Of a DNA stretch of 64,000 nt, positions 1-64,000 are shown one piece after another; the first letter of the stretch is position 1, and each line of letters starts with the position of its first letter. Origin of the DNA: Halpernia humi (GTDB lineage: Bacteria; Bacteroidota; Bacteroidia; Flavobacteriales; Weeksellaceae). The translations under genes were made by a program, and so were the position numbers. Where the stretch lies: assembly GCF_900108025.1 (NCBI RefSeq), contig NZ_FNUS01000004.1, positions 186,001-250,000 of the forward strand. Direction: 5' to 3'. The notes beneath the pieces are model-generated. The model was given only the letters and a program-made list of their open reading frames with translations. It did not search any database and had not been told where the DNA came from.

Positions 1-2
1 GT

Positions 3-65
3 TTTGAAAACGTAAAAACCTATACAGGGGATTTGGACGGATTGATAGAAGCTGATAAAAAATAA
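3..65 (+). CDS. C-terminal tail of a rhodanese-like protein (cut by window edge)
   Basis: The reading frame is open from base 3 and stops with TAA at 63-65. It encodes about 20 residues beginning FENVKTYTG. A phrase such as 'GF-NVK-y-G' is typical of the last strand and helix of rhodanese domains, and the same phrase (FKNVKNFSGG) occurs in the rhodanese gene just downstream. The next gene starts 24 bases later on the same strand, so it probably belongs to the same operon. The rhodanese assignment is inferred from a very short stretch. Confidence 0.45.
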   Translation, partial: FENVKTYTGDLDGLIEADKK

Positions 66-88
66 GACTTAATAAAAAAGATAAAATT

Positions 89-613
89 ATGAAACCAAGT
101 AACAAAAAAACAGGACTATCTACTAAATGCGTACACAGTGGTGAAATAGCAAACGAGCACGGTTCGCCACATACGCCAATATATAACTCTACAACCTTTA
201 CTTTCGATACGACTAAAGATTTGTTGGATGTTGTGGACGGGCATAAAGCAGGAAGCCTGTACACACGATACGGCCTTAATCCGTCTATCACTTCACTGGA
301 AGCTAAATTGGCAGAGTTAGAAGATACAGAGGCTTCTTTGGTTTTTAGCTCAGGAATGGCAGCAGAAGCAGCCTTATTCCTCGCATTAGGAAGAAGAGGG
401 GTTATTTGTATAGGCGATGCCTACGGCGGTACCCTTGAATTATTGAATGTTCAGCTACGCAGTCTGAACATTCCTGTACATTTCCTTTTAGGGTCTGAAT
501 TGAAGAAATTGGAGGAACTGTTACAGACAGGCGTTGAAATGGTGTTTTTTGAAACCCCGACCAATCCGACCATTGAAATACTTTGCGATGATGAAGCACT
601 TAAACAAAGTTGA
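89..613 (+). pseudogene. Truncated Cys/Met-metabolism PLP enzyme (cystathionine gamma-synthase/lyase type)
   Basis: The 174-residue product matches the N-terminal part of the cystathionine gamma-synthase / methionine gamma-lyase family, whose members are usually about 380-400 residues. Visible hallmarks are the YTR motif of the neighbouring-subunit phosphate site (residues 58-60), the SSGM phosphate-binding motif (87-90), the cofactor-stacking tyrosine of DAYGG (Y112) and FFETPTNP (153-160). Homology ends at about residue 165. The following frame belongs to a rhodanese gene in another register, and this frame stops at 611-613. The catalytic lysine, expected near residue 200, is missing, so the product cannot perform PLP chemistry. 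Intact relatives make or break C-S bonds, which fits the sulfur theme of the neighbours. It looks like the left half of a deletion fusion. Confidence 0.85.
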
Positions 614-1274
614 TCGCCCGTTGCTTATAGATGTTCCGAAACATCCAGAGCTAACCAAAGAGCAGTTTATTTCTGCCTATGAAAAAGGTATTAAGGTAAT
701 AGATACCCGTAATAAAGTAGAATTTGCCAAAGGTTTTATTCCTAATACGCTAAACATTCAGGGTAATAATTCTTTCGCTACTTGGTGCGGTTGGTTATTG
801 AATTATCAAGAGCAGTTTATTTTGGTAGCCGAAGACAGTCAGATGGAAGATTTGACCCGTAAATTGATGCGTATCGGCTTGGACAACATTTTCGGATATA
901 TTTCAGATGTAAATGCTACAGGAATTGAGCCCCATACTTCAGATGTCATTTCTTTGGAAGAATTTAAAACCCAGATAGGAAAGGATAATGTGCAGATAGT
1001 AGATGTTCGTGGTGCATCGGAATATGAAGCAGGACACGTTGAAGGTGCAGAAAACGTTTTTGTTGGAACATTACAGGACAACTTGGGTAAAATCAGCAAA
1101 GACAAACAGGTGGTTATACATTGTCAGGCAGGTGACCGATCAGCCATTGCCTATTCGATCCTTGCCAAAAACGGCTTTAAAAACGTGAAAAACTTTTCTG
1201 GAGGAATGAAAGAGTGGTTAGCAGAAAATGGTAAAACAATTGGATGTAATGAAGCATCTTGTACAAAAGCTTAA
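588..1274 (+). CDS. Tandem-rhodanese protein, remnant of a persulfide dioxygenase-rhodanese fusion
   Basis: The product is 228 residues if it starts at the ATG at 588; an in-frame TTG at 534 would add 18 unrelated residues. It contains two rhodanese-like domains. The first (VIDTRNKVEF) has no active cysteine. The second has the loop HCQAGDRS, with the catalytic cysteine near residue 179. From the KYFAMMKHLNKVDRPLL stretch onward it closely parallels the C-terminal half of the full-length gene at 5655-7139, so this copy has lost its metallo-beta-lactamase domain. The junction with the truncated PLP gene lies at about 576-586. The active loop is intact, so sulfurtransferase activity could persist if it is translated. 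The C-terminus adds two cysteines (GCNEASC). The family is secure, but the start and current function are uncertain. Confidence 0.75.
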   Translation: MMKHLNKVDRPLLIDVPKHPELTKEQFISAYEKGIKVIDTRNKVEFAKGFIPNTLNIQGNNSFATWCGWLLNYQEQFILVAEDSQMEDLTRKLMRIGLDNIFGYISDVNATGIEPHTSDVISLEEFKTQIGKDNVQIVDVRGASEYEAGHVEGAENVFVGTLQDNLGKISKDKQVVIHCQAGDRSAIAYSILAKNGFKNVKNFSGGMKEWLAENGKTIGCNEASCTKA

Positions 1275-1285
1275 AATTTAAAACT

Positions 1286-1600
1286 ATGGGACTTTTTTCA
1301 GCAATATTTGGCAAAACAGATAACAGTCAATTATCAGAAGCTATAAAAGACGGTGCGTTTTTAGTAGATGTTCGCACACCTGACGAGTTTTCGGCAGGCA
1401 GTGCAAAAGGAGCGGTAAATATTCCATTGGATAAAGTACCAATGGAATTACCAAAATTCAAGGGCAAGAAAAATATCGTTGTTTTTTGCAGAAGTGGAAA
1501 TAGAAGCGGACAGGCAAAAAGTATTTTGGAGCAGAGCGGTTTTCAGAATGTTATAAACGGTGGCACTTGGGAAAATGTAAATCAGTTGATAAATGAGTAA
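1286..1600 (+). CDS. Single-domain rhodanese sulfurtransferase
   Basis: This 104-residue protein begins MGLFSAIFG. The ATG at 1286 is preferred over an in-frame upstream codon at 1259 that would lie inside the previous gene. It is one rhodanese domain with VDVRTPDEF at residues 27-35 and the active-site loop CRSGNRSG, catalytic cysteine at 68. Such small rhodaneses move sulfane sulfur as a cysteine persulfide between donor and acceptor thiols in the cytoplasm. The stop overlaps the next gene's start by eight bases, which indicates translational coupling with the methyltransferase. Confidence 0.85.
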   Translation: MGLFSAIFGKTDNSQLSEAIKDGAFLVDVRTPDEFSAGSAKGAVNIPLDKVPMELPKFKGKKNIVVFCRSGNRSGQAKSILEQSGFQNVINGGTWENVNQLINE

Positions 1601-2222
1601 AGAAGAAAATAATATAGCCTGTTGCGTAACACAATGCGAAAACCCACTTGACCAAAACTATTGGAATGAACGGTGGCAGAAAAATGAAACAGGATGGGAT
1701 ATGGGACAGGCTTCGCCTGCTATTACGGAGTATATGACACAATACCATGATAAAAATGCAGCTATTCTTATTCCGGGTTGTGGCAATGCCTATGAAGCAG
1801 AATTTTTGATAGCGAATGGATTTACGAACATTACACTAATAGATATTGCACCAAAAGCAGTTGAAGCGTTAAAAGAAAAGTTTGCTGACAAAACACAGAT
1901 AAACGTTTTGTGCGAAGACTTTTTCAATCATCAGGGTAGTTACGATTTGATCATTGAGCAAACATTTTTTTGTGCCATTCCACCTGCTAGAAGAATTGAA
2001 TATTCAAAAAAAACAGCTTCAATACTCAACGGAAACGGTAAAATAATAGGTGTGCTATTCGACAAACAATTTAACCAACCGTTTCCACCTTTTGGAGGTT
2101 GCCCTTGCGAATACAAACCTGTTTTTGAACCGCATTATTTCATCAAAACAATGGATGAATGTTATAACAGCATTCCTTCAAGAGCCAACTCGGAAGTGTT
2201 TATTAACCTCATAAAAAAATAG
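1593..2222 (+). CDS. SAM-dependent methyltransferase of the thiopurine S-methyltransferase (TPMT) type
   Basis: This 209-residue product resembles TPMT-like methyltransferases. Seen are the substrate-side W--G-ag-p motif (GWDMGQASPAI), the SAM-binding glycine loop LIPGCGNAYEAE (motif I) and an acidic residue after the next strand (LIDIAP). EQTFFCAIPP and CPCEYKPVFEPHYF follow. The N-terminus carries a cysteine cluster (ACCVTQCEN). Bacterial TPMT relatives methylate thiols and selenium or tellurium oxyanions. The actual substrate cannot be read from the sequence, but the rhodanese and HMA neighbours favour a sulfur or metalloid acceptor. It overlaps the preceding rhodanese by eight bases and the next gene follows after four bases. 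Confidence 0.75.
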   Translation: MSKEENNIACCVTQCENPLDQNYWNERWQKNETGWDMGQASPAITEYMTQYHDKNAAILIPGCGNAYEAEFLIANGFTNITLIDIAPKAVEALKEKFADKTQINVLCEDFFNHQGSYDLIIEQTFFCAIPPARRIEYSKKTASILNGNGKIIGVLFDKQFNQPFPPFGGCPCEYKPVFEPHYFIKTMDECYNSIPSRANSEVFINLIKK

Positions 2223-2226
2223 AGAA

Positions 2227-2436
2227 ATGAAAAAGAACATGGGAACAGTCGATAAAGTAATCAGAATACTAGTTGCTGTAGTTATAGGTGTTTTGTACTT
2301 TACAAATGTCATTTCAGGAACATTGGCAATCATATTAGGCATATTAGCAGTAGTATTTGTGCTTACATCATTCATTAGTTTTTGCCCCTTGTATTTGCCA
2401 TTTGGCATTAGCACTTTTAGAAAGAAAATAAGATGA
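2227..2436 (+). CDS. Small inner-membrane protein, DUF2892 (YgaP-like) family
   Basis: This 69-residue protein has two hydrophobic helices (about residues 10-27 and 30-50) and the ending FCPLYLPFGIST. This is the pattern of DUF2892, the membrane domain found at the C-terminus of the rhodanese YgaP. Free-standing copies next to rhodanese genes are common, and their role is thought to be sulfur-compound handling at the membrane, but no reaction is established. Its stop overlaps the start of the HMA gene by four bases (ATGA), so the two are probably translationally coupled. Confidence 0.7.
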   Translation: MKKNMGTVDKVIRILVAVVIGVLYFTNVISGTLAIILGILAVVFVLTSFISFCPLYLPFGISTFRKKIR

Positions 2437-2690
2437 TACACAATATAGCAGTAGAAAACATTAAATGTGGTGGCTGTATGAACAGCATAAAAACCGCTTT
2501 AATGAAAATAAATGGTGTTGAAAATGTAAGTATTGACAAAGACACCGAAACCGTAACTATTGATGCTACGGTTGAAAAAATATTTCTTATAAATGCTCTT
2601 TCAAAAATGGGTTATCCCGAAAAAGGAAATAATGACCTATTAAAAAAAGCAAAATCGTATGTGAGCTGTGCTATTGGAAAAATAAATTGA
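2433..2690 (+). CDS. Heavy-metal-associated (HMA) domain protein
   Basis: This 85-residue cytoplasmic protein has one ferredoxin-like HMA fold. The metal site is KCGGC (cysteines 12 and 15) in loop 1, followed by the family signature I-gV--v-id--t-tVti. Such proteins bind soft metals such as Cu(I), Zn(II) or Hg(II) and hand them to a pump or to another domain. No P-type ATPase accompanies it. Instead it sits between two small membrane proteins and two methyltransferases, so it may be a metal or sulfane-sulfur shuttle in this cassette; that is inference. C-terminal C-less helix is followed by a lone cysteine in SYVSCAIG. Confidence 0.8.
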   Translation: MIHNIAVENIKCGGCMNSIKTALMKINGVENVSIDKDTETVTIDATVEKIFLINALSKMGYPEKGNNDLLKKAKSYVSCAIGKIN

Positions 2691-2692
2691 TT

Positions 2693-2926
2693 ATGAAAAA
2701 CTATCTAAGAACTTGGAATTTTATGCGTGTATTGCGATTGGCATTAGGCATTTTCGTGATAGCACAGGGTATTCAGTCAAAAGAATGGTGGTTTGTGGTA
2801 ATGGGTGGATTATTTTCTTTAATGCCTATACTTAATATAGGATGTTATGGTGTTTCGGCTTGCAATACATCTATATCAAAAAACAACAAAAAATTGGAGA
2901 ATACAGCCTATGAAGAAGTATGTTAG
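2693..2926 (+). CDS. Small membrane protein with conserved cysteines, DUF2892-like
   Basis: This 77-residue product starts at the ATG at 2693; a TTG two codons upstream is less likely. It has two hydrophobic stretches (VLRLALGIFVIAQGIQ and WFVVMGGLFSLMPI), followed by a cysteine-containing segment (NIGCYGVSACNTS) and a final cysteine. The two-helix hairpin recalls the DUF2892 protein two genes upstream. It follows the HMA gene by two bases. The cysteines could bind metal or sulfur, but no function is known to me. Confidence 0.6.
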   Translation: MKNYLRTWNFMRVLRLALGIFVIAQGIQSKEWWFVVMGGLFSLMPILNIGCYGVSACNTSISKNNKKLENTAYEEVC

Positions 2927-2966
2927 TTAAACAAATTTAATGTTGGAAATTAAAGATTTAGTGATT

Positions 2967-3584
2967 ATGGATACAAATAACAAAAAACAGCATTGGGAAA
3001 ACGTTTACGAAACTAAAAACCCTAACCAGGTAAGCTGGACACAGGAAATGCCTAAAACATCTCTTGATTTTATTTCTTCGTTCAGATTGGGGAAACAGGC
3101 AAAAATTATTGATATAGGAGGTGGCGACAGCAAATTAGTTGACCATTTACTTAATCAGGGGTATGAGAACATTAGTGTTCTTGATATATCAGCAAAAGCA
3201 CTTGAAAAAGCTAAAAATCGCTTAGGAGACAAAGCTAAAAAAGTAAATTGGATAGTTAGTGATATTACAGAATTTCAACCCAATAGACAATATGATATTT
3301 GGCATGATAGAGCAGCATTTCACTTCCTAACAACAACAGAACAAATTGAAAAATATTTGTACATAGCAAGGATGTCTGTAACTGGCTTCATGATGATTGG
3401 AACTTTTTCCGAAAGCGGACCAACAAAATGCAGTGGTCTTGAAATCGAACAATATTCTGAACAAAGTTTAACCAAAACACTTGAAAATGGCTTCGACAAA
3501 ATCCTTTGCATTTCAGAAAGCCATACGACACCTTTCGATACAACTCAAGATTTTTTATTCTGCAGCTTCAAAAGGAATATGTAG
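2967..3584 (+). CDS. Class I SAM-dependent methyltransferase
   Basis: The product has about 205 residues from MDTNNKKQHWENVY; an ATG at 2940 would add nine residues. The family usually has HWe-vY within its first ten residues, which favours the later start. Motif I is IIDIGGGDSKLVDHLL, followed by the acidic SAM ribose contact in VLDISAKAL and motif IV-like YDIWHDRAAFHFL. Relatives are annotated as tellurite- or thiol-type methyltransferases, but the substrate is unknown. The last bases overlap the start of a decayed thioredoxin sequence in another frame, so the 3' end lies at a recombination scar. The C-terminus FCSFKR looks normal for the family. Confidence 0.7.
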   Translation: MDTNNKKQHWENVYETKNPNQVSWTQEMPKTSLDFISSFRLGKQAKIIDIGGGDSKLVDHLLNQGYENISVLDISAKALEKAKNRLGDKAKKVNWIVSDITEFQPNRQYDIWHDRAAFHFLTTTEQIEKYLYIARMSVTGFMMIGTFSESGPTKCSGLEIEQYSEQSLTKTLENGFDKILCISESHTTPFDTTQDFLFCSFKRNM

Positions 3585-3758
3585 GAGATGATGCAAGCAT
3601 TATTAATATTGATGTTGACAATTAACCTCAAGCAGCAACAACACATAAAGTACGAAGTGTACCACTTATTATTATTTAAAAATGGTAAACAGCTTTGGCG
3701 TCAGTCGGGCATAGTACCTCTAAAAGAATTGGAAAGATTAATTAACGAAAATATATAA
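3563..3758 (+). pseudogene. Thioredoxin gene remnant (C-terminal two thirds, decayed)
   Basis: Reading from about 3563 gives LQKEYVGDDASIINIDVDN, an in-frame TAA at 3623-3625, then PQAATTHKVRSVP. After a shift near 3665, LLLFKNGKQLWRQSG continues to a TAA at 3756-3758. This is the central and C-terminal part of thioredoxin, including the cis-proline region (RSVP) and the family phrase LFKNGkq-w-qsG. The WCGPC active-site half is absent, replaced by the end of the methyltransferase. One stop codon, one frameshift and a missing N-terminus make it a dead gene. A 56-residue ORF (3588-3758) can be drawn in one frame, but only its second half makes sense. Confidence 0.8.
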
Positions 3759-3764
3759 AAATAA

Positions 3765-4327
3765 ATGTTAGAATTTTTGAAACAACCTTGGCCTTGGTAC
3801 ATAGCCGGTCCGTTAGTGGGGCTTACAGTACCAGCATTATTAATTTTAGGAAATAAAAATTTTGGCATTAGTGCCAATTTACGTCATGCTTGTGCAGCTT
3901 GTCTGCCAGCTAATATTTCTTTTTTTAAATATGATGGAAAAAAGAAATTTGGAATATATTTTTTGTAGTTGGAATACTAATTGGAGGTGTAATCGCTTTT
4001 AGTTTTTTAGCCAATCCAAACCCTATAATCATTAATGAGAATTTGAGAACTGAATTAGCAAGCTACGGTATAACAAATATCAACGGAATGTTGCCACAAG
4101 AAATTTTTTCTTGGGAAAATCTCTTTACAATAAAAGGATTTTTAATGATGGTTGTCGGTGGTTTTATGATAGGTTTTGGTTCTCGTTATGCAGGTGGCTA
4201 CACAAGTGGACATGCAATTTCTGGATTATCAAATCTGCAATTGCCATCGCTAATTGCTACTTGCTGCTTTTTTATTGGCGGATTAATTATGGCAAACATT
4301 ATACTTCCAATAATTCTCTCTCTTTAA
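3765..4327 (+). pseudogene. YeeE/YedE family sulfur-transport membrane protein, broken by one frameshift
   Basis: The frame from 3765 encodes [20 protein letters not shown] and [14 protein letters not shown], then runs off at KYDGKKK. Removing the shift at 3935-3938, where one base appears to be lost after GAT, restores [18 protein letters not shown] and joins smoothly to the rest (LRTELASYGI, SRYAGGYTSGHAISGL) ending at 4327. Together this is one complete YeeE/YedE protein of about 187 residues with conserved cysteines in HACAACLP and the GG-TSGHAISG signature. The family imports thiosulfate or other sulfur species. The next gene is the usual partner half-transporter. A sequencing error is as possible as a real mutation, because everything else in the gene is intact. 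Confidence 0.8.
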
Positions 4328-4339
4328 ATTATAATACAA

Positions 4340-4837
4340 ATGAAAAATATAGATAAAAACAAAGATTTCGAAACCCGCTCATTAGACACAGTATGCATAA
4401 ATGAAAGCCATTTAGAGCACAAATGGTACCACAATATCAAATACTTAATAGTAGGTTTATTATTCGGAATAGTATTTATAAAAGCCGAAATAATCAGTTG
4501 GTACCGCATACAAGAAATGTTTCGTTTTCAATCTTTTCATATGTACGGTGTTATTGGTAGTGCTGTTATAGTTGGTGCAATTTCGGTTTTTATGATTAAA
4601 AAACTTAATATAAAAACCATTTATGGCGAAAAAATAGAGTTTCATGATAAGAAATTTAATAAAGGTCAGATCATTGGTGGACTTATTTTTGGTTTAGGCT
4701 GGGCTATTACAGGTGCGTGTCCTGGACCTATTTTCGCACAAATTGGAACTGGAGTGACTGTGATGATTATAACTTTATTCTTTGCGATTGTTGGCACATG
4801 GGTGTATGGTTATTTTAGAGATAAGCTACCTCATTAA
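4340..4837 (+). CDS. YeeE/YedE-related membrane protein (DUF6691 type), partner of the upstream transporter half
   Basis: This 165-residue protein has four predicted membrane helices. It begins with a hydrophilic N-terminus of about 35 residues and carries the signature GWAITGACPGPIFAQIGTG near its C-terminal third. The cysteine in GACPGP is the conserved sulfur-relay residue of the family. In Bacteroidota and many proteobacteria two half-size YeeE/YedE genes lie side by side next to persulfide dioxygenases, and the pair is thought to form one sulfur transporter. Here it follows the broken partner by 12 bases. If the partner is truly frameshifted, this half may be without function. Confidence 0.8.
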   Translation: MKNIDKNKDFETRSLDTVCINESHLEHKWYHNIKYLIVGLLFGIVFIKAEIISWYRIQEMFRFQSFHMYGVIGSAVIVGAISVFMIKKLNIKTIYGEKIEFHDKKFNKGQIIGGLIFGLGWAITGACPGPIFAQIGTGVTVMIITLFFAIVGTWVYGYFRDKLPH

Positions 4838-4846
4838 TTAACGTTT

Positions 4847-5593
4847 ATGTATTGGTTTAAAAGATTGCTGGTAACAGCGATATGGATATTTATTGTCCAA
4901 ACTTTACAGGCACAAGAACATTACAACACTTGGTTTCGCGGTACTTTGAGCATTCCAGTCGGCGAAAAATTTAAAATAGATAACGAGCTTCAGCACAGGA
5001 GACAAAACGGCTTTGAAAACGAGAATATGTTAGGTGAAAACTTGATGTTTGCTTTCAGGAATTGGTTACATTATCAACACAGTCAAGATGTGAAATTTTC
5101 CTTATCTCCCTTAGCTTATTTTAAGAACTACAAGATTATTCAAAAACATTTAGACGAAACTACTATACCAAGCAGTGAAATTCGTTTTTCGGCGGCAGTT
5201 GAATTACAACACGAGATACTGAAAAAATTTTATATAGTAGATAGGTCAGCTGCCGAATATCGAATATTTGACAACAATCAAGCAGACATCATCCGGCTTC
5301 GAAACCGTTTTGGCTTTCGCTACGACTTTACTGGAAGACTAAAGATTGGTGTTTTTGACGAATTGCTTTTTAATCTTTCTGGCACAACATACCATCATTT
5401 CTTTGATCACGATCGTTTAGGGCTGAATATCGAATACAAACTTGTACCAAATGTAAAATTTGACATTGGTTATATGCACATTACTCGCTTACCTTTGAAT
5501 AGTACAACAAAACTGCATGAAAATAATCTCTATCTCAATTTTACCTATCAACTAAAAAAGAAGAATAACAAAACATCAATTCCACCAATGTAA
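4847..5593 (+). CDS. DUF2490 outer-membrane beta-barrel protein
   Basis: This 248-residue product has a signal peptide (MYWFKRLLVTAIWIFIVQTLQAQ, cleavage after the QAQ near residue 23) and then alternating amphipathic strands. Features of DUF2490 are NTWF near the start, ELQHRRQNGF, RLRNRFGFRYDF, FDELLFNL and a final aromatic strand with Y-Y-type alternation. The family is an uncharacterised outer-membrane protein common in Bacteroidota. It directly follows the sulfur-transporter genes by nine bases and may be the outer-membrane port for their substrate; that is inference from position. Confidence 0.7.
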   Translation: MYWFKRLLVTAIWIFIVQTLQAQEHYNTWFRGTLSIPVGEKFKIDNELQHRRQNGFENENMLGENLMFAFRNWLHYQHSQDVKFSLSPLAYFKNYKIIQKHLDETTIPSSEIRFSAAVELQHEILKKFYIVDRSAAEYRIFDNNQADIIRLRNRFGFRYDFTGRLKIGVFDELLFNLSGTTYHHFFDHDRLGLNIEYKLVPNVKFDIGYMHITRLPLNSTTKLHENNLYLNFTYQLKKKNNKTSIPPM

Positions 5594-5625
5594 CAAAAGT
5601 TACAGTGTAATGAAAACAGATAGCC

Positions 5626-5633
5626 TAACTTTG
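5626..5633 (+). promoter_or_regulatory. -7 promoter box for the persulfide dioxygenase-rhodanese gene
   Basis: TAACTTTG matches the Bacteroidota -7 consensus TAnnTTTG exactly and lies 22 bases before the ATG at 5655, in a 61-base gap. No convincing -33 TTG is visible at the usual spacing. It suggests that the gene has its own promoter. Confidence 0.45.
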
Positions 5634-5654
5634 CGAGTTAAGAATTTCTAAATA

Positions 5655-7139
5655 ATGTTGATTATGCTAATCAAAGGAAAGTTTACGACTATTATGGTTG
5701 TATTTATAATCTTGTTCTTTCACGGAAATAAATTACAAGCCCAAAGCTATTTTTTTGAGCGGGTATATGATGAAACACTTGCACAGGCAAGTTTTGTCAT
5801 CGGTGATCTGAATACCAAAGAAGCTATTGTTATTGACCCCAAACGCGACATAGATACCTATTTGGAAATTGCCAAAATTAACAATCTCAAAATAATTAAA
5901 GCAACTGAAACGCACATCCATGCAGATTTTTTAAGTGGCTCCCGTGAATTGGCTGCTGCCACAGGTGCAGAGTTGTTACTATCTGATGAGGGAGGAACAG
6001 ATTGGCAATATCAATTTCCACATACGGGATTGAAGGAAGGCAGTATAATCTTCATTGGACAGGTAGAAATTAGCGTAATGCACACACCCGGACATACACC
6101 TGAAAGCATCACTTTTTTGGTAAGAGATACGAAAGTTCCTGTAACACCACAAAGAGCCATTACGGGAGATTTTATTTTCGTGGGCGATGTTGGTCGTCCT
6201 GACCTACTGGAAAAAGCAGCTGGGCAAGAAGGCTCACAGGAGCTTGGCGCAAAACAGCTTTATGCTTCCATACAGAAGTTTTCAAAATTGCCTGATGATT
6301 TGGAGATATGGGCTGGACACGGGGCTGGATCATTCTGCGGTAAGAGCCTAAGTACCATTCCTCATTCTACACTAAGGGAAGAAAAGCAGAACAGCAAAGC
6401 ATTCCAATTTAAAAATGATGAAAAGGGGTTTGTGCACTACATCTTGAACGGGCAGCCAACACCACCAAAATATTTTGCTATGATGAAGCACTTGAATAAA
6501 GTAGATCGACCGTTGCTGATACAGGTTCCTATTCATCCAACACTTAACCCGACCTCTTTTCAAAAAGCAATAGATAACAAATTACTGATTATTGATACCC
6601 GCAATAAAAACGAGATTGCCAAAGCTCACATTCCGGGAAGCCTGCATATAGAAAACGGAAAATCATTTTCCACTTGGGTAGGTTCTTTGATAGATTATCA
6701 ACATCAAATTGTATTGATAACTGATGAAAACCACATGGAGGATCTGACACGTAAGATGATGCGTATCGGGATGGACAACATCTACGGGTTTGTGATCAGC
6801 TTAAATAAGATGAATGTGGCACTGGAAAAATCCGATCTCGTTAACATTGAGGAACTGAAAAAGCACTTGAACAAGAAAGATGTTCAAATCATAGATGTGC
6901 GAACCGAAAGCGAATACGACAACGGACATATCAAAGGTGTAGAAAATATTGTTCTTACTTCATTAGAAAAAAATATTCAAAAAATCAGTAAAGATAAGCC
7001 TGTCATTGTTCATTGCCAAAGCGGAGTGCGAGCTGCAATGGCATACTCTATATTGAGAAGAAACGGAATTAAAAACCTAAGTATTTATTTAGGTGGTATT
7101 AACGAGTGGACAGAACAAAAGAATGAATTAACCAGGTAA
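5655..7139 (+). CDS. Secreted persulfide dioxygenase-like metallohydrolase fused to two rhodanese domains (CstB-like)
   Basis: This 494-residue protein has a signal peptide ending at QAQ (about residue 30), so it acts outside the cytoplasm. A metallo-beta-lactamase domain (31-270) has ETHIHADF (H87, H89, D91; the usual last His of HxHxDH is Phe), TPGHTPES (H147), TGDFIFVGDVGRPDL (D172, D178) and GHG (H222). His87, His147 and Asp172 match the Fe(II) facial triad of ETHE1-type persulfide dioxygenases. An inactive rhodanese domain (about 300-380) and an active one (about 398-490, HCQSGVRA, Cys454) follow. The architecture matches CstB-like enzymes that oxidise persulfides to sulfite and thiosulfate. 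A beheaded paralogue of the rhodanese half lies at 588-1274. The start at 5655 or 5664 gives the same mature protein. Confidence 0.85.
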   Translation: MLIMLIKGKFTTIMVVFIILFFHGNKLQAQSYFFERVYDETLAQASFVIGDLNTKEAIVIDPKRDIDTYLEIAKINNLKIIKATETHIHADFLSGSRELAAATGAELLLSDEGGTDWQYQFPHTGLKEGSIIFIGQVEISVMHTPGHTPESITFLVRDTKVPVTPQRAITGDFIFVGDVGRPDLLEKAAGQEGSQELGAKQLYASIQKFSKLPDDLEIWAGHGAGSFCGKSLSTIPHSTLREEKQNSKAFQFKNDEKGFVHYILNGQPTPPKYFAMMKHLNKVDRPLLIQVPIHPTLNPTSFQKAIDNKLLIIDTRNKNEIAKAHIPGSLHIENGKSFSTWVGSLIDYQHQIVLITDENHMEDLTRKMMRIGMDNIYGFVISLNKMNVALEKSDLVNIEELKKHLNKKDVQIIDVRTESEYDNGHIKGVENIVLTSLEKNIQKISKDKPVIVHCQSGVRAAMAYSILRRNGIKNLSIYLGGINEWTEQKNELTR

Positions 7140-7247
7140 TTTAAACTATCTAAAGCGTCAAATTAAAATAGTAGTGGATGTTAAAAAATATTAAAACACA
7201 GGCTTTCGTTTGGATTGTTAGTTTAATTAAAGTATTTTAGCATATTG

Positions 7248-7667
7248 ATGGATAATAAAATATCACATAGTCTAAAAAGTTTTCAGCGATACCTTTTTGT
7301 ATTCGCTGCATTTCTTGTGATGTTTCTTTCATCTTGCTCAGTTAAGGCTAGTATTAAAACACTTGCTGGTTTCCCTCCAAAAACTGAACAAGGTATACCT
7401 AAAGGCAACCATAATTTATCTGTAAATACATTTGAAAAATGTTCACAGATTGATTTTGTCGATAGCCAAATTGATCATAAATCATCGTATAGTCCTCACG
7501 ATTTATTACCAGTAATTCTTCTTGCAGTTACTACTATTTTCTTTTTTGGTATCCGCCAAGAAAGAAAAGAAACTAAACACCCACTTTATGGTGGTAGTGG
7601 AAAAATTCGTAATTCTATCTCTATCTTTTTAGAATACCGAAAACTTCTCATTCATTTCTCCCTTTAG
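7248..7667 (+). CDS. Hypothetical lipoprotein-like protein upstream of the RND operon
   Basis: This 139-residue product starts at the ATG at 7248. It has a hydrophobic N-terminal segment (FVFAAFLVMFLSSCS) with a plausible lipobox cysteine. A polar central part and a second hydrophobic helix (LLPVILLAVTTIFFFGI) follow, then a basic tail. I do not recognise a family. Its position, about 110 bases before a TolC-type gene, suggests a small accessory or regulatory protein for the efflux operon, but a palindrome lies between them and it may be transcribed separately. The C-terminal 30 residues look less conserved in character and the true end could differ. Confidence 0.5.
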   Translation: MDNKISHSLKSFQRYLFVFAAFLVMFLSSCSVKASIKTLAGFPPKTEQGIPKGNHNLSVNTFEKCSQIDFVDSQIDHKSSYSPHDLLPVILLAVTTIFFFGIRQERKETKHPLYGGSGKIRNSISIFLEYRKLLIHFSL

Positions 7668-7742
7668 TTTCTTTTCCTAATTTGAACGCAATGTCTCATT
7701 TAGGATGTATTTCTATTTTTTCCCTTTTTAAAAAATAAACTG

Positions 7743-7760
7743 AAGTCGTCATGACGGCTT
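7743..7760. promoter_or_regulatory. Palindrome before the RND operon, candidate operator
   Basis: AAGTCGTCATGACGGCTT is an 18-base palindrome with one mismatched pair (T against G), centred on CATG, 20 bases upstream of the ATG at 7780. The lack of a loop argues against an ordinary terminator, although a T-run follows. The position between promoter and start suits a repressor operator. No regulator gene lies immediately beside it. Confidence 0.35.
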
Positions 7761-7779
7761 TTAAAAATCGTACATCAAT

Positions 7780-9162
7780 ATGATAAAACATATTATGGCG
7801 GTCACTTTGTTGTGGCTAGCCGTTGTTGTTGCTTTTCCGCTATATGCGCAGCAACACAAGGAACACACCTTAGGCAGTTTGTGGCCTAAAGTTGAAGAAA
7901 ATTATCCGGGTATTAGTGCAAAAACATCGGAGATTGATGCCGCAAAATTCAACCAACGGGCAGTTAAGGGCAATATGCTTCCCCAAATTAACGCACAGGC
8001 ACAAAATACTTATGGAACTTACGAAGGTAGTGCAGGTGGTTTTTTCCCACAGCCTGGTTTTTTTAACGTAAATGGCCCAGTACCATTAGATGGTAGTTCT
8101 ACCGCAGCCAATACCTTTGGCTCCGCTATTGTGAATTTTGAAATGTTCTCTTTCGGAAAGCTCCGTAAGCAGAACGAGGCTGCGGGTGCTTTATATAACA
8201 AATCGGTCAGCGATAAAGATGCTTACCTGCTCAACCTAAAAAAGACATTATCTGAAAGGTACATCATTCTTCTTTACAATAATGCTAAGCTGCAATGGAC
8301 CCAAAAGAATGCCGAACGTCTTGACGACATCCGGAAAATAACTTCGGGATTGTCAGCATCAGGCCTAAGACCTGCGGCAGACAGCTTGCTTGCTTCATCA
8401 TCGTATGTGCAGGCAATGGGCGAGCATGACAAATGGTATGGCTTTAAAAATGCTTCTTATATTAAACTATTGGAGTTGTATGCCAATGATACCATAGATT
8501 TCACAGCATCAATCGACCGTTTCGGTAATCCCACAGAAAATGGTTTAAATAAATTAAATACCATTAATCCTTCGCACCCCATATTAGATGCGCTAGACAA
8601 GCAGTCGGAGTATTATACTTTAAGTGGTGAGGCACAAAAAAGAGCTTCTCTGCCTTCGATCAACTTGCTGGGTGGTTATGCTTATCGGGGCACTGGCATC
8701 AGCCCTAACGGAAACGTATCGGGAGCATGGAAAGACGGGTTCAGCAATACCACCAATAATTTTTTGGCAGGTGTCGGCATTACCTGGAATTTGACTAATC
8801 TGCATACTAACCGGATGAAAGGCGAACAACTGTTTAAAGAAGCCGAAAGTACGAAGCTACTTCAATCACAGTACCAGCTGGCAATGCAAGCAGATTTATC
8901 TGCTTCGCAGGCAAAAATTGTTCAGCAATACCAACAGCTTCAGAAAACGAAGCTGGCCGTACAGCAGTCGCAAGATGCGTACAATATGTACCTCGCAAGG
9001 TACAAAAGCGGTTTAATTACGCTAAGCGAACTTTTACAGATACGCATTTTGCTTGAACAGGCAGAGAATGTACATATCGAGGCTTCACGTGAATATTGGG
9101 GATTGCTAGCTTATGAAGCGGAGCTAACTGCAGATTTCGACTTTTTATTCAACAACCTTTAA
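7780..9162 (+). CDS. TolC-family outer-membrane efflux channel
   Basis: This 460-residue protein has a signal peptide (hydrophobic MAVTLLWLAVVVAFPLYAQ, cleavage after YAQ) and the alternating helical and strand composition of outer-membrane efflux proteins, with long glutamine- and alanine-rich helices near the C-terminus (QAKIVQQYQQLQKTK). The SGLITLSELLQ motif near residue 415 is typical of TolC-type proteins. It would form the trimeric outer-membrane duct for the RND pump, whose gene begins ten bases downstream. In this operon the channel gene comes first, whereas adaptor-pump-channel is the commoner order. It starts an operon of about 11.5 kb. Confidence 0.85.
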   Translation: MIKHIMAVTLLWLAVVVAFPLYAQQHKEHTLGSLWPKVEENYPGISAKTSEIDAAKFNQRAVKGNMLPQINAQAQNTYGTYEGSAGGFFPQPGFFNVNGPVPLDGSSTAANTFGSAIVNFEMFSFGKLRKQNEAAGALYNKSVSDKDAYLLNLKKTLSERYIILLYNNAKLQWTQKNAERLDDIRKITSGLSASGLRPAADSLLASSSYVQAMGEHDKWYGFKNASYIKLLELYANDTIDFTASIDRFGNPTENGLNKLNTINPSHPILDALDKQSEYYTLSGEAQKRASLPSINLLGGYAYRGTGISPNGNVSGAWKDGFSNTTNNFLAGVGITWNLTNLHTNRMKGEQLFKEAESTKLLQSQYQLAMQADLSASQAKIVQQYQQLQKTKLAVQQSQDAYNMYLARYKSGLITLSELLQIRILLEQAENVHIEASREYWGLLAYEAELTADFDFLFNNL

Positions 9163-9172
9163 ATAATCGTAT

Positions 9173-12100
9173 ATGAACATTATAAGATTTGCGTTAAGAA
9201 AACCAATTGCGATTATGGTTGTCGTACTAGCAATAGCTTTCTTTTCCTATAATACCGTAAAAAAAATAAACGTAGACATTTTTCCCGAAGTGGAATTGCC
9301 TGCGATGTATGTTGCTATGCCTTACGGTGGACTGTCCCCAGCTTATATGGACGGGTTTATGGCTAACGAGTTCCAAAAGGTACTTCTTTTTGTGAGTGGA
9401 GTAAAAAACATTGATTTTAAAAGCGTACAGGGGCTAACCCTGATGAAGCTGACCTTTTATCCCGGAACGGATATGGCACAAGCTGCTGGAGAGGTATCAA
9501 CATCGGTCTCAAGGGCAATGGGTTTCCTACCGCCCGGAGCAGTTCCACCTATGGTAGTAAGATTTGACGGTAGTTCGCTTCCAGTAGGTAACCTTGTTTT
9601 TGAAAGCGACCAGCGTTCCGTAAATGAAATACAGACATTGGCATTGACCAAAATCAGACCAATGTTCGTACAAATCCCAGGCATTACTTCTCCCGCTCCT
9701 TTTGGCGGAAATGTACGTTCCATTGTGATCAATATCGATCCTGACGCAATGCAAGCCAATGGATTAAGCCCCGAAGATATTACCGTTGCCATCACTAAAA
9801 ATAGTCTTCCATCTCCTGCTGGAAGTATTCGCATAGGAGATGAAAACTTGATGGCTCCTATAAACTCTATCGCTAAAGGACCTGCAGAACTATTGAAGAC
9901 CCCTGTAAAAACAAGCGACAACCGTACTATATATGTTGGCGATGTAGCCCGTGTGGAGGACGGAGCAGATCAAACAGTAGGCTACGCTTTGATAAACGGA
10001 AAACGTTCTGTTTACCTGCCTATTATCAAAAAAGCAGATGCCTCCACATTGGATGCCGTGGAGAACCTAAAAGCTGCCATTCCGATGCTGAAAGACCAAT
10101 TACCTGAAGATGTAAAAGTCAGTTATGAATTTGACCAATCAAATTATATCGAACGTTCCCTTTCCAACCTTATACACGAAGGTATTTTAGGAGCTGTTTT
10201 CACGGGATTGGTCATACTATTGTTCTTGGGAGACACACGTGGAGCTATCATTGTGGTATTGACTATTCCAATTGCCATTCTTACAGCAGTTACTGTTTTA
10301 TATCTCTTAGGGCAAACCATAAATATCATGACATTGAGTGGTCTTGCTCTTTCCATCGGTATTCTCGTTGATGAAGCCACAGTAACCATAGAGAATATCC
10401 ACCAACATATGGAAATGGGTAAACCCAAGCAACGGGCAATTATAGATGCTTTAATCGAAATTTCTATACCGAAATTATTGATCTTACTATGTATTCTTGC
10501 TGTATTGACCCCTGCTTTCATTATGACAGGCATTCCTAGAGATATGTTTATGCCTCTGTCGATGGCGGTTGCCTTTGCAATGATTGCATCCTTTTTGGCT
10601 TCACAGACCTTTGTACCGATACTGGCCAACTGGATGATGAAGAACAAGCACAACACAGCAGCCAATACTCCAAGAAAGCGAGCTTTTTTTGAAAAATTCC
10701 GGGTAAACTATTCTTACAGGATGCGTAAATGGTCAACCAAGGCTATCCCACTTTTTGTTGTGTATGTGCTGGTAGCGAGTGTAATTGCTGGCGTTTTATT
10801 AACAGTTGTTGGCACTGATGTAATGCCAGTTTCCAATAATGGAGATTTTCAGATACGCATACAGGCTCCACAGGGAAGCAGAATAGAAAAAACAGAACAG
10901 ATTGTTAAAGATATTACAGGAGATATCAAAGCAGAACTGCCTGACAACGGTTTAAATATTACCTCTGCATTTGTAGGTATGCACCCCGCAGGGTCTCCGA
11001 TAAATCCGATATTCCTTTTCAGTAATTCTTCTCACGAAGCTATACTGCAAATATCTGTCAATAAAGAAGTGTATGATGGATCAATGGAAGAATTCAAAGA
11101 GAAAGTCCGTAAAAAGATTATAGAGAAGTACCCCGAAGTCGCTTTTAATTTCGAACCAATGGAACTGACCGAAAAGATTATGGGTCAAGGAGCGATGACG
11201 CCTATTGAAGTTAAAGTTGGAGCCAATCAGATAAAAGGTGCTTTTGCCCATGCATCAAAAATTGAAGCCAATTTAAAAAAAGTTCCATATCTGAGGGATG
11301 TGCGTATTGCCGAACCTATTGCCTATCCAACAATGGAAATTGACGTAAACCGTGACCTTGCTGGACAATTTGGACTGACGATGCAGGATATTACACGTAG
11401 CCTTGTTACGGCTACATCATCTACACGCTTTACGGATAAGAACCTATGGATTGATCCTAAATCAGGACTGGTTTTTCAAACACAAGTACAAATTCCAGAG
11501 GGCATTATGTCGGAAGAAAGACTTCGGTCACTTCCCTTGAAAGCTGGAAGTCTTCGCCCGGTACTTGAAGATGTAGCAACCATACGAAGGGTTACTTCTC
11601 CTGCACAAGTAAACAGAAAGGGGCCTAACCGTTACGTTACCATTGTGGCTAACCTTTACGGAAAAGATTTAGGTACAGCTTCACGAGCAGTTAAACAAGC
11701 TATCAAAAATGCTGGAGAGCCACCTCGTGGAACTATTGTTTGGACAGAAGGTACACTACAGCTTTTAGATGATACTTTGGGTAGTCTTTTGGCAGGTTTA
11801 GGTGTGGCAATTATAGCTATATTCCTTATGTTGTCGGCTTTTTATCAATCGTTCAAAGTACCGCTTATTATTCTATCGGTATTACCTGCCGTGATTGCCG
11901 GTAGTCTTATCATTCTATTCCTCACAGGTAGTACGCTTAACCTGCAATCCTATATGGGTATTATTATGTCGCTTGGTGTATCGGTTTCTAATGCAGTATT
12001 ATTGGTTAATCAAGCCGAACATTATCGAAAAAAACTGGCACTTAAGCCTGCTAATGCAGCAAGGCTCGCTGCTTCGTCGAGGTTAAGACCAGTGTTGATG

Positions 12101-12349
12101 ACAGCAGCGGCGATGCTTGCCGGAATGTTACCAATGGCAATGGGCTTAGGCGATGGAGCCGAACAAGTAGCACCCTTGGGAAGAGCTGTTATCGGGGGGC
12201 TGATTGCTTCCACTGTAACCATCTTGTTATTAGTTCCGCATTTCTTTTCTTCCCTAATGTCGAGGACTTCAATAATCAGTCCTTCGTTAGACCCTGATGA
12301 TGAAGATAGTAGGTATTATGCAGAACAGTCCGATAAACAAACGATATAA
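9173..12349 (+). CDS. RND-family efflux pump, inner-membrane permease
   Basis: This 1058-residue protein has the full RND architecture: a first membrane helix (IMVVVLAIAFFSYNT), a large periplasmic loop, a block of six helices (about 335-540), a second periplasmic loop and a final helix block (about 870-1040). The proton-relay segment in helix 4 reads GILVDEATVTIEN (near residue 398), an Asp-Glu pair where drug pumps of the HAE1 group have Asp-Asp and metal pumps usually have Asp-Gly. This places it nearer the drug/hydrophobe group, but substrate is not predictable. It forms a tripartite pump with the flanking channel and adaptor. The genes that follow encode thioredoxins and DsbD, so its cargo or maturation may involve thiol redox. 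Confidence 0.9.
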   Translation: MNIIRFALRKPIAIMVVVLAIAFFSYNTVKKINVDIFPEVELPAMYVAMPYGGLSPAYMDGFMANEFQKVLLFVSGVKNIDFKSVQGLTLMKLTFYPGTDMAQAAGEVSTSVSRAMGFLPPGAVPPMVVRFDGSSLPVGNLVFESDQRSVNEIQTLALTKIRPMFVQIPGITSPAPFGGNVRSIVINIDPDAMQANGLSPEDITVAITKNSLPSPAGSIRIGDENLMAPINSIAKGPAELLKTPVKTSDNRTIYVGDVARVEDGADQTVGYALINGKRSVYLPIIKKADASTLDAVENLKAAIPMLKDQLPEDVKVSYEFDQSNYIERSLSNLIHEGILGAVFTGLVILLFLGDTRGAIIVVLTIPIAILTAVTVLYLLGQTINIMTLSGLALSIGILVDEATVTIENIHQHMEMGKPKQRAIIDALIEISIPKLLILLCILAVLTPAFIMTGIPRDMFMPLSMAVAFAMIASFLASQTFVPILANWMMKNKHNTAANTPRKRAFFEKFRVNYSYRMRKWSTKAIPLFVVYVLVASVIAGVLLTVVGTDVMPVSNNGDFQIRIQAPQGSRIEKTEQIVKDITGDIKAELPDNGLNITSAFVGMHPAGSPINPIFLFSNSSHEAILQISVNKEVYDGSMEEFKEKVRKKIIEKYPEVAFNFEPMELTEKIMGQGAMTPIEVKVGANQIKGAFAHASKIEANLKKVPYLRDVRIAEPIAYPTMEIDVNRDLAGQFGLTMQDITRSLVTATSSTRFTDKNLWIDPKSGLVFQTQVQIPEGIMSEERLRSLPLKAGSLRPVLEDVATIRRVTSPAQVNRKGPNRYVTIVANLYGKDLGTASRAVKQAIKNAGEPPRGTIVWTEGTLQLLDDTLGSLLAGLGVAIIAIFLMLSAFYQSFKVPLIILSVLPAVIAGSLIILFLTGSTLNLQSYMGIIMSLGVSVSNAVLLVNQAEHYRKKLALKPANAARLAASSRLRPVLMTAAAMLAGMLPMAMGLGDGAEQVAPLGRAVIGGLIASTVTILLLVPHFFSSLMSRTSIISPSLDPDDEDSRYYAEQSDKQTI

Positions 12350-12369
12350 TAAACTTAAAAACAAAAACA

Positions 12370-13479
12370 ATGTATCACAGCATTTCAATCAATAAAAAAT
12401 CAACAACCATACTGGCATTTACCATATCAATGGTATTGTTGCTATCCGCTTGTTCACAAAAAGAGCACGAAAAAGGACAAACGCAAAATAAGCAGGCAAA
12501 ACCTGTAAACTATAAAACGGCTCCTCTACAGGTCATCAATCCCGAGTACGAAATAGCCGTTCCAGCAGAACTCAAACCTTTCGAGCAGGTAGCGGTCTAT
12601 GCAAAGGTTACAGGATTTGTAAAACAAATGTATGTTGACCGAGGCGATCGAGTTCGCAAAGGTCAGCTTTTAGCCGTACTCGAAGCTCCTGAAATGCAAC
12701 AACAGTATCTTTCTGATAAATCTACAGAGCAAAAGGTTTATAGTGATTACCTGTATGCAAAACAGGCTTATGACAGATTGGTAACGGCTTCCAAAACAAC
12801 GGGAGCGGTTGCGGATATCGAACTTGACAGAGCTAAAAGTGCGATGGAAAGTGCCAAGTCTGCTTTTGATGCTTCTAAAGCGGGAACGGCACATTCTTCA
12901 CAGTTACAAAAGTACCTTCGCCTTACAGCACCGTTTGATGGCATAATAACCCAAAGGAATGTTTCTGTTGGGGCATTAGCCGGAACAGGAGGTAATACAC
13001 CTTTGTTTATGATGGCACAGAGTAATAAACTCCGCCTTACCTTATCCCTACCGGAAAAACACGCATCATCTGTTTATGACGGTATGTCTGCTTCTTTTAC
13101 CGTAAGCTCGCAGCCAGGTAAGACGTTTGATGCCAAACTATCTCGAACATCTGGATTGCTCGACCAACATGATCGCTCGCTAACACTTGAGTTTGACGTA
13201 AATAATACATCGGGCGAATTGCAGGGAGGTGATTATGCGCAGGTCAAGTTGAAATTAAAACGTAAAAACGTGTCTAACTGGGTACAAAGCAAGAGTGTTC
13301 TAAACACCCAATCTGGAACGTATGTACTAACATTGAATAACAACGAAGTAAAACGGATTGCTGTAAAGGAAGGTATCCGTTTAGATACAATTACAGAGGT
13401 TTTTGGTAATCTTTCTCTGGCCGACAAAATCATTATCAAACCATCTGAAGAAATCAAAGAAGGGAAAATAAAAAAATAG
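12370..13479 (+). CDS. Periplasmic adaptor (membrane-fusion) lipoprotein of the RND pump
   Basis: This 369-residue protein has a lipoprotein signal (MVLLLSACS, lipid-anchored cysteine at about residue 27). A barrel-sandwich/biotinyl-lipoyl half (KVTGFVKQMYVDRGDRVRKGQLLAVLEAPE), a helical hairpin (SDKSTEQKVYSDYL to FDASKAG) and the returning lipoyl half with beta-barrel (LRLTAPFDGIITQRNVSVGAL) follow, the standard HlyD/MFP order. It would bridge the RND permease and the outer-membrane channel. It starts 20 bases after the pump gene and ends four bases before the next gene, so all are co-transcribed. Confidence 0.9.
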   Translation: MYHSISINKKSTTILAFTISMVLLLSACSQKEHEKGQTQNKQAKPVNYKTAPLQVINPEYEIAVPAELKPFEQVAVYAKVTGFVKQMYVDRGDRVRKGQLLAVLEAPEMQQQYLSDKSTEQKVYSDYLYAKQAYDRLVTASKTTGAVADIELDRAKSAMESAKSAFDASKAGTAHSSQLQKYLRLTAPFDGIITQRNVSVGALAGTGGNTPLFMMAQSNKLRLTLSLPEKHASSVYDGMSASFTVSSQPGKTFDAKLSRTSGLLDQHDRSLTLEFDVNNTSGELQGGDYAQVKLKLKRKNVSNWVQSKSVLNTQSGTYVLTLNNNEVKRIAVKEGIRLDTITEVFGNLSLADKIIIKPSEEIKEGKIKK

Positions 13480-13483
13480 TATT

Positions 13484-14050
13484 ATGAAAATGAATATCAA
13501 AAAAATAGCCATACTTCCATTAATAGCAATTACGGGATGGGCATACGCATCAATAAATCGAAATGGCATTAATGCAACTGTGAGCGCAAATCAACAAATA
13601 AATATCGAACAGAAATTAGTAACCAATTCTCAAGAAACGCCAGATTTAAAGTTTAAGGACGAAAACGGTAAAACCATTTCGTTAAAATCCTTAAAAGGAA
13701 AGGTCGTTTTCATTAATCTTTGGGCTACTTGGTGTCCGCCTTGCATTCACGAAATGCCATCGATTAATGAACTGCGTAAGATTTTTAAGGACAATAAAGA
13801 TGTCGTATTTCTAATGGTAGATGTGGACGGAAAAATAGAAAAATCAAAAGAGTGGATGAAAAGCAAAAAATTTGATTTGCCAGTTTATGTTCCCGATGGC
13901 GAAATACCCCGTGAGTTATTTTCAGGCTCTATCCCTACTACTATTATCGTAGATAAGCAAAACAATATCATCGCAAGGCATGTTGGCGGAGCTGACTATT
14001 CGTCAAAGGAAGTGGTTGACCTAGTGACTAAACTATTAAAAGAAAAATAA
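13484..14050 (+). CDS. TlpA/ResA-type periplasmic thioredoxin (copy 1)
   Basis: This 188-residue protein is membrane-anchored or secreted (hydrophobic IAILPLIAITGWAYAS). The thioredoxin fold runs from residue 60 with WATWCPPC at about 79-86 and the cis-proline in GSIPTTIIV. The CPPC motif is typical of TlpA-like reductants of envelope thiols, for example in cytochrome c maturation. It lies four bases after the adaptor gene and is clearly paralogous to the protein at 16223-16801, sharing long identical phrases around the active site and FLMVDVD. In this operon it likely receives electrons from the adjacent DsbD. Confidence 0.85.
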   Translation: MKMNIKKIAILPLIAITGWAYASINRNGINATVSANQQINIEQKLVTNSQETPDLKFKDENGKTISLKSLKGKVVFINLWATWCPPCIHEMPSINELRKIFKDNKDVVFLMVDVDGKIEKSKEWMKSKKFDLPVYVPDGEIPRELFSGSIPTTIIVDKQNNIIARHVGGADYSSKEVVDLVTKLLKEK

Positions 14051-14061
14051 TTAGTAAAACA

Positions 14062-14508
14062 ATGAAAAAGATAATATTTTTTGTGGCATTTTTATTCGCA
14101 AGTGCCGCCTCTTTCGGACAAATACTAAAGCCTGTGAAGTGGTCGTATGCTTCTAAACGCGTTAGTGATAAAGAAGCTGTATTGTTCTTTAAGGCAACAA
14201 TAAACGATGGCTGGCATATCTATTCGCAAACGGTTCCTAAAAACGGTCCACAGCCTACAAGTTTTTCTTTCCATTCGTCAAAAGCTTATCAGTTAAGCGG
14301 AAAGGTTCAGGCGGCTAAACCAATTGTCAAACACGACACGACTTTTGATATGGAAGTGGGTTATTATGAAAAATTAGTGGTTTTCCAGCAAAAGGTAAAA
14401 TTAACAAGCAATGCGCCTACGGTAAAAGGTACGCTTACCTATATGGTTTGTAACGATAAGCAATGCTTACCGCCTGAAGAAGTGGCGTTCAGCATTCCCA
14501 TAAAATAA
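14062..14508 (+). CDS. Free-standing DsbD N-terminal (alpha) domain protein
   Basis: This 148-residue protein has a signal peptide (MKKIIFFVAFLFASAASFG) and an immunoglobulin-like domain matching the 'disulfide bond corrector DsbC' domain found at the N-terminus of DsbD. The signatures are W-YAS-r, GWHIYSQT and TYMVCNDKQCLPPEEV, where the two cysteines (five residues apart) correspond to the redox pair of DsbD-alpha. In DsbD this domain passes electrons to periplasmic partners. Here it is a separate gene 10 bases before a DsbD that carries the membrane and C-terminal domains, so the two together make one three-part reductase. Confidence 0.8.
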   Translation: MKKIIFFVAFLFASAASFGQILKPVKWSYASKRVSDKEAVLFFKATINDGWHIYSQTVPKNGPQPTSFSFHSSKAYQLSGKVQAAKPIVKHDTTFDMEVGYYEKLVVFQQKVKLTSNAPTVKGTLTYMVCNDKQCLPPEEVAFSIPIK

Positions 14509-14518
14509 AGAATTTAAT

Positions 14519-16198
14519 ATGAGATTAATATCAAAAATATTAACGGTACTATTCATCTTTGGTTTGGTGGCTGTTACTGCAAATGCGCAGACAGACAGCC
14601 TCGTATCGCATGATGATGTGGAGTTTACAGAAATAACCGAGCAGCAGCCCGTTCAGAAGGAAAGTATTGCAACATCCAAAGAGCCAGAAACTTTGCTAAC
14701 TAATGAAAACGGGGTAACATTGCAAAAGAATGAAGCTACAACCGATAAAAGTTCCCTTTGGGCAATCTTTATTGCGGGTTTTATCGGCGGCTTTGCAGCA
14801 TTGTTGATGCCCTGCATTTTTCCGATGCTGCCCTTAACGGTAAGTTTCTTTACCAAAAGCGGTCATACGAAACGCAGGGCGGTAATCCAAGCAATGATAT
14901 ATGGATTGTCTATCATACTCATTTACGTTCTATTGGGTATTTTCATTACGCTAATTTTCGGTGCGGATGCACTCAACAGTCTATCTACAAACGGGATTTT
15001 TAATTTTGCTTTCTTCGCTCTTTTAGTTGTATTTGCCTTTTCCTTTTTCGGTGCATTTGAGCTTACATTGCCTGCCTCGCTAGCGAACAAGTTAGACCGT
15101 AAAGCTGATCGAGGAGGTTTGCTAGGGCTTTTCTTTATGGCAGCAACATTAGCCGTAGTGTCCTTTTCCTGTACTGGTCCAATTATCGGAACGTTGCTGG
15201 TACAGGCTGCAACAATGGGGGAACTTTTAGGTCCCGCCATTGGGATGCTCGGCTTTGCATTGGCATTAGCAATACCGTTCACGCTTTTTGCAATGTTCCC
15301 AAGCCTTTTAAAAAGCCTTCCATCTTCGGGAGGTTGGCTGAATAGCGTAAAAATCACACTCGGATTTTTAGAATTAGCTCTTGCTTTGAAGTTTTTGAGC
15401 AATGTGGATCTGGCATATCATTGGAATTGGTTCGACAGAGAAGTCTTTTTAGCACTTTGGATTATAATCTTCGGATATTTAGGTTTCTATTTATTAGGAA
15501 AAATTCGGTTTCCGAATGATAGTCCAATGGATACATTGAGCCTGCCGAGAATGGTACTGTCAATACTTGTACTATCGTTTACCCTGTATATGGTTCCTGG
15601 ATTGTGGGGAGCACCTTTAAAATCCATTTCGGCATTTTTACCACCACAGACAACACAAGATTTTGACCTGTATACTTCTTCATTTGGTAGGACAGAGACA
15701 AATAATGTCGTCGATAGCAAAGCCCGCAAATATTCGGATATATTCCACGCACCCTTAAACCTTAATGTCTTTTTTGACTATGAGGAGGGAATAGAATATG
15801 GAAAGAAAGTGGGCAAACCTGTCATGCTCGATTTCACAGGGCATGCCTGTGTTAATTGCCGTAAGATGGAAGCATCCGTGTGGTCTGATAAAGACGTACA
15901 CAAGCTATTGAACGAAGAACTTATCATCATCCAACTTTATGTGGACGATAAAACAGAATTACCACAGGCAGAACAATTTGTATCATCATTTAGTGGCAAA
16001 AATATACGTACCATAGGAAATAAATGGAGCGATTTTCAGGCGAGTAAGTTTAACTCCAATTCGCAACCTCACTATGTACTTTTAGACCCATCTAACGAGG
16101 AAATACTGATCAAACCTACTGGAGCAGATTACAATCAGAAAAGCTATTACGGTTTTATTCAATCTGCAATTAACAAATACAAGAGTAAAAATTTATAG
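14519..16198 (+). CDS. dsbD: Thiol:disulfide interchange protein DsbD (membrane and gamma domains)
   Basis: This 559-residue protein has a signal peptide, a low-complexity linker, then an eight-helix transmembrane domain. Its two electron-relay cysteines are visible in LLMPCIFPMLPL (near 98) and SFSCTGPIIG (near 216). The C-terminal thioredoxin-like gamma domain has HACVNCRKME (CxxC near 443-446). DsbD carries electrons from cytoplasmic thioredoxin across the inner membrane. The missing N-terminal alpha domain is encoded by the gene just upstream. TlpA-type proteins flank it and are its likely clients. It is co-transcribed with the RND pump genes. Confidence 0.9.
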   Translation: MRLISKILTVLFIFGLVAVTANAQTDSLVSHDDVEFTEITEQQPVQKESIATSKEPETLLTNENGVTLQKNEATTDKSSLWAIFIAGFIGGFAALLMPCIFPMLPLTVSFFTKSGHTKRRAVIQAMIYGLSIILIYVLLGIFITLIFGADALNSLSTNGIFNFAFFALLVVFAFSFFGAFELTLPASLANKLDRKADRGGLLGLFFMAATLAVVSFSCTGPIIGTLLVQAATMGELLGPAIGMLGFALALAIPFTLFAMFPSLLKSLPSSGGWLNSVKITLGFLELALALKFLSNVDLAYHWNWFDREVFLALWIIIFGYLGFYLLGKIRFPNDSPMDTLSLPRMVLSILVLSFTLYMVPGLWGAPLKSISAFLPPQTTQDFDLYTSSFGRTETNNVVDSKARKYSDIFHAPLNLNVFFDYEEGIEYGKKVGKPVMLDFTGHACVNCRKMEASVWSDKDVHKLLNEELIIIQLYVDDKTELPQAEQFVSSFSGKNIRTIGNKWSDFQASKFNSNSQPHYVLLDPSNEEILIKPTGADYNQKSYYGFIQSAINKYKSKNL

Positions 16199-16222
16199 AA
16201 TAAGTAATTAAAATCATTTAGT

Positions 16223-16801
16223 ATGAAAATGCAATTTAAAAATTTGGCAATTCGTTCTGGTCTTTTCATAATCACAGCTATATCGCTGGCTGCTTGCGGG
16301 AATACGGATAAGAAGAAAGAAAATAAGGTAGAGAGCGAGCATTCGACGACGACAGGAGTTGGGACAACGGAAGCACAGGTCTCAACAACTGCCAGCCTTT
16401 CCTTTACTGATAAAGATGGAAAAACCGTATCGTTAAGTTCATTAAAAGGTAAGGTAGTATTTATCAACTTTTGGGCAACTTGGTGTCCGCCCTGCATTCA
16501 GGAAATGCCTACCATTAACGAACTAAAAGCAAAGTACAAAGGCAATAACGACATCGTATTCCTGATGGTAGATGTAGACAACAAGATGGAAAAATCCACT
16601 GCATTTATGGAGAAGAATAAGTATGATTTGCCTGTATATGTTCCAGCCAGCAATATACCTTCTGAATATTTAGGCAGTTCAATTCCAACTACGGTCATAC
16701 TAGACAAAAGCGGAGATATGATTGCCCGTATCGAAGGTGGTAGGGATTATACAAGTCCCGAGATCATCAAAGTTGTGAATGAACTTGTAGATAGTAACTA
16801 A
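16223..16801 (+). CDS. TlpA-type thioredoxin lipoprotein (copy 2)
   Basis: This 192-residue protein has a lipoprotein signal (ITAISLAACG, anchored cysteine near residue 23), a polar T/S/E-rich linker, and a thioredoxin domain with WATWCPPC (about 84-91) followed by IQEMPTINELK and GSSIPTTVI. It is very similar to copy 1 in the catalytic domain but differs in its membrane attachment. It probably works as an outer-leaflet or periplasm-facing thiol reductant fed by DsbD, 24 bases upstream. Confidence 0.85.
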   Translation: MKMQFKNLAIRSGLFIITAISLAACGNTDKKKENKVESEHSTTTGVGTTEAQVSTTASLSFTDKDGKTVSLSSLKGKVVFINFWATWCPPCIQEMPTINELKAKYKGNNDIVFLMVDVDNKMEKSTAFMEKNKYDLPVYVPASNIPSEYLGSSIPTTVILDKSGDMIARIEGGRDYTSPEIIKVVNELVDSN

Positions 16802-16819
16802 TTGATAAAAGAATGAATT

Positions 16820-17446
16820 ATGACTAACAATAAAGAAGTTTCTAATAAGAAACCACCACAGAAAAAGCTACAGTACATTAAGAAAAATGCATTTACCATA
16901 TTTATGGTAATTGCCGTCGGGATATTGCTTATCAGCCCCGATGCAAAATCATTTGTGCTGCGCCAACTAATGTCAACAGGAATTTTTAACGCGAGTATAG
17001 ACAAAAAGGATGCGGATACAGTAAGCCTTACAAATACTGATTTTACTTTTACGGACGGAAAAGGGAGCATACAAAATACCTCATCATTAAGAGGAAAAGT
17101 AGTGTTTATCAATTTTTGGGCATCTTGGTGTCCACCCTGTCGGGCTGAATTTCCATCTATTGAAACTCTGTATACCCAATTTAAGGATAACCCTGGCATT
17201 TTCTTTCTAACCCTCAACGAGGACAATGACCCGGCTGCGGGAAGGGCATATCTGGAAAAAGAAAATTTTTCAGTTCCAATGTATCAGTCCAGCGGTAATG
17301 TTCCAACGGAAGTGTTTTCCGGTTCATTACCAACAACCGTAGTATTGGATAAGAAAGGTAAAGTCAGGCTTCATCATACCGGATTTGCCAATTACGCATC
17401 TGAAAAATTTGTAAAGGAAATAGAAGAATTAATAAATGAACAATAA
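16820..17446 (+). CDS. TlpA-type membrane-anchored thioredoxin (copy 3)
   Basis: This 208-residue protein has a basic cytoplasmic N-terminus of about 25 residues (QKKLQYIKKN), one membrane helix (FTIFMVIAVGILLI) and a periplasmic thioredoxin domain with WASWCPPCRAEFPSIE (CPPC near 103-106) and GSLPTTVVLD. It is more diverged than the other two TlpA proteins in this operon, with CRAEF in place of CI-EMP. The gene begins 18 bases after copy 2 and its end overlaps the next ORF's possible upstream start. Confidence 0.85.
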   Translation: MTNNKEVSNKKPPQKKLQYIKKNAFTIFMVIAVGILLISPDAKSFVLRQLMSTGIFNASIDKKDADTVSLTNTDFTFTDGKGSIQNTSSLRGKVVFINFWASWCPPCRAEFPSIETLYTQFKDNPGIFFLTLNEDNDPAAGRAYLEKENFSVPMYQSSGNVPTEVFSGSLPTTVVLDKKGKVRLHHTGFANYASEKFVKEIEELINEQ

Positions 17447-17456
17447 AAACAATAAA

Positions 17457-17912
17457 ATGAAAAAACTACAAGCTTTGCTAATAGCCGTACTATGTTTTAT
17501 GTCTATTAGCATTTTTGCGCAACAAAAACCAGATACCACTTTTGAGCCCGCGAAAGCATACAAAAAACATTACAATGCGCTTTATATCTTGAACGAAGCA
17601 GAGGATAAAAAAATAAAGGGGATCCTTCGCAACATCAATAATGTACTAAGTGACCCACGGTTGAAAGGTAAATTACAGATAGAAGTCCTTGCGTTTTCTG
17701 ACGGTGTGGAAATGTATAAAAAAGCTAACAGCTACCAAAAATTATTGGTTGCACTCAAAGATAAGGGCGTTTTATTTGTCCAGTGTTCTAAAACAATGGA
17801 AGAACGAAAAATTGACAAGAACGAATTGTTTGATTTTGTGAACTACGTCCCTAGCGGTAATGGAGAAATTATATTAAGGCAATACGAAGGCTGGGCAATT
17901 GTTCATCCATAA
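17457..17912 (+). CDS. Secreted DsrE/DsrF-like protein
   Basis: The start at 17457 (MKKLQALLIAVLCFMSISIFAQ) gives a clean signal peptide; the ATG at 17436 would overlap the previous gene. The mature domain has the DsrE-like pattern: YNALYILNEAEDKKI, ILRNINNVLSDPRLKGKL-IEVLAF-DGVEMYKK, GVLFVQCSKTM (a single conserved cysteine) and ELFDFVNYVPSGNGEIILRQYEGWAIVHP. DsrE-family proteins carry sulfane sulfur on a cysteine during sulfur oxidation or tRNA thiolation, although this secreted subgroup is uncharacterised. It links the thioredoxin operon to sulfur trafficking. Confidence 0.8.
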   Translation: MKKLQALLIAVLCFMSISIFAQQKPDTTFEPAKAYKKHYNALYILNEAEDKKIKGILRNINNVLSDPRLKGKLQIEVLAFSDGVEMYKKANSYQKLLVALKDKGVLFVQCSKTMEERKIDKNELFDFVNYVPSGNGEIILRQYEGWAIVHP

Positions 17913-17945
17913 TCAAAAATGCTTTAAAACTTTAAATTATATATA

Positions 17946-19334
17946 ATGGAATTATCAATAGGATTTATAAATGATGTACACGGTTATCTTGAACCACACC
18001 CAGAACTATTTTATGGTAAGGACGGGGAATTTATTAAAACAGCAGGAGGCTATGCAAAAATCGCCTCTGTTTTCGAGAAGATAAGAAAAGAGAATGAACA
18101 CACCTTGTTTTTTGACGGAGGCGATACCTTTCACGGAACCTTACCCGTAGTGGCTTCCAGAGGCGAAGTACTAATTCCAATTTTAAACAAACTTAGTTTT
18201 AGTGCAATGGTGGGACATTGGGATTTTGCCTATAGGCCGGAACATCTTTTAGCATTAGATAAACTACTTAATTATCCCGTATTAGGTGTCAATGTTTATA
18301 AGGATGACGGTACCCTACTGCTGAAACCGTATTCATTTATTGAGGTAGGTAATCAAAAAATTGCTGTAATCGGTATTTGTGCCAATATTATCGATAAGAC
18401 GATGCCCGCTAAGTTCAAACAAGGAATTTATGTAACTGACGGAATGGATGAAATAAACGGTTATGTAAAAGAAGTAAAGGGATTGGGAGCAAGTTTGGTC
18501 ATATTACTTTCGCACAATGGCTACCCGCAGGATATTGAATTACTTAAAAGTACAACAGGAATTGATATATGTTTAAGTGCGCACACCCACAACAGAATAT
18601 ATGAACCTGTAAAAGTAAAAGATACCATAATAATACAGTGTGGTTGCCACGGCTCTTTTGTGGGACATCTTAAACTTTCCATCGTAGATAATAAAATTAT
18701 AAATTATCAATACAAGCTTATAGAAGTGAACGAAGATGTTGCGAGCCATAAACCAGTAGAACATATTGTAAATGACATTATGGCTTCATACAGAAACTTG
18801 CAAGAAGATGTTGTTGGGAGAACGAATACCATATTACATCGGTATGATGCTTTCTCATCATCTATGGATAATCTGTTATTAAAAGCAATTAGCAAGGCTG
18901 CTGGTGTAAACATAGCATTTTCTAACGGATGGCGTTACGGTGCGCCTATTGATAAAGGAAATATTACGATGTGGGATTTGTACAGTATGGTTCCTATGAA
19001 CCCAATCATTTCTACCGTTGATATGACGGGACAAGAGATCATTGATATGTTGGAAGAAAACTTTGAACGTACTTTTTCAGCTAATCCTATGAAACAAATG
19101 GGCGGTTACTGTAAACGATATTTAGGATTACAGATCAAATTCCACATTGAAAATCCGTATGGCTATCGTATTGAGGAAATCTACTACGAGAACGAACATT
19201 TAAAAAAACAAAAAACATATAAGGTTGCCTATATCACTGAACAAGGTGTGTCAGAAAAATATGGAACCAACAGAACACATTTAAAAGTAACTGCGGTACA
19301 AGCTCTTGTTGATTATTTAAAAACAAATTCCTAA
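17946..19334 (+). CDS. SoxB/5'-nucleotidase-like dimetal phosphoesterase (cytoplasmic form)
   Basis: This 462-residue protein has the 5'-nucleotidase architecture: a metallophosphoesterase domain (1-250) and a 5'-nucleotidase C-terminal domain (about 290-440). Metal motifs are NDVHGYLEPH, DGGDTFHGT, MVGHWDFAY, LSHNGYPQDIEL and LSAHTHN. The GHWDF motif replaces the GNHE/D of true nucleotidases and is the signature of SoxB, the manganese thiosulfohydrolase of the Sox sulfur-oxidation pathway; CHGSFVGHL also fits SoxB. Unlike SoxB there is no signal peptide or Tat motif. It lies 33 bases after the DsrE-like gene and ends the operon. Sulfate-ester or sulfane-sulfur hydrolysis is inferred; nucleotidase activity remains possible. 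Confidence 0.75.
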   Translation: MELSIGFINDVHGYLEPHPELFYGKDGEFIKTAGGYAKIASVFEKIRKENEHTLFFDGGDTFHGTLPVVASRGEVLIPILNKLSFSAMVGHWDFAYRPEHLLALDKLLNYPVLGVNVYKDDGTLLLKPYSFIEVGNQKIAVIGICANIIDKTMPAKFKQGIYVTDGMDEINGYVKEVKGLGASLVILLSHNGYPQDIELLKSTTGIDICLSAHTHNRIYEPVKVKDTIIIQCGCHGSFVGHLKLSIVDNKIINYQYKLIEVNEDVASHKPVEHIVNDIMASYRNLQEDVVGRTNTILHRYDAFSSSMDNLLLKAISKAAGVNIAFSNGWRYGAPIDKGNITMWDLYSMVPMNPIISTVDMTGQEIIDMLEENFERTFSANPMKQMGGYCKRYLGLQIKFHIENPYGYRIEEIYYENEHLKKQKTYKVAYITEQGVSEKYGTNRTHLKVTAVQALVDYLKTNS

Positions 19335-19423
19335 CACCATAAATCTTTTTGCAATGAAAACCACATAGCTAAAATTATATCGGGGTTCTTACCCATTACG
19401 ATTTTAATCTTAAACTAAAATCT

Positions 19424-20254
19424 ATGGAAAAATACTATAATGAATGCGTACAGAAACTCGAAGAAAAAATCAAGGAGTTGACATTGGAAGTAGATGACCC
19501 AATCTTACTGCCACAGGAAGTTATTGTGCTTATAGTAGATTGCTTATCAAAGTTAAAAGAATTTGTATTAAAACGAGGTTTTAAAAATAAACAAGAAGAA
19601 ATCTACTTCTTTAAAAAGTTGAAACCTGTTATTCTGTCCAAATTAATTTATTACAATGCTATTTATAAGATAGAAACCAAAAAGCCTTATGGAAATGGGA
19701 AAACAATAAAGAAGTATATTGACAATGAATTAGCAAAACTAAAAAGATTTTTTGATAACAACCTCGAATTTTATAAGTATTATAGAACCAATAGCATCTA
19801 TCTTGATGAGAGGTATTTTGTAAGAGGTGGTTATGATGTGAGATTAAGCATAGATACTTACTATTTTGAAACTGATCACAATTTTACAACTTCACACGAC
19901 TATAAAGTAGCTAAAATAATTGCCAATGATTTGATACAAGTATATCTCGAAGACCAACTGAATAATAAAAATCAGAAAAAAGTATTTGATTATTCTTCAT
20001 TAAATTGGACTGGAAGTAAAACTGCTTTAACCGAATTGGTTTACGGCCTATATTCACAAGGAGTATTTGATAATGGTAATGCCGATTTAAAACTGATTGC
20101 TAAAACATTCGAATGTACCTTTAATATTGATTTGGGGGATTTCTATCATACATTTATGGAGCTTAAATCACGAAAAGTGAACAGGACAAAATTTCTTGAT
20201 AGTATGCGTGATACTTTGATCAAAAAAATGGATGAGGAGGATGAAGTAAAATAA
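19424..20254 (+). CDS. RteC-domain protein (copy 1), ICE regulator
   Basis: This 276-residue cytoplasmic protein is highly charged. It matches the RteC family of Bacteroides conjugative transposons: long N-terminal helices, KLKPVILSKLIYYNAIYKIE, a tyrosine-rich centre (FYKYYRTNSIYLDERYFVRG), then W-gSKTALTELVYGLYSQG and a C-terminal winged-helix-like region ending FYHTFMELKSRK--RTKFLD. In CTnDOT RteC activates excision genes in response to tetracycline. Whether this homologue does so is unknown. It is convergent with the methylase/helicase gene eight bases downstream, and a second homologue lies at 35001-35846. Confidence 0.8.
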   Translation: MEKYYNECVQKLEEKIKELTLEVDDPILLPQEVIVLIVDCLSKLKEFVLKRGFKNKQEEIYFFKKLKPVILSKLIYYNAIYKIETKKPYGNGKTIKKYIDNELAKLKRFFDNNLEFYKYYRTNSIYLDERYFVRGGYDVRLSIDTYYFETDHNFTTSHDYKVAKIIANDLIQVYLEDQLNNKNQKKVFDYSSLNWTGSKTALTELVYGLYSQGVFDNGNADLKLIAKTFECTFNIDLGDFYHTFMELKSRKVNRTKFLDSMRDTLIKKMDEEDEVK

Positions 20255-20262
20255 CTTTCTTA

Positions 20263-23200
20263 TTAAATTCCTCTTGATAGATGAATTGTAATAGCTTTTG
20301 TTTGTTCATTCTCTTTTGAAATTTTTATAGTTTGCTTCTGTTTTTCGGTTTGTTCTGCTGGTTCTTCTTTAGGTTCCGGAGTGATAGACAACTGTATCTT
20401 CCGTTCAACGGCAGCCAGTTCCGTTTTGAGTTCGCTCAATCGACTCTCTTTAGACCACATACCGTTTACCACGTTCTGAAGAACAGGTAAATCCTTCTGT
20501 ATTTCCGCAATTTTCTTTTGCTCCTGCTCGATATAGCCCGGCAATTTCTCCAGTGCATTAAGAAAGTTCATAGCCGCCAGCTTCTCATCTTTAGCAATTA
20601 AACCGTTGTTGTAGGTATATTTGATATTGCCCTCTCCCTGCACTAAAAAGCGGTTTACCCGTATATCCACGCCCTCCTTTTCGGACATTTCGGTTTTGAC
20701 ATACAAGGTAAATCCGTACAGGCTTCCTATTTCTTCATACTGACCTCCGGTGCGGGCTTTGTCCGCAAGCTGGTTAAGCTTTGCACCGATTTGTTTTATA
20801 TCCGCATTGGGCGGTAAACCGTCCAACTGTACAGGATTTGCAATTGTACCATCCGAACGTTTTTGAATACGCCCTTGTAGATTATTCCAATCAAGGCTCA
20901 TACGGTCAAAGCGGGATTGGGCTTTATCAAGTTCAGCCGTATAGTCTTCCAATTTGTACTTCGCACTATACTTTGAACGGTTGAACGCCTGTTTTTCGCT
21001 TTCTAACCCCGCAATCTGTTTTTCTAATTTAGCTTTATCCAACAGGTCGGTATTTCCTGATAGGATAGCCACATATTCCGAAAAATTCATTCCCGATTTT
21101 TCGTCCATACTGCCCTCGTCAATGGTTCGTTTGCCGAGATTGTTGTTTTTCAATTGGTCTATGAATAGTTGTTTATTGTATAGTAGGTTAAACTTATAGC
21201 TGTCCAATGATTTTTCTACGGCATAAATGATTACATCTACTTTATTACCTGCGAAGAACTTGGCAATTTCATTGCCTTTGCGAACAGCTCTGCCGTCCCT
21301 TTGGGCAAGGTCACTTGGTCGCCACGGTGTATCCAAATGGTGAACAGCAACGGCTCTTTTTTGTGCGTTAACTCCTGTGCCCAACATACTTGTAGAACCG
21401 AAAAGTATGCGGATTTTACCTTCATTCATTCCTTTGATAAGCTCTTTGCGTTGCTTGTCATTTTTTGCTTCCTGAATAAAACGTACTTCGTTCGCAGGGA
21501 TACCGTGGTCTTCCACAAGCTTGCGTTTGATTTCGGAATACACATTCCATTCGCCTGGCTTGTAGGTTCCCAAATCGGAGAAAACAAACTGCGTTCCTTT
21601 TTGTGCATTATATTGGTTGTAATATTTAGCAATGTTGTCCGCACAATGCGAAGCCTTATTGTCGGGGTGGTCATCATACGCACCGCTTACCATCCGCATA
21701 TCCAAAGACATCTTACGGGCATAATCAGTAGCGATGAGCATTTTTGCCTTTTCTTCAGATGGAGATAAAGGAGCTCTTCCTAATAAAGAAGCATTTCCCG
21801 ATTTGGCAAATTCCATTAGTTTTTGAATAAACACTTCCTGATCGGGTGTAGGTGGTATGTTATATAATACCTCATTCTTGTTAGGGCGGTCAATGCCTAT
21901 ATCTTTTGCCGTCCGGTAATCTGTGATTTCCGAGTAGAATTGCGCCAGCTCCGGCACTTTGATAAAGTAGCGGAAACGTTCTTTTGCGACAATGTTGTTA
22001 GCAACCGAAAATTCATAATCGGTCGTTTTCCTTGCATAGATGGCTGCCCACGCATCAAAGGAATGGATACCCTGTTTTTCCATTGCTCGTGGTCGCAGGT
22101 ATTTGAACAGCAGGTACAGTTCCGTCAGTGAGTTGCTGATGGTAGTCCCTGAAAGAAAGGTTGCTCCCATATCTGCATTGGTGCGTTCCTGAATGGTACG
22201 GATAGCAAAGAGCAGGTTCAATGCCTTTTGGCTGCCATCCACATTGCCCAATCCGGCAACCCTTGTATGCCGTGTATTGAACATTAGGTTTTTGAATTGA
22301 TGACTTTCATCTACGAACAAATGGTCAATGCCCATCATCTTAAAGTCCACCACGTCATCTTTGCGGTTCTCAATATCGTGTTGCAGGGTTTTGAGTTTTA
22401 CTTCGAGATTTTCTTTCCGCTTGATTACTCCGGCAAGCATCCCTCTGGTAACTTCCTTGCCTTGCGATTGCAGGGCATCAAGGTTACGCTCTACGCTGTC
22501 TAATTCTATTTGGAGTATTTCTTTTTGAATTTCGGGGCTTTGGGGTATCATTCCGAATTGGTCGTGAGTGAGGATTACACAATCCCAATCGTTATTTTTA
22601 ATATCCCCGAAAATCCGTAGGCGTTTTTGAGGTGTAAAATCCTCTTTACCCGGAAACAGGATTTTAGCGTGTGGGTAAGCAGTGCGGTACGCTTCGGCAA
22701 TTTCGTGAACATTGCTTTTCAGCCCGATAATCATCGGTTTGTGTGCCAGTCCCAAACGCTTCATTTCCTGTGCTGCCGTACACATAACCAACGTTTTTCC
22801 TGCACCTACTTCGTGGTCGCAGATAGCACCGTTGTTCAGCTTTATCATCCAAACCGTGTCCTTTTGGCTTGAATACAGGTCTTCAATGCCCAATGCCTTA
22901 CGGTCTAATCCCGGAAAGTCCTGATGCGTTCCGTCATAGTTTGGTCGGACAAAGCAGTTAAAAGTATCGTTGTATTGGTCGGTCAGCCTGTTTTTAAACT
23001 CATCATTTTGGGCGTGGAGCCATTCAGTAAAGGCGGTACGGATTTCGTCAATCTTGGTGTTCGCCATTTGTATGGCTTCCATATCCCGTACCTTGACCTC
23101 TTGGTCGCCAACCATCACTTTTTTGGTAATATCAGGCGTGGTATTGACAAGGGCGTGTTTGAGCAGGGCAATCCCGTCAAACGTCCGGCTTTCGGCTTTG

Positions 23201-25692
23201 ACGGCGTATTTCTCCCAAATGTGCATATTCCTCTGATGGCACTTTACGGAAAAGTCATCGGAGCTTTCGGAATAATGAACGAGTACATCTGCATCGAACA
23301 GGTGTGAAGCAAAACGGGCGTAAATGCCTGTGGGTATCCAGCGTTCGCCCAAATTAAAATCGAGTTCCTCAAACTCAATTCGTCTTGGTCGGGCTTCTTC
23401 CAAAACGGTAAGGCTTGTTTTGGCTTCGGTATCATTGGGATTGTTTTCAATGTAGTTCTGTACCTCTTGGGCTTTCTCTACTACATTGCCCGCAATCCAG
23501 CGTTCGGATATTTCATATTCCTTTTGCAAAGGATTGTAGTAAATGCGACCGTGTAAGGCTTCTTTCAAAGCATCATCGGTCATACAGCTGATTTCGGACA
23601 TATAGTCCAAATGCACGCTTCCGTATTTGTTCAGCGAAGCTGCTAACGCTTCTTCGGGATTGTCCGTTGCTATGGTTAAGGTGGAGAAACTTACAGGACG
23701 GCTGAATATATCCGCCTTATGGGTTACGCCACCAACGACACGCTCCAAATAAGGGATTTCCTTGCCGGAGCTATCCGTTTTGATGAGCTTGATATTATCT
23801 GCACTGTTGAGATTTCCGTACCTTTTGACAAAGGCATCGTAAAGGCGGTTAAGGGTTTCCCGTTCTTCCTTGTGTTCGGTCTGAAACTTTGCCTCTTTAT
23901 TGTAAAGCTCTTGGTAAACATCACGTACAGCAATGTACGCTTCGGCTCTTGCTTTCTGTAAGGTCGGTAAAGCTAAAGGGTGGAAAACTGCCGTACCGTC
24001 TGATGTATCTACATCTTGGAGATGACCGACCCAACCATTATCTACAACAAGGCAATCGTTACGATGGAACGGATGCAGTTTGCCACCATAAGGAGCAGGT
24101 TCGGGAATGGTGTCGGGAACGGCTGGTTGAGCATCTTGGCCATTCCCGTTTATTTGTGAAAACAGGTCGCCGATAGCTTCCTGTTTTTTACCATTGGTAG
24201 ATGTATTTCCATTGGTGGCTCTATTAGTAACAGGGGGCGTATAAGGTTGCTGCATCGCACTGCTGAACAGGTCAGGTAGGCGACCTATTGCACCTCTTCT
24301 TTTGTTGGTGCTTTGCCTTTTAACTTGTGTCGTTCTTTTGGGTGGAGCAGCAACCATTACAGGCTCGTCCACATTTTCAAACAAGTCGAAGATGCTTAGT
24401 TGCTTTAATTCCTGCGGACTTTCCCGATTGATTATAGGAACAGATAAAGATTGTATTTCCGGTTGAATGGTTACAGGTTCGATAACCGGAGGTATAACCG
24501 TTGGTTCAATCGGAATTTGTATTACAGGCTCATCGTTTCGTTCGCCTTTATATAAACTCAAATTCAGGTACTTTCCAAAATCTTCGGAAAGCATTTGTTT
24601 GAGGTCTTTGGCAATTCCATTAACGCCGTCTTTATGAGTATAGATGAGTGCAGGTTGTCCGTAAGGGTCGGTATCTAATTTACGGTCGGTATGCACAATT
24701 CTTGTGCTGTCCTGAAAGAGCGAATTGCCCGGAGTATTGTATTCTGTTTGCCTGCTTTGGCAAAACAGTTCCTCGGCTTCGGTCAGGCTTTGTTTTGCCG
24801 TATTCTTTTGCAGGATAATCAAATCACTGCCAACTTCTGTACCTGCATAATCTGTAAACAAGTTGTTGGGCAGGCGAATAACTGAAATGAGATTATTATC
24901 CTGCATTAACGCCCTGCGTATGGGTTCGTTCTTGGGGCTATTGGGGATGCCCTGCGAAGTAACATAAGCCAATATGCCACCATCACGGAGCATATCTGCA
25001 CCTTTCAGAAAGAAGTAATTGTGTATGCTTCGGGCTGCCTGTACTTTTGCGCTGTCTTTGTTGCGGGAATAGGAAAGGTCGAAAACGGAAGTATCTCCAA
25101 ACGGTATGTTGCTGGCGATTACATCATAGCTGTTTTGTTCCTTTTCGGGAATTTCCTCAAAGCCACTTACACGGATATTGCTTTCGGGATAAAGCTGCTT
25201 TAAAATCTTGCCTGTGAGCAAATCCTTTTCATAGGCGGTAACACTGGCTTTTTGATTTTCCGAAAAGGATTGTACGAATGAGCCGATACCTGCGGAGGGG
25301 TCGAGAAATTTATCAATGTTCAGACCGCTATCACGCAAGGTTGTGGAAATAGTATCTATGACCTGTGGCGGTGTATAAAAAGCCGTCAGTACAGAGCTCT
25401 TCATACTGTCCACATACCTGTGGTATTGCTTTTCGTCTTCTGAATTTTCTTTGAGCAGTTGGTGGAGTTCCTGCGTAATCGGGAAAAGGTCGTGTTCTGT
25501 CTTTCTCCAATTGTTGATGTCTATTTCGTTTGCTATGGGGTTCAACACGAATTTAAGACCGCCAAATCCGCTATAACGCATCATTGACAGTCTTTCGCCT
25601 ACAGTGGCTTGCCGTTTCTCCTTTTCCAGTTTAAAAGCAATTCGCAGGGCATCAATGTTCTGTTGGAGATGTTGCTTTTTACTGAAGCCCAT
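20263..25692 (-). CDS. Giant DNA methylase/helicase of Bacteroidota ICEs (DarB/BmhA-like)
   Basis: This 1809-residue protein has an N-terminal N6-adenine methyltransferase-like domain with motif [12 protein letters not shown] (129-139) and motif IV SNIPFGD (194-200). A proline- and glutamine-rich linker (about 400-540) follows, then an SF2/Snf2-like helicase with Walker A HEVGAGKT (near 960), DESHQFKN (near 1130), SGTTISNSL and motif [13 protein letters not shown] (near 1467), and a coiled-coil tail. Such methylase-helicases are hallmark genes of Bacteroidota conjugative transposons and resemble phage P1 DarB, an antirestriction protein. A role in protecting or remodelling transferred DNA is inferred. 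The DUF1896 gene overlaps its start by 14 bases. Confidence 0.85.
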
Positions 25693-26116
25693 TTTCCTCT
25701 ATCCATATTGCGATGGTTCCGGTTATTTCGGTATAGAGCAGGTCAAACTCATAACCGTATGCGAAGTCATCGGTTAGTTCATAGCCGGAGAAAACAGGCT
25801 CACAAATGGGAAACATTTTAAGGGCGAACGGTCGCAGTTCCTCGTCTGCCATTAGGGTATCGAACTCATTGCATACGACTTGAAAAACCGTATCGAATTT
25901 GGAGAAGTGCAAGCCCTCAAAAAGAATGTAATTGGCTATTTCGTTGCATTGCTCAATGGCGTTTCCCGAACTAAAAGCACCCTCGTAGGCATTGGCAGCC
26001 CACGAAGAACGTTGCTCAATAAATTTTTGGTCGTTTGCCTTTTCGGGGAAGCTGGTGTTTAATAATTCTTGCAGTCGTAACCTGAAATACGATAAGTCTT
26101 TTTGCTGTGTATCCAT
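25679..26116 (-). CDS. DUF1896 family protein, partner of the methylase/helicase
   Basis: This acidic 145-residue protein matches DUF1896: [20 protein letters not shown] near the N-terminus, [17 protein letters not shown] and repeated 'EFDTLMADE' / [12 protein letters not shown] segments. This family nearly always sits directly upstream of the giant methylase/helicase in Bacteroidota mobile elements, as here, with a 14-base overlap that suggests translational coupling. It may be a helicase or DNA-mimic accessory, but no function is established. Confidence 0.75.
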
Positions 26117-26187
26117 ACTATAATTTTTGTTTAGAATTTTGCTTGAAGCCTAAAATTATAGCAGTAGATAAGCCCCTTTGCAGAAGT

Positions 26188-26200
26188 GGCAGGGTTTGGC
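26188..26200 (-). promoter_or_regulatory. 13-base motif upstream of the DUF1896-methylase operon
   Basis: GGCAGGGTTTGGC (plus-strand reading) lies about 70 bases before the DUF1896 start. Two further copies, both GGCAGTGTTTGTC, occur at 34052-34064 and 34792-34804, each 40-75 bases before a minus-strand gene of the same mobile-element module. This position suggests a shared regulator-binding or promoter element; no function is proven. Confidence 0.3.
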
Positions 26201-26260
26201 TTTGAGAGGTAGGGTTTTACCACTTAGTAAATTGAAATAGAAACTTGAAAAGAATTAAGA

Positions 26261-26289
26261 TTTGAATATTTTTTCATAAACTACTTTTG
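26261..26289 (+). promoter_or_regulatory. Promoter of the arsenic operon
   Basis: A -33 element TTTG (26261-26264) and a -7 element TACTTTTG (26282-26289) are separated by 17 bases, matching the Bacteroidota pattern TTTG-N(17-23)-TAnnTTTG. The predicted transcript start is near 26296, just before the palindrome at 26304, so a bound repressor there would block transcription. arsR starts at 26336. Confidence 0.6.
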
Positions 26290-26303
26290 TGTTTAAATTT
26301 ATT

Positions 26304-26319
26304 ATCGTAATATTGCGAT
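26304..26319. promoter_or_regulatory. Candidate ArsR operator 1
   Basis: ATCGTAATATTGCGAT is a 16-base palindrome with one imperfect pair, between the promoter and arsR. The core TAATATTG resembles the centre of the second palindrome at 26691-26708. ArsR-family repressors bind such short A+T-rich palindromes. Confidence 0.6.
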
Positions 26320-26335
26320 GTAAAAATGTAAACTA

Positions 26336-26668
26336 ATGGGACTTACCAAATCAGAAATATTTACAGACCAACAGAATAAGCTGGCTTCTCGATTTAAAGT
26401 TTTGGCACATCCTGCAAGGATTGCTATACTTCAATATATCATCAATCAAGATGTCTGCATCTGTAACGATTTGGTTGAGGAATTAGGGTTGGCACAGGCA
26501 ACCATTTCACAACATCTAAAGGAATTAAAAAACATCGGTATCGTTCAGGGAACCATTGAGGGAAAATCTGTTTGCTATTGTATTGATGAAAAAGTATGGA
26601 ATGAAATTCAAGAGGAATTTAATGCGTTTTTCAATCAGGAGGTAAAAGTAACCAAGTGCTGCTCATAG
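26336..26668 (+). CDS. arsR: ArsR-family metalloregulatory repressor
   Basis: This 110-residue winged-helix protein has FKVLAHPARIAILQYI (alpha1-2), the metal-sensing helix motif DVCICNDLVEEL (cysteines 41 and 43) equivalent to the ELCVCDL site of arsenite sensors, a recognition helix GLAQATISQHLKELK, and a C-terminal cysteine pair (residues 108-109). Arsenite or antimonite binding to these cysteines would release the operator. It is the first gene of the operon, preceded by its own promoter and palindrome, so it is probably autoregulated. DNA between it and the next gene contains a second palindrome. Confidence 0.9.
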   Translation: MGLTKSEIFTDQQNKLASRFKVLAHPARIAILQYIINQDVCICNDLVEELGLAQATISQHLKELKNIGIVQGTIEGKSVCYCIDEKVWNEIQEEFNAFFNQEVKVTKCCS

Positions 26669-26690
26669 CATTTTTTTAATATTTAACATC

Positions 26691-26708
26691 GTTATATTGC
26701 AATATAAC
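26691..26708. promoter_or_regulatory. Candidate ArsR operator 2 (perfect palindrome)
   Basis: GTTATATTGCAATATAAC is a perfect 18-base palindrome in the 70-base gap between arsR and the DUF6428 gene, preceded by ATC as in operator 1. It would allow separate control of the downstream resistance genes. Confidence 0.6.
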
Positions 26709-26738
26709 ATTTATTGTACTACTTAAAATTCAGTTAAT

Positions 26739-27212
26739 ATGAAACTATCAAAAATCAAAGAAATCTTACCAGCATTAGAGAATGTTGAATTTCAATTAGA
26801 GAACGGAACATTTGTACCGGAACACTTCCACGTTACAGAAATAGGTGTTGTTACAAAACACTTCATTGATTGTGGTGGAACGATTAGAAATGAAAAAGTT
26901 GTCAATTTCCAATTATGGAATGCTGACGATTACGAACATAGATTGAAGCCAACCAAACTATTAAACATCATCAAACTATCCGAAGAAAAATTAGGTATGG
27001 AAGATGCCGAAATAGAAGTAGAATATCAAAGTGATACTATCGGTAAATATGATTTGGATTTCAACGGAAAAACATTCGTACTGAAAAGTAAAACAACAGC
27101 TTGTTTGGCTCAAGATGCCTGCGGTATTCCTTCAGAAAAACAAAAGAAAAATTTGGCTGAATTATCTGTAAACAATTCTCACGCTTGTACACCAGGAGGA
27201 GGTTGTTGTTAA
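26739..27212 (+). CDS. DUF6428 family arsenic-operon protein
   Basis: This 157-residue protein has an N-terminal domain with FVPEHFHVTEIGVVTKHFIDCGG, a mixed alpha/beta middle and a cysteine-rich end (ACLAQDACGIP and HACTPGGGCC). Genes of this family recur directly after arsR in Bacteroidota arsenic operons, hence the assignment. The two histidines, the early cysteine and the cysteine-rich tail could bind arsenite or a metal, but the biochemical role is unknown. It follows the palindrome described above. Confidence 0.75.
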   Translation: MKLSKIKEILPALENVEFQLENGTFVPEHFHVTEIGVVTKHFIDCGGTIRNEKVVNFQLWNADDYEHRLKPTKLLNIIKLSEEKLGMEDAEIEVEYQSDTIGKYDLDFNGKTFVLKSKTTACLAQDACGIPSEKQKKNLAELSVNNSHACTPGGGCC

Positions 27213-27268
27213 TACTAAAATTAATAAGACAAAATTTAAACAATAAAAATCAATAAAAATCAATAAAA

Positions 27269-28042
27269 ATGAACATTGCATTATTCAGTGACATTCACGC
27301 CAATCTACCTGCATTAGAAGCATTCTTTGAGGATATGGAAAAAAGAAATCCCGACAGTATTTATTGCTTAGGCGATTTGGTAGGCTATAATATTTGGGCT
27401 AATGAAGTAGTGAACGAAATCCGTAAAAGGAAAATACCAACCATTGCAGGGAATTATGATTTTGGCATCGGGCGTATGAGCAATGATTGCGGATGTGCTT
27501 ATAAAACCGATAGTGAAAAAGGCAATGGCAGCGTATCTATTTCCTTTACCAACTCTATTATGAAAGATGAAGAAAGAGCCTATTTGCGTACACTTCCGGC
27601 ACATATCAAAGTAGAATTTCAGTTGAACGAGGACAAGCTCAATTTACTATTGGTACACGGTAGCCCAAGAAAGATAAACGAATACTTATTTGAAGACAGG
27701 GAAGAAAAAAGTATGCTTAGAATTATGGAACAGGCAGACGCAGACATTATGTGTTTCGGGCATACGCATAAGCCATACCACCGTATTTTAAATTCGGGAA
27801 TTGACGGACAAAACCATTTCAGACACGCCATCAATATAGGTTCGGTAGGAAAGCCGAAAGACAGCGATGTAAGAGGCGGTTATGTAATACTTACTATCAA
27901 CGAGCAAAGTTCTGTATTGGATAAAGACAGTATCAGTGTGGAATTTATACGCTTTGATTATGATATTGAAAGAGCAGCAAAAGCAGTAGAGGAAAGCATT
28001 TTACCAAACGAATACGCAGAAAATTTAAGGAGAGGCTACTAA
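27269..28042 (+). CDS. Calcineurin-like metallophosphatase (YfcE/MJ0936 type)
   Basis: This 257-residue cytoplasmic protein has the dimetal phosphoesterase motifs in order: FSDIHANL (D8, H10), LGDLVGYN (D36), AGNYDFGI (Asn for metal bridging; Tyr in place of the usual His), VHGSPR and FGHTHKPYH, plus NIGSVGKP. It belongs to the small phosphodiesterase group that hydrolyses phosphodiesters or phosphorylated peptides. Its place between DUF6428 and a GcvH-like gene within an arsenic operon is unusual. It could act on an arsenate- or phosphate-linked intermediate, but this is speculation. Confidence 0.75.
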   Translation: MNIALFSDIHANLPALEAFFEDMEKRNPDSIYCLGDLVGYNIWANEVVNEIRKRKIPTIAGNYDFGIGRMSNDCGCAYKTDSEKGNGSVSISFTNSIMKDEERAYLRTLPAHIKVEFQLNEDKLNLLLVHGSPRKINEYLFEDREEKSMLRIMEQADADIMCFGHTHKPYHRILNSGIDGQNHFRHAINIGSVGKPKDSDVRGGYVILTINEQSSVLDKDSISVEFIRFDYDIERAAKAVEESILPNEYAENLRRGY

Positions 28043-28059
28043 TCTAAAAATTTATAAAA

Positions 28060-28437
28060 ATGGAATTTCCAACCGATAGAAAGTATTCAAAAGAACATAC
28101 GTGGATAAGCGTACACGACAACACAGGTACAATAGGCATTACAGAATTTGCACAAAGCGAATTGGGCGAAATCGTATATGCAGATTTACCCAATGTTGGA
28201 TATAGTTTTCAGCAGGATGAAGTATTCGGCTCTGTTGAAGCGGTTAAAACGGTCAGTGATTTATTTATGCCTGTATCGGGTAAAATCATTGAAACGAACC
28301 AACGCTTATTAAAAGAACCAACACTAATCAATTCAGAACCTTTTGGAAATGGTTGGCTGATAAAAATTGAAATAAAAGATATTGCAGAATTAGAAAAATT
28401 ATTGACATCAAACCAATATAAAGAACTTACAAATTAG
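28060..28437 (+). CDS. gcvH: GcvH-like lipoyl carrier protein inside the arsenic operon
   Basis: This 125-residue protein is a full-length glycine cleavage H-like protein: [10 protein letters not shown] at the start, [19 protein letters not shown], and the lipoylation site [11 protein letters not shown] with the acceptor Lys63, then [10 protein letters not shown]. No gcvP, gcvT or lipoyl-ligase gene lies near; the neighbours are a phosphatase 17 bases upstream and the ACR3 pump seven bases downstream. A housekeeping copy would be elsewhere in the genome. Reduced lipoamide is a prime arsenite target, so a dithiol carrier or arsenite scavenger role is attractive but inferred. The sulfur-oxidation protein LbpA is another GcvH-like relative. 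Confidence 0.85.
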
Positions 28438-28444
28438 CCACGCA

Positions 28445-29473
28445 ATGCAACCAAAATTAAAATTCTTAGACAGATACCTTACCTTATGGATATTCCTTGC
28501 AATGGCAGTAGGTATAGGTTTGGGATATATCTTTCCCGGTATTTCAAAAATTACAAATGCCCTATCCGTAGGCACTACAAACATTCCGTTGGCAATAGGT
28601 TTAATATTGATGATGTACCCGCCATTGGCAAAGGTTGATTATTCATTGTTACCTATGGCATTTAAGGATAAAAAAGTAATCGGTATATCCTTATTGCTGA
28701 ATTGGATTATCGGCACGGTACTGATGTTCGGTTTAGCAGTTTTGTTTTTACGAAACGAACCCGATTATATGACAGGCTTAATTCTTATCGGTTTAGCAAG
28801 GTGTATTGCAATGGTTATCGTGTGGAGTGATTTAGCTAAAGCTAACAGAGAATATACAGCTATGTTAGTTGCATTAAACAGCATCTTTCAGATACTTTCT
28901 TATAGCTTCTTGGTTTGGTTATTCATCAATGTATTACCTGAAAAATTAGGGTTAGCCAATTTCAATGTAAGCGTATCAATGAAAGATGTTACCGAAAGCG
29001 TATTGATATATTTAGGCATTCCATTCTTGGCAGGTTTTTTAAGCCGTTACTTCCTTGTAAAATCAAAAGGTATAGAATGGTATAACCGGAAATTTGTACC
29101 CCGAATATCGCCCATTACATTATATGCTTTACTGTTTACGATAGTATTAATGTTCAGTCTGAAAGGCGATAAAATATTAGAGTTGCCAATGGATGTAATA
29201 AAAGTAGCCATACCGCTAATCATCTATTTTGTACTGATGTTTTTTGTGAGCTTCTTTATCAATAAATCCCTTAAAGTTCCTTACGACAAAAACGCATCCA
29301 TCGCATTCACAGCCACAGGAAACAATTTTGAATTGGCAATAGCCGTAGCAATAGCAATTTTTGGTATTCATTCGCCACAGGCATTTGTGGGCGTTATCGG
29401 CCCACTGGTGGAAGTTCCAGTACTCATATTATTGGTAAGGGCAAGTTTATGGCTAAAGAAAAAATATTACTAA
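28445..29473 (+). CDS. acr3: ACR3-family arsenite efflux permease
   Basis: This 342-residue protein has about ten membrane helices. Signatures of ACR3 are [54 protein letters not shown] (conserved Cys120), [16 protein letters not shown] and [13 protein letters not shown] with the conserved glutamate. It expels As(III) from the cytoplasm using the proton gradient. It is the last gene of the arsenic operon and is followed by a hairpin terminator at 29525. No arsC or arsM gene is present, so the operon acts on arsenite that is already reduced. Confidence 0.9.
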
Positions 29474-29524
29474 AGTTAATTTAAGAACGTACAAGAGCAT
29501 TTTGAAGCATCAAAAAACTAAAGA

Positions 29525-29547
29525 AAACCCTCTGAATTAGAGGGTTT
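29525..29547. terminator. Bidirectional terminator between acr3 and the ORF6N gene
   Basis: A nine-base stem AAACCCTCT / AGAGGGTTT with a five-base loop lies between two converging genes. A-rich DNA precedes it and T-rich DNA follows, so it can serve both strands. Confidence 0.75.
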
Positions 29548-30424
29548 ATTGTTGGTTTAAGATTTTGAGCATTCTGCCGACTTCAATATCCATTCTCGAA
29601 AAGGCAAACCATTTCTTGCCCAGGTCTTTGAGTGATGCTCCGATATGGTAGAGTTCCGTATCGTCAATAATTAAAAAGCGGTCGTGAGCATCGGAAAAAA
29701 TCTCAATCTCAATCGGAGGGTATTGGCTATTGTACCGTTGTACATCCAGCCTTAGCTGGTTGCTGATATTTTTGGTATAGATAGTTGCAGTTACAGCATC
29801 GTCACGTTTGCCCAATAAGGTTAGTACCGTATCATCTACATAATTATCCAGCAGGATAATGGAGTTTTTGGCATTACGAACAATGTCTGATACAAAGACA
29901 TAGGCATCAAAAACCTGCCCATTGTAGAAAATTCCTTTTTCACTGTGGAGCTTATCGCTTTCCAAAGCCTTAAAAATCTCTTCAAATTTTTGGTCGGCTT
30001 CTAATTGTTTCAGTTCAATGTTATCTAAACGATGAAAAAGAGAGGCATTGCTGGTAAGCATTCTCCGCATTTCTACAAAGGCTTCCATAATTTCAACACT
30101 GACTTTAACCGCTATATCTGAACGGAGTATGGCAGAAGCCATTGCGACCCCTTGTTCGGTAAAAACATAGGGCAGATAACGTCTTCCGCCGTAGCTCAAA
30201 CTTGAGGTTCCAATTTGGAACCTCAAGTTTTCAACGTCCTCTTCGGTCAGTTGAAAGCAGAAAGAAGCAGGAAACCTTTCAATATTTCTTTTTACGGCTT
30301 TGTTGAGGTTCTTTGTTTCCACTTGGTATAAGGAAGCGAGGTCGCTATCCAACATCACTTGCTTTCCACGTATGGAATAAATCAGGTTTTTGATTTCCAT
30401 TATGCTAATAGGCTTATTTTCCAT
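29546..30424 (-). CDS. ORF6N-domain DNA-binding protein with a PLD-like C-terminus
   Basis: This 292-residue protein has an N-terminal ORF6N domain (about 5-95: LIYSIRGKQVMLDSDLASLYQVETKNLNKAVKRN, GRRYLPYVFTEQGVAMAS), a helical linker (110-155) and a C-terminal domain with the phospholipase-D-like HxR(x4)D signature HDRFLIID (H247, R249, D254) followed by GASLKDLGKKW. ORF6N proteins are phage and ICE DNA-binding or antirepressor-type regulators. One PLD half-motif per chain would act as a dimer. It overlaps the topB stop by one base and follows it in an operon. A 33-base palindrome lies inside the coding region. Confidence 0.8.
   Translation of the reverse strand: MENKPISIMEIKNLIYSIRGKQVMLDSDLASLYQVETKNLNKAVKRNIERFPASFCFQLTEEDVENLRFQIGTSSLSYGGRRYLPYVFTEQGVAMASAILRSDIAVKVSVEIMEAFVEMRRMLTSNASLFHRLDNIELKQLEADQKFEEIFKALESDKLHSEKGIFYNGQVFDAYVFVSDIVRNAKNSIILLDNYVDDTVLTLLGKRDDAVTATIYTKNISNQLRLDVQRYNSQYPPIEIEIFSDAHDRFLIIDDTELYHIGASLKDLGKKWFAFSRMDIEVGRMLKILNQQ
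30198..30230. repeat. 33-base palindrome inside the ORF6N gene
   Basis: Two 16-base arms (AAACTTGAGGTTCCAA and its exact complement) are separated by one T. The palindrome lies inside the ORF6N coding sequence and encodes residues around NLRFQIGTS. Such a perfect palindrome is not required by the protein sequence. Confidence 0.85.
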
Positions 30425-32508
30425 TACTTTTTGTAGCTTTTATTTTTGGTAAACTCAAAAGAGGTTTTGCAATCCTCATTCAACACGATATAAGCATCGA
30501 ATTTCTTACCTGCCTTGCTTTTCATTCCTTTGATGAGTGAAGTTTTCTTTTTATTGATAAGGCTTTCAATATCGGCTATGCCGATTTGTACGCCACACAC
30601 ATTACGGAACTGAACCCAATTACAAGCCTCATCAGTACACTTCACGATTTTATCACGGATAATGAGTTGCTGGCTTTTGCATTTCGGGCAAATGAGTTTT
30701 GGCAAGTTGTTTTGGGCAATGGAAGTCTGCAACAGCTCATTGGTAATAGATGAGGCGTAATTTTCCATTTCCTTTTGAAACACCCTTGCATCTGCTTCGT
30801 TGTTTTCGATTTTCTGCAATGTGAGTTCCCATTCGGCTGTCATTGCCACGTCTGCAATTTTGCGATTTTTGACTAATTCGTAAACCTGTAATCCTTTCTC
30901 AGTTGGTATTAAAGATTTCTTATCTCGTTGGATATAATTTCGAGTAAACAGGGTTTCGATGATGGAGGCCCTTGTAGCGGGAGTGCCGATACCGATGTTT
31001 TGCAACGCTTTCCGTTCTTCTTCATTTTCTATTTCTCTTCCAGCACTTTCCATAGCTGATAAAAGTCCTGCTTCGGTATAAAGTACAGGTGGTTTGGTTT
31101 TCTTTTCGAGAACGGAAGCTTCTTTTATTTTGAGTTCATCGCCCTTATTTAGTTCAGGTAAATCCTGTACAGGCTCAATATCATCATCGGAGAAATTCCC
31201 TTTGATGGAACGCCAACCAGGTTCAATTATCTTACAGCCTTTTGCGGTAAAATCATAATGCAATGACTGTAAAGCAACATCGGTTATCTCCTTGATGCAG
31301 GCTTGTGAAAGGGCTTCGAGCAATCGAAAGGCAATCATATCATAAACGGAATTTTCCTTTGCATTCAGTGCTGAAGGAATTTTATCTGTAATCAACAAAC
31401 CGTGGTGATCGGTAACACGCAAATCGTTCACAATACGTTTATTGAAGCGACCCCATTTCATTTTTGTAATCGCTTGTTTGCAGCTTTCTCTGTCCTGTAA
31501 AGCCCTTACAAGATTGGGGATTTCTGCCCACATATCCTCAGGAATATATTTGCTTCCGGTACGTGGATAAGTGATAAACTTCTTTTCATAGAGGCTTTGA
31601 GCAATATTTAGGGTTTCGTCAGCAGACAAATTCAGTTTTTTATTGGCTTCTTTCTGCAATCCGGTAAGATCGAATAGCAAAGGCAGTTGTTCCGTAACGC
31701 TTTTGGTTTCTACTGATGTAATTGTTGTAGTTTCGTTTCGTTGAATGGCTTTCAGCGTATCAACGGCAAGTTTTTGGTCTTCCCATTTTGTTTTGGAAAT
31801 ACTTTTAAAATCTATCAACTCTTTATTATGCGATAGCTGTATCTGCCAATAATTCTTAACCTTGAAATTCTTGTTTTCCAAATAACGTTTGCATATCAAA
31901 GCCAAGGTAGGCGTTTGCACTCTTCCGAGGGAATAGATACCATTTCCTGCGGCAATGCTCAATGCTTGTGTTGCATTAATGCCTACCAACCAATCAGCTC
32001 GGCTTCTGCCTTGTGCTGCTTGGTATAATCCGTCAAATTCTTTTCCTTGTTTTAGGTTTTCAAATCCTTGCTTGATGGCTTTTTCGGTCAACGAACTTAT
32101 CCAAAGCCGTTCAAACGGTTTGTTGCATTTCAGGTATTCGTAGATGTAACGAAATATCAATTCGCCTTCACGGCCTGCATCGGTAGCCACAATAATGCTC
32201 TCGCTTTTATTGAAAAGCTGTTCAATAATTTTTAGTTGCTTTAACGCTCCTGTATCGGCTGTATAGCCTTTATCTTTTTTTACTTTGCGAACAGTTAATA
32301 AAAAAGAATTGGGTAAAATTGGTAACGCTGTTTTATCAAATCCCGAAATTCCATAATCTTCGGGCATTCCCAACCCTATTAAATGTCCGAATGCCCAGGT
32401 AACAAAATAGCCGTTGCCTGTAAGGTAGCCCTCCTTTTTATCAGATGCTCCCAAAAGTCCGGCTATTTCCCTTGCTACGCTTGGTTTTTCTGCAATGATT
32501 GTTTTCAT
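30424..32508 (-). CDS. topB: DNA topoisomerase III (ICE copy)
   Basis: This 694-residue type IA topoisomerase begins with the Toprim domain (MKTIIAEKPSVAREIAGLLG and ATDAGREGELIFRYIY). The active-site tyrosine is in FITYPRTGSKYIP (near residue 315). QAAQGRSRADWLVGINATQ and LGRVQTPTLALI follow, and a C-terminal zinc-finger-like segment CPKCKS/CTDEACNW. Such TopB copies are standard on Bacteroidota conjugative transposons, where they resolve replication or transfer intermediates. It is four bases downstream of the DUF3945-type gene and overlaps the ORF6N gene by one base. Confidence 0.9.
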   Translation of the reverse strand: MKTIIAEKPSVAREIAGLLGASDKKEGYLTGNGYFVTWAFGHLIGLGMPEDYGISGFDKTALPILPNSFLLTVRKVKKDKGYTADTGALKQLKIIEQLFNKSESIIVATDAGREGELIFRYIYEYLKCNKPFERLWISSLTEKAIKQGFENLKQGKEFDGLYQAAQGRSRADWLVGINATQALSIAAGNGIYSLGRVQTPTLALICKRYLENKNFKVKNYWQIQLSHNKELIDFKSISKTKWEDQKLAVDTLKAIQRNETTTITSVETKSVTEQLPLLFDLTGLQKEANKKLNLSADETLNIAQSLYEKKFITYPRTGSKYIPEDMWAEIPNLVRALQDRESCKQAITKMKWGRFNKRIVNDLRVTDHHGLLITDKIPSALNAKENSVYDMIAFRLLEALSQACIKEITDVALQSLHYDFTAKGCKIIEPGWRSIKGNFSDDDIEPVQDLPELNKGDELKIKEASVLEKKTKPPVLYTEAGLLSAMESAGREIENEEERKALQNIGIGTPATRASIIETLFTRNYIQRDKKSLIPTEKGLQVYELVKNRKIADVAMTAEWELTLQKIENNEADARVFQKEMENYASSITNELLQTSIAQNNLPKLICPKCKSQQLIIRDKIVKCTDEACNWVQFRNVCGVQIGIADIESLINKKKTSLIKGMKSKAGKKFDAYIVLNEDCKTSFEFTKNKSYKK

Positions 32509-32511
32509 ACT

Positions 32512-33978
32512 TTAAGATATTTTTTTGCCTCTGGTTTTTGCTGGAGCTTTGGGCTTTTCCTGTTGTTCCTGCTGTTGTTTGTTTTTCGGTGTTTGTTGAC
32601 CAGACTTCAAAGGCTCTTTGATATTTTTGGTCGCTTCATTGGTCTTGCCCTCCGAATTGACAGCAGTTTGCGTTTTATGGGCTTCGGTTGGTTTTACTCT
32701 TTCCTTGTATTGATTTGGAAATTCAAAATTGGTTTTTCCATTTTCTTTATTGAAAGTGATATAACCTTGATATGGTTGCCCTTTTTTATCTTTCAATCCA
32801 TCAATGTAGATGGTTTGACCGGCTTTAAAATCCTTATGTTGATCATCGGTCAATTCTTTACCTCTGAATGTTTTTGGAGCTTCCTGAGATTGGTTTTGCT
32901 GATTGTTTTGAGTTTGTCCATTGCTTTGGGTTTGCCTGTTAGAATTGTTGCGGTCAAACAGAAACTCCACATATCGCTTGTCTGCATTGAATTGTACTGT
33001 TGCCGAAAATTCTGTTCCTTTGGTAGAAATCATACCCTCTAACTTTAGCGGTTTACCCTCCATTAAGGTTTGTTTCTGGGCATCGTCCAATTTCACGCCT
33101 TTAATTTCATCTGGAACTTTTATAAAATCCGTCCTCAATGCAATTACATCATTCGTTAGTCTGTCTATACTGATAATGGAAGGCATCAGTTCGCCAGTTT
33201 TGGAATTTTTCAAATCTACCACACGCCCCATATTACCAGTTTCGAGCAGGTTCTTTTTGTCTTCATCCGTAAACTTGTGCCCGAAAAATTCAAAATGCAA
33301 ATTGGGTTCTTTTTTGATGCCGTGTATTCCTACCACAACTTTTCCGTCTTCGGCTTGCTGTAAAGACAAGCGGGCATCTGTACGAAGAATTGTACCACCG
33401 AGGTTGACACCAATCGGTAAGAGTTCATTCGTTTTGTAACCTTTCAATAAAGGTTCAAGTAGGTTTCTCTTTTCAAGGTATTCCTTGCTTAATCCGAGAT
33501 TGGTCATAGTATCCCAATCAATCTGCTCCGGTTTGTAGCGGTATTCGCTTGCTTGCTGTGTTGTTTCTGTTGTTGCCATATTATTTTGATTTACTTGTTT
33601 TTTATCCGATTGCTGTTCTATTTTTACTTCGTGATCTTTCATTATTTTTTCGCCTTCAGGAGTTGGCTTGTCAACCTGCTTTTGCATTTCCTGTGCTTTT
33701 TCAACAGCGACAGGTGCAGGCACTTTAAAGAATGAAAAATTGGTAGGGTTCTTTAGCTGGCTGAAAAAATTGGAGAAGAAGTTCGAAAAGAAATCACCAC
33801 TTTTGTCCACACGCATAAACTGGTTTTGGTTTTTCTTCGTGGGATCAACAGTTTCCATTTTCCCGTTTTCGTCTATACTCTTTACGGCTTGGATTTTCAT
33901 TTTTTCTTTATCCAGCACCAGCAATATGTCCGATAACTGTTCGGGCATTTCCTGCTTATTTGTTGTTTCTTCACTCAT
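32512..33978 (-). CDS. DUF4099/DUF3945-type ICE protein
   Basis: This 488-residue hydrophilic protein has an N-terminal DUF3945-type segment (LSDILLVLDKEKMKIQAVK, FFSNFFSQLKN). The central DUF4099-type region (YKPEQIDWDTMTNLGLSKEYLEK, LLKGYKTNELLPIG) and repeated modules of the form 'G-eLT-dq-k-fK-G--iyi-gl-dKKGqpyqgYItFn' follow, then a lysine/glutamine-rich tail ending KTRGKKIS. These domains mark a conserved partner of topB in Bacteroidota mobile elements; its function is unknown. The charged C-terminus suggests nucleic-acid binding. It is encoded four bases before topB and preceded by a 13-base motif shared with other element operons. Confidence 0.75.
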   Translation of the reverse strand: MSEETTNKQEMPEQLSDILLVLDKEKMKIQAVKSIDENGKMETVDPTKKNQNQFMRVDKSGDFFSNFFSNFFSQLKNPTNFSFFKVPAPVAVEKAQEMQKQVDKPTPEGEKIMKDHEVKIEQQSDKKQVNQNNMATTETTQQASEYRYKPEQIDWDTMTNLGLSKEYLEKRNLLEPLLKGYKTNELLPIGVNLGGTILRTDARLSLQQAEDGKVVVGIHGIKKEPNLHFEFFGHKFTDEDKKNLLETGNMGRVVDLKNSKTGELMPSIISIDRLTNDVIALRTDFIKVPDEIKGVKLDDAQKQTLMEGKPLKLEGMISTKGTEFSATVQFNADKRYVEFLFDRNNSNRQTQSNGQTQNNQQNQSQEAPKTFRGKELTDDQHKDFKAGQTIYIDGLKDKKGQPYQGYITFNKENGKTNFEFPNQYKERVKPTEAHKTQTAVNSEGKTNEATKNIKEPLKSGQQTPKNKQQQEQQEKPKAPAKTRGKKIS

Positions 33979-34051
33979 AGTCTGAAAATTTTAAAATTCA
34001 ATGCCGAATGTAAAGGAAGCCTTCACTGAATTGCATTACTTGGCACTCAAA

Positions 34052-34064
34052 GGCAGTGTTTGTC
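34052..34064 (-). promoter_or_regulatory. 13-base motif upstream of the DUF3945-topB-ORF6N operon
   Basis: GGCAGTGTTTGTC (plus-strand reading), about 75 bases before the DUF3945-type gene and touching the stop of the upstream HTH gene. It is identical to the copy at 34792-34804. Confidence 0.3.
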
Positions 34065-34371
34065 ACTTATTGACGTTCATCTTAATTGTGGGTGGGTTAA
34101 AGCTATCTCTGATGAATTGATGAACATCAGACAATTTGTAATAAAGCTTTCCACTAATAGTATAATAGGGCAGTTTGCCGATGGAGCGATACCGTTGCAG
34201 GGAACGGTTGCTGATTTTCAGCATCTGAAGTAAATCCTGGTTATCGAGCAGTTCCTCGCCATCTATGCTATTACGTTTCTTCTGTAAATCATCTATATTA
34301 TCGCCCAGCATATCAAGACGTCCCATTAAGCGTTCCATCCACGCCAAAAATTCCATTCTGTCAATATTCAT
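34063..34371 (-). CDS. Excisionase-like helix-turn-helix protein (copy 1)
   Basis: This 102-residue protein has an N-terminal helix pair (FLAWMERLMGRLDMLGDNIDDLQKKRN) and a MerR/excisionase-type HTH: EELLDNQDLLQMLKISNRSLQRYRSIGKLPYYTISGKLYYKLSDVHQFIR. This family occurs in pairs in Bacteroidota conjugative transposons, where it acts as a recombination directionality factor or regulator. It follows the second HTH gene by 24 bases and both probably form an operon. Confidence 0.75.
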   Translation of the reverse strand: MNIDRMEFLAWMERLMGRLDMLGDNIDDLQKKRNSIDGEELLDNQDLLQMLKISNRSLQRYRSIGKLPYYTISGKLYYKLSDVHQFIRDSFNPPTIKMNVNK

Positions 34372-34395
34372 AATGATATTTTTAAGGGTTCATAC

Positions 34396-34749
34396 CTATT
34401 TTTTATCTGTCTTTAGCTTTCTGCCTTTTTCTATATAGCTTTTACCTTTTGCCATAAGCTCCTGTACAAATTCCTCACTACTCTGTATGGCGTTGGCATT
34501 AAGCATATCTTTTATGGATCCCATGGTGTAGAAATATTGACCGTAGATTTTTGAATAACTAATCTCGCCTTTGGTTCTCATACGCCATAAGGTTTTTTCG
34601 CTGATATGCAGGTATTGGCATACCTCGTGGTTATTGAGCCACAGGTCATCATAGCTTTTATCTTCCTGTCTTTTCAAATAGTCGGCAATGGCATTGATAC
34701 GGCTATTTAGCTGTATCCACACGTCTTCTTCGATGGTTATTATTTTCAT
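34396..34749 (-). CDS. Excisionase-like helix-turn-helix protein (copy 2)
   Basis: This 117-residue protein has an N-terminal helical part and the HTH LWLNNHEVCQYLHISEKTLWRMRTKGEISYSKIYGQYFYTMGSIKDML, in the same layout as copy 1. The tail is lysine-rich. It is the first gene of its operon, preceded by the 13-base motif at 34792. It likely regulates or assists excision of the element; DNA targets are unknown. Confidence 0.75.
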   Translation of the reverse strand: MKIITIEEDVWIQLNSRINAIADYLKRQEDKSYDDLWLNNHEVCQYLHISEKTLWRMRTKGEISYSKIYGQYFYTMGSIKDMLNANAIQSSEEFVQELMAKGKSYIEKGRKLKTDKK

Positions 34750-34791
34750 TGCATAGCTTTTTAAAGTTCACTATGCAAAATTGTGAAAGGT

Positions 34792-34804
34792 GGCAGTGTT
34801 TGTC
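34792..34804 (-). promoter_or_regulatory. 13-base motif upstream of the HTH operon
   Basis: GGCAGTGTTTGTC (plus-strand reading) lies 43 bases before the start of the HTH copy 2 gene and is identical to the copy at 34052-34064. Two copies of TTGCCAATTGG (near 34814 and 34924) lie in the same 250-base gap, as does a hairpin CCTTGTT/AACAAGG at 34864-34878. Confidence 0.3.
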
Positions 34805-34952
34805 TGCCAAGCCTTGCCAATTGGTTTGTCTGTTTTTTTAAAATTTTTACAATTAGGGAAAACCCTTGTTTAACAAGGTTTTTATGGGATTTTGGATATT
34901 TTGTAATGAAGTTTTGAGAGCATTTGCCAATTGGCAGATATGGGCAAAGAAA

Positions 34953-34978
34953 AAAGCAGTACGTTTTGGTACTGCTTT
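34953..34978 (-). terminator. Terminator of the RteC copy 2 gene
   Basis: A ten-base stem AAAGCAGTAC / GTACTGCTTT with a six-base loop lies 22 bases past the minus-strand stop at 35001. An A-run on the plus strand (a T-run in the transcript) follows it. Confidence 0.75.
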
Positions 34979-35000
34979 CAAACGGTTATTTTTGATATAG

Positions 35001-35846
35001 CTAAAGGTCTTTATCCATATATTCTTCGAGGGATATTTTGAGTTGGTCTAAAAATGCAGTTCTTGAACCTGCTCTTGTTTTCATTCGGTGGAAAGAATGA
35101 TGAATATCATTTAAGGGAGTTCGGAATAGCACTTGAAAAATCAAAGCTAATTTTCGGATGCCTATTTTTCCGTATGCAATGGAATTTGAAGCATACAGAG
35201 CATATATCAGTTCGATAAGTGCATTTTGAGAATTGGTCCACGAAATATCCTTGTTTGTATCTAAATTTTGTAATATTGTATCGGGATTTTCTTCAGGATT
35301 TATTTTAGTAAGAGTGTAAGTATAAAGTAGTTCATTGGCAATAATATGTGCTATTTTGTTGTCGTAATATGTGGAGAAGCTAAGGTCAATTTCAAATACG
35401 CCACTCTTTAATCCATCGTGATAGTTAATCTTTCCGAGCCTGAAATAAGTGTGATCACGGTCGGTTCTGCCAGCACGGTAATATCTGTAGAAATCTTCAT
35501 TGCAAATACTTTCTTTATATTCTAACTTGAGATTTTTTAAAACATTTTCATAATAACTTTGATGTATTTTACCATTACTCACGGGACAGGTAGTTTCTAT
35601 CCGAAATACTTTATTGTAATAAATAAGTTTTCCAAGGATTTGCGGTTTAACATTCTTAAAGAAATCAACCTCTTGATCTTCATTTAAAAATCCAACTTGC
35701 AATACTTCAGTTTTAATAGCACACAACATTTCATTTAGAAACAAAGTCATTTGATATGCTTCATCAGATGACCTTATCATTTGAGAAGAAATTTTGTCCT
35801 CCTTATGCCGAATTTCTGATAATATTTTACTCAATATAATTTCCAT
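35001..35846 (-). CDS. RteC-domain protein (copy 2), ICE regulator
   Basis: This 281-residue protein is paralogous to the one at 19424-20254: EVDFFKNVKPQILGKLIYYNKVFRIET, the tyrosine-rich FYRYYRAGRTDRDHTYFRLG, DISWTNSQNALIELIYALYASNS and the ending IHHSFHRMKTRAGSRTAFLD. It likely controls excision or transfer genes such as the adjacent excisionase-like genes, as RteC does in CTnDOT; this is inference from family and position. The gene has its own terminator. It is the last recognisable mobile-element gene before the compositional change at about 36 kb. Confidence 0.8.
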   Translation of the reverse strand: MEIILSKILSEIRHKEDKISSQMIRSSDEAYQMTLFLNEMLCAIKTEVLQVGFLNEDQEVDFFKNVKPQILGKLIYYNKVFRIETTCPVSNGKIHQSYYENVLKNLKLEYKESICNEDFYRYYRAGRTDRDHTYFRLGKINYHDGLKSGVFEIDLSFSTYYDNKIAHIIANELLYTYTLTKINPEENPDTILQNLDTNKDISWTNSQNALIELIYALYASNSIAYGKIGIRKLALIFQVLFRTPLNDIHHSFHRMKTRAGSRTAFLDQLKISLEEYMDKDL

Positions 35847-35985
35847 AGCATAGATGTTTTTAAAGTTTACAGAATTTTATTCAGAACTCATCTAGTTCTT
35901 GGTATGCCAAAATTTGGAAATAATATTGAAACCAACACCACAGGTTCCCCCATATTGGGAAAGATTTTTTTGAATATTGTGTGCA

Positions 35986-36018
35986 AAAAGGGTAAAGCCT
36001 TATAGACTTTACCCTTTT
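35986..36018. terminator. Strong hairpin terminator at the island edge
   Basis: A perfect 12-base stem AAAAGGGTAAAG / CTTTACCCTTTT encloses a nine-base loop. A/T runs on both sides make it usable in either direction. Confidence 0.8.
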
Positions 36019-36057
36019 ATTTATTAAATTTGCAAAGATGATTTACAAGGTAATTCA

Positions 36058-36168
36058 ATGAAAGTAAGCGCAGTGTGCACCATTACTAAATCGTTACCGA
36101 TAAGGTTTTCAACTTTTGTAAACTGCTCTTTATTAGCCAATTTTGGCTATATTAATCTTTTTAAATAA
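36058..36168 (+). CDS. Possible small ORF after a promoter box, 36 residues
   Basis: The ATG at 36058 follows the TAAATTTG box (36025-36032) by 25 bases and opens a 36-codon frame (MKVSAVCTITKSLPIRF...) that ends with TAA seven bases before the convergent DUF1573 stop. The product has two cysteines and no recognisable domain. It could be a real small protein, the 3' end of a gene disturbed by integration, or chance. Confidence 0.25.
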   Translation: MKVSAVCTITKSLPIRFSTFVNCSLLANFGYINLFK

Positions 36169-36174
36169 AAAAAA

Positions 36175-36639
36175 TTAATTTTTTGCTGGTTTTTGAGGTC
36201 TCATAGTCGAAACTTCATTTTTAGCAGGTGCCATTTGCGCTGTTTGTGCAGCAACTTGTGGTGCAGGAGCCGCATCACCAGTAACAATACCTTTTATATA
36301 AAGCACACTTCTACCATTTTTTGGATCGTTTGAGTAAACTTCAATTAATTTTTCAAAAGGATTTACCAATTGTGTGTTATATCCTACTTTTATTTTCGCC
36401 GATTTTCCTGGCATAATTGGATCTTGGCTCCATTCTGGCGTTGTGCAACCACAAGAAGGTTGTACTTTAGAAATAATTAAAGGCTTGTCGCCTGTATTTG
36501 TAACTGTAAAAAAGGTATGCCCATCAGAACCTTTTGCAATAGTTCCATAATCGTGAGTCGTTTCATTAAAAGAAATCGTCTGTGCAGAAGTAACTGCAAA
36601 TGTTGCTGTTAAGAACAAACCTGCTAAAATATTTTTCAT
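36175..36639 (-). CDS. DUF1573 secreted protein
   Basis: This 154-residue protein has a signal peptide (MKNILAGLFLTATFAVTSAQ) and an immunoglobulin-like DUF1573 domain: FNETTHDYGTIAKGSDGHTFFTVTNTGDKPLIIS-V-PSCGCTTPEWSQDPIMPGKSAKI-V-Y. The cysteine pair in PSCGCTTP is the family hallmark. A low-complexity alanine/glutamine tail follows. Such proteins are abundant in Bacteroidota and function is unknown. It diverges from valS and marks the start of the more A+T-rich chromosomal part. Confidence 0.85.
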   Translation of the reverse strand: MKNILAGLFLTATFAVTSAQTISFNETTHDYGTIAKGSDGHTFFTVTNTGDKPLIISKVQPSCGCTTPEWSQDPIMPGKSAKIKVGYNTQLVNPFEKLIEVYSNDPKNGRSVLYIKGIVTGDAAPAPQVAAQTAQMAPAKNEVSTMRPQKPAKN

Positions 36640-36719
36640 TTTTCTAAAATTATTTTTAATTAATAATAGGCAAAGTTAAATAATAATTAATAAATACAAG
36701 AAATGTTTTTTGATTATCT

Positions 36720-36727
36720 TATTTTTG
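36720..36727 (+). promoter_or_regulatory. -7 promoter box of valS
   Basis: TATTTTTG matches TAnnTTTG exactly and lies 28 bases before the valS ATG. No clear -33 TTG is present at normal spacing. Confidence 0.45.
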
Positions 36728-36755
36728 CAAACATTACGTTTTAGAATTAAGAACT

Positions 36756-39374
36756 ATGCAAATTTCAGAGAAATACAATCCGACCGAAACCGAAAACAAA
36801 TGGTACAAATACTGGCTAGAAAATAATTATTTTCACTCCACGCCAGACGAAAGACCACCTTATACCATCGTTATTCCTCCACCAAACGTTACCGGAATTC
36901 TTCACATGGGGCACATGCTGAATAATACCATTCAAGATGTTTTGGTTAGACGCGCCAGAATGCAAGGTTATAATGCCTGTTGGGTTCCGGGGACGGATCA
37001 TGCTTCTATTGCTACTGAAGCAAAAGTAGTGGCAAAATTAGAATCTGAAGGCATAAAAAAAGATAATTTAACACGGGAAGAATTTCTAAAACACGCCTGG
37101 AAATGGACCGACGAATATGGCGGAACAATTTTAGAACAATTAAAAAAACTCGGTTGCTCTTGCGATTGGGAGCGCACAAAATTCACATTAGAAGAAAATC
37201 TTTCTAAACAAGTCGTAAAATCTTTTGTTGATTTATTTAATAAAGGTTTAATTTATCGCGGATACAGAATGGTAAATTGGGATCCGAAAGCCAAAACCAA
37301 TATTTCTGATGAAGAAGTAATTTTTAAAGAACAAAACGGCAAATTATATTATTTAAAATACAGAGTTGAAAATTCTGACGAGTTTTTAACCGTCGCCACT
37401 ACCCGACCAGAAACCATTTTTGGCGATACCGCTGTTTGCGTGAATCCAAATGATGAAAAATATTTTCATTTAAAAGGAAAAAACGTCATCGTTCCCTTAG
37501 TAAATCGTGTGGTTCCTGTGATAGAAGATGATTATGTGGATATTGAATTTGGAACTGGCGCTTTAAAAATTACACCAGCGCACGATATTAACGATTATGA
37601 AATCGGTAAAAAACACAATTTAGAAATCATAGATTCTTTGGATGATGATGGAAATTTGAATTCATTCGCACCAAAATATGCGGGAGAAAACAGATTTATT
37701 GTCAGAAAAAAAATCGCAAAAGAACTGGAGGAAAATGATCTTCTTTTAAAAGCCGAAGATTACGTAAATAAAGTGGGAACTTCCGAAAGAACAGGCGAAA
37801 TCATCGAACCAAAATTGTCGGTGCAATGGTTTCTGAAAATGGACGACATTGCAAAACCTGCGTTGGATGTTGTGATGAACGACGAGATAAAATTCTTCCC
37901 AGAAAAATTCAAAAACACCTACAAACATTGGCTAGAGAACATTCGCGATTGGAATATTTCGCGGCAACTTTGGTGGGGACAGCAAATTCCTGCGTATTAT
38001 TTCGGTGAGGGCGAAAACGATTTCGTAGTGGCGGAAAATATTGACGAAGCCTTAATTTTAGCAAAAGAAAAAACCGACAACCGACAACTGACAACCGACA
38101 ACCTAAAACAGGAACAAGACGCGCTTGATACTTGGTTTTCTTCGTGGCTTTGGCCAATTTCAGTTTTTGATGGTTTAAATAATCCCGAAAACGAAGAAAT
38201 AAATTATTATTATCCCACAACAGATTTAGTAACCGCGCCTGATATTATCTTTTTTTGGGTGGCAAGAATGATCATGGCAGGTTTAGAATTTAAACAAGAA
38301 ATTCCATTTAAAAATGTTTATTTCACTGGAATTGTGCGCGATAAGCAGCGTAGAAAAATGTCAAAATCATTGGGAAATTCACCTGATCCCATAAAACTGA
38401 TTGAAAATTATGGCGCAGATGGCGTTCGTGTAGGAATTTTATTGAGTTCAGCGGCGGGAAATGATTTGCTTTTTGATGAAGATTTAATGCTTCAAGGACG
38501 AAATTTTGCCACCAAAATTTGGAATGCTTTCCGATTGGTTCAAAATTGGGAAAAATCTGAAGAAATTAAACCAAATTCAGCAGATTCACAGGCGATTGAT
38601 TGGTTTGAAAATCAAATTAATAAAACGCTTATTGAAGTTGCAGATCAATTTGAAAAATTCAGGATTTCTGATGCTTTGCATTTAATTCATAAGTTAATTT
38701 GGGACGATTTTTGCTCTTGGTATTTAGAAATTATCAAACCCAATTACGGCGATCCAATTTCTAGGGAAGTTTATCAAAAAACCATCTATTTCTTCGAAGA
38801 GTTAATGAAATTGGTGCATCCATTTATGCCATTTTTGTCTGAAGAACTTTGGCAGCAAATGGGAAATAGAAATATTGATGAAGCCTTAGTTATTTCACAG
38901 CAGAAAAAAGCAGAAAATTTTAACGAAGAATTGGTGAAAAACTTTGATTTCACGAAAGAAATAATTTCGGGGATTAGAAATTACCGCCAATCTAAAGGCA
39001 TTTCGCCTCGCGAAACAGTAGAAATTTTTACCAATGCAGATGCTTTCAAAAATGAAGATATTATTAAAAAATTAGGAAATTTTGATGCTGTTTATTTTAA
39101 GCAAAAAACAGAAAAACCATCTTTTACCTTTTTAGTTGGAAGTACAGAAATCTCAATTCCTTTAAGTGAAAACCTTGATTTAGAAGAAGAAAAAAAGAAA
39201 ACTGAAGAAGAACTAAAATATTTACAAGGTTTTTTAATTTCAGTGGAAAAGAAATTATCCAACGAAAAATTTGTTGCAGGTGCGCCAAAACAAGTTTTAG
39301 AAAACGAACAAAATAAGAAGAAAGACACGTTGGATAAAATCAAATTATTAGAGGAAAAACTGAAAACGCTTTAG
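36756..39374 (+). CDS. valS: Valine--tRNA ligase
   Basis: This 872-residue class I synthetase has PPPNVTGILHMGHMLN, with the HIGH-type motif HMGH at residues 50-53, the CP1 editing domain (TTRPETIFGDTAV and GTGALKITPAHDINDYE) and KMSKSLGNSPDP (near 533). The anticodon-binding domain follows, and the C-terminal coiled coil (EEEKKKTEEELKYLQGFLISVEKKL) is typical of ValRS. It charges tRNA-Val and clears mischarged threonine. A single housekeeping gene; no T-box or leader is visible, only the -7 box upstream. Confidence 0.95.
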   Translation: MQISEKYNPTETENKWYKYWLENNYFHSTPDERPPYTIVIPPPNVTGILHMGHMLNNTIQDVLVRRARMQGYNACWVPGTDHASIATEAKVVAKLESEGIKKDNLTREEFLKHAWKWTDEYGGTILEQLKKLGCSCDWERTKFTLEENLSKQVVKSFVDLFNKGLIYRGYRMVNWDPKAKTNISDEEVIFKEQNGKLYYLKYRVENSDEFLTVATTRPETIFGDTAVCVNPNDEKYFHLKGKNVIVPLVNRVVPVIEDDYVDIEFGTGALKITPAHDINDYEIGKKHNLEIIDSLDDDGNLNSFAPKYAGENRFIVRKKIAKELEENDLLLKAEDYVNKVGTSERTGEIIEPKLSVQWFLKMDDIAKPALDVVMNDEIKFFPEKFKNTYKHWLENIRDWNISRQLWWGQQIPAYYFGEGENDFVVAENIDEALILAKEKTDNRQLTTDNLKQEQDALDTWFSSWLWPISVFDGLNNPENEEINYYYPTTDLVTAPDIIFFWVARMIMAGLEFKQEIPFKNVYFTGIVRDKQRRKMSKSLGNSPDPIKLIENYGADGVRVGILLSSAAGNDLLFDEDLMLQGRNFATKIWNAFRLVQNWEKSEEIKPNSADSQAIDWFENQINKTLIEVADQFEKFRISDALHLIHKLIWDDFCSWYLEIIKPNYGDPISREVYQKTIYFFEELMKLVHPFMPFLSEELWQQMGNRNIDEALVISQQKKAENFNEELVKNFDFTKEIISGIRNYRQSKGISPRETVEIFTNADAFKNEDIIKKLGNFDAVYFKQKTEKPSFTFLVGSTEISIPLSENLDLEEEKKKTEEELKYLQGFLISVEKKLSNEKFVAGAPKQVLENEQNKKKDTLDKIKLLEEKLKTL

Positions 39375-39589
39375 GGTTTTTAACAAATAAGTCACATGAG
39401 AAGAAGTAAATATTGGTATTTAATTAGATCACTTTAGTTTTTTTACTTCCTCAAAATGACTTTAACTTTAAAATAAAATCGGGTATTTGTAATATTAAAT
39501 ACAATTTTTAAACTCGGAGGCACAGAGATTATTTTTGCTTCATATCCAAAAAGGACAAAGCCGTAATTATTGAAAATATAACAGAAAAA

Positions 39590-40225
39590 ATGAAGCATTT
39601 AGAAAATTTAGCAAAATTATTCAGTAAAAATTTAGCAGATAATATCTTAATAGATACTTATGAAGCAGGAGAATTGCACATTAGTTCTGGAGAAATAATT
39701 GCGTGCGATCCGCTAATCACCAATGATAAAGCACCATTTCTAACCCAGTTTCCAAAAGGCGATTTTCCAATTTTAATTCATAAAGAAAAAGAAAGTAACT
39801 GCGTGGCTTACGTTGAAATTACCTTTTCAGATAAAGCGATAAAAAACTGGGAATTAGCGCTTTGTGAAAATCAAAACATTAAAGAATTAGCAGACGGCGA
39901 AATCTTTGGATATCCCGTAAAAAGCGGAATGGGCTGTTTTATGGACGTAAAAACGCAGGAGAGTTTAAACCATTTAGAAACCCGACTTTACCACAGAAAA
40001 GGTGCAGATTTTATGGGCATTTATGAAGAATTTTTTCATCCATTTTTTATCGATTTAAGCGGTGCTACCAACCAATTCTCTATTATAAAACCTGATGAAG
40101 ATGAAGCAGAAAATATGATTGCTTTTGAAACGGGCTATGGTGAAGGATTTTATGGAACTTATATCGCATTCGACTTGCAAAATAAACCCGTAAAAATTAT
40201 TTCAGAATTTATAGAAATGGCTTAA
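39590..40225 (+). CDS. DUF4241 family protein
   Basis: This 211-residue cytoplasmic protein matches DUF4241: GELHISSGEIIACDPLI at the N-terminus, FPKGDFPILIH, VAYVEITFSD, then SGMGCFMD and the C-terminal FETGYGEGFYGTYIAFD. The family is widespread and uncharacterised, sometimes near toxin-immunity genes, but nothing here supports that. The 215-base gap before it holds no visible gene. The next gene follows after 30 bases on the same strand. Confidence 0.75.
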   Translation: MKHLENLAKLFSKNLADNILIDTYEAGELHISSGEIIACDPLITNDKAPFLTQFPKGDFPILIHKEKESNCVAYVEITFSDKAIKNWELALCENQNIKELADGEIFGYPVKSGMGCFMDVKTQESLNHLETRLYHRKGADFMGIYEEFFHPFFIDLSGATNQFSIIKPDEDEAENMIAFETGYGEGFYGTYIAFDLQNKPVKIISEFIEMA

Positions 40226-40255
40226 TTTTAGCAAAAAGAATTTTTATTTTTTAAT

Positions 40256-41164
40256 ATGAATATTCAAAACATGAAATTTAACGCAGATTATTCGCCAAAA
40301 ATTGTGGTAGTAGGCAGTTGTTCAATCGATTTGGTTCTTAATACTTCCCGAATGCCACAAGCAAACCAAACAATTCTAGCAGACCGATCGCAAAGTTTTT
40401 TCGGTGGAAAGGGCGCCAACCAAGCCGTTGCAACTTCTAGATTGGGCGCAAGCGTTTATTTTATTGGTGCAATTGGCGCAGATCCCCACGGACAACAAAT
40501 TTGCCGAAATTTTCGTGAAGAAAATATTAATTATGGATTTCTAGTTGAAAAACCTGCAAGTTCCACAGGCACAGCATTTGTCATCGCTTCTGAAGGAAAA
40601 AACGCAATCACTGTAGTTCCAGCAGCAAATAATTTGCTATCTCCAAAAGATATTGATGCCGCTGAAAAAGTAATTTCGGAAGCAGATTTGGTTCTTACGC
40701 AATTAGAAATTCCCTTGGAAACTATTGAATATTTGTATAAAAAATGCGAAAAATTAAAAGTAAAAATTGCCATTTACGCCGCGCCAGGACAAAAACTTCC
40801 ACAAAATATAATTGATCAATCGGAATTTATTATTGCAAAAACCTGCGATTTAGGCGCTATTTTCGGCCCAGAAAGTAGAGAGCAAATTATGAAAAGCCTG
40901 CCCAACAAATTATTTGTGCGAGACGATACCAATTCTACCATCTATTTTAATGGGTCAGAAATGAGTTATTATAGAAATGATCCAGCGCAAACAGCCCACA
41001 AAATGGGAATGGGTGATGCTTTCACAAGTGGATTTGCCATTGCATATTGCCATAAAAATCAGATTAAAGATTGTGTGAAATTTGGAAATGATGTTTCTCT
41101 TAAAGTCGCAGAAAATAGAGGCTCACAAAGTGGATTGCCATTCTTAAAAAATGTTTTGGTTTAG
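40256..41164 (+). CDS. PfkB-family carbohydrate kinase (ribokinase-like)
   Basis: This 302-residue protein shows the PfkB pattern: VVVGSCSIDLVLNTSRMP, the glycine-rich SQSFFGGKGANQAVATSRLGA, VYFIGAIGADPHGQ and, near the C-terminus, the catalytic loop HKMGMGDAFTSGFA with the base Asp of GMGD. This order is that of ribokinase. The usual N-PA phrase after the lid is replaced by IYAAPGQ. Ribose or another sugar is the likely substrate, but adenosine or a nucleoside is possible. It follows DUF4241 closely. Confidence 0.8.
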   Translation: MNIQNMKFNADYSPKIVVVGSCSIDLVLNTSRMPQANQTILADRSQSFFGGKGANQAVATSRLGASVYFIGAIGADPHGQQICRNFREENINYGFLVEKPASSTGTAFVIASEGKNAITVVPAANNLLSPKDIDAAEKVISEADLVLTQLEIPLETIEYLYKKCEKLKVKIAIYAAPGQKLPQNIIDQSEFIIAKTCDLGAIFGPESREQIMKSLPNKLFVRDDTNSTIYFNGSEMSYYRNDPAQTAHKMGMGDAFTSGFAIAYCHKNQIKDCVKFGNDVSLKVAENRGSQSGLPFLKNVLV

Positions 41165-41312
41165 TCTTTAACTACAAAGCACAAAAAGATTTTTACTTTT
41201 TATCACGAAGAGCACAAAAATAAATATAGAAAATTGTAAATTTTTATTTACTTCCGAAATCGATTTAATTTTAATGGAATATTCAAATTTTTTCATAAAT
41301 GTTATACTTTAA

Positions 41313-42164
41313 ATGAAAGAATTAAAATTAAAAAACAATTTGAGCCAACCGATTGTCGCAACTCTTTTTGAACCCAAAATTTCAAACGGAAAACTCATTT
41401 TAATTAATTCTGCAACAGGCGTAAAACAACAAATCTATTTTAAAATTGCTCAGTTTTTTTCAAAAAAAGGTTTTACGGTTTTCACTTACGATTATTCTGG
41501 AATCGGCCTTTCTAAACCAAAAAATCTGAAAAACCACAATAGTTCTATGCGAACTTGGGGCAAGGAAGATTTTACCACCTTGACGGATTTTATAAAAAAC
41601 AACTATCCAGATTTTGAAAAATATTTAATCGGACACTCTGTTGGCGCGTTGATTTTGGGTATGAATGAAGATTCTAAATTGTTTAAAAGTTTTGTTTTTA
41701 TCAGTACACAAAAAGCCTTTGTGGGCCATTTAAAATTAAAAATCAAAATTTTAGGCTATCTCGGCTTTGGCATTATACAACCACTTTCAACAAAACTTTT
41801 CGGATATTTTCCAGCTCATAGATTTGGTTTGGGTGAAAGTTTACCAAAAAATGTAGCGAAAGATTGGCGTACACTTATTTTAAATAAAAAATCGACCAAT
41901 GCACTTTTAGAAAAAATGGGTTTTAATTTTTCGAGTGATTTACACCAAAAAGTTTTGGTTTTGCGCGCCGAAGATGATGCTTGGCTTACTGAAAAAGGAG
42001 TGAAAAGTTTACTTAATGAAACCTTTCCAAATCTGAAACCTACTTATAAAATCTTAAAAACTTCAGATTCGCCGAAAGTTGAGGTTGGGCATATTAATTT
42101 TTTTCGTTCTTATAATGAACCGTTGTGGACGGTGATTTCTGACGAATTTTCTCGCGCGGATTGA
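41313..42164 (+). CDS. Alpha/beta hydrolase
   Basis: This 283-residue protein has the alpha/beta-hydrolase core: LILINSATGVKQQIYFKIA, FTVFTYDYSGIGLSKP, the nucleophile elbow GHSVGALIL (Ser near 112), VLVLRAEDDAWLTEKG with an acidic residue and VGHINFFRSYN with the catalytic His. No signal peptide is seen. Substrate is unknown. It is a stand-alone gene, preceded by a 148-base A+T-rich gap without features. Confidence 0.75.
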   Translation: MKELKLKNNLSQPIVATLFEPKISNGKLILINSATGVKQQIYFKIAQFFSKKGFTVFTYDYSGIGLSKPKNLKNHNSSMRTWGKEDFTTLTDFIKNNYPDFEKYLIGHSVGALILGMNEDSKLFKSFVFISTQKAFVGHLKLKIKILGYLGFGIIQPLSTKLFGYFPAHRFGLGESLPKNVAKDWRTLILNKKSTNALLEKMGFNFSSDLHQKVLVLRAEDDAWLTEKGVKSLLNETFPNLKPTYKILKTSDSPKVEVGHINFFRSYNEPLWTVISDEFSRAD

Positions 42165-42339
42165 GCATTTTTTTTGACATTTCTGAAAAACTTACGCTCA
42201 CAGATTTTGCTGATTTGGCAGATTTTAATGCTTTTGAAATTTAATATTCTTTAGAATTTATCGCGTGGATTTCACGGAATTGCAAAGATTCCTTTTATAA
42301 AAATTAACTTATTTAACATGTTGTGCATATAGAAAAATA

Positions 42340-42488
42340 TTAAACGCAAAGGCACAAATAAATCATTTTCAAAGTTTTACGTTTATAAGACGCAAAGTTT
42401 TAACTTCGTTAAAAGATGAAAATCTTTGATTTTCTTACGCCTTTGAACTATTTTCATAATAACTAAGTTCTTGTGCCTTTGCGTTTAA
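42340..42488. repeat. Nested inverted-repeat element in a 383-base gap
   Basis: The gap 42165-42547 contains the perfect 18-base inverted repeat TTAAACGCAAAGGCACAA (42340-42357) and its complement (42471-42488). Outside these, GTTGTGCAT and ATGCACAAC form another pair, and inside is a small hairpin (TTTTAAC/GTTAAAA near 42399). The layout suggests a MITE- or REP-like mobile repeat or a large folded RNA. Phrases resembling parts of it (GCACAAA, AAAGGCAC) occur near 41180 and 39520. Confidence 0.7.
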
Positions 42489-42547
42489 CTTGATTTACGG
42501 TTAATTATGCAGCTTGACTAAATGCACAACAGGTTTATTTAATCAAT

Positions 42548-43120
42548 TTAAAATTGAGAGTTGGTCTTGGTGATATGCGCTAATAAATCAGGAAAAAAAA
42601 GATTAAATTTTTCTTGTAAAAATGCTTTGTTTTTGAGAAAAACTTCGAAAATTGGAATATCTTTTTCTAAATATTTTGCTTTGTTTAAAACATTTTGGAA
42701 ACTGTATTTTATACCCCATTCAAATCTATAATTGTAGAGCCAATTATCTTTTTGCATACCATTTAAACGGCTTTCAAAACTTTCAGGAAAAAAAAATTGG
42801 TGTTTCCGCAAAGCTAAATATACTTTATCTGTATGGCTTTTCAACTCCTTTTCTGCTAAATGATTGGCCAAAAAATAATCAAAACTTACATCTATAAAAG
42901 CACCTGAATAAAGCCGAACTAACGGTTGATAAATCTGTTTGGCTTCTGAAATTATGGGGTGAGAATCTGTGAAAGTATCTATTTCGCGATGTAAAATTAT
43001 GCCTTGCTGGATTTGTTTTGGTAAATTTCCCCGCGCATTATTTTTCACATAATCTTCTAAAAATTGCCCTACAATTTGCTGGTCTGAAAATGAGAGGTAA
43101 GAATGCGCCAAATAATTCAT
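42548..43120 (-). CDS. Acyl carrier protein phosphodiesterase (AcpH)-like
   Basis: This 190-residue protein begins MNYLAHSYLSFSDQQIVGQFLEDYVK and continues GIILHREIDTFTDSHPII. These are the two metal-site motifs of the AcpH family (His and Asp residues of the HD-like fold). The C-terminal half has FFPESFESRLNGMQKDNWLYNY. It would remove 4'-phosphopantetheine from acyl carrier protein. Function in Bacteroidota is usually annotated by similarity only. Confidence 0.8.
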   Translation of the reverse strand: MNYLAHSYLSFSDQQIVGQFLEDYVKNNARGNLPKQIQQGIILHREIDTFTDSHPIISEAKQIYQPLVRLYSGAFIDVSFDYFLANHLAEKELKSHTDKVYLALRKHQFFFPESFESRLNGMQKDNWLYNYRFEWGIKYSFQNVLNKAKYLEKDIPIFEVFLKNKAFLQEKFNLFFPDLLAHITKTNSQF

Positions 43121-43146
43121 GGGAGTAAATGTAACTAAAAATAAAA

Positions 43147-43180
43147 AAATTCTATGATTTAAAGGAAAATCATAGAATTT
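43147..43180 (-). terminator. Terminator of the YceI gene
   Basis: A perfect 14-base stem AAATTCTATGATTT / AAATCATAGAATTT with a six-base loop lies just past the minus-strand stop of the YceI gene. The transcript ends in a U-run. The identical stem occurs at 44790-44823. Confidence 0.85.
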
Positions 43181-43199
43181 TTTTTTTTAAAAGGTATTT

Positions 43200-43712
43200 T
43201 TAAGCTTGTTTCACAAACTGAAATTCGCCAGAAATTTTCACCTCATCGCTTACCAAAACACCGCCAGTTTCCAAGGCAGAATTCCAGTTTAAGCCAAAAT
43301 CTTTTCTATTAATTTTTCCCTCCACCGAAAAACCGGCTTTGGTATTTCCCCACGGATCTATATTGATTCCGCCAAAATCTACGACCAATTTTACGGGTTT
43401 TGTAACACCGTTCATGGTTAAATTACCCGTGATTTCGTCATTCAAAGCATCACTTTCAAAAGTAATCGTCGGGTTTGCTTCTGTGTTAAAAAAATCAGCG
43501 CTTTTCAAGTGCTTGTCTCTGTCTGTATTGTTTGTGAAAATTGAATCTGTTTGGATTGTAGCGGTGGTTTTCGCATTTTTAAAAGATTCGTCTTCTGCTT
43601 GGATTTCTGCATCAAATGTTTGAAAGTTACCCTTTAAATTTGAAATCATCATGTGTTTTACTTTAAAAGTAAGTTCACTGTGCGCTGGGTCTAATTTCCA
43701 TGTTGTAGCCAT
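43200..43712 (-). CDS. YceI-family lipid-binding protein
   Basis: This 170-residue protein starts MATTWKLDPAHSELTFKVKHMMISNLKGNF. WKLDPAHS--F-V-H is the YceI signature. It continues with DRDKHLKSADFFNTEANPTITFES, GNLTMNGVTKPVKLVVDF and FGLNWNSALETGGVLVSDEVKISGEFQF. It forms an eight-stranded barrel that binds long-chain isoprenoid or amide lipids. There is no signal peptide, so it is a cytoplasmic variant. It has its own terminator. Confidence 0.9.
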   Translation of the reverse strand: MATTWKLDPAHSELTFKVKHMMISNLKGNFQTFDAEIQAEDESFKNAKTTATIQTDSIFTNNTDRDKHLKSADFFNTEANPTITFESDALNDEITGNLTMNGVTKPVKLVVDFGGINIDPWGNTKAGFSVEGKINRKDFGLNWNSALETGGVLVSDEVKISGEFQFVKQA

Positions 43713-43826
43713 AATATTATCTATTTTATGATTAATTATGGTGCAAATTTATGGGAATATCAGTTTAAGAAATCTTGATGTAAGTTAAGAAATAGATTCT
43801 TCGGCTAAAAATTTCGTTAAACAAAA

Positions 43827-43857
43827 AAAAGAGAAAATAAAATATATTTTCTCTTTT
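43827..43857 (-). terminator. Terminator of the T9SS cargo gene
   Basis: A 13-base stem AAAAGAGAAAATA / TATTTTCTCTTTT with a five-base loop lies 21 bases past the stop of the gene at 43878-44609, followed by a U-run in the minus-strand transcript. Confidence 0.8.
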
Positions 43858-43877
43858 AAAAACTCTATAAAATGGTT

Positions 43878-44609
43878 TTATTTAATGAATTTTACAGATT
43901 GTTTGTTACCGTTTGCATCTTCTACAACACAGAAATAAGTACCTTTTTGGGAAATATTTAAACTCATTTTTTCGTTTGCACTTAATTTTTTCTTGCTTTT
44001 AGAATTTAACAATTTTCCAGAAACATCATATACCTTAATGTCATAAACACCAGATTTTTTGAGGTATAAATTTCCATCAATAATTTCTGCTATTTTCGGA
44101 GCAAGATTTACTTCTTTACTTGCTAAAATAACTTTTGCGGGTGTAAATGCGAAATTTTGATCAGCAGTTTGCCAAGTTGAAGCACTACCCGGATCGGGCG
44201 CACATTCATAGGTTTGCCCTTTTCTAATAATAAAATACCCATTAGAAACTTCGGTTCCGTCTGGTAGAATGCCTCCTGCACCATCAAAATTATGGGTTTT
44301 AAAATTTATGCTTGCTTCGTATTTATTGGTTGATGCGTTATAATACATTTTAATTAAATTACTTGGGTCGCAATTATTCCATTGGTCGTGGTATTCCCAA
44401 ACGGTGGTGCTGTTATTGGTATCTATTCCTAGATAAAGATAAAGTGGGTTTTCACTTTGCGGGTCTAATTCTGACCAGCCTGTTACTGGATCTGGGCCGT
44501 AAGTGATTGTTACAACATCATTGATGGTTCTTGGATAGGGCGTTACTTCAATTTGTGAGAAAAGCATCAAGCCATAAACTGAAAGTAAAACTGATAATAA
44601 TTTTTTCAT
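43878..44609 (-). CDS. Secreted protein with a type IX secretion sorting signal
   Basis: This 243-residue protein has a signal peptide (MKKLLSVLLSVYGLMLFSQ). A beta-rich domain (TPYPRTINDVVTITYGPD, YLYLGIDTN, VWEYHDQWN) follows, and then a C-terminal domain with the T9SS type A pattern: YDIKVYDVSGKLLNSKSKK, SLNISQKGTYFCVVEDANGNKQSVKFIK. The C-terminal signal directs export through the type IX system and anchoring or release at the surface. The N-terminal fold resembles starch- or surface-binding modules, but I cannot name it. Confidence 0.7.
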   Translation of the reverse strand: MKKLLSVLLSVYGLMLFSQIEVTPYPRTINDVVTITYGPDPVTGWSELDPQSENPLYLYLGIDTNNSTTVWEYHDQWNNCDPSNLIKMYYNASTNKYEASINFKTHNFDGAGGILPDGTEVSNGYFIIRKGQTYECAPDPGSASTWQTADQNFAFTPAKVILASKEVNLAPKIAEIIDGNLYLKKSGVYDIKVYDVSGKLLNSKSKKKLSANEKMSLNISQKGTYFCVVEDANGNKQSVKFIK

Positions 44610-44789
44610 TTTTTTTCGTTTAAATGTTTTTCAAATTTAAAAATTTATTTTAGATATAATAATTTATTTTTTATAAAAATATATGCAAGTTTTTTTATAA
44701 AAATTTAGTTATTAACAATTTACCAGTTAAAATCATTTAATATCAAAATCCAGGCAAAGTCATTGATTCTAAAAACACGCAGATAAAAA

Positions 44790-44823
44790 AAATTCTATGA
44801 TTTATTGAAAAATCATAGAATTT
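44790..44823 (-). terminator. Terminator of the TonB receptor gene
   Basis: The stem AAATTCTATGATTT / AAATCATAGAATTT is identical to that at 43147-43180. A six-base loop separates the arms and a U-run follows in the minus-strand transcript, 32 bases after the receptor's stop. Confidence 0.8.
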
Positions 44824-44855
44824 TTAAAATGGTTTTAATTTGAAATTATTAAGTT

Positions 44856-47312
44856 TTAAAAAGCCTTAACCAGTTTGAAACTGATATTTGTGCCCATATT
44901 GTAGATTCCTAAATGTCCGTTTGGAGAGGCGGAATATTCTTCAAAATATTTTAATCTGCTTAAGTGATCTTGGTAGGCAACATTAAATAAATTGTTGGCC
45001 AAAACATAAACATCAAACAAATTATTACCTTTTTTATTTAAAATAGAAGTTCCAAAACCAACATTTATCAGAGAATATCCTGGTGTAGGTGTTTCTGTAT
45101 TATCGTAGCTGTAAACTCTATTTTGTGTAGCAGTATATTGAAGTTGTAATTTCACAAAAGTTTTAGAAAAAGTATTTGATTTTTCCTCAAAATTATAACG
45201 CAATTCTGAAAGTAATCTAAATGGTGGCATTTGTGGCACATATTTATTTTCTACGGTTCTTTCTGCGCCAGTAAAACTTTCATTGTCGCCATAAATTAAA
45301 GAAGCAGAATTTTCAAAATGTAAATTTTTAAAAATATGAAAATCTATATTTCCCTCTAAACCATAAAGCAGAACTTTGCCTTGTTGAAATTTATAAGTAG
45401 GATATTTTTGCCCACCACTTTCACTTAAAACATCGGTTCCATCTGCATTTTGCAAACGTGAGTTGTATATATAATTATTGATATGGTTTACAAATAAACT
45501 TGCGCCCGCATTTACAAATTTGGAAGAAAACGTTCCGCCCAAATCGGCTTGCGTACTAAATTCTGGTTTAAATTGATCATTACCAATTTGATACAAACCC
45601 GTCCCTGGATGAACACCATTTGCAGAAATTTCTGAAACATTTGGCGCTCTGTATCCTCGGGCTAAATTGGATTTCAAAGCCCATTTTCTGTTAAAAATAT
45701 AAGTAGCACCAAAACTTCCTGTTACACCTTCAAAGTTGGTAGAATAGTCGCTAAAGAGTTTGTCGGCTCCAACTCTATCACTTCCATAAACTGGCTGATC
45801 AAAACCACTGATAGCATTTGGCTTGGTATATAAGTCATAATTACTAAATTTTCTGTAATCATAGCGAATTCCACCTGCTAAATTTAATTTATCCCAATCT
45901 TTTTTAAATGTAACGAAAGCACCTAAATCAAATTGGTTGTAAGACGGAATTACAAATTCGGTTCCGCCAAGAACGTCGTTTTTTTGATACATCCCATTAA
46001 CACCAAAAACAATATCCCACTTATCAAATTGAGGTAAATTGTATTTCACATCGTAATTAAAAGTATTTAGTTTTAAATCTAAACCAGGCACATTTTGGTA
46101 GGGCACTTCGGGATGGCTAAACTCTTGTCTTTCACTTATTTGATAAGCAAAATTTGCATCTAATCTACTATCTCCTAAATAGAAAGTATTTTTTAAAAAT
46201 GCTCTGTAATGCTGCACTTTTTGATGCAAAACCGATATTTTATAAGAACTCAACTCACTATCTGGAACAATTGGGCGGAAAGTATCTGCTTCTGTAATCT
46301 GGCTGGTGAATTTTCTAGATAAAGAGTCTCGGCTTCCGTCAGGAATTTCTTGTAAATCATTAAATAAAGAAACATTCAAATGGCTAAAACCCCACTTTTT
46401 ATGCAAACCTAAAAAAACATCGGCCGCAGTTTGGTTAAAACCTGTATTGTAAACGCGGCCATCAATTTTATTGCGATAATTAGTAGCGGCTTGTTTAGAA
46501 ATTCTACCGCCGTATTCGAAGCCATTTTTATTTCCTGTTAAAAATAAAGAGCCGCCATACATGCCATTATTGGTTTGATATTCTGTTGTTGCAGAACCCG
46601 AAATTTTATTTTCAGGACCGGCTCCGGTTGGTATCAAGTTTACAACGCCCGCCAAAGCATCGGATCCGTACATTAAACTTGCAGGCCCTTTTATCACTTC
46701 TATATGGTCTATTCCATAATTATCTACTTCAATACCGTGTTCGTCTCCCCATTGTTGGCCTTCTTGGCGAATGCCATCATACAAAGTGAGAATTCTATTA
46801 AAACCAAGACCTCTAATAATAGGTTTTGAAATGTTTGGTCCACTCGTAACTGTGCTTACGCCAGGTGTTTTTGCAATGGCATCAATAATATTAGTTGACA
46901 AATTCGTCACAATATTGGCTTTGCTAATACTCACAATCGGCAAAGGTGATTTTTTGATTTGGACTGCTTTGGAAGAGCCTGTGATCACGACTTCGGCAAT
47001 CTCGGTGGCGCTTTTATCTAATTTAAAATCGGCTGTGGTTTCACCTTGAATCTTTACCGTTTTAGAAAAAGATTTATAATCACTCGCGGTAGCTTCAATC
47101 ACATAAGATGCCGCTGGAATATTTGAGAAATGGTAATTTCCCATTGCATCTGTAAGAACAGAATTATGCAAATCTACAATGGTTACTTTTGCATTTGGGA
47201 TTGGTTTATTTGTGGTATCGTCCACTATTTTTCCCGATAAAGCATTTTGCGAATAGCCTAAAAAGCCTAGAAATAAGCCTAAAAAAAGGCTTAAAATATA
47301 TTTAAAATTCAT
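44856..47312 (-). CDS. TonB-dependent receptor with a carboxypeptidase-regulatory-like N-terminus
   Basis: This 818-residue outer-membrane receptor has a signal peptide (MNFKYILSLFLGLFLGFLGYSQ). A CarboxypepD_reg-like domain (ALSGKIVDDTTNKPIPNAKVTI) and a plug domain (LSTNIIDAIAKTPGVSTV, GLGFNRILTLYDGIRQEGQQWGDEHGIE, VEVIKGPASLMYGSDALAG) come next, then a large beta-barrel ending with a terminal phenylalanine (VKAF). The plug phrase GQQWGDEHG is typical of metal- or complex-type receptors in Bacteroidota. The substrate is unknown. The small His/Cys protein upstream (47489-47839) probably belongs with it. Confidence 0.85.
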   Translation of the reverse strand: MNFKYILSLFLGLFLGFLGYSQNALSGKIVDDTTNKPIPNAKVTIVDLHNSVLTDAMGNYHFSNIPAASYVIEATASDYKSFSKTVKIQGETTADFKLDKSATEIAEVVITGSSKAVQIKKSPLPIVSISKANIVTNLSTNIIDAIAKTPGVSTVTSGPNISKPIIRGLGFNRILTLYDGIRQEGQQWGDEHGIEVDNYGIDHIEVIKGPASLMYGSDALAGVVNLIPTGAGPENKISGSATTEYQTNNGMYGGSLFLTGNKNGFEYGGRISKQAATNYRNKIDGRVYNTGFNQTAADVFLGLHKKWGFSHLNVSLFNDLQEIPDGSRDSLSRKFTSQITEADTFRPIVPDSELSSYKISVLHQKVQHYRAFLKNTFYLGDSRLDANFAYQISERQEFSHPEVPYQNVPGLDLKLNTFNYDVKYNLPQFDKWDIVFGVNGMYQKNDVLGGTEFVIPSYNQFDLGAFVTFKKDWDKLNLAGGIRYDYRKFSNYDLYTKPNAISGFDQPVYGSDRVGADKLFSDYSTNFEGVTGSFGATYIFNRKWALKSNLARGYRAPNVSEISANGVHPGTGLYQIGNDQFKPEFSTQADLGGTFSSKFVNAGASLFVNHINNYIYNSRLQNADGTDVLSESGGQKYPTYKFQQGKVLLYGLEGNIDFHIFKNLHFENSASLIYGDNESFTGAERTVENKYVPQMPPFRLLSELRYNFEEKSNTFSKTFVKLQLQYTATQNRVYSYDNTETPTPGYSLINVGFGTSILNKKGNNLFDVYVLANNLFNVAYQDHLSRLKYFEEYSASPNGHLGIYNMGTNISFKLVKAF

Positions 47313-47488
47313 TTTTTTTATTTAAAATTATTGCAACAAACTATTATAAAACATTTGCTGCATTATATGTAAAAACTGAGAATAATTGCGTCTATATATA
47401 TAATGATATAAACAGTTTTGAAAACTAAAAACATAGTAATTACCTCCACTACATTGGTGAGATAAGCATTACTAATTTTCAAAAAACT

Positions 47489-47839
47489 TTAAATAAATTG
47501 TGGCGGTCCGCGCAGATGGCGGTGGAAAAGTGATATTTTGCTTATGCGATAATTCGCTTCAGTGATTTTTAATTCAGTAAAATTAAAATCTGATAGCGTA
47601 ACCGCAAATGAAGGTGGCAAAAGAATTGGCGCTGAAGCAAAATGACATGAAAGACAATCATCGCTATTATTGATGGTACTTTGTGCGCTAATTTTAGCGG
47701 TAGAATTTTTAAAATTAAAATCCTTGTAGAAATAGCCAGCATTGTGCTTGTGGATGTTTGATGCAATTAAAAACGCAAAAATATAAATGCTGGAAAACAG
47801 CACCGATAAATACTTTTTTAAATTATTATTGCAATTCAC
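47489..47839 (-). CDS. Small His/Cys-containing exported protein upstream of the TonB receptor
   Basis: This 116-residue protein has a hydrophobic N-terminal signal or anchor (YLSVLFSSIYIFAFLIAS), NIHKHNAGYF, a CxxCH sequence (DDCLSCHFAS) and the ending FHRHLRGPPQFI. The paired cysteines and histidines suggest metal or haem binding, although a single CxxCH in a short protein is not proof of cytochrome. Proteins ending in RGPP are common directly upstream of TonB receptors in flavobacteria, which supports a shared uptake role, possibly for copper or zinc. A 176-base gap separates the two genes. Confidence 0.5.
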   Translation of the reverse strand: MNCNNNLKKYLSVLFSSIYIFAFLIASNIHKHNAGYFYKDFNFKNSTAKISAQSTINNSDDCLSCHFASAPILLPPSFAVTLSDFNFTELKITEANYRISKISLFHRHLRGPPQFI

Positions 47840-47927
47840 GTGGGCAAAGTTACAAAATAAGTGTAATATGGTTACAAAAAAAGTGTAACATTCACCTATA
47901 ATTCATATAAATTAAAAGTGAATTTTG

Positions 47928-47935
47928 TAAATTTG
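47928..47935 (+). promoter_or_regulatory. -7 promoter box of pfkA
   Basis: TAAATTTG matches the Bacteroidota consensus exactly and lies 18 bases before the pfkA ATG. A -33 TTG is not obvious. The gene upstream is divergent, so the promoter lies in a 114-base intergenic region. Confidence 0.5.
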
Positions 47936-47953
47936 CAGTGAAAAAAAATATAT

Positions 47954-48940
47954 ATGGCAGAAAGTGCAGTGAAAAAGATAGCGGTTTTTACTTCTGGCGG
48001 TGATGCACCAGGAATGAATGCAGCAATAAGAGCGGTTGTAAGAACAGCCAATCATTTTAATATTGAATGTTTCGGCGTTTGGGAAGGCTACAATGGTTTA
48101 ATAAAAGGCGAATTTATAAAAATGGGGCCACGCTCCGTGAAAAACATCATAAACCGAGGTGGTACAATTTTGAAATCTGCGCGCTCTTTAGAATTTAAAA
48201 CAAAAGAAGGACGGCAAAAAGCCTACGAAAATTGCAAAAAAGAAGGTATCGATGCCTTGGTTTGTATTGGTGGTGATGGAACTTTTACTGGTGCAACTAT
48301 TTTTAATGAAGAATTCGGCATTAAAACGATTGGTATTCCCGGAACGATTGATAATGATATTTTTGGCTCCGATAATACAATTGGTTACGATACCGCCCTC
48401 AATACTGCGATGGATGCTATTGACAAAATTCGAGATACTGCTACGTCGCACAACCGCGTATTTTTTGTAGAAGTAATGGGGCGTGATGCAGGTTTTATTG
48501 CTTTAAATAGTGGTATTGCAGCGGGCGCTTTGGATATTATTATACCTGAAACAAGAGATAATATTGATGACCTTTTTGAAACTTTTGTAAAAGCACAAAA
48601 AGCGGGAAAATCTTCTAGTATTGTGGTGGTTGCAGAAGGCGAAAAATTAGGGAATATTTATGGTTTAGCAGAACTCACAAAAAAACAATTCCCACATTAT
48701 GATATTCGTGTTGCAATTTTAGGGCATATTCAGCGCGGTGGTTCTCCATCTTGTGCAGATAGAGTTTTGGCAAGTAGATTGGGCTATGGCGCAGTTGTAG
48801 GCTTGATGGAAGGCAGAGTAAATGTAATGGCTGGTTTGCAAGCCAACAAATTAGTATTCACGCCATTTAGAGAAGCCATTAAAAAACACAATAATATTAA
48901 TGAAGATCTATTAAGAATATCAGAAATATTAGCAATTTAG
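47954..48940 (+). CDS. pfkA: 6-phosphofructokinase
   Basis: This 328-residue protein has all PfkA motifs: TSGGDAPGMNAAIRAVVR, IGGDGTFTGA, PGTIDNDIFGSDNTIGYDTA with the catalytic Asp in TIDND, and VEVMGRDAGFIAL. A glycine after GGD (GGDGT) indicates ATP rather than pyrophosphate as phosphoryl donor. It commits fructose-6-phosphate to glycolysis. gapA follows on the same strand after 51 bases, a grouping common in flavobacteria. Confidence 0.95.
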   Translation: MAESAVKKIAVFTSGGDAPGMNAAIRAVVRTANHFNIECFGVWEGYNGLIKGEFIKMGPRSVKNIINRGGTILKSARSLEFKTKEGRQKAYENCKKEGIDALVCIGGDGTFTGATIFNEEFGIKTIGIPGTIDNDIFGSDNTIGYDTALNTAMDAIDKIRDTATSHNRVFFVEVMGRDAGFIALNSGIAAGALDIIIPETRDNIDDLFETFVKAQKAGKSSSIVVVAEGEKLGNIYGLAELTKKQFPHYDIRVAILGHIQRGGSPSCADRVLASRLGYGAVVGLMEGRVNVMAGLQANKLVFTPFREAIKKHNNINEDLLRISEILAI

Positions 48941-48976
48941 CGATTGTATATTTCAAAAAATTAAATAAATAATTAA

Positions 48977-49996
<1,020 letters not shown>

Positions 49997-50018
49997 GATT
50001 TTAACTAAAATAAAAAAG

Positions 50019-50043
50019 AACCTCTCAAAATAATTGAGAGGTT
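50019..50043 (+). terminator. Terminator of gapA
   Basis: A ten-base stem AACCTCTCAA / TTGAGAGGTT with a five-base loop and a following T-run (about eight T) lies 23 bases after the gapA stop. Confidence 0.9.
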
Positions 50044-50196
50044 TTTTTTGCCTAAATATTGAAGTGTGGATTATAAATTGTTCCTTTAAAAAAAATGAAA
50101 AAACTGCATCGTTTTTCCCAATCCCAAAAGAAGCCGTGCAAAACATTAAAAATGACGTTGCTTTTTTGAAGATTATATAAAAAGTTACTTCATAAA

Positions 50197-51045
50197 TTAG
50201 GATGGCAAAGAAGTCATATTTTGAAGTGGGTTTACCATAGAAACACCTTCATCGTCTAACCTTCTTTTTAGTTGAACGTAGGCTTCACTTCTTACTTTTA
50301 AGAAACTTTCGCCAGTGGCCATCCAAAACCTAACATCTATATAATATACCCCTAAACTTTGTTTTACTACAATTATTTGTGCTTCATCTGGCCTTTGTAC
50401 ACCTTCTAATTTAGTAAGTTCATCATGAAGCACTTCTTTTACTTTTGTAAGATTTTCTGTATTTGGAATTTCTAAACTTATATAAATTTTTCTAGCATCA
50501 GAAGCAGTGACATTCACAAATGGAGCGGTGAAAATCAATTGATTTGGAATAAAATATTTTCTTCCATCATCGGCTGTTACTTTAGTCGTTAGCAAACCAA
50601 TTTCTAAAACAGTCCCAGAAACGCCATCAATAGTTACATAATCTCCCACTTGAAACGCTTTATCTGCACCCACTAGCATTCCAGAAAAAATACTGGAAAC
50701 CAAATCCTTCAATGCAACACCAGCAACAACACCAGCAACTCCCAAACTACCTACTAATTTTAGCATAAAACTACCAAGCCCCATTACTTCTAAAGAAATA
50801 AAAGTACCCGCGAGTATAAATAGAAATTTAAAAAAACCCACTAAAGATTCTATAGTTTCGGTTTTTTTTGTTTTGGGAAATAATTTGTGAAAAGTTCGGA
50901 GAGCAACTTTGCTCAAAAATTTATTAAAGGCAAATATGACCAAGAATACTAAAATGCCGATCAAAAGCCGAGGCGTAAATTTTATAAAACTGTCCATCCA
51001 CTTGCCAAATACCTCATCAATCGTTTGAAAATAATCCATATACAA
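50197..51045 (-). CDS. Small-conductance mechanosensitive channel (MscS type)
   Basis: This 282-residue protein (or 280 if it starts at the second ATG) has three membrane helices. The pore helix is GSLGVAGVVAGVALKDLVSSIFSGM with the alternating glycine/alanine packing of MscS, followed by the beta domain (VGDYVTIDGVSGTVLEIGLLTTKV, FIPNQLIF) and the alpha/beta domain (VQRPDEAQIIVVKQ...). It opens under membrane tension and releases osmolytes. A stand-alone gene. Confidence 0.9.
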   Translation of the reverse strand: MYMDYFQTIDEVFGKWMDSFIKFTPRLLIGILVFLVIFAFNKFLSKVALRTFHKLFPKTKKTETIESLVGFFKFLFILAGTFISLEVMGLGSFMLKLVGSLGVAGVVAGVALKDLVSSIFSGMLVGADKAFQVGDYVTIDGVSGTVLEIGLLTTKVTADDGRKYFIPNQLIFTAPFVNVTASDARKIYISLEIPNTENLTKVKEVLHDELTKLEGVQRPDEAQIIVVKQSLGVYYIDVRFWMATGESFLKVRSEAYVQLKRRLDDEGVSMVNPLQNMTSLPS

Positions 51046-51067
51046 AAAAATTTAAATAATAAAAAAA

Positions 51068-51088
51068 CTGTAAATATAACATTTACAG
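51068..51088 (-). terminator. Terminator of the outer-membrane protein gene
   Basis: An eight-base stem CTGTAAAT / ATTTACAG with a five-base loop lies 27 bases past the stop of the gene at 51115-51702, with a U-run in the minus-strand transcript. Confidence 0.7.
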
Positions 51089-51114
51089 CCATTAGAAACC
51101 CTGAATAGTTTCAA

Positions 51115-51702
51115 TTATTCAGATTTCATATTACTTACCGCTTTTGAGGCAGGCAAAAAAATGTTTAAACCTAACCTAAACGCAATATTAGATGTTGTTC
51201 CTCTATTACCAAAACCTAGATTACCGTTCAGTTTTAAAGAAGCATCCAATCCAATATTTGGTGTTATAAAATAAGTATAACCAGGTCCGATTCCTAAATC
51301 TAAACCATTTGCAGAATCTCCACCGTCAGAAATGGTTGTTCCGCCAATTCCTGCATTTCCTTCTAAAAAGAATCTACCATGTTTTAATAAACTATCTACA
51401 CCTTGCTCACCTGGAGATAGATAATATCTAGACAAAGCACCTACTCCGTAACTAAAAGTGGTTGGCGAACTTTTTGCTCCCGAAAACCCTAGCCTTACAT
51501 AAGGCCCAACGGCCCAATTATCTTGTACAAAATAAGCGGCTTGAGGCGTAATTTGCACGTTATATCCTGCTCCTTCATTCAATCCAAAATTAGCCGCAGC
51601 CAATTCTCCACCTACCATCCAATTTCCTTTTTGTATTTGAGCATTGGTTGCTGTGAATAAACCTGCACCAATTATTGCGCAACTTAAAAATAACTTTTTC
51701 AT
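51115..51702 (-). CDS. Outer-membrane beta-barrel protein (porin-like)
   Basis: This 195-residue protein has a signal peptide (MKKLFLSCAIIGAGLFTATNA) and a short barrel: WMVGGELAAANFGLNE, VQITPQAAYFVQDNWAVGPYVRLGF, FFLEGNAGIGG, LGIGPGYTYFITPNIGLDASLKLNG, and FRLGLNIFLPASK near the end. These strand pairs with 'N--v---v' turns are typical of small eight-stranded barrels. A specific function cannot be assigned. Confidence 0.7.
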   Translation of the reverse strand: MKKLFLSCAIIGAGLFTATNAQIQKGNWMVGGELAAANFGLNEGAGYNVQITPQAAYFVQDNWAVGPYVRLGFSGAKSSPTTFSYGVGALSRYYLSPGEQGVDSLLKHGRFFLEGNAGIGGTTISDGGDSANGLDLGIGPGYTYFITPNIGLDASLKLNGNLGFGNRGTTSNIAFRLGLNIFLPASKAVSNMKSE

Positions 51703-51803
51703 AATATCTTTTTTTTTAAATGTTAAAATAGATTACAAAAGAGTCAAGTTTTATGCCACTTTTAAAAAAAAATTATTATAAAACATAAAAAAGCGAATTT
51801 ATT

Positions 51804-52322
51804 TTACGAAAAATATAATAACAAAACACTTAATATTAATCCACCCAAAGTGTACAACATCCCTCTTTTAAATACTTTAGACTTCACATTAAACATCCAA
51901 AAACTAGAAATCACAAAAAACAATAATGATACAGCAAAAAATATATTTAGTGGCGCCAAACGTGATTTTGATTGGGCTTTATGTAAATTCGCCATCTGTT
52001 TCAGAAGATATGGCAAATCTTTTTTAGTATATTTTGCAACGCCAGTTTCCTTATTATAATTTCCATTTTTGAAATATATTGTATTTTTTATCACTTTATA
52101 AACTTCAAAATTTTTGATTTTTAACTCTTTTTCCAATTTCATTTCTGATAAATTTTTGCCCAATTTTTTTTCAATAGTAATTTCTTTTTTAAAAAAATCA
52201 GTATCTCTGAAGATTAATACTATACCACTGAAAGCATAAATCGCCATAATTCCTGCCATAAAGAACCCTAAATAACGGTGCGTAATTCTCATAAAACTTC
52301 TCGTGTCTTTTATTTTTGCCAT
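51804..52322 (-). CDS. PepSY-associated membrane-helix protein
   Basis: The start at 52322 (MAKIKDTRSFMRITHRYLGFFMAGIMAIYAFSGIVL) matches the family better than an upstream codon at 52367 that lies in non-conserved sequence. The 172-residue protein has two or three membrane helices, with conserved histidines in THRYLGFF and ANLHKAQ. PepSY-type proteins next to siderophore receptors are thought to reduce or release iron from the imported complex. Here it lies 83 bases downstream of the receptor gene on the same strand. Confidence 0.7.
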   Translation of the reverse strand: MAKIKDTRSFMRITHRYLGFFMAGIMAIYAFSGIVLIFRDTDFFKKEITIEKKLGKNLSEMKLEKELKIKNFEVYKVIKNTIYFKNGNYNKETGVAKYTKKDLPYLLKQMANLHKAQSKSRLAPLNIFFAVSLLFFVISSFWMFNVKSKVFKRGMLYTLGGLILSVLLLYFS

Positions 52323-52404
52323 AGTTTTTCGTTTTAAAGTTGAAAAAGCGGCAAGCGAAGTTGCCACTTTTAAAACTTATAATGAATGAATTTAATTAAT
52401 GAAT

Positions 52405-54627
52405 TTAAAGTTTATACGTCAAAGTAAGATAAAAATTTCTAGGTGCAATCGGGTTTACAGAATAATTTTCGTGCACAGTATAATTTATCACATCAAAAAG
52501 ATTTCCCACTTTACCCATCACGCTGAATTTTTTAGACTCATAACCAAATGAAAGCGCAATTGTTGTATAATCTTTTACTGAAAATATTCTTGAAACTCCG
52601 TTTCTTTGGTCTAAACTATTATTTCCCGTTTTGGTGTCATTCCAACCCGCTAATCTGTCGCCGATAAAATAAACTGTTGCACCTGCTTTAAAACCTTTTA
52701 AATATTCTGTAAAAGTGTAAAATGCCGAAGCGTTAAAAGTAGTAGCCGGTGTTCTCACAATTCTTTGATTTTCAACAAACCCAAATTGATCTGGCGTATC
52801 TTTATAAACAGAATGGTTATAAGAAAAACCACCAATTAAAGATAAATTCTTGGTTGGATTACCCGTGATATCAATTTCAAAACCTTGGCTTTGCAATTTC
52901 CCCGCAAAATCTTTTATGCTAGAATCTGAGTTTGGATTTCCTTGTGCATTAAATTCTGCTGTTTGATAAAAATTTTGATTGATTATTTGATAAGCAGAAA
53001 CATTTAAGGCCACAGCATTATTCCAGAAGTTTTTCTTTAACCCAATCTCATATTGGTCAATTATTGAAGGTTTTAGTGAATTTAAATAAATATCAGTTCC
53101 AGTATTTGCAGAGAAAGAATTGGTGTAAGTTCCATAAATCGTCATATTTTTATTGGGTGTAAAAATTAACCCAAACTTTGGCGAAAAAGCCCGATTTACA
53201 TTTCCTGCACTTTGAGTTTCAATGTTTTTAACAAAATCTTTTTTCTCACTACTTTTATTTTCGATATAAGACCATCTTAATCCTGCTAAAATTTTAAATT
53301 TTGAAGTTAAACTAATGAAATCTTGCGCATAAACGCCAAATCTCTGTGTTGGGATTCTATTTCTACTAATTTTTTCCGCTTCTGGAATTGCGCCACTTGC
53401 CCAAGTTGAAGAATCATCTAAATAGATTGTTCCATTTGCTAAATTTCCGTTTGTACCATAACTTGTTGGATTATTATAAACGTAAGAATCGGCTTGTAAA
53501 AAATCTCCATCTGTTCCTATTAAAATTTGATGTTTAACTTTTCCAGTGTTAAAATTTCCATTGATATTAATTTGCGCAGATGTATAATTTTGTTCTGTGT
53601 AAGTCTTGTTTAATGGGCGATCCCAAGAAAGTCTATCATTTTCGTCATAAACCCATCTTACCCTTTCTGTGGAATAATAATCTTTAGTATAATTTTGATA
53701 AGAAAGCACCGAATTTAAACCCCAATTATCATTAAACTGATGATTTACAATTATATCAGAAGTGGCTTGTTGCACATTTTGATATTGCCAGTTTGCACCG
53801 ACAAAAGAATTTCTTTTTAATAAATCATTTAGTTTGTAAGTGCCGTCTTTATTGGTAATACTTCCAATTCCAAAATCTGGGGTGAAATCATTTTTTAAAT
53901 AATCACCTTCCAAAATTATTTGTGTATTTTCTCCAATATTAAAAACGAAAGACGGATTAAAATAATATTTTTTATTTTCTACCACGTCCCGAAAACTTTC
54001 AGCAGTTTCATAAGCACCATTCACACGGAAAGCAATTTTTTTAGAAAGTGGCCCATAAAAATCAACGGTTGGTCTATAAACGTTCCAACTTCCTGCGTTC
54101 AAAGAAATACTTCCTCCTTGCGTAAAGCGTGGTTTTTTAGTGATTAAATTTACAATTCCGCCGGCAGCCGTATTTCCATAAAGCATTGCGTTACTACCTT
54201 TTAAAACCTCTACTCTTTCTAAGCCAGAAACTTCAGGAAAAACGCCGCTGTTTATTCGTGCGCCATTTTTAAAAATATTATCATTCCCAAAATTAAAGCC
54301 ACGACCACCAAAACTGTCTTGCGAATTTCCTCGGGAAGATGTAACATACAATCCATTTACATTTTGCAAAACATCACTCAATTGCTTAGATTGCTGCTGC
54401 TCGATAATTTCATGTGTGACGATAGAGATCGGTTGCGGCGTGTCCATAACGGATAATTGCGATTTTCCACTTTGTAAATTGGCTTTATTTGGATTTCCAG
54501 TTTTGTGAAGTTGCACGTCTTCAATTTCTTGAATTTTTAAGGTATCGATAATTGGTTTATAACTCAATTGGGCTTTTGCAAATCCGGAAATACAAAGTAA
54601 ACCGAAGTAGAAAAATGTTTGTTTCAT
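52405..54627 (-). CDS. TonB-dependent siderophore receptor
   Basis: This 740-residue protein has a signal peptide (MKQTFFYFGLLCISGFAKA), a TonB-box-like region, and a plug with NVNGLYVTSSRGNSQDSFGGRGFNFGNDNIF and VEVLKGSNAMLYGNTAAGGIVNLITKKP. The 22-strand barrel then ends in PRNFYLTLTYKL with the terminal Leu. The plug pattern 'RG-dfG---ifkNG-r--' and barrel repeats resemble FhuA/FoxA-type ferric-siderophore receptors. The PepSY-associated gene downstream supports an iron role. The long repeat region lies just upstream of its start. Confidence 0.85.
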   Translation of the reverse strand: MKQTFFYFGLLCISGFAKAQLSYKPIIDTLKIQEIEDVQLHKTGNPNKANLQSGKSQLSVMDTPQPISIVTHEIIEQQQSKQLSDVLQNVNGLYVTSSRGNSQDSFGGRGFNFGNDNIFKNGARINSGVFPEVSGLERVEVLKGSNAMLYGNTAAGGIVNLITKKPRFTQGGSISLNAGSWNVYRPTVDFYGPLSKKIAFRVNGAYETAESFRDVVENKKYYFNPSFVFNIGENTQIILEGDYLKNDFTPDFGIGSITNKDGTYKLNDLLKRNSFVGANWQYQNVQQATSDIIVNHQFNDNWGLNSVLSYQNYTKDYYSTERVRWVYDENDRLSWDRPLNKTYTEQNYTSAQININGNFNTGKVKHQILIGTDGDFLQADSYVYNNPTSYGTNGNLANGTIYLDDSSTWASGAIPEAEKISRNRIPTQRFGVYAQDFISLTSKFKILAGLRWSYIENKSSEKKDFVKNIETQSAGNVNRAFSPKFGLIFTPNKNMTIYGTYTNSFSANTGTDIYLNSLKPSIIDQYEIGLKKNFWNNAVALNVSAYQIINQNFYQTAEFNAQGNPNSDSSIKDFAGKLQSQGFEIDITGNPTKNLSLIGGFSYNHSVYKDTPDQFGFVENQRIVRTPATTFNASAFYTFTEYLKGFKAGATVYFIGDRLAGWNDTKTGNNSLDQRNGVSRIFSVKDYTTIALSFGYESKKFSVMGKVGNLFDVINYTVHENYSVNPIAPRNFYLTLTYKL

Positions 54628-54800
54628 AAAATTATTTAGAATTATTATAAATAAAAAGCAAAAGTAAAATTTAATTATATCCGAACAAAGTTTATTTAGA
54701 ACAATTAAAAATAAAAACCAATTTCAAATCCTATTTCATTGTTTTATAGCAATATAAGTCGATATGATTTTAATCATTATCACAAAATTGATAATAAAAA

Positions 54801-55266
54801 AACCTTGTCAAGGTTTTGAACCTTGACAAGGATAATTATAATCTAAGTTAAAAAACACGTGGGAAAATTTCATTTTCAATAATTTATGACAATTCAACAT
54901 TTTAATTATAAGTTCTTTCTAAAAGCAAAAAAAAAACCTTGTCAAGGTTTTGAACCTTGACAAGGATAGTTTAGTGGGATTTTAAAGTTTGCTTTTCCTA
55001 TTTTCTGTTTCTTTTCAGAACCTTGTCAAGGTTTTGAACCTTGACAAGGATAATTAAAATCTAAATTAAAAAACACGTGGGAAAATTTCATTTTCAATAA
55101 TTTATGACAATTCAACATTTTAATTATAAGTTCTTTCTAAAAGCAAAAAAAAACCTTGTCAAGGTTTTGAACCTTGACAAGGATAGTTTAGTGGGATTTT
55201 AAAGTCTGTTTTTTCTATTTTCTGTTTCTTTTCAGAACCTTGTCAAGGTTTTGAACCTTGACAAGG
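54801..55266. repeat. Tandem array of a 217-base unit carrying five long hairpins
   Basis: The 670-base gap 54628-55297 contains five copies of a 31-base hairpin, each with the 13-base stem CCTTGTCAAGGTT, a TTG loop and its complement, at 54801-54831, 54935-54965, 55019-55049, 55152-55182 and 55236-55266. They alternate with two spacer types (about 102 and 53 bases) whose sequences are almost identical between units, so the region is two and a bit copies of a 217-218-base repeat. The half-stem CCTTGTCAAGG is itself palindromic. No gene is present. The flanking genes are both on the minus strand. Confidence 0.9.
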
Positions 55267-55297
55267 ATAATTAAAATTATTTCTGAAAATTAAAGAA

Positions 55298-57193
55298 TTA
55301 TTCCTGCAATTCTAACCAGCGCAATTCCATTTCATCTAAATTATCCGATATTTTTTGAATTTCTTCCGATATTTTTGCAATCACATCATAATCGCTTTCA
55401 TTGTTTAAAGAATTTGCGAGTTCTTCACGTTTTTTTTCAAATTCTGGGATTTCTTTGTTTAATTTATCTAATTCAGATTTTTCTTTAAACGATAATTTCC
55501 GAGCCGCAACTTCCACTTCTTTTTTCACAATTACAGTTGGCTCTGCTTTTATTTCAACTTTCACTTCTTGGCTTTCGACTTTTGAATCTTGTTTTTTATC
55601 TTGTTTCTTTTCAAACTCTCTGTATTCCGTGAAATTCCCTGTGAAATCCTTGATTTTTCCATTTCCTTCAAAAGCCAAACAATGCTCTACAATTCTATCC
55701 ATAAAATACCTGTCGTGAGAAACAATGATTAAAGTTCCTTGAAATTGCTGTAAGAAATTTTCTAAAACCGTTAAAGTTGGTAAATCCAAATCATTCGTCG
55801 GTTCATCAAAAATTAAAAAATTTGGGTTTTGATACAAAACATACATCAAATGCAAACGCCGTTTTTCTCCACCAGAAAGTTTAGAAATTGGCGAATATTG
55901 AGTTTGATCATCAAATAAAAATAATCTTAAAAACTGCGACGCAGAAATAGTTCTTCCATTAGCAATCGGGAAATTTTCAGAAATATCTTTAATAAAATCA
56001 ATCACGCGTTGGTCTTCTTTGTACTTCAAACCTTTCTGTGAAAAATAACCAAATTTTATAGTTTCACCAGTTTCAATTTCGCCCGAATCATATTTTTCTA
56101 AACCTTGAATAATATTTAACAAAGTTGATTTTCCAGCGCCATTTTTACCGATAATTCCCACTTTTTCGCCACGTTGAAATTGATAAGAAAAATCTTTAAG
56201 CAAGACTTTATCACCAAAACTTTTAGAAATTTTATGCAATTCTAAAATCTTTTTACCCAAACGTTTCATTTCAAATTCCAGTTCTAGACTTTGTTTTCGT
56301 GTGTCCATTTTGGCAACTTTTTCCGTTTCGTAGAAATCGTCTTGCCGGCTTTTAGATTTTGTAGTTCGCGCTTTTGGTTGGCGTCGCATCCATTCCAATT
56401 CCTTTCTGTAAAGGTTGTTTGCTTTGTCAATGGTAGAATTCAAATTATCTTCCCGAATCATTTTATTTTCTAAATACGTTGCATAAGAACCATTATGAAA
56501 ATAAAGATTTTGATCTTCCATTTCCCAAATAATATCACAAACTGCATCTAAAAAATATCTATCGTGTGTTACCAAAAGTAATGTTACGCGCGCTTTTCCA
56601 AGATAATTTTCCAGCCATTCTACCATATCTACATCGAGGTGATTGGTCGGTTCATCCATTATTAAAAGCGTGTGTTTGTGCTCTGCCCTGGTTTCTACCA
56701 ACAATTTTGCGAGCGCGACACGTTTTATTTGTCCGCCAGAAAGTGTGTGCATTTTCGCCTCTAAATCTGTAATTTTTAATTGCGATAAAATGTTTGCCAT
56801 TTCATTTTCCAAATCCCAAGCTTTGTGAATTTCCATTTCAGCCAAAGCATTTTCCATATCTTCTGGATTTTCAGAATGCAACGCAGAATGGTAATTTTTT
56901 AAAGCCATAATTGGCGCAGAACTCAAAGTCATCATAAATTGTTCGATGGAAAGTTCGCCTTCAAAATCAATTTCCTGATCAAATAAAACCACTTGAATGT
57001 CTTTATTAATAATCACATTTCCGCTGTCTGCAATTTCTTTTCCCATTAAAATTTTAAGCAAAGTCGATTTTCCGGTACCATTTTTCGCAACAATGGCAAT
57101 TTTATCACCTTCATTGACGTTGAATGTAATATTTTTAAAAAGTGTTTTTACACCGTAAGATTTAGTGAGATTTTCTGCCGTTACGTAATTCAT
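55298..57193 (-). CDS. uup: ABC-F ATPase, Uup-like
   Basis: The start at 57193 (MNYVTAENLTKSYGVKTLF) is preferred over an upstream codon at 57232. The 631-residue soluble protein has two ABC domains: Walker A GTGKST and GAGKST, signatures LSGGQIKR and LSGGEKRR, Walker B DEPTNHLD and DEPTNDLD. A linker rich in basic and aromatic residues lies between them, and a C-terminal coiled coil (NKEIPEFEKKREELANSL) follows that is typical of Uup. ABC-F proteins act on the ribosome; Uup relatives also affect DNA structure. No antibiotic-resistance signature stands out. It is followed by the hairpin array. Confidence 0.85.
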   Translation of the reverse strand: MNYVTAENLTKSYGVKTLFKNITFNVNEGDKIAIVAKNGTGKSTLLKILMGKEIADSGNVIINKDIQVVLFDQEIDFEGELSIEQFMMTLSSAPIMALKNYHSALHSENPEDMENALAEMEIHKAWDLENEMANILSQLKITDLEAKMHTLSGGQIKRVALAKLLVETRAEHKHTLLIMDEPTNHLDVDMVEWLENYLGKARVTLLLVTHDRYFLDAVCDIIWEMEDQNLYFHNGSYATYLENKMIREDNLNSTIDKANNLYRKELEWMRRQPKARTTKSKSRQDDFYETEKVAKMDTRKQSLELEFEMKRLGKKILELHKISKSFGDKVLLKDFSYQFQRGEKVGIIGKNGAGKSTLLNIIQGLEKYDSGEIETGETIKFGYFSQKGLKYKEDQRVIDFIKDISENFPIANGRTISASQFLRLFLFDDQTQYSPISKLSGGEKRRLHLMYVLYQNPNFLIFDEPTNDLDLPTLTVLENFLQQFQGTLIIVSHDRYFMDRIVEHCLAFEGNGKIKDFTGNFTEYREFEKKQDKKQDSKVESQEVKVEIKAEPTVIVKKEVEVAARKLSFKEKSELDKLNKEIPEFEKKREELANSLNNESDYDVIAKISEEIQKISDNLDEMELRWLELQE

Positions 57194-57425
57194 AAAATTC
57201 TGGAAAAAGGAGTGGTTTATTTGACGCGGCAAAAATACGAAATATAAAAGGGAGATTTTTATGATTTTTAAGTCACAAAAAAATTACGATTTGAAGTTAA
57301 AAAAAAGAAAATTTAACCTCACAAATTCATCAAAGAAAAAAAACACTAAATGATTTCTTTTAAAATTATTTTATTAATATTGTTATTCTTTCGAAATGAA
57401 AAACAGACTTTTATATTTTAAATCC

Positions 57426-58217
57426 ATGAAAAAGATTACTTCAATTTTAATTTTAATATTTATTTTGAATTCTTGTGCAGAATCTGTAACAGAAAAAATA
57501 ATGCGTAAAAGCGAAAATAATCCTGTTGGGAAGGTTCTTCATTTAAAAGACGCCGATATTTATTACGAAGTTTACGGCAAAGGAAAACCTCTTTTTCTGC
57601 TTCACGGAAATGGCGGAAGTATTGATGCTTTCACTAAAGAAATTCCAGAATTATCTAAACATTTCATGGTAATTGCAATGGACACAAGAGCGCAAGGAAA
57701 AAGCACAGATACTTCTACAGAGCCACTTTCTTACCGAAAATTTGCCGACGATGTAAAAGCACTTTCAGATTATTTGCACCTAAAAAAGATAAATATTTTT
57801 GGCTGGAGCGACGGCGGAAATACAGCGATAGAATTTGCCATAAAATACCCGAAAAATTTAAGAAAATTTATCACAAGTGGCGCGAATGTTTTTCCATTAG
57901 GCGTGGGAAAAGAGGAAGTAGAAAACATGAAAAAAGATTTGGCCCAAATGGTAGCAGAAAACAAACCTAAAAATGATATCAGACTGCTTCAACTAATGAT
58001 TGACGAACCAAAAATCTCAAAAGAACAATTAAATAAAATAAAATCTAAAGCCTTAATAATTGCTGGTGATCACGATATTATTCTTCGTTCTCACACAGAA
58101 TATATCGCCAAAGAAATCCCAAAAGCGACAATGAAAATTTACAAAAACGCCACACATTCTATCCCAATTGAGCATTCTGAAGAATTAAATAAAGATATTG
58201 AAGATTTTTTGAAATAA
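57426..58217 (+). CDS. Alpha/beta-hydrolase lipoprotein
   Basis: The start at 57426 (MKKITSILILIFILNSCAES) gives a lipoprotein signal with the lipid-anchored cysteine near residue 18; an earlier ATG at 57396 adds ten residues. The hydrolase core has LFLLHGNGGSIDAF (oxyanion), GWSDGGNTAIEFA (nucleophile Ser), ALIIAGDHDIILRSHTE (acid) and NATHSIPIEHSEELN (His). The substrate is unknown. It runs convergently into the lysozyme gene with no bases between the stops. Confidence 0.8.
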   Translation: MKKITSILILIFILNSCAESVTEKIMRKSENNPVGKVLHLKDADIYYEVYGKGKPLFLLHGNGGSIDAFTKEIPELSKHFMVIAMDTRAQGKSTDTSTEPLSYRKFADDVKALSDYLHLKKINIFGWSDGGNTAIEFAIKYPKNLRKFITSGANVFPLGVGKEEVENMKKDLAQMVAENKPKNDIRLLQLMIDEPKISKEQLNKIKSKALIIAGDHDIILRSHTEYIAKEIPKATMKIYKNATHSIPIEHSEELNKDIEDFLK

Positions 58218-59081
58218 TTAATCTAAAGTCAAACGCTTCAAACTCCAAAGTCCGCCATTGTAAACATTGATGTCCACTTTTGTATTAATTCCGTACACAA
58301 TTCCGTTTTCAGAAAATTGCCAAAAATCCCAATTATTTTCTGGGTTTGGCGTGGGAACATCGTTATAATTGGCCAGCCAAAGCGGATAATCTTTAAAATC
58401 TTCCGCCAAAAAATCTTTGTAGAAATAATAATAAGTGTAAATAATCGGTTTTACGCCATATTTTTCCTCAATGATTTTGCACCAAACTTTTAGATCTTCT
58501 TTTAGTTTTTCGTTGGATTTACGCCGCGGAATTTTTTCGATATCCAAAACGGGCGGCAAATCTCCACTTTCTAATTGCACATTTTCAAGAAAATTATTGG
58601 CTTGCTTTACAGGATCTTCATCTGCGCGATAAAAATGATAAGCACCACGAATGAGTTTATTTTTTTTTGAAATTTCCCAAAATTCTTTAAAGTGTTTATC
58701 TGCATTTCGGTTTCCCATCGTAGCGCGCAAAAGCACAAATTGCAGCGGAATACTTTGGTTGGCAATGCTTAAACTATCCCACAAAATATCTTCTTTTCTT
58801 TGGTAATGAGACACATCAAAACCAAAAACTTTATCGGTATTGTCACCGATGATTTTTAAAATCCTTTGGGTTTCAAACGCATTATTGGTTAATTTTTTAT
58901 GCTCAATTTTATTAAAATACATGGCAAAATAAAAACTAATTTTTTCTTTTAAATAATAACCAGTTCCCAATAAAATAAAAGCAAAAACGACCAACAAAAT
59001 TTCTCGGCGAAACAAGAAACTTCTTTTCCGCTTTTTGTGAATTTTTCTGCGTGTTTTTCTTTGGTAAGTTCTTTTTGCCAT
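58218..59081 (-). CDS. GH25 family lysozyme
   Basis: This 287-residue protein has a very basic N-terminus (RTYQRKTRRKIHKKRKRSF), one membrane helix (ILLVVFAFILLGTGYYL) and a GH25 domain: VFGFDVSHYQ (catalytic Asp region), PLQFVLLRATMG, LIRGAYHFYRADEDPVKQANNFLENV, LPPVLDIEKIPRR (catalytic Asp-Glu) and NWDFWQFSENGIVYGI. It would hydrolyse peptidoglycan. In an anchored form it may act on the cell's own wall or on other bacteria. Confidence 0.85.
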   Translation of the reverse strand: MAKRTYQRKTRRKIHKKRKRSFLFRREILLVVFAFILLGTGYYLKEKISFYFAMYFNKIEHKKLTNNAFETQRILKIIGDNTDKVFGFDVSHYQRKEDILWDSLSIANQSIPLQFVLLRATMGNRNADKHFKEFWEISKKNKLIRGAYHFYRADEDPVKQANNFLENVQLESGDLPPVLDIEKIPRRKSNEKLKEDLKVWCKIIEEKYGVKPIIYTYYYFYKDFLAEDFKDYPLWLANYNDVPTPNPENNWDFWQFSENGIVYGINTKVDINVYNGGLWSLKRLTLD

Positions 59082-59139
59082 TCCAAGTGCAAAACTAAAC
59101 TTTTGATGCGAATATCAAAACAGCAAACAGCAACAAGAA

Positions 59140-59661
59140 TTAATTTTCAGATAATTTTTTTAAAGAATTTAACCCTTCAGAATATGATTTTTCCATGTGT
59201 CCATCCATAAATAATTTCATAATATTCATAGGATATTCCATTTCCGTATCCATATCCCAAGTTACTTTGGTAGCGTTTCCCTCTGTTGTAAACGTTAAGT
59301 TTGATGTTGCTTCTCCTTCATAAGGACGAATAAATTTCATTTCTGTTTTCATTTTTTTCATTGGTGAAATTTCCAAAATCGTCTGCTTTCCATAGCCTGC
59401 ATCATCGTTTTTGCTATCCCAAAAATAGCCATCTCCTACTTCGCCAGCATTGCCAAAATATTCCATTTTCATTGCCGGATCTATCTTTAACCAAGGATTC
59501 CATTGGTTGAAAGATTTCATAGAATTGGCATTATTCCATACTTTTTCTATCGGTGCATTTATCACAATAGATTGTTCGTAGTGGTATTTTTTTCCAATTA
59601 CAAACATTGCAATTACTAAAACAGTAATAATTGCGACTAAAATTTTTAGAAACTTTTTCAT
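59140..59661 (-). CDS. SRPBCC (polyketide cyclase-like) membrane-anchored protein
   Basis: This 173-residue protein has an N-terminal membrane helix (ILVAIITVLVIAMFVIG). A START-like domain follows: IVINAPIEKVWNNANSMKSFNQWNPW (family signature), GDGYFWDSKNDDAGYGKQTILEISPMKKM and TTEGNATKVTWDMDTEMEYPMN. It is a hydrophobic-ligand pocket of unknown substrate. Confidence 0.75.
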   Translation of the reverse strand: MKKFLKILVAIITVLVIAMFVIGKKYHYEQSIVINAPIEKVWNNANSMKSFNQWNPWLKIDPAMKMEYFGNAGEVGDGYFWDSKNDDAGYGKQTILEISPMKKMKTEMKFIRPYEGEATSNLTFTTEGNATKVTWDMDTEMEYPMNIMKLFMDGHMEKSYSEGLNSLKKLSEN

Positions 59662-59867
59662 ATTTATGTTTTGTTTTTAATGTTGAAATATTTTTGGCGT
59701 GTTCTCAAATTAATTTACGCTCAATTTTTTATTTCCACTGAAATCGATGCTTTTTTAATACTTTTCAAAAATATTAGTGGCGATTTCTATGTATTTGTTC
59801 AATTTTCTATACTCAAATATAATTAAAATTGATTAAATGAAAATTCTTTATGATGAAGTGTAATTCT

Positions 59868-59875
59868 TACATTTG
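59868..59875 (+). promoter_or_regulatory. -7 promoter box of the small hypothetical gene
   Basis: TACATTTG matches TAnnTTTG and ends 12 bases before the ATG at 59888, giving a very short leader. No -33 element is visible. Confidence 0.4.
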
Positions 59876-59887
59876 AAAAAAATATTA

Positions 59888-60499
59888 ATGAAACGAAAAT
59901 TAATTTATCTTACAATTTACTTAGGTTTTTTTGCAACTTTTTCCGCACAAAAAACCAATCCCATTATTTTCGCTGATTTTGGTATCGGAATTGGAAATGA
60001 TATGACCGCAAAAGGTGGTTTTCTTTTTTATTCAAGTTTAAACTACGAGAAAAATAAAAATTTGATCACTGTAAGATATTCGCAACTGAATGAACTTGGT
60101 TTTGATGTGGTTCCGGTTGCTTTCATTGTTTTTCCGCTTGTCACAAATGATGTTAATGCAAAAGAAATTGCCATAATGTACGGCAGAAGATATACCAAAG
60201 AAAATTTTTCATTCAGTTTTTCAGGTGGAATTTCTACTAATATTTACGAACAAAATTTAAAAACCGAAGATGGAAATTATTTTAAACAAAATACAAATTA
60301 CCTTGGTTTGCCTTTAGAGTTTTCTATAAAATGGTTTAAAAGAGAGAAAAGTCCGTATAGAATTTATGGCTTAATTCCAGTCGGAAAACCAACTTCGCTC
60401 GGAAATAGCATAGGTTTTAAACTCATCGGAAATATTTCGCAACACAGTTACATTGGCCTCGGATTAGATTTTGGAATTGGTTATCATAAAGAATATTGA
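59888..60499 (+). CDS. Hypothetical outer-membrane-type protein
   Basis: The 203-residue product starts at MKRKLIYLTIYLGFFATFSAQ; an in-frame TTG five codons earlier is unlikely. It has a signal peptide and a glycine- and aromatic-rich mature part with repeated strand patterns (FADFGIGIGNDMTAKGGFLFYSSLNYE, ITVRYSQLNELGFDVVPVAFIV, GLGLDFGIGYH at the end), suggesting a small beta-barrel or surface protein. I recognise no family. It precedes an M3 peptidase gene by 12 bases on the same strand. Confidence 0.6.
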   Translation: MKRKLIYLTIYLGFFATFSAQKTNPIIFADFGIGIGNDMTAKGGFLFYSSLNYEKNKNLITVRYSQLNELGFDVVPVAFIVFPLVTNDVNAKEIAIMYGRRYTKENFSFSFSGGISTNIYEQNLKTEDGNYFKQNTNYLGLPLEFSIKWFKREKSPYRIYGLIPVGKPTSLGNSIGFKLIGNISQHSYIGLGLDFGIGYHKEY

Positions 60500-60511
60500 T
60501 AAATTTGTAAG

Positions 60512-62524
60512 ATGAAAAATCTACTTTTAAAAAAATTCCAGACACCATACGAAACTGCACCTTTTAACGAAATAAAACCCGAAGATTTCGCCCCCGCTTT
60601 TAAACAATTAATCGAAGAAAGTTTAGCCGAAATTGACGAAATAGTTTCAAATTCTGACGCACCGACTTTTGAAAATGTGATTGAAACTTTGGCTTTTTCA
60701 GGCGAGCAATTAGATCGTGTTTCGAATATTTTCTTTAATCTAAATTCTGCCGAAACCAACGACGAAATACAAAAAATTGCGCAAGAAGTTTCACCTTTAT
60801 TAACAGAATTTTCTTCTAAAATTTCACAAAACGAAGCACTTTTTAATAAAATAAAAACCGTTTATAATCAAAAAAATGAAAATTTAGACGAAGAACAAAA
60901 AATGCTTTTAGAAGAAACCTACAAAGGTTTTGTGAGAAGCGGCGCAAATTTGAATGAAGATGACAAGAAAAAATTAGAAAAAATAAACATAGAATTATCT
61001 TCAAAAACTTTAAAATTTGGCGAAAATGTTTTGGCTTCTACCAATCAATATTTTAAACATATTACAGATATTTCAGATTTAGACGGAATTCCAGAAAGTG
61101 TGTTAGAACAATATGCGTATGATGCAAAAGACAAAGAATTAGACGGTTACGTGGTTACGCTGCAATATCCAAGTTATGTTCCTTTTATGACTTACGCCAA
61201 AAACCGAGAATTGCGCAAAGAAATCAGTCTTGCAAACGGCAAAAAATCTTTTGCAAATGATGAATTTGATAATCAAAATTTAATAAAAGATATTCTTAAA
61301 TTAAAACAGGAAAAAGCAAAACTTCTCGGCTACAAATCTTATGCATATTACGTTTTAGAAGAAAGAATGGCAAAATCGCCTGAAAAAGTTTTGGCATTTT
61401 TAGATGAACTTTTAACGAAAGCAAAACCTTTTGCGCAGAAAGAAATTGAAGAATTAAAAATTTTAGCCGCAAAAGATGGCATTGAAGATTTGCAATCTTA
61501 CGATCATTCTTATTACGCAGAAAAATTGCGCAAAGCAAAATACGATCTAAATGACGAAGAATTAAAACCTTATTTTCAACTAGAAAATGTGCAAGCCGCC
61601 GTTTTTAATTTAGCGGAAAAATTATTTGGATTAACTTTTAAAGAAGTGACAGATGTGCAAAAATACCATCCAGAAGTGAAAACTTACGAAGTTCTAGAAA
61701 ATGATGATTATAAAGCCATTTTGTACGCCGATTATTTCCCAAGAAAAGGCAAAAGAGCCGGCGCTTGGATGACGAGTTACAGAAGTCAATATCAAAAAAA
61801 TGGTGAAAATATTCGGCCGCACATTTCTGTAGTTTGCAATTTTTCTAAACCGACTTCTGATACGCCAAGTTTATTGACTTTCAATGAAGTAACAACATTA
61901 TTTCACGAATTTGGACACGCCATTCACGGCATTTTGGCGAATACAAAATATCCAAATTTATCCGGAACTTCCGTGAAATGGGATTTTGTGGAATTACCGT
62001 CTCAATTTTTAGAAAATTTCTGCTACGAACCAGAATTTTTGAAAACTTTTGCAAAACATTATAAAACCGGCGAAGTTTTATCTGACGAAAAAATTGAAAA
62101 AATTTCTTTGTCCAAAAACTTTATGGAAGGTTACCAAACTTTAAGACAACTGGGTTTTGGGAAACTCGATATGGCGTATCATAAAACTTTAGAACCGATT
62201 GAAGATGTGAAAGCCTTTGAAGATTTGCAAACCAAAGAAACACAACTTTATCCGATGAACAGGGAAACCGCGATGAGTCCGAGTTTTTCACATATTTTCC
62301 AAGGTGGTTATTCTGCGGGATATTATTCTTACAAATGGGCGGAAGTTTTGGATGCAGACGCGTTTCAATATTTTAAAGAAAACGGTTTGTTTAATAAAGA
62401 AATTGCCGAGAAATATAAAGTTTTATTGTCTTCCGGCGGCACAAAAGATCCGATGGAATTGTTTAAAAATTTTCGTGGAAGTGAGCCGAAAGTGGAAAGT
62501 TTGCTGAAGCGGGCGTTTGGCTAA
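60512..62524 (+). CDS. M3 family zinc metallopeptidase (oligopeptidase/dipeptidyl carboxypeptidase type)
   Basis: This 670-residue protein begins KFQTPYETAPFNEIKPEDFAPAF, typical of the Dcp/OpdA group, and has the zinc motif LFHEFGHAIHG (HEFGH near 464-468), with the third zinc ligand in the following WDFVELPSQFLENF segment. SRNF-like FPRKGKRAGAWMTSYR and HIFQGGYSAGYYSYKWAEVLDADAF match the family end. It degrades peptides in the cytoplasm or periplasm; no signal peptide is visible. It is a housekeeping gene. Confidence 0.9.
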   Translation: MKNLLLKKFQTPYETAPFNEIKPEDFAPAFKQLIEESLAEIDEIVSNSDAPTFENVIETLAFSGEQLDRVSNIFFNLNSAETNDEIQKIAQEVSPLLTEFSSKISQNEALFNKIKTVYNQKNENLDEEQKMLLEETYKGFVRSGANLNEDDKKKLEKINIELSSKTLKFGENVLASTNQYFKHITDISDLDGIPESVLEQYAYDAKDKELDGYVVTLQYPSYVPFMTYAKNRELRKEISLANGKKSFANDEFDNQNLIKDILKLKQEKAKLLGYKSYAYYVLEERMAKSPEKVLAFLDELLTKAKPFAQKEIEELKILAAKDGIEDLQSYDHSYYAEKLRKAKYDLNDEELKPYFQLENVQAAVFNLAEKLFGLTFKEVTDVQKYHPEVKTYEVLENDDYKAILYADYFPRKGKRAGAWMTSYRSQYQKNGENIRPHISVVCNFSKPTSDTPSLLTFNEVTTLFHEFGHAIHGILANTKYPNLSGTSVKWDFVELPSQFLENFCYEPEFLKTFAKHYKTGEVLSDEKIEKISLSKNFMEGYQTLRQLGFGKLDMAYHKTLEPIEDVKAFEDLQTKETQLYPMNRETAMSPSFSHIFQGGYSAGYYSYKWAEVLDADAFQYFKENGLFNKEIAEKYKVLLSSGGTKDPMELFKNFRGSEPKVESLLKRAFG

Positions 62525-62647
62525 AAGAGATTTTGAAAAAAAGAGTTGGGAATTTTTCTCTCTCAAATTTGCCAAGACTTTTCACTTAACTGCGAGATGC
62601 CGCAGATTTGCTCATCTACATATTTTAGTCGTCAAAAAAAATCAACA

Positions 62648-63301
62648 ATGAAAAAGTTACTTTTATCTTTATTTACAATTTTATCTTTGCCCATGTTTGC
62701 ACAAAATAGTTTTGCTAATTATGAAAAATATGAAGCAGAAAATCTGGCTTTAAAAAATAAAACAATCCATTTTTTATTTTTGGGCGATTCCATCACAGAA
62801 TTTTGGAAGCTAAAAGACCCTGATTTTTTCAGTAAAAATAATTATGTCAATCGCGGAATTTCTGGGCAAACAACTTCTCAAATGGTTTTGAGGTTTCAGC
62901 AGGATGTGATTAATTTAAAACCAAAAAATCTCATTATTCTAGCCGGAACAAATGATATCGCAGAAAATACAGGGCCAATTTCTAATGAAAATATTTTAGA
63001 TAATATAAAATCTATGGTAGAAATTGCAAAATGCAATCACATCAAAGTCACGCTTTGTTCAGTACTTCCGGCTTATGATTTTAATTGGAAAAAAGGCCTA
63101 AATCCCGCACCAAAAATATTGGCTTTGAATTCTCTGCTAAAGAAATATGCGCAAGAACACAATCTGAATTATGTAGATTATCATTCCGAAATGAAAGATG
63201 ATAGAAATGGTTTAGACCCAATTTATACGGAAGACGAAGTGCATCCAAATGCAAAAGGATATCAAAAAATGGAAGAAATTTTACGACCATTTTTGAAATA
63301 A
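62648..63301 (+). CDS. Secreted SGNH/GDSL-type hydrolase
   Basis: The start at 62648 (MKKLLLSLFTILSLPMFAQ) gives a signal peptide; an upstream ORF start at 62546 would place 34 non-secretory residues before it. Motifs are FLGDSITEFW (catalytic Ser block I), RGISGQTT (block II, Gly), LAGTNDIAEN (block III, Asn) and HPNAKGYQ (block V, catalytic His). It probably hydrolyses esters of acylated sugars or lipids. Two palindromic repeat elements follow it. Confidence 0.85.
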   Translation: MKKLLLSLFTILSLPMFAQNSFANYEKYEAENLALKNKTIHFLFLGDSITEFWKLKDPDFFSKNNYVNRGISGQTTSQMVLRFQQDVINLKPKNLIILAGTNDIAENTGPISNENILDNIKSMVEIAKCNHIKVTLCSVLPAYDFNWKKGLNPAPKILALNSLLKKYAQEHNLNYVDYHSEMKDDRNGLDPIYTEDEVHPNAKGYQKMEEILRPFLK

Positions 63302-63319
63302 ATTGAACGGATTTTTGAA

Positions 63320-63414
63320 CGCTGCCGCACGATTGCATCGTATGGCTTTTGAGATTTGGCTTTTAAGATTTTTGATTTATATTATGACCACACGAAAGGA
63401 TTCGTGCGGCAGCG
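63320..63414. repeat. Palindromic element 1, REP/MITE-like
   Basis: Perfect 13-base inverted ends CGCTGCCGCACGA (63320-63332) and TCGTGCGGCAGCG (63402-63414) enclose about 70 A+T-rich bases. Each end carries a further short palindrome (ACGATTGCATCGT on the left, CACGAA-4-TTCGTG on the right). The G+C-rich ends are unlike the surrounding DNA. Confidence 0.75.
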
Positions 63415-63431
63415 GTGGAATATTGCATTTT

Positions 63432-63524
63432 GCTGGCGCGAGCGTCACGCTCGTCTCCAACTATTTATAATGATATTTTAGCGTTTGTTCTTTATTTCAG
63501 CACGAGCGTGACGCTCGCGCCAGC
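63432..63524. repeat. Palindromic element 2, G+C-rich REP-like
   Basis: Two 23-base arms (63432-63454 and 63502-63524) are exact complements and share the core GCGCGAGCGTCACGCTCG, itself a palindrome. They enclose 47 A+T-rich bases. The element is far richer in G+C than the genome around it and lies 17 bases beyond element 1. The region 63302-63580 has no gene. Confidence 0.8.
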
Positions 63525-63580
63525 GGAGGAGGTTCTATAAATTTTACGAACACGGATTGCAAATTCGCGTTATGCAGTTT

Positions 63581-64000
63581 TTATTCGTATTGGCTATAAT
63601 CAATGTCTCGATAATGTATATCGGGTGTTCTCTGCTTGCTTTTGTTAGGGATTCCAAATGCGTATGGTCTTATGTCAATCAAAAGGGTTTTTTCACCATC
63701 CTTTTCAATTTCTTGAATGTCAATAATTTTTCCATAAACCAAATATACTGGTCTTCTTCCTATTCTCCACGATGCTGTTGACGAAGTAATATACATTGGA
63801 TCAACTTTCCATTCAACAAAAAATGGTTTTCTTCTTATGTGAATCAATGTTGGAGTTGAGTTTTCGTCAATTATCTTTTCTTTATATGTTCTTCCATATA
63901 CACCTCCTGAATAAAAGCAATATTTTCCAACGATGCCTTTTTTTATTTCTGAAATTTTCAACAAATCATCTAAATCGTAAAGTGTTATTTTTGAGAGAGT
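63581..64000 (-). CDS. Hypothetical protein, 5' end beyond the window
   Basis: On the minus strand the frame is open from the window end (TLSKITLYDLDDLLKIS...) to the stop at 63581, at least 140 residues. The apparent start at 63964 is a TTG inside this frame and is probably not the true start. The visible part is rich in charged and aromatic residues (KKGIVGKYCFYSGGVYGRTYKEK, RRKPFFVEWKVDPMYI). No family is recognised and no signal or membrane segment is seen. Confidence 0.55.
   Translation of the reverse strand, partial: TLSKITLYDLDDLLKISEIKKGIVGKYCFYSGGVYGRTYKEKIIDENSTPTLIHIRRKPFFVEWKVDPMYITSSTASWRIGRRPVYLVYGKIIDIQEIEKDGEKTLLIDIRPYAFGIPNKSKQRTPDIHYRDIDYSQYE

Follow-up and report, generated by a model that had tools for sequence, protein, structure and literature searches.

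The arsenic resistance operon of Halpernia humi described here encodes a protein of the GcvH family that belongs to a separate, ars-linked clade, retains the lipoyl-attachment lysine and adjoins both the arsenite efflux gene acr3 and a metallophosphoesterase (MPE), which is probably a Car1-type arsenate reductase. This ars-type GcvH could function as a lipoyl dithiol shuttle re-reducing the MPE, a reading to which we assign nearly an even chance. A broader proposal is advanced slightly more tentatively and is as a whole somewhat less likely than not: a lipoyl-dependent arsenate reduction, in which electrons would pass from NADH via dihydrolipoamide dehydrogenase and a stand-alone carrier derived from glycine cleavage to the MPE reductase, with export by ACR3, the system having spread on Bacteroidota mobile elements.

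Operon layout and distribution

The operon lies in the window, the whole 64,000-nucleotide stretch of DNA that was analysed. The order reported in the first-pass annotation (arsR, DUF6428, calcineurin-like phosphatase, GcvH-like protein, ACR3) was confirmed, including strand, coordinates and family matches (Table 1). ACR3 exceeds the TIGR00832 equivalog cut-off in the profile search (438.3 vs 282.8 bits), and the remaining products are probably small and soluble. The MPE gene and gcvH are separated by 17 nt, gcvH and acr3 by 7 nt. The window contains two copies of the operator-like pattern ATCGNNATATTGCRAT, and 100 shuffles contain none; the pattern was seen in 77 of the 159 loci compared.

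Table 1. Features of the ars operon (positions within the window)
Feature	Position	Strand	Remark
Operator-like repeat ATCGTAATATTGCGAT, upstream of arsR	26304..26319	+	Probable ArsR site, putative ArsR binding
arsR, 110 aa	26336..26668	+	HTH_5, 43 bits; NF033788 above cut-off
Second operator-like repeat, ATCGTTATATTGCAAT, between arsR and the DUF6428 gene	26688..26703	+	
DUF6428 gene, 157 aa	26739..27212	+	PF20001, 227 bits
MPE, 257 aa, probable Car1-type arsenate reductase	27269..28042	+	PF12850 and PF00149
Codons of Cys74, Gly75 and Cys76 in the MPE	27488..27496	+	Read from sequence
ars-type GcvH, 125 aa, predicted lipoyl carrier	28060..28437	+	PF01597, 141 bits; TIGR00527
Thr14 codon in ars-type GcvH	28099..28101	+	Glu in housekeeping GcvH
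Lys63 codon in ars-type GcvH, lipoyl attachment site	28246..28248	+	Expected motif
acr3, arsenite efflux transporter, 342 aa	28445..29473	+	TIGR00832
Terminator-like stem-loop	29525..29547	+	Consensus scan: 4 found vs 2.0 expected in the region

A survey of ars loci for gcvH and this MPE revealed gcvH sequence at 43 of the 80 top-ranking MPE loci (broken at six). In GcvH-only genome searches (cut-off 1e-46; more divergent copies of the ars type fall outside it, G419 with 1.1e-45 being an example), ars-type GcvH was found in 30 of the 320 genomes of the host's family, and an MPE of the Cys-Gly-Cys (CGC) type and acr3 adjoined gcvH at all 30 loci fetched. The combination, which might have been confined to a single genome, is present in at least four named Bacteroidota families as well as in the GcvH-only searches, a recurrence implying that the pairing exceeds chance.

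At most loci gcvH is located immediately 5' of acr3. The order varies at L095, L098, L102 and L115, where acr3 precedes the MPE gene and gcvH follows it, and in G1718 (gcvH-acr3-MPE), where the partners are the same, gcvH stands beside acr3 and the MPE gene lies on the far side of acr3. Gene counts were compared at 79 loci, leaving out L101, which has no MPE ORF in the table. ArsC-type genes are rarer at loci with gcvH (5/43 vs 14/36 without it, p 0.007, kinship ignored), this class being a similarity cluster that includes LMW-phosphatase-like proteins of about 203 aa. DUF6428 is commoner there (39/43 vs 21/36, kinship again ignored). The presence of gcvH among MPE loci requires 11 changes on the best tree, two of them forced by well-supported branches; the independent-pairs test of the association comprised two pairs only. 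At the loci scanned, the surroundings of the MPE contained no WCxxC motif of the thioredoxin type. The search for GcvH on plasmids covered 162 records, none of which reached 60% identity.

Several candidate relatives were rejected or set apart. The GcvH of G881 (58% identical) carries Glu14 and is a housekeeping protein; two extra GcvHs of G128 also have Glu14, and the third, 31% identical, escaped the motif used to read position 14. The pattern KEHTW had matches in 4 of the 395 phylum genomes and its reversed control in three genomes; the matches in G659 and G719 start with an in-frame stop and, judged by the matched letters only, were attributed to chance. A search of the open-licence literature returned no description of an ars operon containing gcvH, and the portions of PMC6316836 and PMC6775490 available to us do not mention such an operon. 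An ars cluster figure in PMC6620896 names an MPE.

The predicted lipoyl protein and the metallophosphoesterase

The ars-type GcvH exceeds the cut-off of the GcvH equivalog TIGR00527 (148.1 vs 115.85 bits). In the tree all ars-linked GcvHs (39 rows) occupy one side of a single branch with support of 100/98; truncated gcvH genes (L056, L057, L076, L077) were left out of alignment and tree, and those with internal stops (L053, L059) out of the tree. Position 14 is Thr in 39/39 ars rows and Glu in 49/49 Bacteroidota housekeeping rows. Lys63 is conserved in all 95 aligned GcvH rows, the 39 ars rows included, and lies within the expected motif, in agreement with the initial description of a GcvH-like protein with an intact lipoylation site. 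Cys is absent from all 39 ars rows, so a molecule can offer two thiols at most. According to the available part of a simulation study of the E. coli H protein (PMC7733448), the nitrogen of the aminomethyl arm is held by Glu12 and Glu14, and the oxidised and reduced lipoyl arms stay outside the cavity.

Ars GcvHs that are identical or nearly so occur in different families, which suggests horizontal spread. The dN/dS values of 16 gcvH pairs range from 0.04 to 0.21 and exceed those of the MPE in most pairs compared; the gene is broken at 7 of 47 loci, the MPE gene at 1 of 84. The ars gene is not the sole gcvH of its host, since the genome has a second copy, and a housekeeping-like gcvH is also present in 29 of the 31 carrier genomes searched (drawn from 33 of the 43 gcvH loci). 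The host encodes LipA and one LplA/LipB-family protein only; hence a further, LipL-like amidotransferase that could take part in a relay was not seen.

As for the MPE, Cys74 and Cys76 are called essential in Car1, the As(V) reductase of Rufibacter tibetensis, in the accessible text of a 2025 paper (PMC12124457). Because the window MPE carries the same residues as Cys74-Gly-Cys76, the operon probably encodes a reductase after all, and this MPE is probably of the Car1 type. The first-pass annotation is right that arsC and arsM are missing, none of the five operon proteins matching ArsC or ArsM families, but its statement that the operon has no arsenate reductase is called into question. Two proteins of the ArsC family PF03960 (116 and 117 aa) and one of PF01451 are encoded elsewhere in the host genome. 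The Cys pair is retained at 83 of 84 MPE loci (46/47 with gcvH, 37/37 without). The exception, L040, has an MPE without Cys74 and an intact gcvH identical in sequence to that of the window.

Residues D8, H10, D36, N62, H130, H165 and H167, which we take to be metal ligands, are invariant in the MPE alignment of 40 sequences. The predicted structure (pLDDT 94.9) has the calcineurin-like MPE fold and matches 3rqz (Z 28.7, rmsd 2.8, 218 residues) and SapH (3qfn; Z 27.4, rmsd 2.6, 234 aligned). Assignment as a SapH-like Ap4A hydrolase was rejected, as the top five fold matches lie within Z 1.4 and the fold shows no function. All 84 CGC-type MPE ORFs contain GNYD, and 18 of 19 other MPE ORFs contain GNHD. 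This loss of His was discarded as a sign of lost phosphatase activity and is not decisive on that point, since SapH has GNWE there. The suggestion that a phosphatase trims a lipoyl or phosphate adduct found no support; the conserved Cys-Gly-Cys fits an MPE-type arsenate reductase.

The DUF6428 protein has six Cys invariant in an alignment of 31 sequences and a disordered Cys-rich tail. Its predicted structure (pLDDT 79.9) gave no Foldseek match at E <=0.001, which does not amount to a new fold; the best VIA-align match has Z 3.0 and rmsd 5.1 over 94 aligned residues, and the sequence matched none of the solved structures. Judging from the gene order at L035 and in the available part of PMC10652896, it would correspond to ArsU.

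A lipoyl dithiol as candidate reductant

The operon would serve arsenate detoxification, arsenic being sensed by ArsR. As(V) could be reduced to As(III) by the MPE via Cys74 and Cys76, as reported for Car1, and As(III) exported by ACR3. The lipoyl arm, predicted on Lys63 of GcvH, may be kept reduced by the dihydrolipoamide dehydrogenase of the cell and would reopen a Cys74-Cys76 disulfide of the MPE, as a local counterpart of the thioredoxin that serves other arsenate reductases. The loss of Glu14 would leave this arm unsuited to glycine cleavage. The separate clade, Thr14, Lys63 and adjacency to a CGC-type MPE and acr3 count for the shuttle, as do the fewer ArsC-type genes, the lack of a WCxxC motif around the MPE at the scanned loci, partners that stay constant through the changes of gene order, LipA with the LplA/LipB-family gene, and the housekeeping copies in the carrier genomes. 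A clostridial operon in which a Car1-like gene occurs together with a thioredoxin-family gene, described in the accessible text of PMC12124457, is counted likewise. Against the shuttle stand the frequent breakage of gcvH, its higher dN/dS, the L040 MPE and the MPE loci without gcvH, all of which keep the Cys pair, so gcvH is not generally required. Car1, moreover, reportedly works with thioredoxin.

In the main alternative, the reduced lipoyl dithiol could chelate As(III), sparing housekeeping lipoyl domains or handing As(III) to ACR3, possibly in concert with the Cys-rich DUF6428 protein. As(III) binds to dithiols such as dihydrolipoyl, and the usual position of gcvH directly 5' of acr3, its place beside acr3 in G1718 and the invariant Cys and enrichment of DUF6428 favour such a carrier or buffer; Glu14 loss fits carrier and redox roles equally. 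We consider it unlikely, though worth keeping in view: at L095, L098, L102 and L115 gcvH stays after the MPE gene although acr3 lies elsewhere, and a Cys-free GcvH offers few thiols. With the Cys-Gly-Cys of the MPE, a reductant role is at least as likely as the buffering, delivery or sensing of As(III) suggested originally. The more general idea of a lipoyl carrier dedicated to arsenic handling is supported by the clade, fixed Thr14, retained Lys63 and ars adjacency.

Lipoyl enzymes are arsenic targets, and the protein passes TIGR00527 with its lipoyl lysine kept; it could be a spare H protein that takes over glycine cleavage from the housekeeping GcvH, or a lipoyl donor re-lipoylating arsenite-poisoned dehydrogenases. 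This is improbable given Thr14 and the separate clade, a housekeeping-like copy already present in nearly all carrier genomes searched, and the single LplA/LipB-family protein with no LipL-kind relay partner seen. The change from Glu14 in every aligned ars copy likewise disfavours the proposed replacement of a poisoned housekeeping protein. Finally, gcvH could have been captured once by an ars element and retained through linkage, with no arsenic role. Its breakage, its patchy presence among MPE loci and near-identical proteins in different families would suit a passenger; the low dN/dS, the deep clade in which the cavity change is fixed and the same partners in several gene orders make this very doubtful. 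The shuttle remains the preferred reading; the initial observation is partly confirmed and its interpretation partly supported.

Lipoate is familiar chiefly as something that arsenic poisons, and a lipoyl protein serving detoxification would, if true, reverse that role. It would also assign a function to the members of this clade, which family models label as glycine cleavage GcvH, supply a candidate physiological reductant for the newly described MPE arsenate reductases, and add a redox route for arsenate reductases besides thioredoxin and glutaredoxin.

Relation to known systems

Car1 of Rufibacter tibetensis is said to have been described as an MPE-type arsenate reductase by Shen et al. in 2024. 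The window MPE resembles it as an ars-operon MPE with Cys74 and Cys76, going by the residues described in the accessible text of PMC12124457. MrMe1 and MrMe2 are uncharacterised MPEs of Mucilaginibacter ars operons (PMC10652896, available part). In contrast to the window, a lipoyl carrier does not figure in the descriptions of Car1 and MrMe1/MrMe2 in these portions of the sources.

The GcvH of glycine cleavage shares with the ars-type protein its fold family, Lys63, Asp67 and a score above the TIGR00527 cut-off; the ars-type protein differs in Thr14, its own clade, ars linkage and the housekeeping copy alongside. LbpA of Hdr-like sulfur oxidation, as presented in the available part of PMC6067878, is likewise a GcvH relative beyond glycine cleavage with a dedicated gene cluster; the ars-type GcvH would, if the proposal is true, be a further one, with position 14 as a one-residue marker. 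In most LbpAs two Cys are conserved and a specific lipoate ligase is linked (same source), whereas ars-type GcvH is free of Cys. Among the gene clusters of the loci, from which 10 additional representatives were compared with Pfam, no lipoate ligase gene was recognised.

In the mycobacterial lipoyl E2/AhpD peroxidase system, electrons pass from dihydrolipoamide dehydrogenase through a lipoyl arm to a Cys-pair enzyme. The proposed shuttle would follow the same principle, a lipoyl arm feeding a Cys-pair enzyme, as an analogy of mechanism only: in E2/AhpD a dehydrogenase E2 carries the lipoyl arm, and peroxide is the final substrate.

Cys74-Gly-Cys76 metallophosphoesterase of the ars operon

The ars operon probably encodes an arsenate reductase, namely its calcineurin-type metallophosphoesterase (MPE), judging by likeness to Car1 in the residues described for it. 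According to an excerpt of PMC12124457 (2025), Car1 is an As(V) reductase of Rufibacter tibetensis; three soil isolates, all anaerobic, carry in their ars operons an MPE that shares ~40% identity with it and contains Cys74 and Cys76, on which As(V) reductase activity depends. A figure legend of that paper also places a thioredoxin-family gene in those operons. Cys74-Gly-Cys76 is present in the window MPE (CGC-type), and the statement of the first-pass annotation that the operon lacks an arsenate reductase is not borne out, as far as the excerpt describes these residues.

The structure model of the MPE (pLDDT 94.9) resembles 3rqz, 1nnw, 2gju and SapH (Z 27.3-28.7). Seven residues, which we take to be the di-metal ligands of the superfamily, are invariant in 40 sequences. 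Gly61 to Asp64 read GNYD in 84/84 CGC-type MPEs, and GNHD stands there in 18 of the 19 second, tandem MPEs of ars operons. The sole gcvH-bearing locus of 47 without the cysteine pair is L040, a metagenome bin, where Phe replaces Cys74; this loss may be a sequence error. Outside the operon, two PF03960 (ArsC-family) proteins are encoded, of which the one of 116 aa resembles a glutaredoxin-type ArsC on visual inspection. The genome also has one PF01451 protein, similar, again by eye, to an ordinary LMW phosphatase.

Features of the operon and of related loci (L, locus of the comparative scans)
Feature	Sequence	Position	Strand	Basis
ars operon: arsR, DUF6428, MPE, GcvH-like protein, acr3	window	26304-29547	+	family models
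DUF6428	window	26739-27212
MPE (257 aa)	window	27269-28042
MPE Gly61 to Asp64	window	27449-27460
Outer-membrane efflux protein, AcrB-type RND pump	window	7780-12349
MPE with Phe for Cys74	L040	3800-4570
DoxX-like and chromate-transporter genes	L043, L045-L051	~4400-5960
'Arsenate reductase family' gene, gcvH	L148	1-584

Operon layout and recurrence of the gcvH-MPE pair

Gene calls and family models confirm the annotated order of arsR, DUF6428, phosphatase-family protein, GcvH-like protein and ACR3. The last three genes are separated by 17 nt (MPE-gcvH) and 7 nt (gcvH-acr3), and a terminator-like stem lies downstream of acr3. The motif ATCGNNATATTGCRAT occurs twice in the window, ahead of arsR and ahead of DUF6428; it was found in 77/159 loci and 0 times in 100 shuffles of the window. 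DUF6428, encoded in most of these ars loci, has six cysteines that do not vary among 31 sequences, and its Cys-rich tail is disordered. It resembles an arsenic-binding protein and may correspond to 'ArsU' in the Mucilaginibacter papers; no paper on DUF6428 was found in the open-licence literature.

The operon is flanked by a 1809-aa gene, DUF1896, ORF6N and TopB. L041, L042 and L068 have the same genes around this operon, as do L040, L043, L069 and L079 in part. In the loci sharing the flanks, the operon is therefore carried as cargo by a mobile-element-like segment; flanks of the remaining loci are unlike those of the window. Efflux protein and RND pump genes lie left of the element.

An MPE alignment was searched against one genome per species (84,980 species), and the best 80 of at least 521 relatives were kept. 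The survey of ars operons proposed at first pass thus found the combination again: gcvH is present in 43 of these best 80 MPE loci (broken in 6), 42 of them labelled Bacteroidota and one an Ignavibacteriota metagenome bin. The commonest order is arsR-DUF6428-(extra genes)-MPE-gcvH-acr3. Other loci have arsM-acr3-MPE-gcvH (L098, L102) or acr3-MPE, one other gene, then gcvH (L095, L115), and a single gene separates MPE from gcvH in L073, L078 and L088. The DoxX-like and chromate-transporter genes, inserted between DUF6428 and MPE, form a module near-identical across several genera.

GcvH alone was used as a second query to avoid anchoring on the MPE. Within the family of the window, 30/320 genomes match at 1e-46 (37 places), some of them shared with the 80 MPE loci. 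CGC-type MPE, Thr14 of GcvH and acr3 are present in all 30 loci (one per genome), so the combination is not confined to the window; MPE and gcvH lie 20-24 apart, measured from match to match (21 in the window, where the gap is 17 nt), and 2/30 gcvH contain an internal stop. The order (395 genomes) gave four matches, three ars-type adjoining MPE and one housekeeping, and another family (378 genomes) gave two, both ars-type, one of them in genome G1718, where the genes run gcvH-acr3-MPE. In the class (395 genomes), more than one match at 1e-20 was obtained in three genomes: in G000 and G342 one of the copies is ars-type, and the copies of G128 are others. From both searches, the pairing is therefore patchy but recurrent and, among the sampled groups, most frequent in the family of the window.

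The ars-type GcvH

In the tree, a branch supported at 100/98 separates 39 ars GcvH rows from 49 housekeeping rows and 7 others. Position 14 is Thr in 39/39 ars rows and Glu in 49/49 housekeeping rows; the others have Glu (6/7) or, in one Acetoanaerobium protein (L150), Leu, so that departure from glycine cleavage may have occurred in further GcvH relatives too. All five solved H proteins compared, of 14 found, have Glu14. Position 12 is acidic in 38/39 ars rows and Gln in one. Lys63 is retained in 39/39, in agreement with the intact lipoylation site annotated earlier. Simulations of the E. coli H protein show the aminomethyl nitrogen bonded by Glu12 and Glu14, which thereby keep the loaded arm locked in the cavity, while oxidised and reduced arms lie outside; the mutants reported in the part of the paper available concern Ser67, none Glu14 (PMC7733448). 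On the simplest reading, the ars-type GcvH would still bear lipoate and no longer be a proper aminomethyl carrier. As the genome encodes LipA and one protein of the LplA/LipB family, its lipoylation is possible.

A second gcvH, 53% identical, is located on another contig, so the ars-type gene is not the only gcvH of the genome, a case the first-pass annotation had considered. Housekeeping copies were sought for 33 of the 43 gcvH loci, and the genomes of 31 were searched: 29/31 also carry a housekeeping-like gcvH (45-56% identity), the two without being metagenome bins. All 20 such copies examined have Glu14. Purifying selection acts on the ars gcvH, whose dN/dS is 0.04-0.21 in 16 selected pairs. 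In L148, from a Priestia megaterium plasmid, the 'arsenate reductase family' gene directly precedes a gcvH whose product has Glu14.

Possible role of the lipoyl carrier and known systems

The neighbourhood of a lipoyl dithiol and a Cys74-Cys76 reductase suggests a redox couple. A Cys74-Cys76 disulfide would be formed in the MPE, the lipoyl dithiol of GcvH would act as its redox partner, and the couple could be fed by dihydrolipoamide dehydrogenase. Car1 is reportedly an MPE coupled to thioredoxin. The redox role is favoured by the absence of a thioredoxin-type motif near the MPE in the loci scanned, by the constancy of the MPE partner while acr3 shifts position, and by the lower number of ArsC-type genes in gcvH loci (5/43 vs 14/36, p 0.007, counts ignoring kinship). 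Against it, MPE loci without gcvH retain the same cysteines (37/37), L040 has gcvH without Cys74, and breakage is most frequent in gcvH (7/47; MPE 1/84, DUF6428 3/68, ACR3 3/79 plus one at an edge). For these reasons gcvH, if a redox partner, would be an enhancer rather than a requirement. The second, GNHD-type MPE occurs in 1/43 loci with gcvH vs 15/41 without, a difference confounded by descent. The main rival to the redox role is capture of As(III) by the same lipoyl dithiol, with which the gene order of G1718, gcvH adjoining acr3, fits well; both may be true together.

As the first-pass annotation supposed, no report of gcvH or a lipoyl carrier in ars operons was found in the open-licence literature, mostly titles and abstract starts. 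MPEs in ars operons are already known: as in the window, the MPE genes MrMe1 and MrMe2 of Mucilaginibacter lie inside ars operons and are described as uncharacterised in the available part of PMC10652896. The elements we regard as new are the clade of lipoyl carriers, the Thr14 found in it, and the association of this clade with a probable reductase.
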